NCBI RefSeq assembly: GCF_027887165.1
Contig: NC_077229.1
Coordinates: forward strand, 371,473,343-371,537,342
Direction: 5' to 3'
Source: Monodelphis domestica
Lineage: Eukaryota > Chordata > Mammalia > Didelphimorphia > Didelphidae
Length of the DNA: 64,000 nucleotides
Below the pieces are notes generated by a model. It was not told the DNA's origin. It saw nothing but the letters and a program-made list of their open reading frames with translations, and searched no databases. Of the stretch, positions 1 through 64,000 are shown piece after piece (position 1 is the stretch's first letter; each line of letters opens with the position of its first letter). Both the position numbers and the translations under genes were made by a program.

Positions 1-240
1 CAGTTGTGAGCTCCTATAGGACACTGATCCTGATACTCCTCCAGTTGCTAGACTTTCTTCCTCATTACTTTATTTGAACTGTGATGTATACTTGGAATTG
101 TTCACTTATCTGTGTACCTGTTGTGTCTCCCCTTCTGCTAGTGGAATGTGCCTAAATTCCTGAGGGTAGAGACATTTTTTGTCTTTGTATTTCCTGTACC
201 TAGAACAGTGCTTGATAATATAGCAGGTACTTAAAAATAG
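1..240 (+). mobile_element. L2 LINE 3'-end relic
   Basis: The stretch carries the typical L2 3' wording: a 'gagggtagagacatttt' block, then 'cctagaacagtgctt', then a degraded 'gcaggtacttaaaaatagc' tail. It is non-coding and old, and the window start cuts it. Confidence 0.6.
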
Positions 241-362
241 CTTGTGACATTGGATTTGACTAAATTGAAAACTTTCCTGGGTGGGGAAACTCAGATATTA
301 TTAGGAAAATGTCTAGAATTTCTCTACATAATTAGTATTCCTCCACTTCAAAGCTCAGTTAT

Positions 363-404
<42 letters not shown>

Positions 405-2130
405 AAAGGGAAAATAATTTTGTTCTTTTTGACTTCTAGTGTGGAAGAAGAAAAAAAACCCTCAGATAAATAACATGGTTGCTGCCTGAAAACCCTGTAA
501 TTTGGCTAATCTACAAACCCTTGTAAACATCCTAGGGTGCCAATTACTTGAGTTAAAATCGCAGGCTAATGTTTAGTGACAACTTTCCTTCCTCAATTTT
601 CTATCCCTACCCCAAGCATCCATTTAACAGGATTTTTATATATTAAAAATGAATTGGGGAAAATGATAAAAGAAAGGTAGAGATAAAAGATGTATAAAGA
701 CAACCTTTTGAAAAGGAAATATAAGACATACTAGGAAAAGAACTTAACAAGACAAAAATTGCATCAAGAGAAGGGGGGATGAAGTTTTATGCTGGAAATC
801 CAAATAACAGAGACATTGGCTCTAGGAACAATGGGGAGTCCATTGCTTCAAAAAAGCTTTTAAAATGTAAATATGAACTGACAAAGTCTTTTTTTAAAGT
901 TAGGGAAACTTTCTTCCTTTACTAAATTGGACACAATGATCAGCAATATAATGAGAAATTTTACCCAAACTGCAAAGTATTGAATGATAGAAGAAATAGA
1001 ATCTGAAGCCTCAAAAGTGAAACAACCAAAAAATAAATAAATAAAGCAGGATTTTTTCCCCATCTCATAAAATAGGAAGACAGAGAAATCTTATATGTGA
1101 TGCCTAGGGGTAAAAATGATACATGAAGATTCAATTTATGAAAATGTAGGAGCAAAGGCAATAATATATGTGAAAATGCTTTAAGGTCTTCAGAAGAAAG
1201 ATACTGTGTAAACCCAAGGTGGTATTATTATGAAGTAGCAATAACACAGTTTTTGCTTTTTTCTTTAGAAGATATATGGAAACTCTATGAGAAAGTTTAG
1301 CAAAAATACAGAGCTTCTATAATGTTTAAAATTCTATAAAGGGTCTTCCTAGTTTTATGGCAGTATGAATTTTGTATTCACTGTAAAGTAAAAATGTATT
1401 AAATTTCAGTGGAAAAATCCACTTATGTTGATGCAGTTAGAAGTTAGCCTTTAATAGCACATAGCAACAGCTATTTTATCCTACAACTGAAAAACCAGAA
1501 ATGTTTGTTAACTAGAACTTTCCCTCTCTTCTAGTACAATAGTCATGCATTAAAATCCAATTCAGGAATACTGCCTCCTTCAATATGCATTTCTCGATCC
1601 CCCAGGGTGATAATAGTTTTCTACTTGGAATTTATATAGGACTGTATTTTGCAACCCTCTGACATGCTGACATATAATATTGCATCGTATAATTATCATT
1701 GTTTGTACTTCTTTCCTCACTATTTTTAACATTTATGAAAACATGGAGCTGAATTTAAACTTTGCATCTCTTTTGGTACCTAGCATTGTGTTCTGAACAT
1801 GAGGCTGATTGAAAAATGATGTTTAATTAATGACTAAATGGAGAGAAGGATGGATGACTATAATGATTATCAAGAGTAATGATGAACTGATTTTCTTTTT
1901 CAGTCACTATAGAAAGAATTTTTATAATGCAAGGTCTAGATTAACTCAGAGTATTTTATGATTTATTAATTCTTTGAAACTAACTTTTATGTATTATATA
2001 AATAACAAGGTTAGTTTAACTAGAATATTAGATTAATTGAGATGAAACACTTGTGGAAATTTATTAACTCAAGCAAGAAATTAAAGATATTGATCAAGAA
2101 AAAAATTAGAAAAAGTAATTTTTCAGGTCA
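241..2130. other. non-coding AT-rich stretch
   Basis: No gene is supported. Minus-strand ORFs of 66-67 codons near 860-1160 have no recognisable domain. A weak L2-like 3' end may lie near 1690-1850 ('ggtacctagcattgtgttctg' type wording). Otherwise this is unique-looking AT-rich DNA with one GT microsatellite. Confidence 0.5.
364..401. repeat. (GT)n microsatellite
   Basis: About 17 uninterrupted GT units follow a short imperfect start. Confidence 0.95.
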
Positions 2131-2139
2131 GCATTCAAC

Positions 2140-2270
2140 TAATAAACATAAATGGCTACTATGGGCTAGGTACTCTGCTGAGTGCTGAGGATTTCATTGT
2201 AAGAAAGGTAGTTCCTGCCCCACAAAGAACTTAAAACAAAAGAAGACAATAAACCAAAGGAAGCAGAAAA
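2140..2270 (+). mobile_element. ancient interspersed repeat ('size-class A' relic)
   Basis: It reads like the common marsupial repeat whose core is 'aggcactgtgctaagtgctg' followed by 'tccctgccctcaaggagctt'. Here that core is degraded to 'ggtactctgctgagtgctg' and 'gttcctgccccacaaagaactt'. The same family recurs at 20355, 40020, 46716, 55770, 58490 and 59885. I cannot name the family. Confidence 0.45.
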
Positions 2271-2403
2271 GGGTTTCAGAGAAGGAGTGAAGGTACTTGG
2301 TAAGGGGACATGTTGGAAAATTCCAAAAGAATTCAGTCATGTGGAAAATGAAGAGATTGCTGGCCTAACCATCTCTATTAAATGGAGATTCTTTTCTCAG
2401 CTC

Positions 2404-2415
2404 AGAGAGAAGAGA

Positions 2416-2503
<88 letters not shown>
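2404..2503. repeat. (GA)n microsatellite
   Basis: About 100 bp of GA dinucleotide with one GATA interruption. A degenerate purine-rich tract (GGAA/GAAA) follows at about 2560-2740. ORFs across it on both strands are simple-sequence artefacts. Confidence 0.95.
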
Positions 2504-2505
<2 letters not shown>

Positions 2506-3119
2506 GACATAAACTTTCTGGAAGTGCACCAGTCTTGCTTATGCCAATAAGGGGAAGAAAGAGGAGGATGAAAACAAGAAGACCAAGATGAAAAAGAAAG
2601 AGGAGGGAAAAAAAAGCAATAAGGAGAAGGAAGAAGGAAAGAAGAGAAGGAGAGAGAAAGAAAGGGTGGCAGGACAGAAGGAAGGAAGGAAAGAAGGAAA
2701 GAAGGAAGGAAGGGTAAAAAGGGTAAAAGGGATAAAATATCATAAAAATAACAAAAAGGCGCTAATGCAAATTCATTTGCCTTTTGACACAAAAATTTAG
2801 TATATTCACTTATTCTGTCATGTAGAATTACAGTATATATGGGAAACAAAAAAATCTCAAAGATTTTCTAGTTTAATAATTTTACAGATAAAATAACAGT
2901 GTAAATATTTTAATGATAAATTACCTGAGACCATATAATTCTTTAATTAAAATAGATAAAGTATATTAAAGGAAAACATATTTTAAATTGGAAATAACTA
3001 TGTAGATTTAAACTAATAATATTCTCACATTAAGTATCATTATTATTATTGTTAATGAGAATTTGTGCCAAATATTCTTCATTATAGTATGTTCATTATA
3101 ATGATCAGAGTTCTGATTC

Positions 3120-3204
3120 TGAGCTTTTAAAACACAGAATAATTATGTGGCACCTTAGACATATAGTCCAATTTGCTCATTTTATAGATTAAAGAGACTC
3201 AGGC
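3120..3204 (+). mobile_element. MIR relic, left part (split by the ERV)
   Basis: The stretch 'attttatagattaaagagactcagg' type wording matches the MIR core. It continues after the ERV at 12108 with 'ccaattaaatacctgcccaag'. The last four bases (AGGC, 3201-3204) are the ERV target-site duplication. Confidence 0.6.
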
Positions 3205-3787
3205 TGTGAATTTTAAAAGTCTCCATCTTGGTCTAGCACCCAAAAATTGTGCACACCCACCTACACGGGCATGCGCTAGTCAATGACTAATCAGAAATAA
3301 TTAACTGCCCACCTGGGCTGTCCTAAGCCAAGCTAGAGCCAACCATTGGATTTGTGAGACACAGGAAGTGAGGTAGGGAACAGCCTCTGGAATTCGCGGA
3401 ACTTGCTGTGGAGAGAGCTAGGGGGAGTTGGTGTTAGGAGCTTGGAGAGAGAGGACGCCCGCAGACAGCTTTCCTTCAGATCGGTCACGTGAGTTAAGGA
3501 CTGGTTCTTTCCACCTGGGCCTTTAGGCCTAAACTCCCTCTGCCTTGGTCAGAGGTTGAGTAGCCTCTTTCCCTTTTCTCTTCTCTCCTTCTCTCCCTAT
3601 CCTTTTCCCTACTCCCAGTGTGATTAAACCTCCATAAACCTCATTCTGACTTGAGTGTTTCATTTTAGGAATTTCATAAGTAAATTCCTTGGCGGCCATT
3701 GTTAATATTATATAAATCTTGTAGCCACATTTGTAACCATTACTATATTATAACCTTCTCCCAGAAGCCTTAAATTTCCCCATTACA
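3205..3787 (+). repeat. 5' LTR of the ERV
   Basis: The LTR starts TGTGAA and ends CATTACA. Candidate promoter motifs are an AP-1-like TGACTAA near 3285, CCAAT in both orientations around 3340-3350, an ETS-like ACAGGAAGT near 3360, an E-box CACGTG at 3486-3491, and a YY1-like GCGGCCATTG near 3692. No clear TATA box lies upstream of the likely polyadenylation signal, ATTAAA at 3623-3628, which is followed by a GT-rich stretch. TATATAAA occurs only near the 3' end, around 3708. The U3/R/U5 limits are therefore uncertain, and the promoter may be TATA-less. Confidence 0.97.
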
Positions 3788-3790
3788 GTT

Positions 3791-3808
3791 TGGCTAACCA
3801 CTACGGGA
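3791..3808 (+). promoter_or_regulatory. candidate primer-binding site
   Basis: TGG starts three bases after the LTR end, the expected place for a tRNA primer-binding site. The 18 bases TGGCTAACCACTACGGGA do not match the 3' end of any common nuclear tRNA that I recall, so the primer tRNA is not assigned. The position is well supported; the primer identity is not. Confidence 0.55.
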
Positions 3809-4024
3809 AAAAGAACCTTATCAGTCTTCTGATCTCCTTACTATCACCTGGGAGAAATCCCACCCCGGCTACCCCCCCCCTGGCTCTTGGCCCTGCCTTA
3901 GTGCTTGGAAGGTTTCTAGAACCTCAATAAATTTCCTGAATTTTCTTGCCTTTTCAACCCACTTATTGCTCACTCCCTCAGTCCTGTTACCAAATACCTT
4001 GGCTTAAAGATACAGCTGCCAGAA

Positions 4025-4033
4025 CAGGTGAGT
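4025..4033 (+). promoter_or_regulatory. candidate major splice donor in ERV leader
   Basis: CAG|GTGAGT matches the splice-donor consensus closely. It lies about 240 nt after the LTR and well before gag, where simple retroviruses place their major donor. It could pair with acceptors at 10372-10373 or 10715-10716. Confidence 0.55.
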
Positions 4034-4213
4034 ATAAAACACCTTTTCTCTTTTCCCTTTACCCCTTAAGTTAAATTGGGGTCAACAGGATTTTTTTTTT
4101 CCTTCTCCTCTTTGTCTCTCATTTCTGTCTCCTTTTACTTTAAGGAGGTGGCTCAGTAGAGAGAGGCAGGCCAGGCTTACCTAATCAACTAAGCAAGGAG
4201 GAACCTCAGGAGA

Positions 4214-4233
4214 AGGAGCTCTTAGGAGCTCCT
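4214..4233 (+). promoter_or_regulatory. leader hairpin / palindrome (possible dimerisation or packaging element)
   Basis: AGGAGCTC and GAGCTCCT form a perfect 8-bp stem around the loop TTAG. AGGAGCTCCT (4224-4233) is also self-complementary, so two RNAs could pair. It lies between the splice donor and gag, where packaging signals usually sit. Function is inferred from position only. Confidence 0.35.
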
Positions 4234-4445
4234 AGCCCGCAAAAAACAGCTGAATACAGCTAGGGAGCTAACTTAAAACCAATTTTTTTTTCTGTTTCCT
4301 GGCCTTTCTACTCTTAAAAATTTAAGTGGGCTTTGCTCAAGGAAGATAGCACATGGTCATAGGGGCTTTAGCCTGAGGGCCAAAGAAGATTGCTGGGACC
4401 CACCCACATACACTTTGTAAAGAAGGAGAATTTACAATACAATAG

Positions 4446-4571
4446 GCCCTTAGCCTGTATAGGGTTGTAGACTCAGAGCCACCTATTGTAAAAAGAAAAA
4501 GCCTGTGGAAAGTTTGCTGCTTTGCCCTGCTCCCCACTTGCTTTGTGAAATTACAAAATATACATATAAAA
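4446..4571 (+). other. open in-frame extension upstream of gag AUG (no AUG)
   Basis: After the TAG at 4443-4445, the gag frame stays open for 42 codons to the first ATG at 4572. CTG codons occur at 4455, 4503 and 4527, and GTG at 4545. The predicted peptide has a basic KRK followed by a hydrophobic cysteine-containing run. Murine leukaemia virus makes glycosylated Gag from an upstream CUG, so non-AUG initiation is possible. It may equally be chance. Confidence 0.3.
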
Positions 4572-6431
4572 ATGAGTACTATATCCTTTGACAATTATAA
4601 GGCAGCTGAAGAAGTAGGGGCATTGAGGAATGAAGGATACCTCCAAATTTTTATATTAATAGGTACTGTCATTTTTGTACTCCTCAATACTATATTTAGA
4701 GATGAAAAAATAAAACAAATTGAGGATAAAATAAAACAAAATGAGGAGAAAATAAAACAAAATGAGGAGAAAATAAAACAAAATGAGGAGGAAATAAAGC
4801 AAAATGAGGATAAAATAGAAAATATTGAGGATAAAATAGGAAATATTGAGAATAAAATAGAAAAAATTGAGGATAAAATAGGAAATATTGAGAATAAAAT
4901 AGGAAATATTGAGGATAAAATGGGAAATATGGAAGATAAAATAGGAAAAATTGAGGATAAAATGCAAGCCCAATTAGAAGATCTAAAAAGTTTCTTACAG
5001 GATCAATTGACAAACAACCACTCTACCAGAAATAGACCTGTTTCTGAACCTTTGAATGAGGAAATTTCCTTCCCTGAAATAGAGATGGAAAATACCTTTC
5101 CTATAGCCAAGTTAACAGACTGCTTCTCTCGTGTAGTGCAAATCTTGTCTGAATTTAATCCCCAAAACCCTTCCCCGGCAATCCCAGATTCTCATGTTCC
5201 TTCTCCTACAGAAAACCAAATTCCAATGCAAGAGAGATCTTGTCCCCCTAGAAAAACCTGTCCTTGTCAAACTGACCCACAGGTGCAAAATCCAACTAGA
5301 GGCCTGTTTCCTCTAAGAGAAGTACCTGAAATAGGACGAAATGGGGATGTGGTGACTTTAAGACATAGGATACCGTTTACTCCCCAAGAAATAAATGAAT
5401 TTACACGAAATATTCCCACATATGAACAAGATCCTTTTCTAGTAACAAAAAAGATGGGAGACATATTTTTTCAGTATAATCCGTCTTACAAGGACGTTGA
5501 GAGCTTACTCCAGGCTTTTTTAAGTGAACGTGAAAAAAATAAAATAATTGCTCATGTCAACAAAACCAGGGGGCGTAATGCAGCACATTGGCCATCTCAG
5601 GATCCCGAATGGGACTATAACAATCCTGAGGATTATCTACAACTATACCGTTGTAGAGAGGCCATCCTCACGTCCATGAAGGAATGTGCGGACAGTACAG
5701 ATAAGTGGATGGAACTGGAAAAAATTAAGCAAAAGGAAAATGAAACACCCTCCAGATTTATGGACAGAATTATCGAGTTTGGGGACAGATACTTAGATTG
5801 GGACTTAACTAAAGAGAGTAGTATAAGACAAGCTAGAAGAATCTTTGTAAACAATTCTTGCAAAGCAATTAAAAATTATTTCAAAACACAATGCCCAAGA
5901 TGGTCAGATATGGACCTTGAAGAATTGCGAAAAACAGCTATATATGTTTTAAAGGGAAACGAAGAAAAGGAGAAAGAAAATGATGATGACATGGAGGAAA
6001 TGAAGAAAAAAATGAGATATTTAATAGATAGGATAACTAAATTAGAAAGTGGGCAGGGTAATGAACCAACGACAATTGCCCCTCTCCAGAAATCCAATTA
6101 TCAATCCATTACTTGCCACTTCTGTGAGAAGAAGGGCCACAAAATGATGGAATGTAGAACCTTTCTTAAGATGTTTGGAAGGAATACACAGTTTAATAAT
6201 AGTTTTAGAAATAATAACTATAATGAATATAGAAATAAGAACTTTAGAAACCAGAATTATAGAAATAGGAATTGGGAAATTAATGACAATGCTCAAATTG
6301 AAGAAAATTTTAATGATAATACTCAACAATATATGAGAAATGGCGCTCGTCCAAAAATTACTCGAGGTACTAATGACTCTCAGAGAGGTGCCCTTCAGGG
6401 GGGTGCCCAAGGAATATCCCAAACACAATGA
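4572..6431 (+). CDS. gag: ERV Gag polyprotein with N-terminal membrane segment and coiled coil
   Basis: It encodes the structural polyprotein that assembles the particle, 619 residues from the first ATG (4572, A at -3). The frame can be read back to a GTG at 4545, but ATG is preferred. Seen, in order: residues 1-22; a hydrophobic segment at about 23-42, probably membrane-spanning; charged heptads at 47-130 with Ile at position a and Asn then Ile at d, a strong coiled coil; a proline-rich linker at about 190-260; a capsid-like region with a major-homology-like segment at about 387-407; a highly charged stretch after capsid that resembles the gammaretroviral charged assembly helix; one CCHC zinc finger (CX2CX4HX4C) at 515-528; an Asn/Arg-rich tail. 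There is no N-terminal Met-Gly for myristoylation and no PPxY or PTAP late motif that I can see. The frame ends in TGA and pol continues in the same frame. The capsid and finger support a gamma-like Gag. The N-terminal half is unlike any matrix I recognise. Confidence 0.93.
   Translation: MSTISFDNYKAAEEVGALRNEGYLQIFILIGTVIFVLLNTIFRDEKIKQIEDKIKQNEEKIKQNEEKIKQNEEEIKQNEDKIENIEDKIGNIENKIEKIEDKIGNIENKIGNIEDKMGNMEDKIGKIEDKMQAQLEDLKSFLQDQLTNNHSTRNRPVSEPLNEEISFPEIEMENTFPIAKLTDCFSRVVQILSEFNPQNPSPAIPDSHVPSPTENQIPMQERSCPPRKTCPCQTDPQVQNPTRGLFPLREVPEIGRNGDVVTLRHRIPFTPQEINEFTRNIPTYEQDPFLVTKKMGDIFFQYNPSYKDVESLLQAFLSEREKNKIIAHVNKTRGRNAAHWPSQDPEWDYNNPEDYLQLYRCREAILTSMKECADSTDKWMELEKIKQKENETPSRFMDRIIEFGDRYLDWDLTKESSIRQARRIFVNNSCKAIKNYFKTQCPRWSDMDLEELRKTAIYVLKGNEEKEKENDDDMEEMKKKMRYLIDRITKLESGQGNEPTTIAPLQKSNYQSITCHFCEKKGHKMMECRTFLKMFGRNTQFNNSFRNNNYNEYRNKNFRNQNYRNRNWEINDNAQIEENFNDNTQQYMRNGARPKITRGTNDSQRGALQGGAQGISQTQ
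4710..4961 (+). repeat. 21-bp tandem repeat, 12 units, inside gag
   Basis: Each 21-bp unit encodes one heptad: five IKQ-type units, one of them IKQIEDK, then IEN, IGN, IEK, MGN and IGK variants. Units stay in phase for all 252 bp, with divergence rising towards the 3' units. Such coding minisatellites tend to vary in unit number between copies, so coiled-coil length may differ among family members. Confidence 0.9.
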
Positions 6432-6534
6432 TGGTGCCCGGGGGGGGCTAGGGCACAGGAATCAGAGGATACAACCTTTGATTTCCCGGACCCTGATGTC
6501 CTACTACCCGTTGTCCCTATCCACTGCCCTCCCC
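6429..6534 (+). promoter_or_regulatory. gag-pol stop codon (TGA) and candidate readthrough structure
   Basis: TGA at 6429-6431 is the only stop between gag and pol, and both lie in the same frame. Two candidate RNA structures follow. One is a 6-bp stem, GTGCCC (6434-6439) with GGGCAC (6451-6456). The other pairs eight G (6440-6447) with CCCTCCCC (6527-6534), allowing one G-U pair. The G-run begins 8 nt after the stop, the spacing known for the murine leukaemia virus readthrough pseudoknot. The structure is inferred and unfolded here. Confidence 0.6.
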
Positions 6535-9500
6535 ATACTAATGAACCCCATGTTACCTTAAAGGTGGGTAACACCTATTATGATTGTCTATTAGACACCG
6601 GAGCTTCCTGGTCTGTATTGAAGAGAAAACCTGATTTACAATGTTATTCTATTGGCTCAGAGAATGTAATGGGAGTATCAGGAATAACCCAAAGAGTTAA
6701 AAGACTTCCTCCTAGAATGGTGTCTGTAGGACCCCTAGAGGTACAACACTCTTTCCTTTTGATGCCTGACTCCCCTTTAAATTTGCTGGGGAGGGACCTT
6801 CTATGCAAACTCAGAGCCACAATAACCTGCTCCCCAGATGGCTCATTATCATTAGAAGTACCAGAGGAATCTTTAAAATTACTCCCTGTACTTCTCTCGG
6901 AAAACCAGGACGCAAAAGAGCCTTCCATTTTTGAAATACCTAAAGATATACCGGAGTCTCTTTGGGCCACATCTTCTTCTGATGTAGGCTTGCTTAAATC
7001 TGCTGTTCCTGTGCAGATAAAAACTAAATCTAGCCCACCTCCTTCTATCCCTCAGTATCCCCTCTCAAAGGAGGCAATTGAGGGTATTACACCAGTTATT
7101 AACTCATTAATAGAACAGGGAATAATAATCCCTTGCAAATCTGAATACAACACGCCCATCCTACCAATTAAAAAACCAAAAAAAGGGCCCGATGGCAAGC
7201 ACATCTATAGATTTATACAGGATCTAAGGGCAGTAAATAATCACGTTATAAAGAGACACTCCGTAGTTTCTAACATACATACTATTATTTCATCTATTCC
7301 TAGCACAGCTACATACTTTACAGTAGTAGACTTGTGTTCAGCCTTTTTTTCAATACCAATACATGAAAACTCCAGACATATTTTTGCTTTCACCTGGAAG
7401 GGCTCACAATATACCTGGTGTCGGCTGCCACAGGGTTATGTCGAAAGTCCGAGCTTATTTGAGCAAATTTTGAGCCAAGACACAGACAATATAACATTTA
7501 AAAATAGCAAATTAATCAAATATGTAGATGATCTACTCTTGGCTTCAACAGATGCAAAAACATGTCAAGAAGATAGCAAACACCTTCTTTTGGAATTGCA
7601 CAAAAGAGGTCATAAGATCTCGAAGGACAAAGTTCAGTGGTGTCTCCCCAAAGTAGAATATTTGGGGTTCATTCTGACAGCTGGTGCCCGCTCTATTTCT
7701 CCCAAGCGAATTGAGAATATTCAAAAATTGAGTGCTCCTACTACTAAAAAACAGTTAAGAGCAATTCTGGGAGCAACAGGGTTTTGCAGACAATGGATTC
7801 CTTGTTATGGGGAAATTACTAAACCTCTTATAGCACTAACAAGGGATGTAGTCCCTGAACCCCTCAAATTAGAGCCTGAACACCTGTCAGCTCTATCAGA
7901 GCTAAAAAAGGCTATCTTATCTGCCCCTGCTCTAGGCATCCCAAATTACAACAAGCCATTTACTTTGTATGTACATGAACGAAGAGGAGTAGCCTCTGGT
8001 GTTTTAACTCAGACTTTGGGACCTTCTCAGCGTCCAATTGCCTATTATTCTGCCCAACTAGACCCAGTAGCAGCAGGAGCACCACCATGCCTTAGAGGAG
8101 TAGCTGCTACAGCCTTACTAGTAACAAAAACCGTTGATTTAGTATTGGGATGTCCATTAACAATAATGTGCCCACATGAGATTGAAGCATTATTGGTAAA
8201 ACATAGAACACAGGCATTCTCGGATCAGAGAATTACAAGGTATGAAATAACCTTATTAAATAGTGAAAATATTACCTTGAAACGCTGTTCAACTCTTAAC
8301 CCTGCCACCTTGCTTCCAGATTTACCTACTTCAGGAGAACCACTACATAACTGTGAAACATTAGTGTCCATGGCAGAAAAGCCTCGAGATAATCTCTTGG
8401 ACACTCCCTTAGAAAATGCAGATCTGATTTTATTTACCGATGGTTCCTCTTTTATGAGGGATGGCATACGTTACACTGGAGCTGCCGTAGTCTCAGAATT
8501 TGCCACTGAATGGTCAGCTTCACTACCTTCTAACATTAGCGCTCAAGGAGCAGAGCTCATAGCTCTGAAACATGCCTGTATAATTGCCAAGGATAAAAAG
8601 GCAACAATTTATACGGATTCTAGATATGCTTTTGGCATTTGTCACTCAGTCGGGATGCTATGGCTCCAGAGAGGATTTTTAACCTCAGCTGGAAAATCCA
8701 TAGCTAATGCAGAAATTATTAATGAAGTTCTTTCTGCTCTCAAACTGCCTAAAGCCCTAGCTGTAGTTCATTGCTCTGCCCATACAGGTGGCTGTGACCC
8801 TGTCTCTAGAGGAAATGACCGAGCAGATGCCGCTGCAAAACTAGCAGCCATAGAAGGACCTGGATTAATTTTAACATTAACAACCACTGATAATTTAAAT
8901 TTATCACTCTCCTATAATGAAAAGGAAGTGGAAAAATGGAAACAAAAATTTAAAGCAAAACAAATTAATGGAGTATGGGTGTCATCTGAAGGAAAACCCC
9001 TGCTCCCTAGAAGTTTCTATAACCAAATTTGCCAATCTATTCATAAAAATGGTCATTTTGGTACCCAGGGCATCGTGGACTCTGTTAAGAGAGTATGGAT
9101 AGCCCCTGGCATAACTACCATAGCCTCTAAAGTGTGTTCATCCTGCCCTACCTGCCAGGCATATAACCAACATGCCTTTCGTGGTAAAGCCTTTGGTGGA
9201 CGTCCTCTGGCTTACACACCTTTTGAGCACCTGCAGATAGATTTTATAACGATGCCAAAGGCTGGACAATATAAATTTTGTTTGGTCATAGTAGACCAAC
9301 TGACCAGATGGCCGGAAGCATTTCCTACAGCCCGAGCCACAGCAGCTTTTGTTGCTAAGGTGCTTTTAAAAGAAATTATTCCTCGTTTTGGCCTACCAGC
9401 ACGTATTGACTCCGATAGAGGGAGTCATTTTACCGATTCTGTCTTAAACCAGATATATTCTTGCTTGGGGATAACTCCAAAATTCCATGTTCCATATCAT

Positions 9501-10019
9501 CCCCAGAGTTCAGGCCAAGTTGAGAGGATGAACAAAGAACTTAAAACTATGATTGGAAAATTATGCACTGAGACCCATTTAAAATGGCCTGAAATTCTCC
9601 CTTTGGCCCTATTTTATCTTAGAAGCAGGCCTAGAGGAGACTTACATATTTCACCATTTGAGATGCTTTTTGGACATCCGCCTATACAGGCTAAGCCTTT
9701 CTCCCCGGCTTATACATCGTTATTAGGGGGAGATACTACTATTGCTTCCTATATACAGGAATTACAGCACAAACTGCGTGAGCTACATGAATCCGGAGCT
9801 GCAGTACAAGCTGGACCACTAGACTTCTCACTTCACGACCTGAACCCAGGAGACAACGTGTATATAAAGAACTTCCAGCGTACAGGAGCAACCCAGCCTT
9901 CCTGGGAAGGACCATTCCAAATATTGTTAACTACTCCAACATCTATAAAGGTTGGAGAAAAGGACTCTTGGATTCACTGTTCTCATGTAAAGAGAGCATC
10001 TTCTGTTGAGACTGATTGA
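6432..10019 (+). CDS. pol: ERV Pro-Pol polyprotein (protease, RT, RNase H, integrase)
   Basis: It is expressed most likely as Gag-Pro-Pol by suppression of the preceding TGA; 1,195 codons stay open. The first ATG or GTG is not used as a start, since a GTG at 6564 lies right at the protease. Numbering from 6432: protease DTGA at 55-58 with GRDLL near 120; RT with LPQG at 332-335 and YVDD at 364-367; RNase H acidic residues D670, E708, D729 and D796; integrase zinc site H871, H875, C905, C908, then catalytic D937, D995 and E1031, with exactly 35 residues between the last two; a C-terminal GPY/F-type module (WEGPF...WIH.SHVK). This order and the last module fit gammaretroviruses. No frameshift or stop was found, so the enzyme set may be functional. 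The frame ends at 10019 with no overlapping env. Confidence 0.96.
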   Translation, partial: WCPGGARAQESEDTTFDFPDPDVLLPVVPIHCPPHTNEPHVTLKVGNTYYDCLLDTGASWSVLKRKPDLQCYSIGSENVMGVSGITQRVKRLPPRMVSVGPLEVQHSFLLMPDSPLNLLGRDLLCKLRATITCSPDGSLSLEVPEESLKLLPVLLSENQDAKEPSIFEIPKDIPESLWATSSSDVGLLKSAVPVQIKTKSSPPPSIPQYPLSKEAIEGITPVINSLIEQGIIIPCKSEYNTPILPIKKPKKGPDGKHIYRFIQDLRAVNNHVIKRHSVVSNIHTIISSIPSTATYFTVVDLCSAFFSIPIHENSRHIFAFTWKGSQYTWCRLPQGYVESPSLFEQILSQDTDNITFKNSKLIKYVDDLLLASTDAKTCQEDSKHLLLELHKRGHKISKDKVQWCLPKVEYLGFILTAGARSISPKRIENIQKLSAPTTKKQLRAILGATGFCRQWIPCYGEITKPLIALTRDVVPEPLKLEPEHLSALSELKKAILSAPALGIPNYNKPFTLYVHERRGVASGVLTQTLGPSQRPIAYYSAQLDPVAAGAPPCLRGVAATALLVTKTVDLVLGCPLTIMCPHEIEALLVKHRTQAFSDQRITRYEITLLNSENITLKRCSTLNPATLLPDLPTSGEPLHNCETLVSMAEKPRDNLLDTPLENADLILFTDGSSFMRDGIRYTGAAVVSEFATEWSASLPSNISAQGAELIALKHACIIAKDKKATIYTDSRYAFGICHSVGMLWLQRGFLTSAGKSIANAEIINEVLSALKLPKALAVVHCSAHTGGCDPVSRGNDRADAAAKLAAIEGPGLILTLTTTDNLNLSLSYNEKEVEKWKQKFKAKQINGVWVSSEGKPLLPRSFYNQICQSIHKNGHFGTQGIVDSVKRVWIAPGITTIASKVCSSCPTCQAYNQHAFRGKAFGGRPLAYTPFEHLQIDFITMPKAGQYKFCLVIVDQLTRWPEAFPTARATAAFVAKVLLKEIIPRFGLPARIDSDRGSHFTDSVLNQIYSCLGITPKFHVPYHPQSSGQVERMNKELKTMIGKLCTETHLKWPEILPLALFYLRSRPRGDLHISPFEMLFGHPPIQAKPFSPAYTSLLGGDTTIASYIQELQHKLRELHESGAAVQAGPLDFSLHDLNPGDNVYIKNFQRTGATQPSWEGPFQILLTTPTSIKVGEKDSWIHCSHVKRASSVETD

Positions 10020-10373
10020 CTGTATCCTATACATGCATTGGAGATAACTATACATTGACAAGTGGAACTGTTTTATTCTGCTTTTGACACATTGAATTCC
10101 TAAATTTAATTTTTTTCCTTTTTTCCTTTTTTTCTCTTTTCCTTATTTTATTATTATTATTATTTTTACATTATTTTATTTTTTTACCTTTTTCTCATTT
10201 CTATGTACTTTAGGTACATATGATCAATATTAATTTTTATTCTACAATATTAGTTTAAATATATATACTTGTTGTTATTATTAATATGCACCCAAACAGC
10301 TTTAGACTATGGGAACCTGCCATTTATTGATAATTGTTGTGGGACTATGATTAATGTTTGTGTCTGATTCTAG

Positions 10374-10457
10374 ATATGAGATCAAACAAGGAGCACAGAT
10401 ATAACCTGGATAATGCCAAAAGAGCTCACAGGTCTAAAAATCAAAAGACCAATCCAG
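10374..10457 (+). CDS. candidate small ERV exon encoding a basic peptide
   Basis: An acceptor-like site (TTCTAG, 10368-10373) is followed at once by ATG (10376-10378). The frame runs 27 codons to a donor-like CAG|GTAGGA (cut after 10457). Eight of 27 residues are Lys or Arg against two acidic. If unspliced it ends at TAA 10487-10489 (37 codons). If spliced to 10717, the frame continues to a TAA at 10806-10808. Small basic first exons are typical of retroviral RNA-export or accessory proteins, but I see no true homology. Speculative. Confidence 0.3.
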
Positions 10458-10689
10458 GTAGGATTAATACATTTCTAAGCCAATACTAAGGACTTGAACC
10501 TAGTGTGAGACTCGGGGTTGCGACACTTGACAGACGTTAAGATGTAGGCCTTCCCTGTATCCACACTCTTCGTGAAAATACCTACAGACAAGTACCTAAG
10601 GTTGGCTACCATCCTGGCTCCATCCATCCCTGAGAACGAAGGTAAAAATCAGACGAGGGAATAACACTTCCCTAGATATAAAATAAAAA

Positions 10690-10819
10690 TCTGGTCCTCT
10701 TTTTTCTCTCCTATAGTATGGCAACTTCCTGTAGCCTGGGCTGCAAATGGGGAAGTAAAATTATGCTACATTCTGTCCTACAGACTTGTGGGATTAGAAA
10801 TTACTTAACTGGACCCTAA
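10690..10819 (+). other. candidate splice acceptor and downstream mini-exon
   Basis: A strong pyrimidine tract ends in CTATAG (10711-10716). An ATG follows at 10718-10720 and opens a 33-codon frame to TAA at 10817-10819. The other frame, entered from the exon ending at 10457, runs to 10808. Either the acceptor serves a small spliced message, or this is a remnant of the env acceptor. Confidence 0.35.
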
Positions 10820-11097
10820 TACAGAGGCCTGTGGGAAAAAAAAAAAATTTTTTTTATTCTTGCTTTCTCAAATTTTGTATACATAGATTTTTTGATTTTG
10901 ATACTGATTTTGAATTCTTTAATGTAAATATGCATATATAAAGGGTTATATTTTTTTCCCTTAATTTTTTCCCTTTTTCTTCTTTTGATTTTGATTTTAT
11001 TTTGATATTGTTTTGTTTTTCTTTTGAATTAACTCACACACCCCCACAACTAAAACTTGAATCCTCAGCTGGACTCAGTGTTTTTTCAACACGTTCT

Positions 11098-11111
11098 TCA
11101 GGGGGGATTGT
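11098..11111 (+). repeat. internal copy of the polypurine-tract/LTR junction motif
   Basis: TCAGGGGGGATTGT occurs here and again at 11510-11523, where it spans the polypurine tract and the first bases of the 3' LTR. The sequences around the two copies differ. Confidence 0.75.
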
Positions 11112-11511
11112 ATTTCATCAAATCCAAGATTTAAATTTTGTTCGAGAGAGAAATCTTCAGAGAAGCTTGCTAACTAACTGAATCCAGAGAATGAACTGTT
11201 TGCAGAAAGATATCTAAACCTTTTCACTACAGGAAGATCCAGAATGAACCTTGGGGTGTGGTTGATTGAACATTTTTTTGAATGTACACTCTTATGCCAA
11301 AGGGGACTGCCCCCTAATTGGCTTTTGTCAATGCGCCCAGCAAAACATTGGTTTGCTGTCTTTCTCTCTCCTCTATTTCCCCATATTTACAACTATTATA
11401 ATTGTCCTCTTAGTGGAAAAAATTTGTATACACTTATAGTTAGAAATTTTTGGGGTGCAGTATGCTTATGTTTAGTGATCAATTGGGGAGACTAGTCTCC
11501 CAATCATCATC

Positions 11512-11520
11512 AGGGGGGAT
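11512..11520 (+). promoter_or_regulatory. polypurine tract (plus-strand primer)
   Basis: AGGGGGGAT lies directly before the TGTGAA start of the 3' LTR, as required for plus-strand priming. It is short but has the six-G core seen in gammaretroviral tracts. Confidence 0.85.
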
Positions 11521-12103
11521 TGTGAATTTTAAAAGTCTCCATCTTGGTCTAGCACCCAAAAATTGTGCACACCCACCTACACGGGCATGCGCTAGTCAAT
11601 GACTAATCAGAAATAATTAACTGCCCACCTGGGCTGTCCTAAGCCAAGCTAGAGCCAACCATTGGATTTGTGAGACACAGGAAGTGAGGTAGGGAACAGC
11701 CTCTGGAATTCGCGGAACTTGCTGTGGAGAGAGCTAGGGGGAGTTGGTGTTAGGAGCTTGGAGAGAGAGGACGCCCGCAGACAGCTTTCCTTCAGATCGG
11801 TCACGTGAGTTAAGGACTGGTTCTTTCCACCTGGGCCTTTAGGCCTAAACTCCCTCTGCCTTGGTCAGAGGTTGAGTAGCCTCTTTCCCTTTTCTCTTCT
11901 CTCCTTCTCTCCCTATCCTTTTCCCTACTCCCAGTGTGATTAAACCTCCATAAACCTCATTCTGACTTGAGTGTTTCATTTTAGGAATTTCATAAGTAAA
12001 TTCCTTGGCGGCCATTGTTAATATTATATAAATCTTGTAGCCACATTTGTAACCATTACTATATTATAACCTTCTCCCAGAAGCCTTAAATTTCCCCATT
12101 ACA
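11521..12103 (+). repeat. 3' LTR of the ERV
   Basis: The same 583 bases as 3205-3787; reading both in full I found no mismatch. It supplies the ATTAAA polyadenylation signal at 11939-11944. AGGC (12104-12107) follows. Confidence 0.97.
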
Positions 12104-12107
12104 AGGC

Positions 12108-12170
12108 CCACCAATTAAATACCTGCCCAAGATGAAATAGGAAATGAAACAAGATTTTGGATTATCTCAC
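12108..12170 (+). mobile_element. MIR relic, right part (split by the ERV)
   Basis: This is the continuation of the MIR at 3120-3204. Removing the ERV and one AGGC restores a MIR-like reading. Confidence 0.55.
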
Positions 12171-14460
12171 TTATGAAAGTCTTGAAATATTCAAGTTAAT
12201 ATCCAGAGTGTATAATAAACTTACATTTTTAAACAGGGTAAGAGTTAGTAAAATTTGTGACTATAGATAAATTTGTCAAAAACGGTTTACTTATAAATGA
12301 TATATTTTTATATAAAGAAAAGTGGAATCTCTGCCTGAATTTTTAATATATTAATACTTTTTTACATGTGTAAAAATACAGATGGGGAAAAATAGAAAAA
12401 TAAATTAGGTAAGATGGCCTATGGCAAACAGAGCATTTTATCAAGCTGACTGACTTTAGTTGCCATAAAACTGTACCTCTGAGCTCATTCCCTTCTTATC
12501 TCCTTTCCTGTATTTCAAAATGTGCACTCTCATAAGCTTACAACTTCTAGGCTATAACCTACATGGGGCCCAAAGCCTTGAAATGCATTTTTATTTATAG
12601 TATTCTGACCCCACATAGTTCTAACACAGGCATTTTATTGCATTTACATAAGAACAGCCTTGTATGCCCAACATTTAGGAACAGAAAAAGCAATGTGTGA
12701 TCAGAGAATTCTAGAATCTTGGACCTGAAGAGTACCTGAATAAAGATTTCTTGCTATAGAATTCCCTACAAATGGTCTTCCAGTCTCCATTTTAAGGCCT
12801 ACAGTGATAGAAAACATAATAGGACCTAAAGTAATACTCTTTTCTCCAATTGTACTAGTATCTCTGAAACAAAATACCTTCCATGACCTACCTCCAATGT
12901 ATCTTTTCACTTTTATTTCCTATTATTTTTCACCTACATTTCATTAGAAATACAGATAATTCCCAAATATTATGCCTCATCCCGACCTCTTTGAACTTGT
13001 ATAAGTCAACCACTGTGCCCAAAATGTACAGTTTCTTTACCTCTTTCTCTTTCTTAGTCTTATCTTTCCTTCAAAGCTCTGCTCATGCGATCTCAAAACA
13101 CAATCTTATGTTCTAAATGTTTTAAGTTTTTGATATGGCAGATTGTGATCCATGGATAAATTGGACCATGGGTATTATAAAAAAAGGTCAGGAGGGTCTA
13201 GGATGGGGTCTTGTGTGATCATAGGCTACTTCTGTGGTCCGAGACAGGATTCTCAGATCTCTAGGCTGCAGAATTAGGAGGTTGGAAAAAATATGTTTTA
13301 TGTCTTTCAACTCCAGATCTATGATATTAAGTCATATAAAGTCTCTGATCCAGATTTTCCTTATCTACAAAATAAGGGATTGGACTTTATCACCTTTGGG
13401 GAGGTCTTCCAATTCTAGATCTATGACTCTTTGATCCTATGATATGTGGATGGTTGATAATAAAGGGGCAACACTCTGAAAAGTGGAGGAGAGTAGAAGA
13501 GATTCTCCTTGCAGGATTGTGCTGGTAAATGTTTGCTAACTGACTATGGAAAGAGATAGACAACACACAAAACACTTTTAAGGTTATTCTGCATAATTAA
13601 TATATTTCCATCATTTTATTATGTCACATCAATCAATAAAAATATATAACATCTTGATTTGTAGCAACTGTCAATTTATGAGATATAAATGCTTACAATG
13701 TAAACTGAACAATTGTCTCTTCTTGACATAAAGGTTCAGGGTACACTTCAGAATTCTTTATTTATTTGACTAATTTCTCCAAACTCTTGGAAATCTCATA
13801 ATTCAATATCTGTATTTTCTGATTACCTCCTCTCTAGTTATTATGCTTAGATGAATTAATACACCATTTATTTTGCACCATGTGCTAATGTGACATTCAA
13901 AGATTAGACATAAGAAGAAATTTTGTCCCATTCATGGAATAAGTGATGCTGAACATTACTTAATTATATCCCCAAATCATTGCTTGAAGCTTTGACTACA
14001 CCCACCCTGTACATTAACTTCCCAACCTCAATCTCCAATCTCCTGTCTCTATAAAATCAGTATCTAATAATCTGTATTCAACTTTGGATCTAAGAAAATC
14101 AATTCATTTCCCAAAATCATGATTTGTTAAATTGCCATCACTGATTCTCAACCAAATTCTCAACTCTTCCATTCATAAATCAGCATCATTTAAAAATGAA
14201 ATCATGAAATCATCTCTAGTCATTTAGAATGCTATAAAGCTGAAAGCAAAAGATAATGATGTTATCTAAAAAAAGATAAGTAAATCACAGACTTCAGTGG
14301 TAAAGCTTGACTTTTCCACCCCCAGCCTCTATTTTATATTTTATTATTATCACTTTTCCCACAGACATATTATTTTTCTCATAGTCTTTCTGAAGATGAC
14401 TATTATTAAGCATTCTAGAATCCAGAAACTAAAGATATCTATGTAGTAGGCAAGAAGGAA
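12171..14460. other. non-coding stretch with L2 and SINE relics
   Basis: No gene. An L2-like relic lies at about 12880-13110 ('ccttcaaagctctgctcatgc' wording). A SINE tail lies at about 13230-13440 ('aaataagggattggactttat', 'ccaattctagatctatgac'). The rest is unique AT-rich DNA. Confidence 0.5.
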
Positions 14461-14462
14461 GC

Positions 14463-14705
14463 CATTATTTAATACATATTAGACACTTTACTAAGTGCTT
14501 TACAAATATCTCATTTGATCCTCTCAATTATCCTATAAGTAGATGATGCTACTATCCCCATTTTAGATATGAGAAAATTGAAGCAGATAGAGGTAAAGCA
14601 AGTTGACCAGAGCCACACAGTTAGGAAGTATATGAGGCTGGATTTGAAATCAATTCTTCTTGTCTCAGGGTTCAGATCTCTAGCCATTGCACCATCCAGG
14701 TACCT
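14463..14705 (+). mobile_element. MIR / CORE-SINE
   Basis: Nearly full-length MIR wording is present: 'actaagtgctttacaaatat', 'atccccattttagatatgag', 'agccacacagttaggaagta' and a marsupial-type end 'gcaccatccaggtacc'. Confidence 0.75.
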
Positions 14706-16139
14706 TTGCTTCTACTAGAAGGAGGAGACCTAGAAGGGAAGGGATGGGAGAAGAAGAATACCATAACTCTATCTGGCTCATACTGTCACTTGTCATTGCT
14801 AGTGGAAGTATTGAAACATAAGTCTATCTATGCTGCAGAGATGACATCCCAACACCTGGCAAACTAGCTGGGGGCACATATCAGCAATCTTATCCTATCC
14901 GCTCTCTTCCATGTATTTCCTCAATGAGAAGTGGCTCCCCCAAATGAGAGCTAGCAAAATACCCCAAGTACTATGTGTGACTCTTTGAAAAAAGTGAAAG
15001 AATAACTTAAACAGACTACCTCTGAAACCTTTACAACAGGTATCCTCCCTCTTCCCAAATCTTCCACCTTTATCCAGTTTAGCATTACCATCTTTGTCCC
15101 TGGAAATGCAGAAAAAAGGCACAGGGGAAAATATGCAAACAGCATGTATCACAAGGCTGTCTCAGCAGAGTTTTATATAACTATTTCACTCCAGAAGGGG
15201 AATAAGTTCATCTATCTATTTGAACTCCCTGATGTTTTACATCTGGATTATACAGTTTATTCTGGGCTGAGCCTAACTCAGTCCTATCTTCTGGGAGTTT
15301 AAATGCAATCCTGGAACAAAATTTGACACTCATAACTCATTCAACAGTCAACAAAAGGAGATTTACTTAGCCATAACAAGAGAAAGGTATTATACAAGGA
15401 TGTGTATTGAAGACACCTTAGGTTGATTAAGTAGAGGAAGCTTTCTTTCCTGAATTGCATATCTTGGTCTAACCAAGCAAAAAAAAAATCATTTCCCTTA
15501 TGAATATTTTTGTACTTTGACCACCAAGAATATAAACAGTCTGAACCTTTATTTTCTTGAATCAATAAAATCTCAAAGATGATTTCAACACCATTTAAGG
15601 AAGAAAAATAAAACTTGTGTCACGTTCCTGGGGGCATAGAATTAAAGATGTACCTTTTAGCTGGTCTCAGCCTCCAGACATGGTATATATAAAGATTGCT
15701 GGAGAGATGCTCCTTTCTTTCGTTTTCACAACAGAGTCATTTACAGATATGGATCCTTCCTTTCTCCTCCCCAGTGAACATTCCTCTAAAACAAAAAAAT
15801 AAAATCTTTATATAAAACCAATAGAAACACCCATAAAGATGGGCAGCTGATGTAATAGTCTGTTCTCATGTGCTCCCAAATTCCCAATGAAAAGAGGAAA
15901 GTGTGTAATATTTCTCTTTCAAATGGCTAGAATGGTGCTGGATTTTGCTCAGAGACCAAGAGATCCCCAAGATCTTCATTAGCCATCAGTGCCATGGGTC
16001 ATGGACAGGCTTACCTAGTGAATTTAGGTATGTATGGCAAGAAATGAAGAAGATAACCATCAACTTTGTTGTAAGAAATCCAAGATGTGCTTCCACACTG
16101 GGTTTAGTCCTTTCTTCTATTTTTTTTTCTGTTTTACAA
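14706..16139. other. non-coding stretch, nothing recognised
   Basis: ORFs here are under 90 codons and lack domains. No repeat could be assigned with confidence. Confidence 0.45.
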
Positions 16140-16310
16140 TCAATAGTAAGTATTGGTTCCAAACCAGAAGAGTGCTAACGGCTAGGCAATTGGAGTTAAG
16201 TGATTTGTCTAGGGCACACTGCTAGGAAGTGTATGAGGCAGGATTTGAACCCAGAGTCTTCCATCTCTAAGCCTGGCTAACTACTCACTGAGCCAACCTA
16301 GATGCCCCAC
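16140..16310 (+). mobile_element. marsupial CORE-SINE
   Basis: It carries 'ggctaggcaattggagttaa', 'gctaggaagtgtatgaggca' and an end like 'ccactgagccacccagctgccc', degraded here. This is a typical marsupial SINE. Confidence 0.7.
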
Positions 16311-16689
16311 CCCAATCCTCTCTTCTTTATGGACCCGCATAGTGCCCGCAGCATGTGTCCAGAAATCGACTAAAGCAGATTGTGACTACATCTGAAATAG
16401 ACCACAACCTACGACAGCTGGCTCCAGAAGAGTGGCAAAGACAGCTCATAAACACTGGAGCTTCTACAAGCCTCATCTCTCTCTCTGAAACAGAGCATTG
16501 TGTCGGAGAAGGGAAGAGAAACTGGAAAGTTCTGAAGCAACTCCCTCACCTTGAGATCATCCTTACACATGGAGGGATCCTTTGGAAATGTAATTGACTA
16601 TGAAAGATACAAAACATACAATTGCTATATAGTTGCCTTATTTACCCTCTGTGCATGTCATAAGTACCATAAGAAAGGCTTTTTACCTG

Positions 16690-16870
16690 AGAGGCACTAT
16701 AGTGTAGCGGAGAGAGCATAGGCCTTGAAGTCAGGCACCCCTGGGTTCAAATCCTGCCTCAGATGCACCATAGCTGTGTGGCCTTAGGCAAGTCACTTGA
16801 CCTCTCATGGGCCTCATTTTGTATCTCCCTTTTTATGAAATAAGTTGCTGACCTAACAAAATGTCTCTGT
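16690..16870 (+). mobile_element. SINE (MIR/CORE type)
   Basis: Reads 'ttgaagtcaggcacccctgg', 'tcaaatcctgcctcagatgc' and 'gtgtggccttaggcaagtca', tRNA-related SINE wording on the plus strand. Confidence 0.7.
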
Positions 16871-18119
16871 AATTTGAATAAAGGATATAGAATAAACTAT
16901 TAAAACTTAAAGTATTATATAAATATCCTTTATTACAGAAGTACAACACGTGATTCATATAAAAAAGTAAAATTATATCTAAAATAAATAGAAAGACAAA
17001 TATGCCTTCTTTATTGGACTTAGTAACTGTGATATATTGTCATTTGTTGAAACCACATGCAAAATTATGAACCTAAAGCTTCTCTGGGTTGTAAAATGAC
17101 CTTTTCCTAAGTCTCTAGGGGTTGAGAATCATCACTTATAGCTCCCATATTGGACCTAAAAAGATTCAGAGAAGGAGGAAATTTAGATTTTCCAAACACT
17201 TAGATTCTAAAAATGGTCCAGGAAAAGGAGTAAGAGATAAGATCAGCATTAACATTCTCTGTATATCATATTTTAACTCCTTATATATTTTCATGTAGTG
17301 CCTAGGAGTATACTCCTCCACCACATTCCTGCCTTACATATTTTAAAGAAAGAAGGTCTGTAAGTTATTTCCAGGAATCAACACAAGGGAAAAAGGAAAG
17401 TGTGGTTACATCACAAATCCAGAAGGGGGTGATGATTCTGGTTAGATTTTGGACCTTGCTGCTGGGGAAAAGATGTATTCAGTCCTTGCAATGTGGAAGT
17501 GTTACCACGTGTAGCTATAGTAACATACTATAATATTACAGTTCAATAGTTATCAAATTATATGTGGAAACTAATGCTAGGTATATTTGTTCTTAGTAAA
17601 GCAGGTGAAATGTTCCTTTTTTTATTGAAATAACAAAAGAAAATAAAATATATTGGAAAATTTGGTGCGAGGGTGTCAACAAAAGATGAGCAAAACATTA
17701 ACGAGCATCCAAAAGGAGTCAATTGGGTAATGTGTTTCATTTTCTTTTTTCTCTAATAGTGCTTTGAAGGATAGGAGAGAGTATGGAGAAAATAGATAAT
17801 AGAGAGACCTATTTGTTAGGAATTATTAGGATAGTGCTCCCTATAGAAATCCCTAGGGGAAAGAAGGACTTATTGATTGATTAGTTAACATTTATCCACC
17901 TGACCATAGCATCCAGGTAGATACATGGATATTGTATAGCTAAGAAGGGATTAATGAAAGGATAAGGTGTCTGAAAATTATAAAGATAGAAAATAAGATA
18001 TGTGATTATGATGGAGAAGAAAAGAAATAGTAGGTAAAAAAACTATGATCAAAAAAGGAGGATTTTTGAGCTAGAGATCTCAGAAGGACAAAGGACAACA
18101 TGGTAGGTGTGAAGAGTAC
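16871..18119. other. non-coding stretch, nothing recognised
   Basis: AT-rich, with no ORF of note and no repeat that I can name. Confidence 0.4.
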
Positions 18120-18290
18120 TAGATTTGGAGTGAAAATTTGGGGTTTCAATGACCTGGGACTGTCAGTTAATCTCTTTAGGTCATTTTTACCACATGTATA
18201 AAAATTGGGGCATAAGAGGAGAGGGATTGGAATAAATAGTCTCTAATATTCCTTCTAGCTTCAAATCTATGTTTTTATGACTTTGTGAAA
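18120..18290 (+). mobile_element. SINE relic
   Basis: Contains 'atgacctgggactgtcagtt' and the tail 'ccttctagcttcaaatctat', a common ending of old marsupial SINEs. A further MIR-like scrap is at about 18590-18700. Confidence 0.5.
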
Positions 18291-18779
18291 TTTCCAGGTG
18301 ATGGTTCTGTGTGGTTTCTCTATTGGTTCAGTGACAATATGGCATGATGATGTATATTAACAGAATCAAAGTAAACTAGCACAGTGAATCTGAGGGATAA
18401 TCCCCATGAATATTAAAATTCCTGAGGATAATGGAAGGGCAATAAATAAAGAGAAAAAAGCCTCCATAAACTAACTATGAAAGTTGAAATGGGTCTTATT
18501 TTTATCTTAGTATTGACTAAGCTCAGTTCAGCAGATAAGAATTCTTATCACCTTTAGTCCAGTCAACACTATTTTCTTAGGTGCTGACACTGGCTGTATA
18601 ATTGTAAGCAAATTAATCTCTGAGTCTCTTTTTTTAACTGAAAAATTAGTATAATTAGATGTTTACTATCTGCCATGCAGAATTGTTCTGATGGAAACAC
18701 CTTGTGAATTTTAAAGCATTAGTTAAATATGATCTATTACAAGTGCTATGATATTTCAATTGTGTTGAAAAATCAAATT

Positions 18780-19010
18780 ATGTATTTTTTTATTTTTAAC
18801 ATTCATTAAATTTTTTTGACTTGCATATTTTCTTATTCCTTTCAGACCTTCCCATACCCATTGTGATGGCAAGTAATATTCTTTATAGATGTGGACTTGC
18901 AAAACATCTTAATATCAGTCATGTTGCCAAAAAAGAGCAAGAAATAGAAGAAAAATGTTTCAATATGCATTCAGAGTTCAGTTCTTTTTCTGGAGGCAGA
19001 CAGTAATTTT
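18780..19010 (+). mobile_element. interspersed repeat relic (L1 3'-region-like)
   Basis: The stretch 'gatggcaagtaatattcttt' through 'agtcatgttgccaaaaaaga' follows the pattern of a marsupial repeat found near L1 3' ends. The 61-codon ORF in it is incidental. The family is uncertain. Confidence 0.35.
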
Positions 19011-20060
19011 CATCACAAGTCCTTTGGCATTATACTAGATCATTGAATTGATCAGAGTGATCTGTAATTCTTAGTGGGAAGTCATAGTCTTCTGTGAATC
19101 ATATATGCATAATACAGATTGGCACATTCACAGAATACTTCTGACAGTGACTTCTTAAGAGACACTGGAGTGGCTGGGGAGTCTGATTGTGAAACGCTCT
19201 GGATGGTGTGTAATGGAAACTCCTTGGAGAGAGAGTGTATAATGCACTGGCATTCTTTTAACTGGTTTTGTCTGCCAAACTACATGGTGAAGAGGAAACT
19301 CTTTGGCCATGGAGGCCTTCAAAAGAATCTGAGTAGAACCTTGACCAGAAATTCTCTTTTCATAACTTCTTTACATTTGACTCCTGCGGTATCAATATTT
19401 CATGAGCGATAACACTGTAAAGGAAGAGCCCTGACTTGTGCCTTTTCTTTTTTGAGGCAAGTATGTAGCCACTTACAATGGATCAAACTCTTTTGCTTCT
19501 GTTTTTTTCTTTTTTTTTTCTTGTCTAAAGTGAAGAGATTGGAGAGAGCAATCCTGTGAGTTTTGAAAGACCAAAAGAATGTGATACCATGTGTGTGGGC
19601 TACTGGGTTACCTCATATTCATTCAGATTTTGTATCCAGCTGTGTCCAAAGGTACAAAAAGACTAAATTTAATTTTTTTCATTATTGCTTATGTTTCCAT
19701 TTCTATTGTTTTCTTACTAGGCAAAATGTTACTTTGGAAAGAGAACTGAATTTTGAAACTAAAGACCTTTACTACCAATATGGCCTTGAGGAGATATGTT
19801 AAGCCACACTGGATTGCCTGCTTAATAGAGAATGACTTCTAAGTAGAATGTAGAGATGTCTCCACAAAGAGAGAAAAGGAATCATTATGTCAAGGGTTGT
19901 GAGATTCCCCTCTTTGCCACGTGTTTATTGCAAGTAGAATAATATTGTACTTTAAGTTTTAACCTACAATCTCTCCTGCAGTCTTACATGTGAAAGAGTA
20001 GTAAGACCAGGACTGGATAAAAATTTTAATAGCAACTCTTCATGCTATATCTTCTCAGTA
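19011..20060. other. non-coding stretch
   Basis: A 97-codon ORF at 19119-19412 and a 79-codon ORF at 19563-19802 have no recognisable domain or conserved pattern. I do not call either a gene. Confidence 0.4.
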
Positions 20061-20065
20061 AGTCT

Positions 20066-20067
<2 letters not shown>

Positions 20068-20129
<62 letters not shown>

Positions 20130-20161
20130 AGATGGATGAATGGATAGAAAGATACATAGAC

Positions 20162-20204
<43 letters not shown>
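20068..20204. repeat. compound (GATA)n-(GA)n-(GATA)n microsatellite
   Basis: About 8 GATA units, about 12 GA units, a degraded spacer, then about 11 GATA units. Confidence 0.95.
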
Positions 20205-20354
20205 GTAAATAATTTTTTGTTAAGAAGAATTGCACTAGTGTGAATCCATGAAAAACAGTACTCATTCAACTCTTCTAGAGACATCAAAATTAGGGGCATG
20301 ACTCCACATGAAGTGTACAATAGAATCTTAGACTTAGCTAAATCAATAAGCATT

Positions 20355-20820
20355 TGAAGTGCCCCCTACATGGCAGCCACTGTATTAAATGATGAGAGTA
20401 AAAACAAAGGCAAAAAGAGTCCCAGCAAAAACTACCTTTTCATAGAGCTCAAACAATGTGCAAACAGCACAGTACAGATGCAGGATATAAAGGACAACCT
20501 GCAGGTAATTTCAGAGGAATGATTCATGCATTCAGGAGGTGTGCAAAAGGTCTCTTGTCCAGAGGGAGAGAATTCTGTGCAAGGAACAGGACGGAAGCAC
20601 TAGTGTCACTGTGTTGTTGTAGACTATGTGAATTATAATGAAATGTAAGAAAACTGGAAAGGTGGGAATGGAATAGATTGTGGAAAGCTTTACATACCAG
20701 AGGACATTATATTTGAACCTGGAGGTAAAAGGGAACCACTGCAGATTATTGAAGAGGAGACAAGATATAGTTAAACCTGCCCTGTAGGAAGATTATTTTG
20801 AGGTTTGACTAATGGCTAGA
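20355..20820 (+). mobile_element. ancient interspersed repeat ('size-class A')
   Basis: A long copy of the family noted at 2140. It starts near 'cagccactgtattaaatgat', passes 'ttcatagagctcaaacaatg', and ends with 'gggaaccactgcagattatt' and 'cctgccctgtaggaagatta', a block also met in other marsupial copies. No coding capacity. Confidence 0.45.
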
Positions 20821-20869
20821 AAGGGCATTTTAACATCTACTCAGTTGTTGTTGTTGTTGTTTTTCAATT

Positions 20870-20990
20870 CATACTTGTGTTATCTGATGCTTTAAAGATA
20901 AAATTGCTTGCCTCAAACCATATAGGTAGAAAGCAGCAGGGTCAGGATTTGAACTCAGGTGGTCTGACTACAAATAAATTAATGCTCTTT
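20870..20990 (+). mobile_element. MIR relic
   Basis: Reads 'gggtcaggatttgaactcag' and 'taatgctctttctactatat', the MIR 3' half. Confidence 0.6.
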
Positions 20991-20999
20991 CTACTATAT

Positions 21000-22680
21000 C
21001 ATGCTACATTGAAAATGATTTTAAAATATTTTTGCCTTCTGATCTTGTGCATTTTATATATTAATTACTCATACTTGTGAATTTTGGAGACATATGTTTT
21101 GTTCCTCTTATAATCACTAACTAGTTTTCTTCCTGGTACCTTTTTATAAAAGGCAATATACTTCATTAAATTTAGGATCCTCAGAAGTTGGCCTTTTCCC
21201 TATGAAACAGTAAGAGTAACCATTGGTCCTACTAAGCTAGTGTCTCAGGGACTACAGTTCCATTGGAGAGGATTGTATTAAATGAAACATTTTGAATGCA
21301 TAAATGAAATTCCCAATCTCAGTCTTTCCCAAGCTTCATATAAGTTTTTAACAATTAACAAAGGGAGTTTTTGCTGGTACAAAGTGTTTGCTTTGCTCTA
21401 GTTAATTTTTCCCATGTGTTTTCAGTGCTCTAGCTGGGAGCATCTGTCTTCCTCAGCTGCATTTGAGGCATGGGGGACCTTGCTACTGATCTAAAAAAAT
21501 GGAGCTCCCATGACAGTTTCTCTGAATCCTCCCTGCAGCAAACTATTTCCTTTCCCAAATGCTGACATCATCCCTCAGAAGAGGTAACTTTCCTCTGCTC
21601 TCAGGGCCTGTTGAGTTCCCAGATCACAAAGTTTTTCCTTAGAGACTTGCAGAAACATGCTATTGCAGGTAGCATGACCTGGTGATGTCACTGCTTTCTC
21701 AAACATCATTCAATTTATTCAACTTCCTGGAAGCAAAAATCATCATTTTATTCTTCCTTCCATTAGTCATGGCATTGAAAACAAGTATTTCAATGAGATA
21801 CTTGGGGGAAAATAAAAGATATATGGAATTCCAGACTATTATAGAGACTTGGACTAGGAACCAGACCGCTTAGATTGGATTTCTGCATGGACAAGTACCT
21901 TAACTTCGCTTAATGGTCAATTTCCTTATTTATAAGATGAAGTAATGTTATCTGCCTTGAACCCCACTGTGGATATCATGAGAGAAAAATTTGTGTGAAA
22001 GAAGCTTCAAAACACAAGACAGGGTGACTAAGGAGGCCACGCTATAGAATGTTGAAAAATCTTTGAATTCTCTTTAAACACTAGCTGTATAACCCTGGAA
22101 AAGTTACTTAACCCTTATTTACTTGTTAAATAGCAATAATAATAGCATCTATTTCCTGATTAAGATTTTTCCCACATTAAAGTTCTGTGTCGAGGCTAAC
22201 TCTTCGTGTAAGTCTTTCTGTCACTATGTGACATAAGAACAACAGATATCAGTAGTGATTGATTGAATTGAAGTAAAGCTTATTTAATTTCTCTATAAAC
22301 CCTTAAACCATGAATAAGAGCCACTTAAGCTGGTAGAGGAACTTTCTGAGTTCTGAAAGCGAGCTTCCAGAAGCTTACAAATGGTCTCAGTCAATGGGTC
22401 AAGATGTATTACTCACTTACTCATCCACCCTTCTCTCATCATGAAGGGCTCGGTAATTATAATGTCAGACTACAATGTTATTTGAGGATGTGGTGAATTG
22501 GTCTCATTTCATTCAACATTAAGAAGGGGGAAAGACAGCCTTTCTGTTAAAAGACCTAATATTTCAAAATTCCCATTTAAAATGGAGCTATTTATTACAC
22601 ATATCTCTCATAGGAATCACTTTTCCTTGAATAGAGTGTAATTTTGCATACTGCATTAATATTTTATATTACTTCCTACT
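21000..22680. other. non-coding stretch with weak SINE relics
   Basis: SINE-like scraps lie at about 21830-21960 and 22070-22170. The rest is unique. No gene. Confidence 0.4.
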
Positions 22681-22689
22681 TAAAAGAAT

Positions 22690-22810
22690 TGAGTTTGGGG
22701 AACCAGATGATTTGGGTTTTAATCCTAGTTCTTAAATTTACTGGCTATGAGATTGTGGGAAAGACACTAATCCAGCTGAGTCTATAGTTCCTCATTTGAA
22801 AAACGAGGGG
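22690..22810 (+). mobile_element. SINE relic
   Basis: Contains 'gggttttaatcctagttctt' and 'ggctatgagattgtgggaaa', the middle of an old tRNA-type SINE. Confidence 0.5.
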
Positions 22811-23979
22811 GTGTTAAGAAAAAACATGTTTGAAGGGCTGAGAAATATGTTTTATTTTTCTTCTAAACTTGTGATTTTATTGTCATTGATCCATTACTGG
22901 TATAAATTCTCTCTCTATTAGATACAAAGAAATAAATCTGCCATTTATGCCTGTTGTTTTGAATCGATATTGTTAAATATTGTGAAAAATAAATTGGTAT
23001 TAGTGTAGAGGAGGTAAGTGCTCTTAGTTATACCAAGAACTCATAGGGATAGTAAACTAGAGCAAAAGAGATATAGCTCAGCAAAAATGTCTACGTTTAT
23101 GTGTAAAAAGACAATGCATGAGTGTCAAAGGCAGAGTTTTTGAGTTCAGCATTTGGGACTTGAGGTCATTAAGTTTTTTTTATTTCATTTTGTAGAATAT
23201 AATCGAATATAGTCATCATGATATGGTAACTCACTAAGGCTCTGATTCATTTAACCTTCTACAGTAAAGGTGAAAGGGTGTAATTTTGAACAACCCAACT
23301 TAACATTTCTTAAATTATTTTTTAGTTTTGTTGACAAAATATATCATTTCATACCAGAATGCTAAAAGCCCACTTCACTATCAAACAGAAGCTTAAGCCA
23401 TTAAGGAAAACTTTGATCATGTTATGAAGCACAAATACAATACCAATGGATTGTGAGGCATTTGAGGGTCTAATATTCAGTGGCTTTATAGTCAAATATT
23501 TACACATGGCATAATATCAATTCATTTTATACTAGTAAAAATATCCACTTCTTTCACCTTATGACTTTCACTATTGATATTGAGTAAAAAAAAAAAAGAT
23601 GTAACAAAGTTACTAAAGGCAGTTATTTCGAAGTTGGCTATCCATTTATGAATGTCAAAGGAGATGTCATAGACTAAATTATCACTAAAAATGCACTAAA
23701 TTTTTAGTCACTAGGAACAGAGTTAAGCAATTTTATTTTTTATTTCATTTTACATTATTTCCTTATATGTTATTGAGTATGTATACATATACATATATTT
23801 AAAATATGCTTTCTAATATCCTATCATATTCATTTCATCCTCCTTATCAAATCCTACCTTTTGGTAAAGCTAAGTAGGAAAAAAATATGCAATTCAGTAA
23901 CTATGTTAAAACAAATTTTAATAGCCCCTTACTTCTCTGTCATGAAGTAGGAAGTATATTTTTTTAATCTAGTTTTGCA
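22811..23979. other. non-coding AT-rich stretch
   Basis: Nothing recognised beyond short A/T runs. Confidence 0.4.
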
Positions 23980-24360
23980 CATTGACTGTTCTTTCAATTA
24001 AACAGTATTAGACTACTTTCTAGTGGTCATTTTATTTAAATTATTGAAGTCACAATGTATATAATTCTTTCTCCTTATTTTTATTCTTCCTTAATTTATT
24101 TATATAGATCTTCCCATGCTTTTCTAAATTACTGATATGAAATATTTCTTGGAAAATGATACACTTAAGTATATTTATATATGTACATATGCATATATAT
24201 GTGAAATGGTATTATTACATATGTATATTTTCTAACTGTTCTGCTGTTCCCAATTTGGTGAATGGGTGCTTCATTTCCATTTTTTGCTACAATGAAGGTA
24301 TTAGTATGACTACTTTGGACCTTTTTTCTGTCTTTGACTTTCATGGAGTATATGTCCATT
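23980..24360 (-). mobile_element. L1 3'-region relic
   Basis: Plus-strand wording 'cccaatttggtgaatgggtg' and 'catttccattttttgctaca' parallels the antisense of the L1 ORF2 end seen clearly at 49150-49240. Strongly decayed. Confidence 0.5.
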
Positions 24361-24369
24361 AATGAATTA

Positions 24370-27109
24370 AAGATTATAAAGAGTTTAGTTACTCTTCTTG
24401 CACATTTTCAAAATGATATTTAATACAATCATTTCACAGATCCACCCAACATTCTTTAGTCTGCCTATCTTCCCACTAAGATTATACTTTTATAGTGGGA
24501 GGTTAATCATTACCCCCTGACTGTTGTGATTAACTCACAATGTCCAATACAGTGGCTGTTTAAAAAATTAAATACCTTCAATACAATTAATAAGTTTCTT
24601 CTAGACATTTTAAACTTTTCAGCCTTTACAAAATTTGTGCTATTAGGATGAAAAAAAAATCACAAATGTCTCTATATTTCTAATCTCAGTATTTTTTATT
24701 TTTAAGAATAACATCTTTGGTTTTCTCTTATTTTTCTTCAAAGTATAAATACTTTTATGTCAACTTGAATAAAGTTGATAAAATTTCAGTCCTGCTTTTA
24801 TACTGGTTTAATTTAGACTTGAATCAAAGTACTGGTTCCTCAATTTTCAGTTCTTTTAAATTGGTATCAAAAGATGAGAAATGCAATAAAGGTAAAACAA
24901 ATACAGCTTGAATATCTACCACCTGGTACACAACCTCTTATCTGAATTCCTTTCAGAAAATGTAGGAGGGCATATTCAGGCATTAAAGATTGCAAATTCT
25001 TCAGTCCTATTGTTACCTAAAACTATAAGGGCATGCATCTTGCTGACAGGATTTGTCTCTGCATTACTAAGATGAGAGGATATGGATTTGTAGAAAGACA
25101 GGACTTTTTATTCCCCTTTCCCAAAGAAAATGTATATTCTTTTTTAAAATCAATGTTAGAACAAGTCTTTTGTTCTCCCTATAGATAATGTTGTAGTGAT
25201 GAGCACTGGAAAAAGAAGGTCTGTTTTTTTTTTTAATTAGTTGTCTGACTTACATTAGTTTTGTGACCTAGAAAAAAATCTGGCCTCAGTTTCCCCAGTT
25301 ATAAAATTACAAAGTTGGCCTAGATATTCTCTAAAGCACCTAAGGTACTCATATTTTATGAAAATTCACATGAAACCCATTTAGAACTTTATAAACAAAT
25401 TAACCTCCATATTCTCCTTTGGCTCCCTGATGTCAGATATTTAAAAAAAAGAGTTTATTGAAAGCTTCCAAGGAAATTGCTTTATTTTGACCTTATAGTT
25501 CAGGAGCAATGTGGAGGAATACCAAATGGAATCATAGAATGAAGAACTTCAAATTGTTTTCTTCTCTAAATTTAAAATGTATTGCCAACCAAACTTTATC
25601 ATCTCCTTAAATGTCTTGAAATTCATTTAACCATGTTGTATCTGAATTTTTTGGCAGATCTGAGAAAAAGCAATTTTAAAAAGATGTCAGGATGAGAAAG
25701 CACTATGGAAAAAAAGTGAGTTTATAAAGAACTCAATATTTGTGTGGAGATGTATTATTTTTCTTTATAATGTTTTCCCTTGATGTGCTTACAGTTTCTG
25801 AGGGAGTCAATTAAAAGAGTAAGAACACCAGCAACTTCTTTTTAGAACTGTTTCAGTAATTTGATGAACAGGTAAATGATTTTCTCAGAAATGGTCACAA
25901 ATATTGCGCAGTAGTAATGAAAATATGTGTCATTTGAAATTTATTTTCCTTGTGGGACTAAATACTGCTTTGCAATTTTTTGAAGACTTTGTCTTTTGAT
26001 GTGAGCTGTAAAAGCCCCACAGGCACCTACATTTTTGATTTCTTAGCTGCATATTGCAGATAAATATATTCATTCCTATTTAAATTTCAGTGGAGATAAG
26101 ATTCCTATTCTGCAAACAATTTGCTCACAAGTGCTCAAAATGGTTTCTTTTACAAAACTTTCACTACATTTTCTCCAGCTGTCAATTGTCACACCAGTCT
26201 TTCCACTCTAACTCCCCCAAATGTTTTATTCTTTTCTCAGTACTTTCCCCATCTACCCTTTCCAGGGCTCCATTCACAGTGGCCAGATCCAGGAACCTCT
26301 GTGAGTTACTCTGAAATGACCATACAGGTGTCGATCCTGCCCAGGAAGTTGGGCAATCCAATGACTTATATAGATGATTCTTAAGAGTTAAATCACTCTA
26401 ACACACTTATATGCATATACAGACACACACATATAAATATATGTACATACATGTAGAATCCTTTTTATATGTGTATATAATGTTAAATAACCTACATGAA
26501 AAGCTGATTAAATGATGCTTGCTATTTCCTGAATTAATATACTGAATTTGAGGAGCTAAGCAATTGTATTCCCAGAACAATTTTTTAAACTCTCAAATGT
26601 AGGGACACATGGGAAAGTTTATAAGAATTCGATTCTCCTATATTTAGATGGTATGAGTTTTTTAAAAAAAATGAAAGGCTGGGTTTCAGAAACTTAAAAA
26701 GAGCCTCATATAAGATTTTTGGTCTTTCTCAATACAATAAACAAAATAGAGACAATTTATTCAGTGGGCATTTACTACTTATCTTTTATGTGAAAGGAAG
26801 AATATAGGCAATTAGTGGTTTCATCTAATATAAAAACAAACCTATATCCATGCTCTCAAGTTGTCAAATTTGATCTTTGTTTTGAATCATTATACCAACT
26901 CCTTTATATATGCCTACTGTAATTAGCTAAAATGTTACTGTAAAAATCATATAGAAACAATGCCACTGAACTATATGTAAGGATCCAAGTCATCACATAT
27001 TGACTTTCAAAAACAATATTAGCATTATTTATATTCTATTAGATTTTATTTTTTAATATTACTCAGTTTTATTTCATTTGTTCTGAACATTTTTGTTATG
27101 CCTGCTTGA
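24370..27109. other. non-coding AT-rich stretch
   Basis: No gene or confident repeat. Short CA/TA-rich scraps near 26400-26480. ORFs of 74-87 codons at 26090-26384 overlap in two frames and lack domains. Confidence 0.4.
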
Positions 27110-27935
27110 CAACTTTGCTCTTAAAAGCCCTCCTTCCCTTTTCTTTATCCTTCATATCTAATGTTTGCTGTTCCTTTTGATTCTACTTTGCCAACATATT
27201 TTGCATCTGTTCATTTTCTTCACTCATGTGGCCAGTACACTTCCTTAGTGACTCAATTAATTTCTCCCTATGATATATTTATAAACTCCATTCTAAGTTC
27301 CAAAACTCCCCTTTCTTCTTTCTTCAAACTAAATTTCTCATAACCAGCAAAATAATCTTTGTATTGAACAAATATGGTCATGTCATTCCTCTTATCAAAA
27401 ATCTCCAATTCCCTATTGCTTCTAGGCTAAGATGCAAACTTCTGAGCCTTGTATTCAAAAACCTTCAGAATTTATTTCCAACATCCCTTTCAAGCTTTCT
27501 TTGGCATCTCTCTCTTACTCATATCCGATAGTCCAGCTATATTGCTCCTTAAACTTAATATATCATCTTTTTTTTCTCAAAAAAATTGGTGCAAGCTGTC
27601 AACTGTGCCTCATCAGCTCTGCCTTCCAGAATGTTTTTCTTTCTTTACTTTTCACTCAGATGACACTTCTTCCATAAACCTTTTTCTGTTCATTCTACCT
27701 CTCCTTGAGTTAAAAACAGTTCCTTTATTCTTCAAATTGTCCAGTATCCACTTTTATTGGATCTATTCTTTCTACATCACACTTACTGCTATATTACATT
27801 TATTTGTGTGCATGTTTTCTCTTATCTCCCTCAATGATTTCAAGTATAAAAATATTCTACTATGAAAAAAAAAATGTTCTCCCCAGTATCTGGCACCTTG
27901 TTTATAATAGGTTTATAGGAAACGCTTGCTGAATC
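27110..27935 (+). mobile_element. L2 LINE relic including 3' end
   Basis: Pyrimidine-rich L2 wording throughout, ending 'ccccagtatctggcaccttg' and 'ggaaacgcttgctgaat', the L2 3' end. ORFs of 81 and 138 codons in it are degenerate L2 sequence, not genes. Confidence 0.65.
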
Positions 27936-29229
27936 TGTTATTAAATCCTGGTAAATTTTTTTTAATATCCAAAAAGTGAAGCAGAATCAAACCTGCTCAT
28001 TTCATTATTAAAAAAAAAAAGATTTGTTCAGAATTTTCCTCAGTGCAGACAGGATGAATTTCAGGACAATGCGATCAGTCATCTGTTTCCTAGAAGAATT
28101 GTCTGCTTCCCATCCATCCTTCTCCCACAGCCATTTCTGCAAGTATAAACCAATTATAACTTCCTTGCCATAGAGATAGATGTATACTAACCGACTCTAT
28201 TAGTATAGCTGCCTCTGTAAGTACATTTGAGGAGTAGGCAGAATGTCCTTGGCTGCCCTATGTAGTTAGGACTTCACAGAACTCACACAAAGGTAATAGT
28301 AGCTAAAGATTTCTCTGAAACTCTTTGAGTTAGAAAGAATCCTCTGAGCCCCATGTTAGCAGAAAATATAATGCCTATCAAACATCAGTGGTGTTCAGAG
28401 CCAAATATGCCTTTGTATACCGAAATGAGTGGTCTGAGATATACAAATCAACAGTATAAATTGGTATCTCCTACTGGGTTTTATTCTCTGGTTGGTAATT
28501 GGTGTTTATGGGCAATAAATGGTGAATGAACAGCCATAATTTTGTTACATGTGAAGGACTTTTGTTCTAGCTCCTTTCCCCTAAGCTCTGAAAGTTTTTC
28601 TCACTGCCTACCTATGGGCAATGCAGTATGTTTTTGGAGCCTCCATTTGTGTTCCTGGCAGCCTCAATTCCCCATGCTCATGAGAACAGGTAAGTGAAGA
28701 AGCTGAGTAATAAAACTTGGTGGTCAAAAACATGATATTATGGTGCAGATTAATATTCTGTTGTTACTGCAAAACTGCCTCTGGAGACATTTTCAAGAGA
28801 GGAGTTTCAAAAATATCTTCAATGGTGGGTTTATCAGAATAAGTGTATTGCCTCCCAAAAGGATTTTCTCGAGGAACACAATAATCATGTGTATTTATAA
28901 TTGTAAAAAGCCACAAAAAGAATACTACTCATAATACTTTATTTCCACGTCCTTTGGGAACTTCTAAAATTCTTTGAATATTACTCAAAATGAGAAGTAG
29001 GGATATTAAAGTGCTTCTAGACCCAAGTGAATTTACTTTATACTTTTTTATACTTATTATTTATCAAGACTCATACAGATGCTAAGATATCTGGACCAGG
29101 TTTTGCTGAAGGTATTATTGTTCAGAAGCAGCTGCTTTCACTGAATCTTTGCCTGCCAGGAAATATCTGCCTTTTGTCTGTCTATAGAGTAGACTTTTTC
29201 ATCTCTCTTCTCACCTTCCCACTCCTGAA
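27936..29229. other. non-coding stretch, nothing recognised
   Basis: Unique AT-rich DNA with no ORF of note. Confidence 0.4.
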
Positions 29230-29610
29230 TACCTTCAGCTACTTGAAACAGTCATTAAAAATATTTATAGCAGCTTTCTTTGTAGTGGCAAAGAACTGGA
29301 AATTAAAAGGATGCCCATCAATTGTGGAATGGCTAAACAAATAATAAACAGGTTAAATGTGGAAAAACATGGAAAAAATGATAAAGAATGAAACTAGCAG
29401 AATCAAGAGAACATTATATACAATAACAAATATTGCTTGAAAATGACTTGTGTATATTCACCTCCAGAGGAAGAACTGATAAATAGAAATTAATAAGGTA
29501 TGGCTTTATAAATACATACATACCTTTTTGTCAAATGAGGCCTGTAATGGAGAAGATGGGCAGGAGGAAGTTAACTGGATCGATAAATGTAACAATTTAA
29601 TTCATTATTA
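29230..29610 (+). mobile_element. L1 3'-end relic
   Basis: 'gcaaagaactggaaattaaa' and 'ggatgcccatcaattgtgga' match the region coding for the ORF2 C-terminal KNWK..GCPSI.EW.N motif found in the better copies at 38285 and 48623. It continues into a decayed 3' UTR. Confidence 0.7.
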
Positions 29611-30639
29611 TTATTTCTAAATAGAGGCTAAGGTTTGAGAACATGGCCTCTGTAAGCTCTCATGCACTGAAATGACTACAATTTGCCCAAGAGGAAAATG
29701 GTCTATACATATGATACATGAAGACAGTTTGGGTGACTTATGAATCTAGCGTATAAGTAACAAATAGGAACAGGGCTTATATTGTAGCAATCACTTGCCC
29801 TTTAACTTTGGCTTTTAGTCCAGTCTTTATAAATCAATTCCTAGCTTTTATAGGAATTTTTGGTCTTTACAAGTGTACTTTGGCCTTCCCTCTGAGGCTT
29901 GATCAGGGTATATCTGCCCCTTAGAGTTTCGACATACCCCCAGGAGTTTGTGTGTCTCTGTTGCCATCAACTCAAGTCCCACCCACAGGGTCCCCATTGT
30001 TCATTGTCTATTGTCTGTGGTTCCATGCCTGTGACACCTCTTTGGATCCCTTTCATCACTTTTTGTTAATTCTGAATATATAATATATAATGTACAAACA
30101 TTTTCCCTAATACACCCAGAATGGTACTCTTCCCCTCTACTACTCTGGTCAATGGAGTCATAAGGATTCTACTTAATTAAGTTCTTCTGTAATATGGATG
30201 TCACCAAGTTCATGCCCAGATGGAGCATGATTGATAGATAATCCTCCCCTTGGTTTCCACTAATACAGAAGGTCACAACCAAAAATCTAACCTTGTCCCT
30301 TAGAGCATCGAAACTAGGCTGGCTGCAACTTCCAAATGTCTGTGGCTCACTCTCTTGCTCTTTCAAAACTCACAGTCAGAGTTTATACTACTTTCACCTA
30401 GAATGGAAAGGAGCAATAAGGCAACCAAGAACCAAGACCAATGTTTGGGAGCCACTTAGCCTTGAACTTGTGAAGGCAGCAAGATCACTCTTTATATCTC
30501 ACTCAATGCCATGAGCTAAGGAGTCCAACAACAAGCAGAGCAGGTGAAAAGACTGAGCCGAGTGATGGAAGAAGCCAGGGATAAAGATTGCCTCTTCAGA
30601 TAATCAAAAAGCCAGCCATTCACCACCTGGATGGCTAAA
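29611..30639. other. non-coding stretch, nothing recognised
   Basis: No gene. Slightly richer in C/T near 29880-30120. Confidence 0.4.
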
Positions 30640-30735
30640 CAGTTATACAGAGGCAGTTGGATGGGCTTGGACTCAGGGAGATCTGAATTCAAATTTTTCT
30701 TCAGACATTTTCTAGCTGTGTAATGCTGGACTCTT
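30640..30735 (+). mobile_element. SINE relic
   Basis: Reads 'cagaggcagttggatgggct', 'agatctgaattcaaattttt' and 'tctagctgtgtaatgctgga', the first half of a marsupial SINE. Confidence 0.6.
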
Positions 30736-30789
30736 TCTGTGTCTTTTTTTTTTTTAATATTGGAAGCTTTGAAGCTTTAGTCTTATTTT

Positions 30790-30960
30790 TTTTTTTAGGG
30801 GTGGGGGGAATATTCTCCTTTCATAGTCCAGCTCCTCTCTTTTTGCCAACTCCAAGGATACAACGGTGCACCTTTGAGTTCGATGGCCTGGCCCTTTTCC
30901 CAGGCTACTCTGGGGGGTGTGAAAGGGGAGTGGGAAGGGGAATAGATTTATCTCAAGCTA
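30790..30960. other. locally GC-rich segment of unknown nature
   Basis: About 150 bp richer in G+C than its surroundings, with a few CpG, including G-runs near 30800 and 30910-30940. A 101-codon plus-strand ORF (30723-31028) covers it but has poly-Phe from T runs and no domain. Origin unknown. Confidence 0.3.
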
Positions 30961-31509
30961 AATTCATTCCAATATATACCGATTCTACTAAAATTCTTCC
31001 CTTGTATATCATCCTTTCTTTCACATGATTAGTTTGAATGAGAAGAGTGTTTGAAACAAATTTCGAGCAGGATCTTTGTGATTTAAAAGATCTTTGAATG
31101 CTTTGGAAGGCAGAATGTTTTCAATGCACACCTCACCTCTTTCTCCCTCCTAGGACTACATAGAATTAGTATCTGCCACATGTTGCAGGGTGAGAAAAGA
31201 AATGCAGGGGTTTTCTGGAAATGTCTCTGGAAACAGCAACACAAAGTAGGGATAAATTCTTCAGGGGACTTCAGAGAAATGTCCAATAATAAAATCACAT
31301 CCTTATTATAAGTGTGGAAGCTAGTGGGGCAAGGGTGCTGAGAGCATTTAAAGAAGTAATGTTCTTTGGTGTAAATTCATAAGGATTTTTTTATATTATT
31401 CATTCTATGGATCTGGCTATAGCTTATCTATTTTTATACAAAGCAAGTCCCTCCAACTACATGTTTTTGAGGTCTAAAGAGTATTGTCTGAAGAAAGTGA
31501 GGAATCTAA

Positions 31510-31670
31510 TGTCATCTTTTAACATGACTGCAGAACCTTAGATTAATGGGAAATCAAGAGTTTAAAAGACTTGCCCATTCATTATCTAGTATGTGTTAGA
31601 GGCAGTACTTCACCCAGATCTTCTTAACTCCACAGTTGAGAATCTATTCACTAAGCTATGTTGCCCTTTG
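31510..31670 (+). mobile_element. MIR relic
   Basis: Contains 'aagacttgcccattcattat', 'tgttagaggcagtacttcac' and 'attcactaagctatgttgcc', the MIR 3' half. Confidence 0.5.
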
Positions 31671-31875
31671 CTTTCACTTATTCCATTTCTCTAGAAGTAA
31701 AACAAAAAAAAAATTTCAAGAAAGCACTAAAGGTGAACTTTTTAAAAATCATGCTTACCTTTTTTTCTTTCTAACTACAGTAAGAGCAATAGAATAACTT
31801 TTTATGACTAATCCTAGCTTTATTCAGATTGATTATGTGACTCTGGGCCCTCTAAGTGTCCTGGAAACTTTTAAA

Positions 31876-31903
31876 ACACACACACACACACACACATACA
31901 CAA
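31876..31903. repeat. (CA)n microsatellite
   Basis: About 11 CA units followed by a broken CATA/CAAA tail. Confidence 0.9.
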
Positions 31904-32259
31904 ACAGAGACATATATGTATTTACATATTTTCATATGTATGTGTTTATGTTTGTTTTAGAAACACACATATTAAAAGATGATAAAAAATTTCCATGCAA
32001 GGAAATTTCTAGATCAATGAAATCACAAGGTTGTTTTTTTAAAAAATGAAACATATAGAAAATATCTCCTCTGCAATTTTCCTTCGCTTCTTAATAATAA
32101 ACTAAATCATGTCTTTCTTTTAAAAACATATTAGCAACAATTAATCTCTTTTTGTCTTTTTTCTATACTTCTATGGATGTTTCCACTTAAAATGATATTA
32201 TTATAATTATTCTAATACATCATTTTAAAGTTTACTAAGTAGATTATGTAACTGAAAAT

Positions 32260-32405
32260 TATTTTCACCACAATTTCATGAACTATGCACTGTTGGTATT
32301 ATTAATAGTAGTACTTTACAGAAAAAGAAAGTGACTTTCAAGTATGGTAAATTACAAGCTCATACAACTGGTACTTGGGGTGAAAATATAACCCAGATCA
32401 TTTTC
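32260..32405 (+). mobile_element. MIR relic
   Basis: 'tttacagaaaaagaaagtga' and 'caagctcatacaactggtac' fit a decayed MIR core. Confidence 0.45.
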
Positions 32406-35400
32406 TTTAAATTGATTATCAATCTGTACATATAACCTATCCACAAACATATATTTTATAGTATATGTGTATACTTGCATAAATGTAAGTACATACATGT
32501 AAATATATTTGCAATACTATGACCAGGGGTTGGTGGAAAAATAATTCAATATTTTTCTTGAAATACTGGGCTTTTCATGCAGCTATCCCTCAGCTCTAAG
32601 GAAAATCTGTTAAAGCATAAATGTAGCTTTTGTCTAGGATATTTCCAAAAAAAAACATTAACAAGATCCCTTCAATAAAACTAGTCAATTTACAAAGTAG
32701 GTCAAACATGCAACAAATCTTAACTTCCTCCATCACAAAGAAATGCATGAAACACAAATAACCTCCAAAGTCTCTACATATATGTATAGATACAATTAGG
32801 TATCTCTACACATCTACATAATTATAGGCATAGACCTATGTATGTTTCATGTAGATCTATATATTTTTCTATAATGAATATATATATGCATACATGTGTA
32901 GATATGTAGATATATGAATATACACATGAATATGTGTTTAAATCTAGCTCCCCACTTTAGAAGCAATAACTTCAGATGGGAAGCAATACGAATGTACAAA
33001 AACAGGTGTTTTAGCCAGCTATAAGAGTTTATAACAATTCCTGCTGGGCATTGGTACTATATTTCTGTATTTATAGATGTATTGCCTCTGGAAAGAAATA
33101 ATTTTACAAGTGACACTGGAGTCCTGTAACTTTCGAGAGCTTCTTGCTGTGTCTCACTTTCTAGAGCTAGATACAAATAGCAACTCTGCTATCAAGTGGT
33201 ATTATTGTGTCTACAAATGGGGAGTTAATTTGAAAAAGAAGATTATAAACACACTTGAACACAAACTACAAAGCAAAGTGACTCTTTGTAGAGGGAATTG
33301 GTGGCTATATGAGAACATATGTTTGTCCGCAGTGCTAAGGTCTGTTCCTTCAGGTTCCTCCTCAGAACCCCCAAGGAGGACGGATATCAAATCTGTAGAT
33401 ATAGATATATAAATGAAATGTAAGCCTGATGAGCCTGACCTAGTACAATTCATACCACTTCAGTCTAAATCGAATAAAGAAATTTGCTATTTCCTTTCTA
33501 TGCAAGTGGACTTGATCTCAATTCAAGAAATATTCATTGAGGACCTACTAAGGGCAAAACATTGTGTTAGTGTTTTCTTTTCTTTTTTAATATCAAAATC
33601 TTTACTAGAGAAGTCCATACTTTTGAATTTCAGTGATAGATCAGAAACCCTTTGAAGGTTCAAAATACTTTGGACTCAAAAGTACATATAATTTCTTCTC
33701 TTAGTCAAATTAAACACTTTCTAATGAATTAATGAATTTTAAAGTGGTTTACCCATTTTCTCATTGATTCTTGTATATCTGTGAACAAAAAACTAAAGGG
33801 TTCTGTTTAAAGTGTCATGAGGATGAAGACTATGATGATGATTCTGATGGCAATGATTTAAAGAACTAGGATCAAAATATATGTGTACACAAGTAGTTTA
33901 TAAGTAAATACTTAAACATAGCTAAACAATGTCAAAGATAAGCAATGTAAGTAAAATTAGCTTTAATTTTATCATTTATTTGCCCTTTGGAAGTTCATTA
34001 CATATAAAATACACTCTTTTGGGGGCTAAATATTCTTTGACAAGGGCACAATCTAGGATTTGGAAGTGCCAACACTTTTCATTCTCACATATTCTCATCA
34101 CCTGGGGAGAAAGAGTAAAATGTTCAATAGGGCATGTGAACTGACCAAGAAAGCTTGAATATTTAATCTCTTTGAAGCAAAGTTAGCTCTCATAACTGAT
34201 CACGTCTAAAATTCTACTCATAGGAGTCATGTAAAAGCCATTCTTCCTTTCTGGGATGTTATTGTTTGTTATGGGACACTGTGATATGTGCAGCATCCCA
34301 TTATATGCAAGTGTGAGGGTAGGCGAAGGTTTAAGCATTAGGAAACTAATGGATCCTTCCTCTGTTTATCAGACACACCTACATTCACCCACACAATGAT
34401 TTCTTATTGTTAGGCTTTTGTCTAAGAAAATGATCTTGTGTACTATGCAGATTGCTCCAAGGATCATCCAGAACTGAGAGCAGTTACAAAGTGTTTGCAA
34501 TGAAGCCTAGGCAATATATATTTCATACTGGACACCCAATTTCAAAACCTAGCAGACCTGAACAGCCATAATTCCACTTCCTTTCATATGGATAATGCCG
34601 CACAACCTTCTTTGTGTTCTTTTGCCAGAGGAAAGGAATCCTTATGATTTCTAAACTCTTTGTTAAGGTGCAGTAACCAAGGTACTAGTGTGATTGCTTA
34701 TATTTTCTGTCTCTATGGGGCATGGGGAAAAAATAAAGCTAAAATGCAGGTAATTTTGTTTGTTTCTTGATGATGAAAAATATACACATGCAAATCCATG
34801 CGTGTGCCAGGTATAGATAGAAACTGTATATATACACACTTTGCCTATTTTTGCATTTATGGGCATGTATGCATTGGTATTGGTGTATCTGCTTATAGGG
34901 GCTTAATGTCATCTATATATGACTCTTCTCATTGTGGAGCTGACAATTCAATGTTCCATCCCTGTATGTGAAGGAGAATGCTTTGGAGAAAAGAGAGAGT
35001 CTAGTCTTCTGGCATTTAGCTTCAAAAGAGAACAGAGATTACAGATTTTCTTTAGGGAGATGTCACTATAAGGGGAAAAAAAGACTCTGGGAAGAAGCCC
35101 ATATGTAGAAGAGGCAAGAATTCCTCAAGAATGTCCCTATTTTCTACTTAAAACACCATCACCATCATGAATTTCTCCTTGGGTGTATGTGGGACCCTTT
35201 CTTGATTGAGATGAGATATCGTAATCCCAGTAGGAAAGTAATTTCCTCTATGTTTTATCTGGTGTATTCTCATCTTTGTAACATATGATTTCTGTTTTCT
35301 ATTTGCTTGGATAAATGGATTTGGATTTACTTCTAATTCACTGATTCTGGTCTTCATATAACTGGCATTTGGTGAGAAGGGAATCAAGCCTTGGATATAA

Positions 35401-36880
35401 AACCTGGAAAACTCTTTTCTATTAATGGATAGCAATCAGGAGCAAGCACACCATTAACCTCAAAATGATTTTCTCAAAACTAAAATATTTAGGGTACTGA
35501 TAGATAATAATTCTAGCCCAGGATCCTTTCTCTGACAATAGCTGGTTTCACATCACCTATTTTCCACCTTGCCAGAAATCTAGGTCTTTCTCAGAGAAAG
35601 TTCAGCAAAGGAAAGTAGAGATGTCGATTCATACCTTCTTGTGAGCCACATCAAATCAGACCCATGGAGACATACATAACCTATATTGGCAAAACATACA
35701 CGTACAACTTCTATATCTTTTAATATACTAACTAATTTCAAATAAACATTTGGTACACAAGTGCTGAACACATGTAAAAGATTTAGGATACATAAATATA
35801 TTTTATACAAGTATGCAAAATAGCAGCCAGAAGTATTTTTTATTTTATGAATCCTATATAAAGAATGGGCAGTTACTCAATTTACACAAGCAGCTGCTTT
35901 GACCATAAAGGAATTATATAAACCTATATCCAATTCTATCATTTTAAAAATGTGAATTTTCAAAGTCAAAGACATCATGATTCCTACTGGCAAAGCATAT
36001 TAACTCAGTCCAATTTTAGTATACACATTTAAGCAACAAGCAAAAAGAGACATGACTAGGTGGTTATTTAGGCTTCAATCATAATGTTAGGTGATTTCTT
36101 GCATAGAAAACTTTTTTTCTGTTAAAGGGAATATAGTTGACCATCGGAAGATTATTTAAGTTCAGATATTATTTCAAAGGAGACAAGTTATTAATTAAAA
36201 ATTATAGAGTTAGTAGGAAGAGTAATAGAAATATACTAAGGGTCCATGATCACACCTAATGATCACCATACTAATTCATTTCTAAGGAAAATTTTCCGTC
36301 TTTGTCTACTAGGCAATTTTCTTTCCAATAGAATTGTAGCATTATCACGCATTACCCCTTCAGACATGGCAGAGTCCAACCAAACTAGGCTTTTTTTAAT
36401 GTTCTATATGGATGATGACTCTTTCTCCTTTTTAAATTCCTTTTCACTAATTGTTTCCCATGCCTGAAATGAATGCCAGGATAGATGGATCTATTCCCAG
36501 TAGAATATCTTTGCATACCAATCCCCTGAACAATATTGGACATAGTATGTACATAATAAGTGCAAGTTGAATTATTTATAATAAAATCTATTTTAATTAG
36601 TATTAAGGAAAATAATTTATTACAAATATTCCAGGATATATTTGCAGATGACTTGTGATTATATGCTTGTGATTATGTATATCTATCTACCTACATATTT
36701 ATATCTCCATCTATTCATGCTTCCATCAATCTATCCATCTATCCCTCTATTTATCTATTTACATACAAATAAATGCTGTATGTATTTATGTATATGTACA
36801 TGTATATATTTAATGTAAATGTATGTACATCACTTCAGAATCTTAGTAAAATGCTTAATGACTGGTTTGAATATGTGCCT
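32406..36880. other. long non-coding AT-rich stretch
   Basis: TA/CATA-rich low-complexity DNA near 32750-32940, a short size-class A scrap near 33510-33560, and a degenerate (ATCT)n near 36680-36765. ORFs up to 111 codons (33077-33412 plus) show no domain. No gene supported. Confidence 0.4.
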
Positions 36881-36884
36881 TGTA

Positions 36885-37000
36885 CTCTTTCGAGCTGTGT
36901 GATCTTGAGAAAGTCATTAAATGTCTCTGGACCTCAGTCTGGTTTGGATCCCATAACCTTTAAGGTAATTTTAAGTTCTAATTCTATGATCTTATATTTT
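36885..37000 (+). mobile_element. SINE relic
   Basis: 'gagctgtgtgatcttgagaa' and 'tctctggacctcagtctggt' fit the central part of a MIR/CORE-SINE. Confidence 0.55.
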
Positions 37001-37573
37001 AGGGAGCCTGGATAAGAAAAAAGACAATAGAATATATGCAAAGAAACCATTACCTCACTAGCCAAGATTCAAGTTCAAGAATTATGAAAATATGGAAAAG
37101 TTTCCTTCCAACAAAATTGTAACATAACAGAAAGAAGCTATAAATATCTGAGCTTTCCTATTTCCAAATTCTGTTGGGATATAAAATTTTGAATGTCTAA
37201 GGTTAGTCAAAGTCATTTCACGGTTTCATAATGTTTCATATGAACTTTATCACAATAAACCTATATTACATTTGAAAAATGAATATATTTTATTCTCAAA
37301 AGAAGAATTGTTCTTTAATTTTAAAAATATAGTACTACTGTAATTCTTTATAAAAACATGGAGATAACCCTAGTTGCTCTGTAACTATGTCAATGTAGTA
37401 CCAGACATGGGAAGGTTTCAAGTCTTATACCCATGACAAATGGGTCTGTTTTCTGTAGGCCAGCCTAGCCAAGTACCATCACCACTGATAGGCTGCCAAT
37501 TAATACAGGATTATTTTAGTCATGGCCCCCTGTATAACCTATTTCTCAAATTGTCCCCTTTCTAGGTGGTGGC

Positions 37574-37579
<6 letters not shown>

Positions 37580-37640
<61 letters not shown>
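37580..37640. repeat. (TA)n microsatellite, about 30 units
   Basis: 61 bp of uninterrupted alternating TA, able to form cruciforms and likely to vary in length. Confidence 0.97.
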
Positions 37641-37641
<1 letters not shown>

Positions 37642-38284
37642 GGATGCATGAGTGTTTGTGTGTGTGATGACTATTAAGAACTAGATCTGAATGTCCCAAG
37701 TTCTGAACCTAATATTGTAGCAATATTCACATGAAACAACAGTGGGGCAGCCTTAGAGTGACATCTACTGTTCAATGAAAAACCTCTCAGAAATAGTAGA
37801 TGAAAAATCTATTTGTTTTACACTAAAAAGGAAAATAACTTTTAATAATCAATTAAAGAGCATGAAAATATAATTTTTAACACATCTAAAAATGCTGAGA
37901 ATCACACTGCTGATTCTCTCTGATTTTTTTCTCTTCCTATCCTACAGGGAGGTACATAAGCTTGAGGGCATTTTGTTTTGAAGAAGAAAAAAAAATATAT
38001 ATATATATACTTCACATGTATATGAATATTCATAGTACATATATGCATACATATTTGTGTTTATGTACATTCATACATTTGTATAGATATGTATATGTGC
38101 ATATGTATATACATCTAATAGATGAAAAATAACTGAGGATGAATGGATACCAACTAATAAGAACTAAGAAATTTTTATAATGCCAGTTAAATAAATTGTT
38201 TGTAAATAAATATTTGACATTAATAGAAAAAATCTTTAAATGTTGCAAGTTAATGGTTAGTAGAATTCAGTATTTCAAAATACT
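37641..38284. other. non-coding stretch
   Basis: TA/CATA-rich low-complexity near 37995-38110. No gene. Confidence 0.4.
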
Positions 38285-38833
38285 GAATATGACCCCAAAG
38301 AGATAAGGATAAAGACTTATACAAAAATATTTATAACCGCACTCTTTGAGGTAGCAAAAAACTGCAAATTGAGGGGCTGCCCTTCGATTGGGGAAAGGCT
38401 GAACAAACTGTGGTATCTGTTGGTGATAGAATACTATTGTGCTAAAAGGAATAAGGAACTGGAGGAATTTCATGTGAACTGGAACAAACTCCAGGAACTT
38501 ATACAGAGTGAGAGGAGCAGAACCAGAAGAACTTATAAACAGAGACTGATACACTGTAGTACAATCAAACATAATGGACTTCTCCATTAGTGACAATGCA
38601 ATGATACAGGACAATTCTGAGGGACTAATGAGGAAGAACACTCTCCACATACAGAGGAAAAACTGTGGGAGTAGAAACACAGAAGAAAAACAACTGCTTG
38701 ATCACATGGGTCGATGAGGATATGATTGGGGATATAGACTCTAAATGATCACCATAGTGCAAACACTAATAATATGGAAATAGGTCTTGATCAATGACAC
38801 ATGTAAAACCGAGTGGAATTGCTCATTGGCTAT
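38285..38833 (+). mobile_element. L1 3'-end relic, part 1
   Basis: Plus-strand frames carry the ORF2 C-terminal motif '[18 protein letters not shown]', with YYCAKRNKE and QSERSRTRR further on, followed by 3' UTR. The element is broken by the solo LTR that starts at 38834 and resumes at 39800. Confidence 0.8.
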
Positions 38834-39799
38834 TGTGACAAGGAAATCACTTTAAAAGACTGATATATATTAATTTAAGGTCACCAAGGAATTCAGCTAT
38901 GTAATTCCTAAATGAAAACTCAAGTCAGCAGTAAATCTTTTATGGAGTTTAATTACAATAGGAGTAAGAAAGGAATTAGAGATAGAGAGAGAGAAAAAGG
39001 GAGAGAAGGGAATAGGGCTTAAATACCCCTTCTGTTTAGGCTGGGCCAAAAGGCCCAAGCCCTTAGATAGCTGGGGCAAAGAAAAGAGATCAGTCCCTAT
39101 TACTCATGTGACCAAAATGGAGAAACAGTCTCAGAGGCCCCCACCTTCAGCTTCCTTCAGAGCAAGCTTCTCAGAGCACACCGCAACCACTCAGGCCAAC
39201 TCCTCAACCCCCTCGAGTCTTCAGACCCCCCTGATCTTTAAGGAAACCATCCAAGTTGCCTCCCCTCAGTTCTCACATCTACCAATCACTGTCCATCAAT
39301 TTCCCTGTGCCAATGGAGGCTCTAGCTTAACCCAGGACCGCCCAGAGGCTTTGCACATGTCTGTTGAAGGTCATATTTTCAAATAATTAAATCTTTGCTC
39401 CTTTGCTACAGCCCTTTCTAAATCCTGTTAACCTGAGTAGGGTAGAGATTGGAACAATTAAATTTTGATCTAGGCTGCAGCCCTTACTCAATCCTGCTAG
39501 GACTGAATAGGGTGGAGATTGATTCCAAGTATCTCCATTGTATCAATTCTAAAATCAGTCATGACTCAAAGAAATTCCTGTTCTATGCTTAAGCATAGGT
39601 CAAAGTCCTTTCCATTGTTCAGCAAAGGGTTTCTGTCCTAAAGTAATCTTAAGAAGGGAAGGAGAAGGAACCTCCCATGCCAATGGGATTCACATTCCAA
39701 TAGTCAAGACCCACTATCAATAGGAAATTTTTCAAGTATGAAATTTCCCAATGGTGAAATTTCCAACATTTATAAGTCTAAGAAATTTTGAGGTTTACA
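38834..39799 (+). mobile_element. probable solo LTR nested in an L1
   Basis: 966 bp starting TGTGAC and ending TTACA interrupt an L1 3' UTR whose two halves rejoin at 'cattggctat' / 'tgggaggagg'. Flanks CTAT and ATAT suggest a decayed 4-bp duplication. Inside are a TTAAATA box near 39017, an ATTAAA near 39386, and an imperfect tandem pair of about 50 bp near 39405-39520 ('agggtagagattgg' and 'agggtggagattga'). A 92-codon ORF (39108-39386) has no domain. It is unrelated in sequence to the 583-bp LTRs. Confidence 0.6.
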
Positions 39800-39900
39800 A
39801 TATGGGAGGAGGATGGTGGGGGAAGAACACAATTCATGTAACTATGGAAAAATATTCTGAATTAAATAAATAAATAAACTTAAAAATGTTTCAAAAAAAG
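39800..39900 (+). mobile_element. L1 3'-end relic, part 2 (tail)
   Basis: 'ggaggatggtgggggaagaa' to 'attaaataaataaataaact' with an A-rich end completes the L1 at 38285. A MIR-like start follows at 39905-40010. Confidence 0.7.
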
Positions 39901-40019
39901 AAATGTAGAATATGTACAGTAATAATAACAGTTAACATTTCTATAGACTTTTTAAGTCTACAAAGTACAAATACAAATATTTCATTGGGGAGGTAACAAT
40001 TTTTTAGAACATGTAGTAG

Positions 40020-40760
40020 AATCTCGTGCATTTCATTCTTTAGGGACACCTACTTCAACTTACTAAACAGATAGTAAGATAGTTTTAGGTGCAAAAATCT
40101 GGACTAGGTGCACATGATACAAAGATAACCACTGGCAGAGTACTTGAGCTTATGAAGTGGACCTTTAATTAGGTATATGAAATTTATAAACTGACAGATA
40201 TATTACAATTTGGGGTATGAAAGACGAAAGATAATAAAGAGACAAAAAGTTTAGGAAATTTTGCAGACTGGAGAATAGAACTTTAAGTGGAGGACAGGGT
40301 CAGTGAAAGATTCCGAAACTTTGGAGGAAGACCTAGATCTTGAAAGACATGAGGAGGAGATAAATTCCTGGCATGGGTAAAAACCTGCAACTAATATTTA
40401 GAGACAAGAAATGGCAGTCAAAGGGTTCAATAAATGTATCTAATGATTGAATTTGACTAAAACATAGAGTTTGAAAGAAAGTAGCGTCAAATAACTACCT
40501 AGTTTGGAGCCATAATATGACATTCTTTAAATGTCATACTAAAGGAATTTACATTTAACAAGTGGGCTATCAGTGAATGTTTCTGATCAGGAAAGGAATA
40601 GTGGGAAATGTACATTAGGAAGATTAGTAATTTGGTATATAGGGAAAGGTAGAGAAGGTAGTTATGAAATTCAGTTAAGAGTTATTAAATTATTAGGCAA
40701 GAGTTGATAAGAACCTAAATACAGTGGGGATCATGTGAATGGGAGAATGAGGTTGATGTG
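40020..40760 (+). mobile_element. ancient interspersed repeat ('size-class A'), long copy
   Basis: Contains 'cttgagcttatgaagtggac', 'agatcttgaaagacatgagg' and 'gtacattaggaagattagta', the order of blocks seen in other copies. No coding capacity. Confidence 0.4.
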
Positions 40761-41107
40761 AGAGATGTAGTAAAAATATGTTCAACAATACTTGTCAGTT
40801 TACAAGTTGCTGGTGAAGATGGAGAGGGAGGAGTAGAAAATGACCAATAAATTTGATTATGGGTGATTAGAAGGATTTTAATTAAAAGGACAGAAATAGA
40901 GAAACTGAGAATAAATTGTAATTTAGAGGTAGAGATAACTCTTTTGTATTGTCAAATGCACTCTAATCATGAGTACAATTTTGGAGAACATTTTTTATTC
41001 AATGACTTACATGAAGCCAGAGATGGCATATTTTCAAATTAGCATATGATATGATACTGGGAAGGATGATAAAAATATTGAATCAAAAATGTTGGGCTCA
41101 GAATTAT

Positions 41108-41285
41108 ATTGATGGGGCAGCTAGGTGGCACAGGGACAGAATGCCAGGCCTGGCATTAGAAGAACCTGGATTAAAATTTGACCTCAGAATCTTCCTAGCT
41201 GTATGACCCTGAGTTAGTCATTTAACCCGTTTACCTGTCTTAGAATTGTTACTAAAATGGAAATTATGAGATTAAAATAAAAAAT
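41108..41285 (+). mobile_element. marsupial tRNA-type SINE
   Basis: Starts 'ggggcagctaggtggcacag', continues 'ccaggcctggcattagaaga' and 'gtatgaccctgagttagtca', ending A-rich. A typical marsupial SINE. Confidence 0.8.
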
Positions 41286-41289
41286 TAGG

Positions 41290-42190
41290 CTGACAGACTG
41301 AAGTGATGGACCAACTCAAATGAATTAAAAATCACTAGGGATAACTGAAAACTCCTATCTTGGATTAAAAAAAGAATAAATGAACAAGTAGAGAATAGGC
41401 TAATTGTCACTAACAGTAGTTGATGGGAAAGATTACTTAGGAATTTTAGTGGACTACAAACTCAATATGAAACCATTCCTTAAAAAGGAATAAATTAATC
41501 CAGGTCAGAAATGGAATAGGTTAAAGTTTTGGTCTTGCTCAGTAATAGGATCAACCTGTGAATAGTTGCTGCATTCCCAGCCTGGGTGAGATTGAAAGAA
41601 TCAAATCTGATGATAAAGATGATGAAGATGATGATGACAATGATGGTACTTATAGAATCCTAAATTTCATTAACAAGTGACTATCATCAAGGAATCCATA
41701 GGAGGTCATTAACTATGCTATTAAAGGATTAGATGAAATGTCTAAAAGAAAAAAAAAAAGGTCTAGTCAGAAGACCTAATACAAATTTTTAACTATTTTA
41801 GTACTATCAAGTGGAAGAAGGACTGAATACATTTTTTTCATGCTCCTAGAAGGTAAAAGTAGTAGCAATAGGTGAAAGATTCAGAGATAGCTGACATAAT
41901 TAATAGTGGGGTATGGGAACATCCAATTACCAGAGTTGGTGAAAAGTAGAATTGATGGCCTCTAGAGGTAGCAAATGATGAAGAGGGACATCACTGAAAG
42001 TCTTTAAACAAAGGCTAGGTAACCACTTGTCAGATAGATTATAAAAGAGATCTCTAATCCCTTTTAGGGGAAATTAGATGGAATCTGTTCTTTCTGAAAC
42101 ATATTCAATAAATTTAAGTCAAATAATGTATGCACAATTTGACATTTGTGGAGAAAGAAAAAAAAGTTAATCAGGCCTTTACAAGAAGCA
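41290..42190. other. non-coding stretch
   Basis: A (GAT)n-like patch at about 41605-41650. No gene or confident repeat. Confidence 0.4.
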
Positions 42191-42194
42191 TTAG

Positions 42195-42375
42195 CATAGG
42201 ATCAGAGGATTTATACCTGGAAAGTACAAGAAAAATCTTATGGTCCTGCCCCATCCCAATTTTATAGGTGAGGAAACTAAAACCCAGAGAGAGGCATTAA
42301 TTGATACAATAGTTGAACTTGTTCGAATTCAGAGCTTGTTATTCCAAAACCAGTATTTTTTCTATGGTAGCATAC
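42195..42375 (+). mobile_element. MIR relic
   Basis: 'cccaattttataggtgagga' and 'aactaaaacccagagagagg' are MIR core wording. Confidence 0.65.
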
Positions 42376-43261
42376 TCTCTATCCTTGTATTGGGACATAT
42401 ACTTTCATATTATTTCTATATAGTTATAAGAAAGTTTTAAAAAACCAATGTTTGTAATGACTCAACTGATTCTAAATGTTCACAATAATCTGAAGCACAG
42501 AGTATCTTCTTAATTTTGCATCTTTTGGCAAAATATCACACCCCTTCCTTAACTCCTAATGGGATAAGGAAAAGAAGAGAGAGAATTAAATTGATTTAAG
42601 GGAGAAATATGACCAAATTACCTGTTTATTGCTCCTGTCAGAAAGGAGCAGATATTTTAAAGAAAAAAAAATCAGTCTTATGCACATGGCAGTTTTAATT
42701 TCACTGAATATTTCTTTGATTGAAGGTAAATAGTTGAAAAAAATAATCTTCATATATTCAATAATCATACTTCTTAATTGATTTCAAACAGAAAATATAG
42801 GACGTCTGCTCCAATAGTGATTTTAAAAAATCTGTTCTACAGAAACTGGCTAGACTACAGTAGTCATGTTTATCTGGAAGAGGAAATATTTAGGAAATTT
42901 CTGATAACAATATTTATTTACTTAGATAATTCATACTACTCACAGGAGAATGATCTACCATTTTAAATGTTTATCATTTAAGTTACAAGGCTTTGTAGTT
43001 ATTAGTGTCGGAGCATATCCAAGATTCCAAGTGAAATTAAAGATTATTTTGTTAGAGTCTGCCTGAATCTTACCTCTAAGCCAGGTAAAGTCTCTACACT
43101 GATCCTTTTTCTCTGGTTGAAGAGCCATATTGTATTGATTCTTCTAGTTAACTTTTCTAGTGATCGCTTGCCTTAACTCAGTACAAAACATACGATTCAT
43201 ACCCAGAGAAACCTTCAAAACAAAGTAGGTAACATAAACTGGTATACAAATACCAATTTGC

Positions 43262-43475
43262 TATATGACATCTAGGCAACTAGATAGTTTAGTGGATGCA
43301 GCACTGGGCCTAGAGTCAGGAAGACCTGAGTTCAGATCTAATGTTAGACACTGGTTGTGTGACTGAGCATTTAACCTCTATTTATCTAAAACCACTAGAG
43401 AAGGGAATGACAAACTTCTGAGATCTTTGCCAAGAGGTAATAGAGAGTTGGACATGATTGAACAACAACAAAAAA
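43262..43475 (+). mobile_element. MAR1-type marsupial SINE
   Basis: 'tagtggatgcagcactgggc', 'gagtcaggaagacctgagtt' and the diagnostic end 'gagttggacatgattgaaca' plus CAACAACAA. The 73-codon ORF at 43427 is part of it and its flank. Confidence 0.85.
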
Positions 43476-43479
43476 TACC

Positions 43480-44985
43480 ATGCATCTGCTTGATTCCTAT
43501 TTGTGATGTTTGCCCCACAAGTTGGAAATTTTGTGCCAATGATTCTATAGTAATGAATGGTATTATTTGTCTTATTTTATATCAATTTGATCTATTTTTG
43601 CCCCACTGGCTTAATTTAGATTCTTATGCAAGCCTGAATGTACCATGAGGGAAGACTAGAACATCCTTCATCTCTCATTATTAACATTGAAACTCAAGGC
43701 CAAGTCTTATATAAGGACACAAAACACAAGCATTATCACTAATACTCAGGGCTTAAGGATATGACTTCTCTCAACTACTTGAGGGACTATCTCAATCTTG
43801 TTCTTGAGAACCAGGGTTAAAAGTAATTGCAAAGGATTTACCTGGACAATTGTCTTGGTGAACTGCAGGCCTAGACTAGAATGCAAGAAGAATTAACCAT
43901 TACTGCCCAGCTACCATCTCCTGTTGCCTTTTTTTCTAGTTATGAAAATCCCTCCTGCCCAAGTTGTGTTTGGAAGGACTAGAATAAATTTGAGGAGTAG
44001 AATCTCCCAAAGCAGCTGACAAGTTCCACCATCTTTGTGTAGCTATCAAGTCACCAATTATATTACTGTCTAACATGTTACTAGAGAGTGAGATGAACAA
44101 TAGCAACATTTTAAATTATTCTAAATAATAATCTATATAAGGTACCCAGCCAGTAGTTTAAAACAAAAGTATTCATCCAGCAGACAAAGTATCTTTTTTA
44201 TTTTTTTATAAAATAAATTAATGAAAACCATACTGAGGAATTATTAACAAGAGGCAAAGCACTTGAAGTACTAAGACTGTTTGTGGCTCTTATGTGTTTC
44301 TTATCTTCTGGCTTTTCAAAGATTGAGTAGCACTTGTTGGTATATGAACTTTAAAGTTAGATCATCATTAAAAAGAAGTAGCATCAGTCACTTGTCATGC
44401 TTCTTTACCTTCATATATTTGTTTTTCGAAGTAGCAGGTGAAATTATTGAATTGCATGAAGCAGATTTTCTACAATATACCAATGATACTAACCATTTTA
44501 ACCTAAGTTGCTTCCCCCCTCAATGACTTCACAAATTTATCATTTTTTGGCATTCATTTACAATAAAAATATTTTCAAATATCCACTTGCAAAATATTGC
44601 CTCCTCTGCTCTTGTATTAAGTTGAATTACCTAATTATGTGAGTTCTCCTAGTTTTGTTTTGTTTTTTAAGTAAGCAAAAGCACTTTGTTGATTTCATAT
44701 CTTCTGGCAACAGAAGTTTGTGTTAACAAAAAAAAATCAATTAACAAGAAATTCTAGGAGAAAAAGCAATTACTTGAAAATTATATCCCTTATTATTAGA
44801 AGGCTAGAAATTTGAGTGGTAGAATGATAATCAAACAATCCAAAGTGATCTTGAAAATAACAGGGCATAGTTTTCCAACTTTTCCTCTGGGTATATCATT
44901 ATAATGTTTATTTTAAGAGGAATAGGTAATGAAAGAAGCAGGTACAATGGACTTAGGTGATTTAGATTGATGGTGGTGTGGGTGT
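43480..44985. other. non-coding stretch, nothing recognised
   Basis: AT-rich unique DNA. An 81-codon ORF at 44281-44526 lacks a domain. Confidence 0.4.
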
Positions 44986-44989
44986 GGCA

Positions 44990-45190
44990 ACACCACTAAC
45001 TTGATTACCATGGTCATAGAATTTTAGGAGTTGAAAGGTCCTCCCTTAGAATTACAAAAGTCCTCAAATATTAGATATGTTATTGACTACTCAGAAAACA
45101 AAGCAGTGAAACCGTGAAACTGTCTGCTGAATGGTCATCCATTCTCTCCACGAAGCTCTCAAATTACAGGGAACTCACTATTCCTTAAAT
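44990..45190 (+). mobile_element. ancient MIR/LINE-like relic
   Basis: 'atagaattttaggagttgaa' and 'ttacagggaactcactattc' belong to a known type of old mammalian repeat. Family not resolved. Confidence 0.4.
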
Positions 45191-45199
45191 TATAGTCTA

Positions 45200-46023
45200 T
45201 AAGAAAAAGATAAAAAAAGAGTATGTTATATATGTATATATATAAATGCAAATATGAACATATAAATGACTACATGTAACTATAAAAATCAATATATGGT
45301 AAATTATTATCTATAAAAATGGATTAGGAAAACAAATCAGTTATTGTTTTTCTATTTTTAATGAAAGTGGGTTTACTTCCTGTAGTGCATTTTTTCTTAT
45401 TCTAATATTTAATTACTTTCATTTAAATTTTGAAGAATTTTTAACTGAATGAAAAGGCATTCATCAACTTTTTTAAAGCTTTAAAAATTGTATTAATATT
45501 ATACTGTGCAAAAACCTTTAACAACCTACATTCTATGTAAATACTGACTAAAATATTATTGGCTGTGCTACATGAATCTACATCAGGGTAGAAACAATAG
45601 TTGCACAAATGAAAACTTTTCTGTGTACCATGTTTAAAATTATAATTTTTTTAGCACTTTTTATTTGCAGATCTCCTTCTGCTAAAGAAAGATGAATACA
45701 TTGTTGCCAATTAGGCCCCAAGCCCCTTCTAGTTTAGATAAGAATAAAACCCAGTAAATTACTTTGCTCCAGGAACAACGGCTCAATGTCTGTTACCCAA
45801 AAGCTTTCTTCGTGAGGGTAAACCACGGTTCAAGTCCTCGTTTTGGATTTAAACTGCTCACAGAGACTGGGATGCTCGTCTTTTTGTTTGTTTGGTTAAT
45901 TTTTTTTGGTTTTTATTTTTTTTTTTGTTAAGTCTTTATATCTTGCTAGGATTGATCTTCTACACAAGCGAGGGTGGCTTCTGCTCCTATTTCGAAATAG
46001 GGGTGATAGTCTGGGCACCAAGA
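45200..46023. other. non-coding; right part is probably the retrocopy 3' UTR
   Basis: T-rich runs at about 45898-45927 may be the A-tail of the minus-strand LGALSL copy, with 45930-46023 its 3' UTR. No target duplication was found. The remainder is AT-rich with a TA/CATA patch near 45225-45245. Confidence 0.35.
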
Positions 46024-47040
<1,017 letters not shown>

Positions 47041-47269
47041 CTCCATGTCAAGTGAAGGGATAGAGTTGATGACTTCCATTTGATCCAAGCTATATGAGCT
47101 CTGGACCTCCTGAGGCAACCTAACAAGTTTGGGATGGGGAGGCGGTATCATGGCAAGAAAGGAAGCAAAGCTGGAAGTCTGTTATTTGTCCTGACTTATC
47201 TTTCTACTGAGCTAACCCAGAACAGTTTTGAGCTGCTAGGCAGGAAAAGTAAAGCCTTATCACAAATGA

Positions 47270-47440
47270 TCATCTGTTCAGTGTTAGACCTTCAGACCCA
47301 TGATTATCTCCATTCTAAAGATGGGGGAGTTGAAGCCCAGAATAGTTATATGGTTTAGCTAAAACTATCATCTTACAGGAAAAGAAGATTAGAACCATGG
47401 TGTCTATCTGAGCTTTACCATTAACTCCTATAACACAGTA
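47270..47440 (+). mobile_element. MIR relic
   Basis: 'ttatctccattctaaagatg' and 'ggagttgaagcccagaatag' fit the MIR core. Confidence 0.55.
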
Positions 47441-47620
47441 TAATTTTTTCCATTTGCTGTCTAGTTTCACTTAAAAAAAAATACATTTTGGCAGTTCTTC
47501 TGATCTGAAAATAATAATCTTTACACTTGGTTTTCTTTACCTATTTTAGTACAGTATTTAACAAAACTAATAATAAACCATACTTCCAATCTCTGAATGG
47601 GTCCCCCCTGATGTGAAGGG

Positions 47621-47765
47621 GAAATATATATATATATATACATATATATATTTATTTATTTATTTATAGATATAGATAGATAAGTAGATAATGTCAGTTG
47701 CTACATACACACATGCATGTATGTATGTGTGTTTATATATGTAAACATACATACATACATACATA
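47621..47765. repeat. compound (TA)n/(TTTA)n/(GATA)n/(CATA)n low-complexity
   Basis: Short runs of four simple repeats in succession, with some non-repeat bases between. Confidence 0.85.
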
Positions 47766-47959
47766 TATTTTTTAAGACAGGGGAAAGAAAGAAAGAATGG
47801 CAAGCCAGAACTTTGAAACAAGATTTTGGGAATAGAAAAATTCAATATTATAAACCTGCCCAACAAATTTCTCCCTATTCACTCTCCTTAGACTTTTGAA
47901 TGCCTATAAATACACTATTTTTCCAAACACTCAGCTTTGAAGCTTAAAAGAATATGGCA

Positions 47960-48170
47960 AGGCCTATTCAATGATATCACTTTGACTAGAACATTTCCTT
48001 CTCCACATTTTTAAAGCCATTCTCCCCTTCCTAACAGACAATCTTCAATTCAAGGTTCCACTCAAACTTTGCCTTGTTTATAAAGTAGTGCTTGGCTCAC
48101 CTCGTCTATGGTTTCTTTCTTTGAATTCCAGTACATGTTGTTTTTCCTAATTTTTTAAATATATAAAATA
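47960..48170 (+). mobile_element. L2 relic
   Basis: 'ttcaattcaaggttccactc' and 'aaactttgccttgtttataa' follow the L2 pattern (antisense of a 'gccc agctcaaatgcc' type region). Confidence 0.45.
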
Positions 48171-48622
48171 TACTACATTAGTCTATGCAATATGTATTAT
48201 TTTATAAATTAACTACATACCCTAAATATACTTAGTCCATATGTTATTGTTCCATATGTATTCAATGCTTAAGATAGTAACACCAGAATGTAATAATAAT
48301 GATAGTCTATGGAGGCCAATAGCAAATATTATTTTAAAGTGAAAATTGATGGCAGGGAAGGGAAGACTGACTGAAAAAATCAAATAATGGAAGAGAGAAA
48401 AAATGGATGGAAAAAAATTCTTTAATAGCAATAAGTTGTTAAGTAACACATCTTGTCCCCAATCCAATACCAGGATGATGATTTTGGTTAAACTATATCT
48501 GTTTTTGTAATCATATTTTCCTAGTCATATAGGTCTGAATATCATAGTCATCAGTCATACTGGACTAATTTCTTTTCCTAATGACTCCCATTCAGTTATG
48601 AAGCTCAGCTAATTTTGATTTT

Positions 48623-50181
48623 TTTTTAAACATTATTTTATTTGGTGGTTTTCATACATTATTCACTGGGAACAAAGATCATTTTCTTCTCCCCCTGTCC
48701 CCCCCCCCCCCCGCCTTTCCCTCTCCCATAGCCGACGCATGATTCCACTGGTTATCACATGTGTTCTTGACTTGAACCCATTTCCCTGTTGTTGGAATTT
48801 GCATTATAGTGTTCATTTAGAGTCTCTCCTCAGTCATATCCCCTCCAACCCTGTAGTCAAGCAGTTGCTTTTCATCGGTGTTTTTACTCCCACAGTTTAT
48901 CCTCTGCTTGTGGGTAGTATTTTTTTTTTAGATCCCTGCAGATTGTTCAGGGAAATTGCATTGATACTAATGGAGAAGTCCATCACCTTCGATTGTACCA
49001 CAATGTATCAGTCTCTGTGTATAATGTTTTCCTGGTTCTGCTCCTTTCACTCTGCATCAGTTCCTGGAGGTTGTTCCAGTCTCCATGGAATTCCTCCACT
49101 TTATTATTCCTTTTAGCACAATAGTATTCCATCACCAACATATACCACAATGTGTTCAGCCATTCTCCAATTGAAGGGCATCCCCTCATTTTCCAATTTT
49201 TGGCCACCACAAAGAGTGCAGCTATGAATATTCTTGTACAAGTCTTTTTGTCCATTATCTCTTTGGGGTACAAGCCCAGCAGTGCTATGGCTGGATCAAA
49301 GGGCAGACAGTCTTTTATCGCCCTTTGGACATAGTTCCAAATTGCCCTCCAGAATGGTTGGATCAATTCACAACTCCACCAGCAATTAATTAATGTCCCC
49401 ACTTTGCCACATCCCCTCCAGCATTCATTACTTTCCATAGCTGTCATGTTAGCCAATCTGCTAGGTGTGAGGTGATACCTCAGAGTTGTTTTGATTTGCA
49501 TCTCTCTGATTATAAGAGATGTAGGGCACTTTTTCATGTGCTTATTAATAGTTTTGATTTCTTTGGCTGAGAACTACCTGTTCATGTCCCTTGCCCATTT
49601 GTCAATTGGAGAATGGCTTGATTTTTTGTACAATTGATTTAGTTCTTTATAAATTTGAGTAATTAAACCTTTGTCAGAGGTTTTTATGAAGATTGTTTCC
49701 CAATTTGTTGCTACCCTTCTGATTTTGGTTACATTGGTTTTGTTTGTACAAAAATTTTTTAATTTGATGTAATCCAGATTATTTATTTTGCATTTTGTAA
49801 CTCTTTCTAATTCTTGCTTGGTTTTGAAGTCTTTCCCTTCCCAAAGGTCTGACATGTATACTATTCTGTGTTCGCCTAATTTTCTTATAGTTTCCTTCTT
49901 TATGTTCAAGTCATTCACCCATTTTGAATTTATCTTGGTGTAGGGTGTGAGGTGTTGATCTAAGCCTAATCTTTCCCACACTGTCCTCCAATTTTCCCAA
50001 CAGTTTTTATGAAATAGTGGATTTTTGTCCCAAAAGCTGGGATCTTTGGGTTTGTCATATACTGTCTTGCTGAGGTTGCTTGCCTCCAGTCTATTCCACT
50101 GATCCTCCTTTCTGTCTCTTAGCCAGTACCAAATTGTTTTGATGACCGCTGCTTTGTAATATAGTCTGAGATCTGGGACTG
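48623..50181 (-). mobile_element. 5'-truncated L1 with ORF2 C-terminal pseudogene
   Basis: On the minus strand a single frame from 50181 to 48983 encodes the ORF2 C-terminus, including NRCWRGCG-like, [31 protein letters not shown] and QSERSRTRK motifs. One TAG at 49574-49576, replacing what is usually Tyr, interrupts it. The 3' UTR, with a C-rich plus-strand run near 48701, and a short A-tail (T run ending 48627) follow. GCTAATTTTGATTTT flanks both ends (48608-48622 and 50182-50196), a 15-bp target duplication typical of L1 insertion. No RT domain remains, so it cannot move on its own. Confidence 0.92.
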
Positions 50182-50224
50182 GCTAATTTTGATTTTGAAA
50201 TACCTCTTGCATGTCTTTACCTCT

Positions 50225-50740
50225 TCATTCTAGTTAGAGGTTTACCAATCTTTTTTCTGTTATGTTGTGATTGCTCTTTCTACCTCTAGGTTCTCTCTTT
50301 TCCAGTCTATTCTTCAACCTGCTGCTATAGTCATTTTCTTGAAGCACAATCCTCAGAGGGCATTTCCTGGCCCAACAATCTTCAGTGAAATATTGCCTAC
50401 CTTCTAAATACAAGCTCCTTAACCAAGTATTTAAACCTGTTGTAGGAGAGTTCACATCTATCTTTTCAACTCTATTTCACTGGACTTTTCAAAGCTGCTA
50501 TGCTTCTGTGCTCTAACCAAACTATATTCTTTACTTTATCCCAACCTAATCCATCCAAATTTCAGCTTTTCATGAATATGCAATCATTCATGCCTGGTCA
50601 AGAATCCCTATACCTCTTCACTTATTGAAATAATTTTTTCCCATTTAAGGCCTTATTCAGATGCTACAATCTTCATAAGTTATCCATGATTAATTCAACT
50701 CAAATTTCATTTAATAACCATTATTTTATTTATTATTCAC
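50225..50740 (+). mobile_element. L2 LINE relic
   Basis: Pyrimidine-rich L2 wording: 'ctaaatacaagctccttaac', 'tcatgaatatgcaatcattc', 'aggccttattcagatgctac'. The L1 inserted next to it. No coding. Confidence 0.55.
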
Positions 50741-50934
50741 ACACATTTCACCTTTATCATAAAATAATAGAAAGTTCATATTTTCAATTTAAAAAATAAA
50801 GTAGAAGTTTTTAAGATTAATTTCTCTCATATTTTCTATGTAATAAGCATTTAATACATGTTCAGTTGAATAAAGTTTGTTAACATTACTTCTATTTGCC
50901 TATTTTCAAATTGTTCTGCCTTATTAAAATATAT

Positions 50935-50967
50935 ATGATACCTATACCAGAAAGAGCAAAAACAGGG

Positions 50968-51013
<46 letters not shown>

Positions 51014-51245
51014 CAGTTTCATTAATAAATATAGATGCAAAAAATTCTAAATAAAATGTCAGTTAGGTGATGACAACAATATATGATGAAGAATATAATC
51101 ATAACCAAACAGGTTTTATACCAGCTCTGCAGGGATGGTATAATATGAGGAAAATTATTGACATAATTGATTACAGGAAAGATTTCTCTAAATAAATGAA
51201 AGCAAAACATGATCTGATTGGATAATCCATTATAAAACCTCAGAC
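50935..51245 (+). mobile_element. L1 ORF2 (RT region) relic with internal (TA)n
   Basis: 'cctataccagaaagagcaaa' before, and 'tccagtttcattaataaata' and 'accaaacaggttttatacca' after, are L1 ORF2 RT-region DNA. A 42-bp TA run (50969-51010) has expanded at the join. Confidence 0.75.
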
Positions 51246-51249
51246 TAAC

Positions 51250-53470
51250 AAAAAAAAAGAATGAATAACTCTTCAAAAACACAGAGCAAAGGAGTATATG
51301 GCAGCCTTTGGGAAATGAAGGTTGCCTGAGAATTTCATTTAAACATTGACAGTTGCATATGACAGAAGTACCACTTCATAGCTTCTGCTTAGTCCCTTTG
51401 GGAAAGAAGTCACAGTGTACTCTGTTATAGCAAAAATATTGTGGAGGAGACATCAGTTATTTCTATTCTATATGACTACTTTTTTTCCTTCTCTGTTAGT
51501 GTTACATATACACACACACACATACACACACATATGTAGATGCTACTCTTGGTGAAAATGTTAGAAAGGCACAGGCAGACAACACAAATGATATTCAATA
51601 GCAGTTCAGATCTTCACAGTTGGGAACTTGTTAGTTACAGAAAAAAAATGCAAACAAATGAAACATATGTCCAGGTAAGCAAAACATAGCCTTTGTAAAG
51701 ATATCTTCCATGGATAGGTTATGCTAAGATAAAATTTCTTGACAATTATAATCACTGAGATAAATCATCTATTGATACTAAGCAAGATACACATCATGGA
51801 AACCGTATTAAACAAAGGCATGGATCATTTCCTGTAAACAATTAAAGTAGTAAGTGAATTTTCTGAAGATTATGATTACTTTGTATATTCCTTTTGGAAG
51901 ATGTTATTGTTTTAATTGCATCAAACTACCAAATGTTACAAGACTTCTTGAATGAGATTCAGAAATGCTCTGAAGAACTCATCCTAGCCAAGCCCATGAT
52001 ATTGTCTAGACTATGACATGAGCATCCTATTAGTCCAGGAGTACATAAGTCATAGACAGGCTGTACAGGTAGTCAAGCATTAGTGCTCCGGGAAAAACTG
52101 AATAGGAGGAAGAGAACAAATTGTATTGTGTATAAGAATGATGCGGAATTCTCCTTCTCCAAGGTACTTCCTGACACAAAATCCGTGATCTAAGTGTGAA
52201 TATTTTCACACTGAAATCATGATTTTCACAGATCATGGAATATTAATATCTTAAAAGAATGGAAAATAAAGAAAATTTAAATGGCAATGAAGAAAAACAT
52301 CATAAAACATAACATCAATAATGGCATGTTCATAAAAATAGTTTAAAAACATAAGAAAAAGTTTATGTAGAAAATGATGTGGGACAATCAAATAGGAGAA
52401 GAATAAAAGGTAGTCTAAGCATTGCCCAACTAACCAGGAAATATTAAGAGACCTAAAGAAGTCAGGTATTAGGGTAGATGTCGAATGAAGAGTTGATTAA
52501 AGATTTATTAAAAAAAAAACAACTTCAAAAATAAAAACAATTAAACTTTATTTGATGAGAAGGTGGAAATACCTTACACATTTAAGTATTCATATTGGAG
52601 AGACTAAGATATCTCAAGGTAGCAAAGGATAATCAGGCAGTATTTTTACATGTGGGTATGCATTTACAAAATTCCAAGTTCCTGGCTGATAAGGAAAAGA
52701 GTCACTGCCTTGTGATTTTAGTGCTCGATTACCCATCCAAACAATAATAAATTAATGCAGAAATTTATATGGTTTTCTATCAAAAATTACTTTATATACA
52801 TATCTCTCATATTACTTTTTGATTATACATTTCTTTTTCCATTTTATTTTACTTAGGCCAATGTGAAAATTATTTTCATATCATCAAGACCAAGAAGTGG
52901 TCTAAACATATCACCTGGTTCAATTCTATGTCTTCAGCTTCAGAGGGCAATATTGTATCCATATAATATCAATACCCACTATCATCATCATCATCATCAT
53001 CTTGATTATTTTGAGATTAGGTCTGCCCATCTTGAACAGTTAAGAGAATCATTGCTTCTAGGAATAAGGAATTGAAAATCCTGAGCATTTTGCCCTTTTT
53101 GAGTCACTCCTGAATTATTTTATTCAGTTCTTTGTTTGGGAATTGCAATGACAAAATAGGGAGCTAGCAATTCAGTGAAAGCCACTGGTTCCACTAAGGA
53201 TCTGGGAATATTTAGCCTAGAGAAGAGAAAGGCTAGGCACATAAGCACATGGTGATAGCTTTTTTTTTTTTTCTGCCTCTTCCTAACCCTGCTTCCCATA
53301 TATCAAATGAGTTACTAAATTGCATCAATTCTGCCTTTATAACACATTTTGCATTCATTTCTATTCTCCTTACATTGCACTAGAAACATGTGAATCAGTC
53401 CTTCATAATTTTATTTCAACAGCCAAAAAAAAAAAATCATCTCTCAGTCTTCAGATTTTTCCCTTTTAAA
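51250..53470. other. non-coding AT-rich stretch
   Basis: CA-rich scrap near 51510-51530 and an (ATC)n run at about 52981-53000. No ORF of note and no gene. Confidence 0.4.
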
Positions 53471-53479
53471 TTCATCCTT

Positions 53480-53697
53480 TTAGGTTTCAAACATGGCCCA
53501 GCGGCTAACACATGGCCCACAACACCCTCAGTTACAGCCTAAATCAGATTCAAATGCAATTGAAAAACATCTGATAAAATAAATAAAAATGTAAAAATCA
53601 TAAATAATATATGGTTTTTGAAGGTAATATGCAGCCCACAGGGATCCTTATACATGCTTTTGGGGTCTCCATTTTTATTGGATTTTGACACCACTGC
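53480..53697. mobile_element. possible hAT-like non-autonomous DNA transposon
   Basis: Starts 'aggtttcaaacatggccc' and ends 'ggattttgacaccactg'. The ends are roughly inverted copies (GTTTCAAAC and GTGTCAAAATC). The 'catggcccac' / 'tatgcagcccac' wording is typical of hAT-derived elements. Duplication not resolved. Confidence 0.45.
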
Positions 53698-53764
53698 TTT
53701 ACACAGTTGTCAAGTTTACCTTCCATATGTGCCTTTCATCACTCTGTTAGAAAATAAAGGAATA

Positions 53765-54035
53765 AACAGCAGAAGCAACAATAAGAATTGACATTTATAG
53801 GGAAGTTTAAGGTTTACAAAATGCTATACATGTTATTTCAGTTGATCTGCATGACAACTCTAGAAAGTATGAGTTATTATCATACTGGTTTTATAGGTGA
53901 AGGAACAAAGACTGAGAGAGGTTAATCAGGCTGCTGAGTCACAGAACCAATGTTTCTAAGGTAGGATTTGAATTCAAATCTTCCTGATTCCAAGTCTTAT
54001 TTTCAGCCCAGTGTACCACCTTGTGGCCTATAAAT
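53765..54035 (+). mobile_element. MIR
   Basis: Nearly complete: 'gtttacaaaatgctatacat', 'ttttataggtgaaggaacaa', 'gtaggatttgaattcaaatc', 'cccagtgtaccaccttg'. Confidence 0.75.
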
Positions 54036-54275
54036 GGATACACAATCCTTCAATAGTTCTTCTTCTATTAGGTAACTGCTACTCTATAACCTGGCATTGA
54101 AGATCTTCTCTATTCTGGCATCAACCCACCTTTCCAACTTCATTTCATATGACTTACTTTCCTGATACATTCTAGCAAAACTTAATTCCTAATTCTTCCT
54201 CTATTTAATCTTCCACTTTTTTGGACTTTTATGCACTTATCCAGACTCTGTCTATGTCTTGGAATGCAATACAAC
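54036..54275 (+). mobile_element. L2 relic
   Basis: 'ataacctggcattgaagatc' and 'acctttccaacttcatttca' are L2 ORF-region wording. It is cut by the microsatellite that follows. Confidence 0.55.
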
Positions 54276-54280
54276 TGTCT

Positions 54281-54372
54281 GGGAAGGAAAGGAAGGAAGG
54301 AAGGAAGGAAGGAAGGAAGGAAGGAAGGAAGGAAGGAAGGAAGGAAGGAAGGGAAGGAGGGAGGGAGGGAGG
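54281..54372. repeat. (GGAA)n microsatellite
   Basis: About 18 GGAA units ending in GGGA units. Confidence 0.97.
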
Positions 54373-54740
54373 TTGTCCTTCATTTTTGAAAAGGACCAAT
54401 GCCATTACCAGGTGATATATTGACTTTTTTATGAACTGCCTCTAAGTGAGGCAGAATTACACAAAGTCGTCGCTGCATTTCCTCTCTTCCAGAGACATTA
54501 AAGTCTAGTGATAAGACAAACACCAGGAGACAAATGAAGGCCCAGGGTGCAGCAGATGACCTTGGAATCTTCTATGTCTGATCTAATTTTAACTGCTCTA
54601 CAATATGTGATTTAATTGCCTTCATGGTTATTGAAATTAATTGTTCTCATTCACTCATTCCATTGGAGGAACTCTTCTGGTGCTTGGGGTAGACAGCTCC
54701 CTAACTCAATCCTGGGTGTCTGGTTCATGGGTATCCCTCA
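54373..54740 (+). mobile_element. marsupial interspersed repeat starting TTGTCCTTCATTTTTGAAAA
   Basis: Wording 'gtccttcatttttgaaaagg', 'ctctaagtgaggcagaatta', 'cattccattggaggaactct' and 'tgcttggggtagacagctcc' matches a repeat I know from marsupial genomes. I cannot name it. Confidence 0.5.
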
Positions 54741-54917
54741 AACTGTTTTAGACCATCTGCAGAGATATTTTACCAGGGTGTAGGCATTGTGCATGCCACA
54801 GCTTCTTGGAGTCATAGGTGAGAACTGAATGCTAAGTGGACAAGAAGGGTGTATAAATAGCTCTGAAAAGTGCCTCAAAGCTCTGACAACAGAAGTGCTT
54901 GAACACGTCATACAAGG

Positions 54918-55095
54918 GAAGGAAGGAAGGCAGTGTGGAAGAAAGGAAGAGAATAAGAAAAAAGGGAGGGGAGGGAATAATGAAGGAAGGAGGGAAGGAA
55001 AGATTAAAGAACAGAAGGAAGTGAATAAGAAAGGAAGGAGGAAAGGGAGAAGGGAATAAAACCAGGAAGGGATGGAAGGGAATAAGGAAGAAAGG
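54918..55095. repeat. degenerate purine-rich (GGAA)-like tract
   Basis: Almost pure purine on the plus strand, with AAGG and GGAATAAG units. ORFs on both strands are artefacts. Confidence 0.9.
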
Positions 55096-55104
55096 CAGAA
55101 AAAA

Positions 55105-55360
55105 AGCATTTCTCAAATGCTTATGTGTCCCTGCTCTGAGTGTTTCACAAATATTATCTCATTCAATCCTCACAACAACACTGGATGGTAAGTGCTATTT
55201 ATTGTCCGTATTTTACTATTAAAGAATCTAAGTCAGGAAGAGGTTAAGTGACTCCCCTAGGTTCATTGAGATAGTAAATGTCAACAGTCAGATTTGAATC
55301 TTAAGTCTTTCTGACTTTAGACCCAGTGCTCTTTCCATTGTGACACCTAGCTGCCTAGAG
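55105..55360 (+). mobile_element. MIR (marsupial MIR3-like)
   Basis: 'caaatattatctcattcaat', 'cctcacaacaacactggatg' and an end 'ttgtgacacctagctgccta'. Confidence 0.75.
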
Positions 55361-55769
55361 TTTCCACATTAATGGAAGTTATTACTTCTATAACATTTTC
55401 ATACAACTTTTACTTTCTCTTTTGTCCTTTATACCTTTTATATTTTATTATTCTCATTTCATGCAAATCCTCTTGCTCTTTGAGAGCATAGAATATCCTA
55501 TTTTTCATAAGATGATGTCCAACTTAGCAAAGGCTAAATAAGAATCTATTAAATATAAGCCATTTTCTCTATATAGAGGCTAACACCATACTTTCCAAAT
55601 TGTAGGCACTTATTAAATATGTCTTAGCATAGATTGAATTATATAAAAATTTCTCAACTATACCAAAAGCCCATTTAGGGCATAAACTATTCTATAAGTT
55701 TCTTTAAATGCTTAACATTGCCTCATAACTAGTAGAATTCAATGAATTTCAATTGATTAAATTAATGAA
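55361..55769. other. non-coding; L2-like scraps
   Basis: L2 3'-end-like wording at about 55585-55640 ('gtaggcacttattaaatatg') and 55660-55760. No gene. Confidence 0.4.
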
Positions 55770-55940
55770 TGAATAAAGTATTTATGAAGCACTTAACTGT
55801 GGACATAACACTATGATTAGCCACGGAGATACAATATAAAAGAAAGGAAATCCTTGCTCTCAAATGGATCACATAAAACACTGGAAGTCAGATGAAAAAG
55901 TCTCATAGTTCTTAGGGCATAAGAGCAAAACAGAGGATAA
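55770..55940 (+). mobile_element. ancient interspersed repeat ('size-class A')
   Basis: 'aaagtatttatgaagcactt' and 'ccttgctctcaaatggatca' are the family's start and core. Confidence 0.4.
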
Positions 55941-55959
55941 TACAATTTTTTTTTTTGGC

Positions 55960-56120
55960 TTATTGAGCTGCCATCATAGTGGAAAGCTCTCTGGACTTGA
56001 ATTTGGAGAACTTGGGTCAGAATGCTAGCTCTATTACTTTCCTCCTTTGTTATCTTGGCAAAGTCATATTAATCTTCTAGCTAGGCTACTTTCATCCTCT
56101 GCAAAATTAGAACCGTAAAT
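55960..56120 (+). mobile_element. SINE relic
   Basis: 'ctctctggacttgaatttgg' and 'ttatcttggcaaagtcatat' fit a marsupial SINE body. Confidence 0.5.
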
Positions 56121-56124
56121 CTTG

Positions 56125-57470
56125 ATCTGGGTGTTTTCTTCCGTTCCCAATGCTACGAGCAGGGAATTTCACTGTAGTAACTTCAATTTGTATTTTAAAA
56201 CTTATTGTTGTCAGTATTTAGCTGATATTTTCAATATTCTTATGAAATAATAAAAGGAAGTTTTATATTGGTTTGGTTTGGTTTTTCTCATGACCCTCAT
56301 CTTATGAAATGAAATATTGTCAGTCACTAAAGGATCTCACAGTCTTTAAGGGCACCTGTTGGCTCAGTGTCAGAAGGTAAAAACCAAGGCTTGGTTTCCA
56401 AAGACTTAGAATTTTTGTACTCTCTTATGTTAGATTTAACTCTCTTTTAAATATAACTAATTCAAAAACTAAAAAATGGCTTTTACTTTTGAAGTCACCA
56501 TTTGTTATGTTTCTCTTTAGCAGGCAAGGGTCAAGTCAGATTCTGATGTTTCCCTGGGTGAATACTGATGAGGGAGTTGGTCTCCATCCAGCTTTGTTTT
56601 CTATGAGCTGAATGATTTTCTTGCATGTATCCTTTCTCTTTTTACTTCCTGGTTTCCATGGAAATGCATGCCACTCTGGAGAAAGCAGAACAGCTTTTCT
56701 CATGTACAGGCAACATATGTTATTAATAGAGTAAATTGTGTAGAGGAACAAATACTGGAATGTTAGTATTGGCAGGTACTGACACAAACAGGCAAGGGTG
56801 GAGGGAGACAGAGTTACTATTCAATGGGCTCTGCACCTTATGTACAGCTAAATACAGAATATCTTGATTTCAACACTAATCAAGTGATGGAAACATGTAT
56901 TTAGGGTGGTGGGACATCCCTTTTGGTAGAAGGAAGAATTAAGGGTATACCGTATGTACAGAATCTTTCAATAACTTATTGCAATGATCTATATCTACCG
57001 AAAGATATATGGGACGGACCATCAACAACTGAACCCTGAGGATAGGATTCTAAGTTCTTTCTTTGGAGTTTTTCCCATCATGTCTACCAGTGGAGATAAA
57101 CAATTATACAACAATTTGTGATCTAAGCAGGACGATAAATCATGCGTGAATTCCTTTTCATGTTAGAAATCAAGTATTTGTTGCTGGACTTAGTAGAGAA
57201 AACCAAAAGAATAACAAAAAACACCTTAACCTAAAGAAAAATAAATTCTCCAATGTGTTATATTGTTCTATATGAGTAAATGACTCCCTTCCTCTCTGAA
57301 GTGTTTATGCTGGTATATGACTGATAACTTACCTAGCTGTAATAATAATGAGTTTTTACATTTTCAGGCTTAAGTCCCGTGCTAAATTTACCAATTTAAT
57401 TACACAAATTACATACATATTAAGTACAAGGCACTACACAACCTAGGAAAACCATAATAGAGTCAAGGGA
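56125..57470. other. non-coding stretch, nothing recognised
   Basis: An 83-codon minus ORF (56536-56787) has no domain. No repeat named. Confidence 0.4.
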
Positions 57471-57473
57471 CAG

Positions 57474-57720
57474 TTGGGTGCCGCAGTCCGGATAGAGTGC
57501 TGCTCATGAAGTCAGGAAGACTCATCTTCCCAGGGCCTAATCTATCCTCAGACTCATCACAGCTGGGTTACCCTGGGAAAGTAACAACCCTATTTGTTTA
57601 AGTTACTGATCTATAAAATAAGCTGGAGAAAGAAATGAGAAATCATTCCAATATCTTTGCCAAGAAAACCTCAAATGGCATCATGTAGAGTCTGATAGTA
57701 CTGAAACAATTCAACAACAG
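57474..57720 (+). mobile_element. MAR1-type marsupial SINE, near full length
   Basis: 'gggtgccgcagtccggatag', 'tgaagtcaggaagactcatc', 'tttgccaagaaaacctcaaa' and an end in AACAATTCAACAACAGC. The best SINE copy in the window for identifying the lineage. Confidence 0.85.
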
Positions 57721-58355
57721 CAAATCAATACTTTTGGACCAAAGTTAGTTATGAACTGAAATGTATAACAAAGATAAATATAAATTGAATTTGTTTGAGG
57801 TACAAACTTATAGGTACAAGTGAAAGATATGAAAGAATTAGACTTTGGTTTACCATATGATGTGGCAAATATGTAAAATTCAATGAGGTTTTCTTGAGGC
57901 ATTTTACTTTTTTTTTTCCTTTGAAGAGAGAATTGGGTGATTCCTCCTCTCTCAGTAAGGAAATTTAATTCCATTTTTCATATATGTGGAAAAGCAAGAA
58001 AAAAGATAGTATTAGGTGAAGTTACAAAATGAAAGATGCATCGTAATGTAGAGATGATTGACTCAGAGTGCAGAATGAAATGTATATTTTTAGACATAGC
58101 CTATGCAGGAAATTATTTTGCTCAAATGAACATATTTATTACAAGGTTGTTTTTTAAACTCTTTTTTAATCATGTTAGATAAATAAAATAGATTTTGGTT
58201 CAATAAGAGAATATTTTTAAATCAGTTAAGTCACAGAAAATGAAATTGAAAGCAAAGTAGTAATGATGAATGAATTGATATTTTGAAATCCATAATAAAA
58301 TGTCATAGACTTAAAAACATCTGCTAACCACATGAAACAAATTTACTTGGGTTAG
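57721..58355. other. non-coding stretch, nothing recognised
   Basis: AT-rich. An 87-codon minus ORF at 57711-57974 overlaps the SINE end and has no domain. Confidence 0.4.
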
Positions 58356-58358
58356 GGT

Positions 58359-58477
58359 GGAAGGAAAGAAGGAAGGAAGGAAAGAAGGAAGGAAGGAAGG
58401 AAGGAAGGAAGGAAGGAAGGAAGGAAGGAAGGAAGGAAGGAAGGAAGGAAGGAAGGAAGGAAGGAAGGAAGAAGGAA
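58359..58477. repeat. (GGAA)n microsatellite
   Basis: About 28 GGAA units with two GAAA interruptions. Confidence 0.97.
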
Positions 58478-58489
58478 TTTTAAATTATT

Positions 58490-58760
58490 CCTTGTTTTCT
58501 ATTTGTCAAGAACAATGTCAAATGCTAAGATTATAGATTTAAAAGTAGACAATTACTGCTCTCAAGAAGCTCTTATTCTAATTGGAGAGTCAATGCATAG
58601 TGAAATGGTAGCCTAGCTAGAAATCTGTAGGAAGAACATATGAATCGTAGAAGAATAATCTGAATTCCTCCTTCAAGGAATGATGGCAGAGTTGATTTGA
58701 ATACAGGAGAGCAGGATCTGAGCAGGTAAAATACACCTTCAGTAATAAGGTAGATGGTGA
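58490..58760 (+). mobile_element. ancient interspersed repeat ('size-class A')
   Basis: 'gtcaaatgctaagattatag' and 'tctcaagaagctcttattct' core. Confidence 0.4.
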
Positions 58761-59880
58761 GAAAATGACCAGATTATCAAATAAAATGGATTTTGGTGGG
58801 ATATATCTAAAGTAGTAGATAAGGTGAGGCAAAGTATTTAAATGGAACAATAGCAAAATACATGAATGTAGAAAGTCTTGTAGTAAAATCACCTATGGTT
58901 CTTTGTTAAGAAAATCAATAAAATTTTCATTAATTTCATTTCATTCATTGATGTGAAATAACTTCGTGTTTCTTTCATAAACAAATCTCCAGAAAATTTA
59001 TGCCAGCAAGGGTTGGAGCTTAAATGCTCTTTTTGTTTGAGGTACTTTTCTTTCCCAAAAGCTCAGGTTCCATCTGCTGGCAACCAAACTTGTCCCATTG
59101 CCTTTCAGTTTTGCCTTCAGTAACTCCTAAACAGGAACCTTTACTACTGGCTCCATGTCCAGGCATGTGGACCCCCTGATTTGCTACTCTACTGTCCCTA
59201 TGGCTATCATCTGCTGTAAGCCTCATATGCTTTTCTCAAGCTCTCAACTAGTGCAACTTCCTTCTCCTGAAGCTCTGTCTTGCTGCTACTGCTATTGATG
59301 CTCTTAAAATATGGAAGTGCCATCCAATAGCATGTCCTCTGGATGCTTCTAGAAATAGAAGCATTTCAAATGAGAGGATACTGGTCAGCATACCTCTGGG
59401 CTACTCAACACCTTCTCAGCAGCAAGCCTCAAAGCTTAAATGAGTTGGTGCAAAAAAAGGACACTCAAATAGCTGGAATATCTTCAGACTTGAAGGTAGT
59501 GGAAGGTATCTAATCATTACTTCTGGTCAAATGAGGGTCATTGAATTCTCTTCACCTCTGCCCTTCCATTGTGCTGTGTATTTGATTCCCATATAATAAC
59601 AATTTCCCATTGAAGCTTTCAGAGGCACAAAATAAATATTCATGTCTCTTTGCCTTTGTTTTTCCAATTTCTATCATGCTCCTTCCTCATAGCCCTCAAC
59701 ATAGAGTACTATCGAAATTATTGTATAATAAAACTTCAGAAAAAAAACCTCATAAAAACATAGACAGGAGAGGGTCAAAAATCTAGCTAGTATCCCTGCC
59801 TTAAGAACAAAGTCCATATAGTCCTTACATGTGTGAACAGCAGCAGGAAGGTAGGAGGGAGCTAATATAAATATAATAAA
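58761..59880. other. non-coding stretch, nothing recognised
   Basis: No ORF with a domain. Moderately mixed base content. Confidence 0.4.
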
Positions 59881-59884
59881 ATAT

Positions 59885-60010
59885 TCCTATTAAATGCTTA
59901 TCATATGTCAGGCATTATGGCATGTCTGGTTCTGGATATGCAAATGAAAAGAATGAAATAATCCCCAATGGCTCAGAGCTTACATTCTGATGGGTGACAC
60001 AAGTAAAGAT
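59885..60010 (+). mobile_element. ancient interspersed repeat ('size-class A')
   Basis: 'atcatatgtcaggcattatg' and 'agagcttacattctgatggg' core. Confidence 0.5.
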
Positions 60011-60012
60011 AG

Positions 60013-60330
60013 TAGGATCCCCGTATCAATCGAGGATTTGTTCCAAGACATACTGAAGATGGCTGAAACCCCAGATATAAGCAATCATCTGCTAACCCTA
60101 TACATATGAATTCTTTCTCCATTCCTGCCACTCTACACCCCTTAAAAGAAAAAAGAAAAAACTAAAGCAGGGAAAGTGAACAAGTTAAAGAGGGAAAACT
60201 AGAATTGAAAGCAAAGGAGACTACTGGGGGCAAATAGACTTCTGGGTCCTTACTGGTGGACTTCCTGCCTTTTATGCTTGATGATAGATAATTGAAACTA
60301 CGAAAAAATAATACAGATAAGGGGACCCTA
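60013..60330. mobile_element. Tc1/mariner (Tigger)-like non-autonomous transposon
   Basis: The left end TAGGATCCCCGTATC and the right end, whose reverse complement is TAGGGTCCCCTTATC, differ at two of 15 positions, with TA at both outer ends as in Tc1/mariner duplications. The inner wording 'ggctgaaaccccagatataa' recalls the Tigger-group repeats. 318 bp with no transposase. Confidence 0.7.
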
Positions 60331-60339
60331 CTCTATATA

Positions 60340-61500
60340 AATATAATACAGCTAACCCATGGGCTTAAATTAAACATTATAACAATATTCCAAGTACTAT
60401 AAAAATGAGGGTCTAGAATGTGAGAGCCTTGTAATAATTAAATCCAATTTCAAATTCAATCATTCTGTTTCTTGTGTCTTTTAAAATTATAATCAAGCAT
60501 TCTTTTGTTCTAAGCTCTTGAGAAATAATTAATGTGCTTATCTTGTCTCTGGACAAGTGTGTCAAATTTCAGGTTTCTATATGTGTATGTGCACATGCAT
60601 AAGTTTATGATTGTATACAAACACCATGATAGTAGATAGAAATTCATTCTCTGATTCAAAACAACATAGATTTTCATTCCTACTCTTGATATAGATTAAC
60701 GATGTGACCCTGGACAAGTCACTTAACTTTTCAGTGTTCCAAGACAATTCTCTAAAATTCCATTGCAAAGCACTTGATTACAGCATTTCTGGGAATGTTG
60801 TCACTGGGACAAGAACACCAGTGAAATTTCACCATGTGCTTCCATCTTCATATTCCTGTTGAAAGTTGTTTTTTTTCCCTAAATAGAGGATTTTTTTTAT
60901 AATACGAGGCAAGCTTTTATTTCCTTGTTCTATACACATTATGAAAACTCTCAACACAGAAACTTAACAAATATAAAAGGTGTAGGATAGTACAGTAATG
61001 AATACCTTTAACCCTTTAAATTTTTAGTTATTTCAAACACAATTAATCTCTTTAATGAATTTAATGAATTAATCTCTTTTAATATTTTGAAAAAAAATTT
61101 GGATGAATCAATATATCATTATTCCCCTATCATGAAGATGTAATTTAGTCTTACCAGCGAACTAAGAAGAGAATGGGGAAAGGGAGTAATGAAAGAATGA
61201 AGAAAGCCTAAAAGTTAGGACTGTCTGAAAGTCAAAAATCCCACTAAAAGTGTAGATATTTTCTACAAAAGTTATGTTGCATCTGGCAAGAAATGAAAAT
61301 ATCTATTCATAAGATGGAACACCAGGTGGCAGTATTAACCTAGAAGATGACTACATGTTACCTGAACAACTTCAATTTTAAGGCAGACTTTTATCATAGT
61401 TTTCCGTAGTCTCTTGTTGTTGCTATTGTTGTTGTCATTTACTTTAATTTCCCTGCATAAAAGAAAAATATGAGGACAAGGTACTATATACTAAGCTTTT
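60340..61500. other. non-coding stretch with one SINE scrap
   Basis: 'gtgaccctggacaagtcact' at about 60704 is a SINE fragment. Nothing else recognised. Confidence 0.45.
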
Positions 61501-61510
61501 AGTGATCTAT

Positions 61511-61625
61511 CTTCCTTCCTTCCTTCCTTCCTTCCTTCCTTCCTTCCTTCCTTCCTTCCTTCCTTCCTTCCTTCCTTCCTTCCTTCCTTCCTTCCTTCCT
61601 TCCTTCCTTCCTTCCTTCCTTTCTT

Positions 61626-61662
<37 letters not shown>

Positions 61663-61855
61663 CTCTTTCTTTCTTTCTCTCTTTCTTTCTTTCTCTCTTT
61701 CTTTCTTTCTCTCTCTCTTTCTTTCTTTCTCTCTTTCTTTCTTTCTCTCTTTCTTTCTTTCTTTCTCTCTTTCTTTCTTTCTCTCTTTCTTTCTTTCTTT
61801 CTTTCTCTCTTTCTTTCTCTCTTTCTTTCTCTCTTTCTTTCTCTCTTTCTTTCTC

Positions 61856-61887
<32 letters not shown>

Positions 61888-61891
61888 TCAT

Positions 61892-61922
<31 letters not shown>
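61511..61922. repeat. long pyrimidine tract: (CCTT)n then (CTTT/CTCT)n
   Basis: About 410 bp of pure pyrimidine, with about 27 CCTT units, then CTTT mixed with CTCT, and one A near 61890. ORFs of 166-207 codons on both strands are artefacts. Confidence 0.98.
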
Positions 61923-61923
61923 C

Positions 61924-61969
61924 TGCTCCTGCTCCTCCTGCTCTTCCTGCTCCTCCTCCTCCTTCTTCC
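61924..61969. repeat. degenerate CTGCTC/CTCCT repeat
   Basis: It adjoins the pyrimidine tract and continues its strand bias, but with G interruptions. Confidence 0.85.
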
Positions 61970-61974
61970 ATTAT

Positions 61975-63830
61975 TTATGGTACCTGGAAATCTAGTCAAA
62001 GTTCAGAGAAAAAAATGAACAGAATTTCAGATTGTATTGCCCTTGTCCTGTTCCATTTTATTTTGGAGACCACAAGGTGGGAAAATAACATTACAATAGC
62101 ATCTGAATTTTTCACCACTCTTTAATGTATGGAAATATTCCAAAACCAAAGAGATTCTTCAGTATTTGAAATTCTCAGAATCTGTAATTTTGTCACTTTA
62201 TATATACTAACTCCTTCACTAATGGAGAATATTACTCCTCTATAGTTAATGAATCTCCTTTTGAGGGCTGATGTTATCCAAAAAATATATATATATATTA
62301 TTTTATGGTCAACCAGGTAATAAATTTCCCAAGCTTAGTTAGAATGAAGTTGGGTAAACCACTACCCAAAACGTATTCAAAGGGTTGTTTGTTTTTTTTC
62401 ACTTTGGTAGGACCTATTATAGTTTGCACAGTTTAAGGACACAGGATTAAACTATGCAGAGCCATTAATAAGGAGAGTGGTGGCAGGGGCTTTGCCACCA
62501 AATGTCAGACTTTGGAAGGTTTTGATGATATTTCCTCTAGAAACTTCATAGTCACCATGGAGTACTTTTATTCACTGCCCTTCACATGATGGCCAACTAT
62601 AGGCACATTTCCAATGCTACTTCACCCCACAGACACACACCTTTGCCCACAGCTACACACAGGTGGTAAAATGCTTTCTGATTCACAATGAGTGAATGGA
62701 CTTTAACATTTCATCTGCAGCTATCTTATGGGGCCTCACAGTACTTTGTTTGAGATATATTATTTACTATTTGGTAACATCAATTTTATTCCCCGGATAT
62801 TTGAAAATGCATTTAATTGAATCCATAAACGATCTCATAACAATGTTCCTGATAGACTGATTTTTATAGCTGGCATGAATTATGCATTACTTAAAGTGCA
62901 AAAAGTACATTGCTTCCCAGAGAATGTGTTACCATCTATAAGACCTAATTCAATGAAGAAAAATAGTATTTATATTTTAATATAAGAAATTTAGCATAAT
63001 CTTTTACTAAGAAAATTGGAAATCATATCTAATTCTAGAAAGGATTTTAAAATATGAACTGACAAGAATGCTTGATTCGTTATTTGCTAGTAGACTCTGG
63101 AAGTGAATTGACATGAAGACGGTTGGTCAATGCAGGGATATGAAAAAATGGAGGATGCAAAATCAAAAGTAGGAAAATACTAAATGGCTATTATTCAAAT
63201 TTTCCAAGGACTTAATATCATTCTAAAAATCGGAATTTCAATGGGAAGACATACGTATTGGCTTTAACTTCTTGATTTCTCAGATCAATACCCTCAAGTC
63301 CATTAAATAAATATTAGGCATGTATGATCTTGTGTGATGCTATTGACTATGATTCAGGAGTTGGCAGTTTAATAGGAACTTGCTTTTTATATCAAGTTGT
63401 TTATGCCATTAGGTGACCCTTACAAACTAGAATTGGAAGATTTTGTAATACTTGTGGTATGTGCTCAGTCAACCCACACATTCTTTCTGCCCATAGTCTA
63501 ATGTTTAGTAAAAAAAAATGCATTTATACTTGTCCCTGAAAGATTGTCAATCAATTCTGCTGAAGAGGATTACTTATATTTTTCTTAATTGAAGCAGGAA
63601 ACACATCTGTTCCGCACAAAACCTCTGAGGTTCCCCTCTCTCTCATTTACTCACCTAAAATTTGATTCCTTTTTTATTTTATTAATTTAAGATCTTGATA
63701 CCTACCCAATTGAAAAACTTGGTTCCTGGAAGCTCCAGCATATTTATTTGCAGCTTCTCCTCTTGAAATGCAGCAGCAGCTGTTTTCAAGGGAGGTAGAG
63801 AAAGGTTAGGCAGGAGATTAGGAAAATAAG
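61975..63830. other. non-coding AT-rich stretch
   Basis: A short TA run at about 62285-62300. No gene or named repeat. Confidence 0.4.
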
Positions 63831-63834
63831 AAAC

Positions 63835-64000
63835 ATGAGATTTCTACTCCGTGCCAGGCATTTTACAAATTTCCCTGGACCACCCAGTGAAACAGGTGCT
63901 ATTTCTCTCCCCACTTTACAGCTGAGAACACTGATGAGAAGAGAAGTTAAATGAGTTGTTTCTCGTCTTTAAGCTAATACATGGGTGGAATTTAAATGTT
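63835..64000 (+). mobile_element. MIR cut by window end
   Basis: 'ccgtgccaggcattttacaa', 'ctccccactttacagctgag', 'aagctaatacatgggtggaa' is MIR wording, on the plus strand. Confidence 0.7.

Follow-up and report, generated by a model that had tools for sequence, protein, structure and literature searches.

A predicted transmembrane segment and heptad coil at the matrix site of Gag in a gamma-like endogenous retrovirus of Monodelphis domestica

The stretch of Monodelphis domestica DNA analysed here (64,000 nucleotides, hereafter the window) contains a provirus whose Gag opens with a predicted membrane segment and a heptad helix at the place where a matrix domain is expected. This arrangement had been proposed in the original prediction from the sequence, and it is borne out by the hydropathy profile, by the helix in an AlphaFold2 model and by the absence of a Pfam matrix domain from the N-terminal region. 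On balance, and with a little more than even confidence, we favour the reading that, in this young, env-less, gamma-like endogenous retrovirus (ERV), a membrane module consisting of a signal-anchor and an oligomeric coil replaces the myristoylated matrix, and that assembly takes place on the ER membrane.

The provirus, its class and the env region

The coordinates given below refer to the window, and the LTRs, reading frames and protein segments all lie on the plus strand. The window contains a single provirus, at 3205–12103. The 5′ LTR (3205–3787) and the 3′ LTR (11521–12103) are identical at 583 of 583 bases and are flanked by a 4-base target duplication, AGGC (3201–3204 and 12104–12107), which together mark the insertion as young. 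The gag ORF (4572–6431) comprises 619 codons and a TGA stop, with an A at position −3 of its ATG, and this stop (6429–6431) divides gag from the same-frame pro-pol ORF (6432–10019) in a readthrough layout. Pfam models matched the protease, reverse transcriptase (RT), RNase H and integrase in pro-pol, including the integrase core domain and an MLV-type integrase C-terminus (PF18697, E = 2.6e-15). The identical LTRs, the target duplication and the open gag and pol argue for an element that was active using this Gag or received help in trans.

Just 3′ of the gag TGA, an inverted repeat formed by GTGCCC (6434–6439) and GGGCAC (6451–6456) surrounds a G-run; this region (6429–6456), spotted by eye, is reminiscent of a gammaretroviral readthrough element. 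A string resembling a polypurine tract, AGGGGGGATTGT, occurs twice, at 11100–11111 and 11512–11523, the first copy lying about 410 bases ahead of the tract at the 3′ LTR. The bases that follow the 5′ LTR (3788–3810) match no tRNA 3′ end that we know of. ARAGORN found no tRNA genes in the window, and no Rfam family was matched within the element at the gathering threshold.

Residues 276–435 of Gag (5397–5876) correspond to a gammaretroviral-type capsid (CA), which matched Gag_p30 (PF02093) with an E value of 1.8e-13, above the cut-off. In a comparison with PDB sequences, five of the seven matches at E ≤ 1 were gag or capsid p30 chains, which we take to be those of MLV (best match, 6hwx_A, E = 1.2e-12), and the remaining two were weak and unrelated. 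A single CCHC zinc knuckle (CHFCEKKGHKMMEC; residues 515–528, 6114–6155) was read off the sequence. A 4-base target duplication and a single zinc knuckle are gamma-like (class I) traits. The features of class I were all present, namely the Gag_p30-type capsid, the layout with one stop between gag and pro-pol, the integrase C-terminus, the 4-base duplication and the single knuckle. Judged by the sequences of its capsid and pol, the element is a gamma-like (class I) ERV. It was kept out of the genus Gammaretrovirus because neither a Met-Gly matrix nor an env was found in it, and out of the IAP family (class II) because its CA and integrase C-terminus fit gammaretroviral models, a placement made by model matching.

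The rest of the window held no other copy of the element, as searched by blastn with the element and by tblastn with its proteins. Among viral contigs, five stretches fitted the pattern with CA as the query, none of which was confirmed, and RT as the query gave no relatives.

In the expected env region (10020–11520), no env is recognisable. This stretch of about 1.5 kb downstream of pol holds 14 stop-free plus-strand pieces of at least 35 amino acids, the longest of 105 amino acids, and the three pieces examined (105, 79 and 47 amino acids) matched no Pfam family at E ≤ 5. Thus, an intact or recognisable env appears to be absent, and a heavily decayed env could sit in the other 11 of the 14 pieces. 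The likely mechanism considered below turns on this missing env.

The N-terminal region of Gag

Translation from the first ATG of the gag ORF (4572) begins with MSTISFDN, that is, with Met-Ser and without a glycine at position 2, as had been noted originally. Residues 1–22 (4572–4637) form an acidic flank that is predicted to be lumenal, with a net charge of −2 by count, and residues 23–42 (4638–4697) form the single predicted transmembrane (TM) or signal-anchor span; both segments are also seen in the alignment with the relative P0003 (see below). The TM call rests on Kyte-Doolittle hydropathy and a simplified insertion-energy sum. The best 19-residue Kyte-Doolittle window (KD19), at residues 24–42, scored 2.41, the next best beyond residue 50 scoring 0.78, so the strong hydrophobicity originally ascribed to residues 23–42 is confirmed. 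The net charge is −2 before the span and +1 after it; the acidic character expected of the preceding flank therefore holds, but the following flank is positive only weakly.

When the whole Gag was shuffled 20,000 times, the score of 2.41 was reached in 4 cases. In a harder control, which consisted of 544 stop-to-stop peptides from the remainder of the AT-rich window, 7 peptides scored at least 2.4 and 87 scored at least 1.6 within their first 46 residues. Chance hydrophobic N-termini are therefore not absurd, and the conservation of the span matters. The same counts lend something to a reading that we consider unlikely, in which the coil is a neutral minisatellite, the TM is a tolerated extension, and Gag functions by CA and nucleocapsid (NC) without membrane anchoring. 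A protein search with residues 1–50 gave nine candidates, none at E ≤ 10, among proteins of about 340–1083 amino acids, a range outside which P0003 (303 amino acids) falls.

The span is followed by 12 heptads (residues 47–130, 4710–4961), which are predicted from the heptad register and AlphaFold2 to form a parallel coiled coil, and by two weaker heptads, MQAQLED and LKSFLQD (residues 131–144, 4962–5003). The 12 heptads are encoded by a 21-bp tandem array of 12.2 copies (4707–4963). Across the 12 units, position a is Ile in 11 and Met in 1, position d is Ile in 7, Asn in 4 and Met in 1, position e is Glu in all 12, and position g is Lys in 11 and Glu in 1. The heptads had been described as perfect, and the 12 units are indeed exact, but the word is slightly generous, with Asn at 4 of the 12 d positions. 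The hydrophobic bias at a and d (0.78) was above that of all 20,000 shuffles of the segment, and several coiled-coil Pfam models matched the heptad stretch under their cut-offs. In opposition to a neutral minisatellite, positions a, e and g are compatible with a coiled coil in 12, 12 and 11 of the 12 units, respectively.

In the AlphaFold2 model of the N-terminal 170 residues, a single confident helix extends from residue 6 to residue 150, with block-mean pLDDT values of at least 90 across residues 21–140, in agreement with the helical segment of the original prediction. Since this run was of a single-sequence monomer, it supports the helix and says nothing on the oligomer. A fold search of viral structures with the helix returned four weak matches, none at E ≤ 0.001, a result that is uninformative for a lone helix.

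For the oligomeric state, Glu at e together with Lys at g fits parallel helices. Ile/Ile cores favour trimers. The Gag heptads with Ile at a and Asn at d follow the [I/V]xxNxxx pattern, and heptads of this pattern recur in trimeric coiled coils, according to the available part of PMC12933892. In the same source, engineered GCN4 trimers lost much of their stability when Asn was placed at d, and the four consecutive Asn-d layers in the Gag coil count against a trimer. Taken together, the heptad sequences suggest a parallel homo-oligomeric coil, most likely a trimer.

In the linker (residues 145–275, 5004–5396), which separates these heptads from the capsid, no matrix domain was found. Residues 132–263 matched no Pfam family at E ≤ 5, and no matrix family at the Gag N-terminus was among the Pfam matches listed (25 of 26). 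A motif scan of the whole Gag found none of the PTAP/PSAP, PPxY and YPxL late motifs. The model of full-length Gag was poor (mean pLDDT 46, from four sequences, with the linker mostly below 50), and it was relied on for the N-terminal helix and the linker's want of confident structure alone.

A matrix concealed elsewhere was also considered and rejected. The leader contains no plus-strand ORF of at least 80 amino acids and no stop-free stretch longer than 69 amino acids, and its longest piece, the one piece that was run, matched no Pfam family at E ≤ 5. The N-terminus and the linker as far as residue 263 likewise gave no family at that threshold.

Ahead of its ATG, the gag frame stays open over another 42 codons (4446–4571). 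This stretch holds no ATG but has CTG codons in frame at 4455, 4503 and 4527, and its conceptual translation is basic, with mild hydrophobicity towards the end (best KD19, 1.44). The sole leader ATG upstream of gag, at 4353, opens a 7-codon uORF. Given the open frame and its CTG codons, a glycoGag-like non-AUG start upstream of 4572 is conceivable, and it would put a basic stretch ahead of the span, which could alter the orientation. It is improbable, in our estimation, that the span lies N in/C out like that of MLV glycoGag, as part of an accessory membrane Gag made perhaps from a non-AUG upstream start, with the ordinary Gag beginning past the TM. Such a product would suit the open frame with its CTG codons and basic stretch, as well as the database model of the relative P0001, which starts beyond the TM, and it would resemble MLV glycoGag, an N-terminally extended, CUG-initiated membrane Gag that is predicted to be type II in the available part of PMC12530543. 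However, if translation starts at the AUG, the flank charges point to N out; past the TM, no matrix domain was found; and the database model of P0003 begins at the homologous Met.

Relatives of the Gag and the length of the coil

Four protein relatives were found (P0001–P0004), three of them from M. domestica, in support of a marsupial origin. P0003 comes from another gene model of M. domestica (LOC130457502, 303 amino acids) and starts at the Met homologous to that of the window Gag. The TM of P0003 is identical to that of the window Gag at 19 of 20 residues, the one change being conservative, and this degree of conservation is at odds with a merely tolerated extension. The N-terminal flank is identical at 18 of 21 aligned residues with one further residue gapped, the linker at 86 of 93 residues, and residues 241–373 at 131 of 133 residues. 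The flank charges (−2 and +1) equal those of the window Gag. Between the TM and the shared tail, P0003 has a single repeat-type heptad. Residues 8–10 of P0003 read N-Y-T, which places a glycosylation sequon in the N-terminal tail predicted to be lumenal; the window copy reads N-Y-K there.

For P0001 (M. domestica, 650 amino acids), 19 repeat-type heptads and the tail were observed; its TM is not visible because the database model begins at the array edge, downstream of the TM. P0002 is a truncated fusion that starts in the linker. It joins the CA of this Gag family directly to RT and, by its sequence, seems to derive from the element by deletion. P0004 (306 amino acids, from a 1,051-base contig) is 56% identical over half of the query. 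Its N-terminus is different and non-hydrophobic, without Met-Gly, and shows neither a TM-like span nor a coil, as might be expected if the module were dispensable in the way that the neutral-minisatellite reading supposes; possible reasons are a wrongly placed start and a real absence of the module from this relative.

In total, one of the four relatives shows the TM, two cannot show it and one lacks it. Related copies with a normal matrix had been named in the original prediction as a sign that the module arose by local rearrangement; none was found among the four, and P0003 has the TM module. These comparisons indicate that the N-terminal module, as far as the aligned sequences go, is not a private accident of the window copy.

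The tail formed by MQAQLED and LKSFLQD is common to P0001 and P0003, with one substitution in the second heptad in each. With the tail included, the coil comprises about 3–4 heptads in P0003, 14 in the window Gag and 21 in P0001, and its length is elastic because it is encoded by the 21-bp tandem repeat. The 12 heptads of the original prediction are real in the window copy, but their number is not fixed, the repeat copy number being variable; this variability is also what a neutral minisatellite would display. On these sequences, the TM is the common part of the module and the long coil is its length-variable part, and the variation may mean that Gag tolerates a long array without making use of it.

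A second in-frame tandem repeat of gag (6228–6273), with a 15-bp unit rich in Asn, Arg and Tyr codons, lies 3′ of the zinc knuckle, and P0001 is 23 residues longer immediately ahead of this repeat. As both the heptad array and the region at the 15-bp repeat vary, two parts of Gag change length in whole codons.

Membrane orientation, assembly and known parallels

In the mechanism that we propose, residues 23–42 would serve as a signal-anchor that is inserted co-translationally into the ER, placing the short acidic N-terminus in the ER lumen and all of Gag beyond the span in the cytosol. The parallel coil would cluster Gag and keep the capsid away from the membrane. The capsid lattice would then grow on the cytosolic face, and particles would be pushed into the ER or kept intracellular, the outcome being an env-independent retrotransposon life cycle. 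The TM and the helix are predicted, and we infer the orientation, the ER destination, the trimer and the budding route.

Under the positive-inside rule, the flank charges of −2 and +1 favour a lumenal N-terminus and a cytosolic capsid, although the charge bias is modest; the cytosolic capsid of the original prediction is thus the favoured arrangement. This orientation, if correct, would allow NC to contact RNA directly. A signal-anchor inserts into the ER, which makes the ER the most likely site. A signal-anchor by itself does not keep a protein in the ER, and a signal-anchor Gag without an ER retention signal could move onward to the plasma membrane. On this ground one might suppose that the signal-anchor works but that Gag travels through the secretory pathway to the plasma membrane, where the module would replace the myristate and env would come from other elements. 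The LTR identity, which marks recent integration and does not tell the route, is compatible with this supposition. Nevertheless, we regard it as unlikely, as env is not recognisable and the scanned late-motif classes are absent. The lack of a recognisable env and of a scanned late motif fits assembly at an internal membrane instead.

A more elaborate form of the ER reading is put forward only tentatively, at clearly less than even confidence: an integral-membrane orthoretroviral Gag in which an N-out signal-anchor and a trimeric coiled-coil stalk have taken over fully from the matrix, the stalk length being tuned copy by copy as 21-bp units are gained and lost, and with an ER budding route independent of that of IAP.

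Among known systems, IAP, ERV-L and MusD are described in the available text of PMC3197615 as having lost env and altered the N-terminus of Gag, and in that of PMC4643047 mouse IAP is said to combine env loss with an ER-targeting signal. A passage of PMC3945221 cites work in which SRP brings IAP Gag to the ER membrane, and MuERV-L particles are placed in the ER in a passage of PMC5930517. Like IAP, MusD and MuERV-L as portrayed there, the window element is without a recognisable env and has an altered Gag N-terminus; unlike them, it has a gamma-like capsid and integrase, and a TM and heptad coil at the matrix site. By analogy, and within the available parts of these sources, IAP is the closest working parallel, and the architecture of the window Gag differs from that of every system compared.

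FcERV_gamma6 and MLERV1_3 are gamma-like, env-less and retrotransposing, and they keep a matrix that evolves faster but is about as intact in coding sequence as the other domains, according to the available part of PMC4643047, where the shift of MLERV1 is said to have come with little sequence change. They share a gammaretroviral origin and env loss with the window element, whereas no matrix was found in the window Gag. For MLV glycoGag, the TM lies ahead of MA and is predicted to be N in/C out, with type I also reported, in the available part of PMC12530543. MLV glycoGag, as described there, is an extra CUG-initiated form preceding MA, whereas the window TM opens the AUG-initiated Gag, in which no matrix was found.

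The Gag N-terminus of foamy viruses is not related to the orthoretroviral matrix and multimerises via a coiled coil, in the available part of PMC3649970. By the same account, the coil of foamy virus Gag is dimeric, a folded head is present and the Env leader is bound by this Gag. The window Gag differs in having a predicted TM and a repeat-built helix. No head fold is seen in the AlphaFold2 model of Gag residues 1–170. Ty1 is a different kind of element. Its Gag is targeted co-translationally to the ER by SRP and enters the ER lumen, with a proposed return to the cytosol (available part of PMC3945221).

These precedents narrow the original reading of the module as a different solution to Gag membrane targeting and multimerisation. 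A changed N-terminus combined with env loss was already known for IAP, ERV-L and MusD (passages of PMC3197615 and PMC4643047), and MLV glycoGag is already a gammaretroviral Gag with an N-terminal TM (passages of PMC12530543). In the available open-access literature, no description of a TM and heptad-coil Gag of this architecture was found, and such a Gag is not described in the available parts of PMC11334065, PMC8278194, PMC8672886 and PMC6466679. Within the compass of these sources, the pairing of env loss and a changed Gag N-terminus is a known principle, and this architecture in a gamma-like element looks new. The first interpretation was therefore right in direction but incomplete, with the env loss, the IAP precedent and the elastic 21-bp array left unmentioned.

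Overall, env loss together with an altered Gag N-terminus is thought to convert retroviruses to retrotransposons (available part of PMC3197615). By analogy, the path of the window element to a purely intracellular jumping gene was probably independent of those of IAP, ERV-L and MusD, and convergent with them. The series of coil lengths (about 3–4, 14 and 21 heptads) and the sequon of P0003 offer natural handles on spacer length and topology. If the proposed reading is true, the intracellular shift would have happened separately in a gamma-like lineage, one that has a plain TM and lacks a matrix, and the matrix would be reducible to an anchor and a multimeriser.
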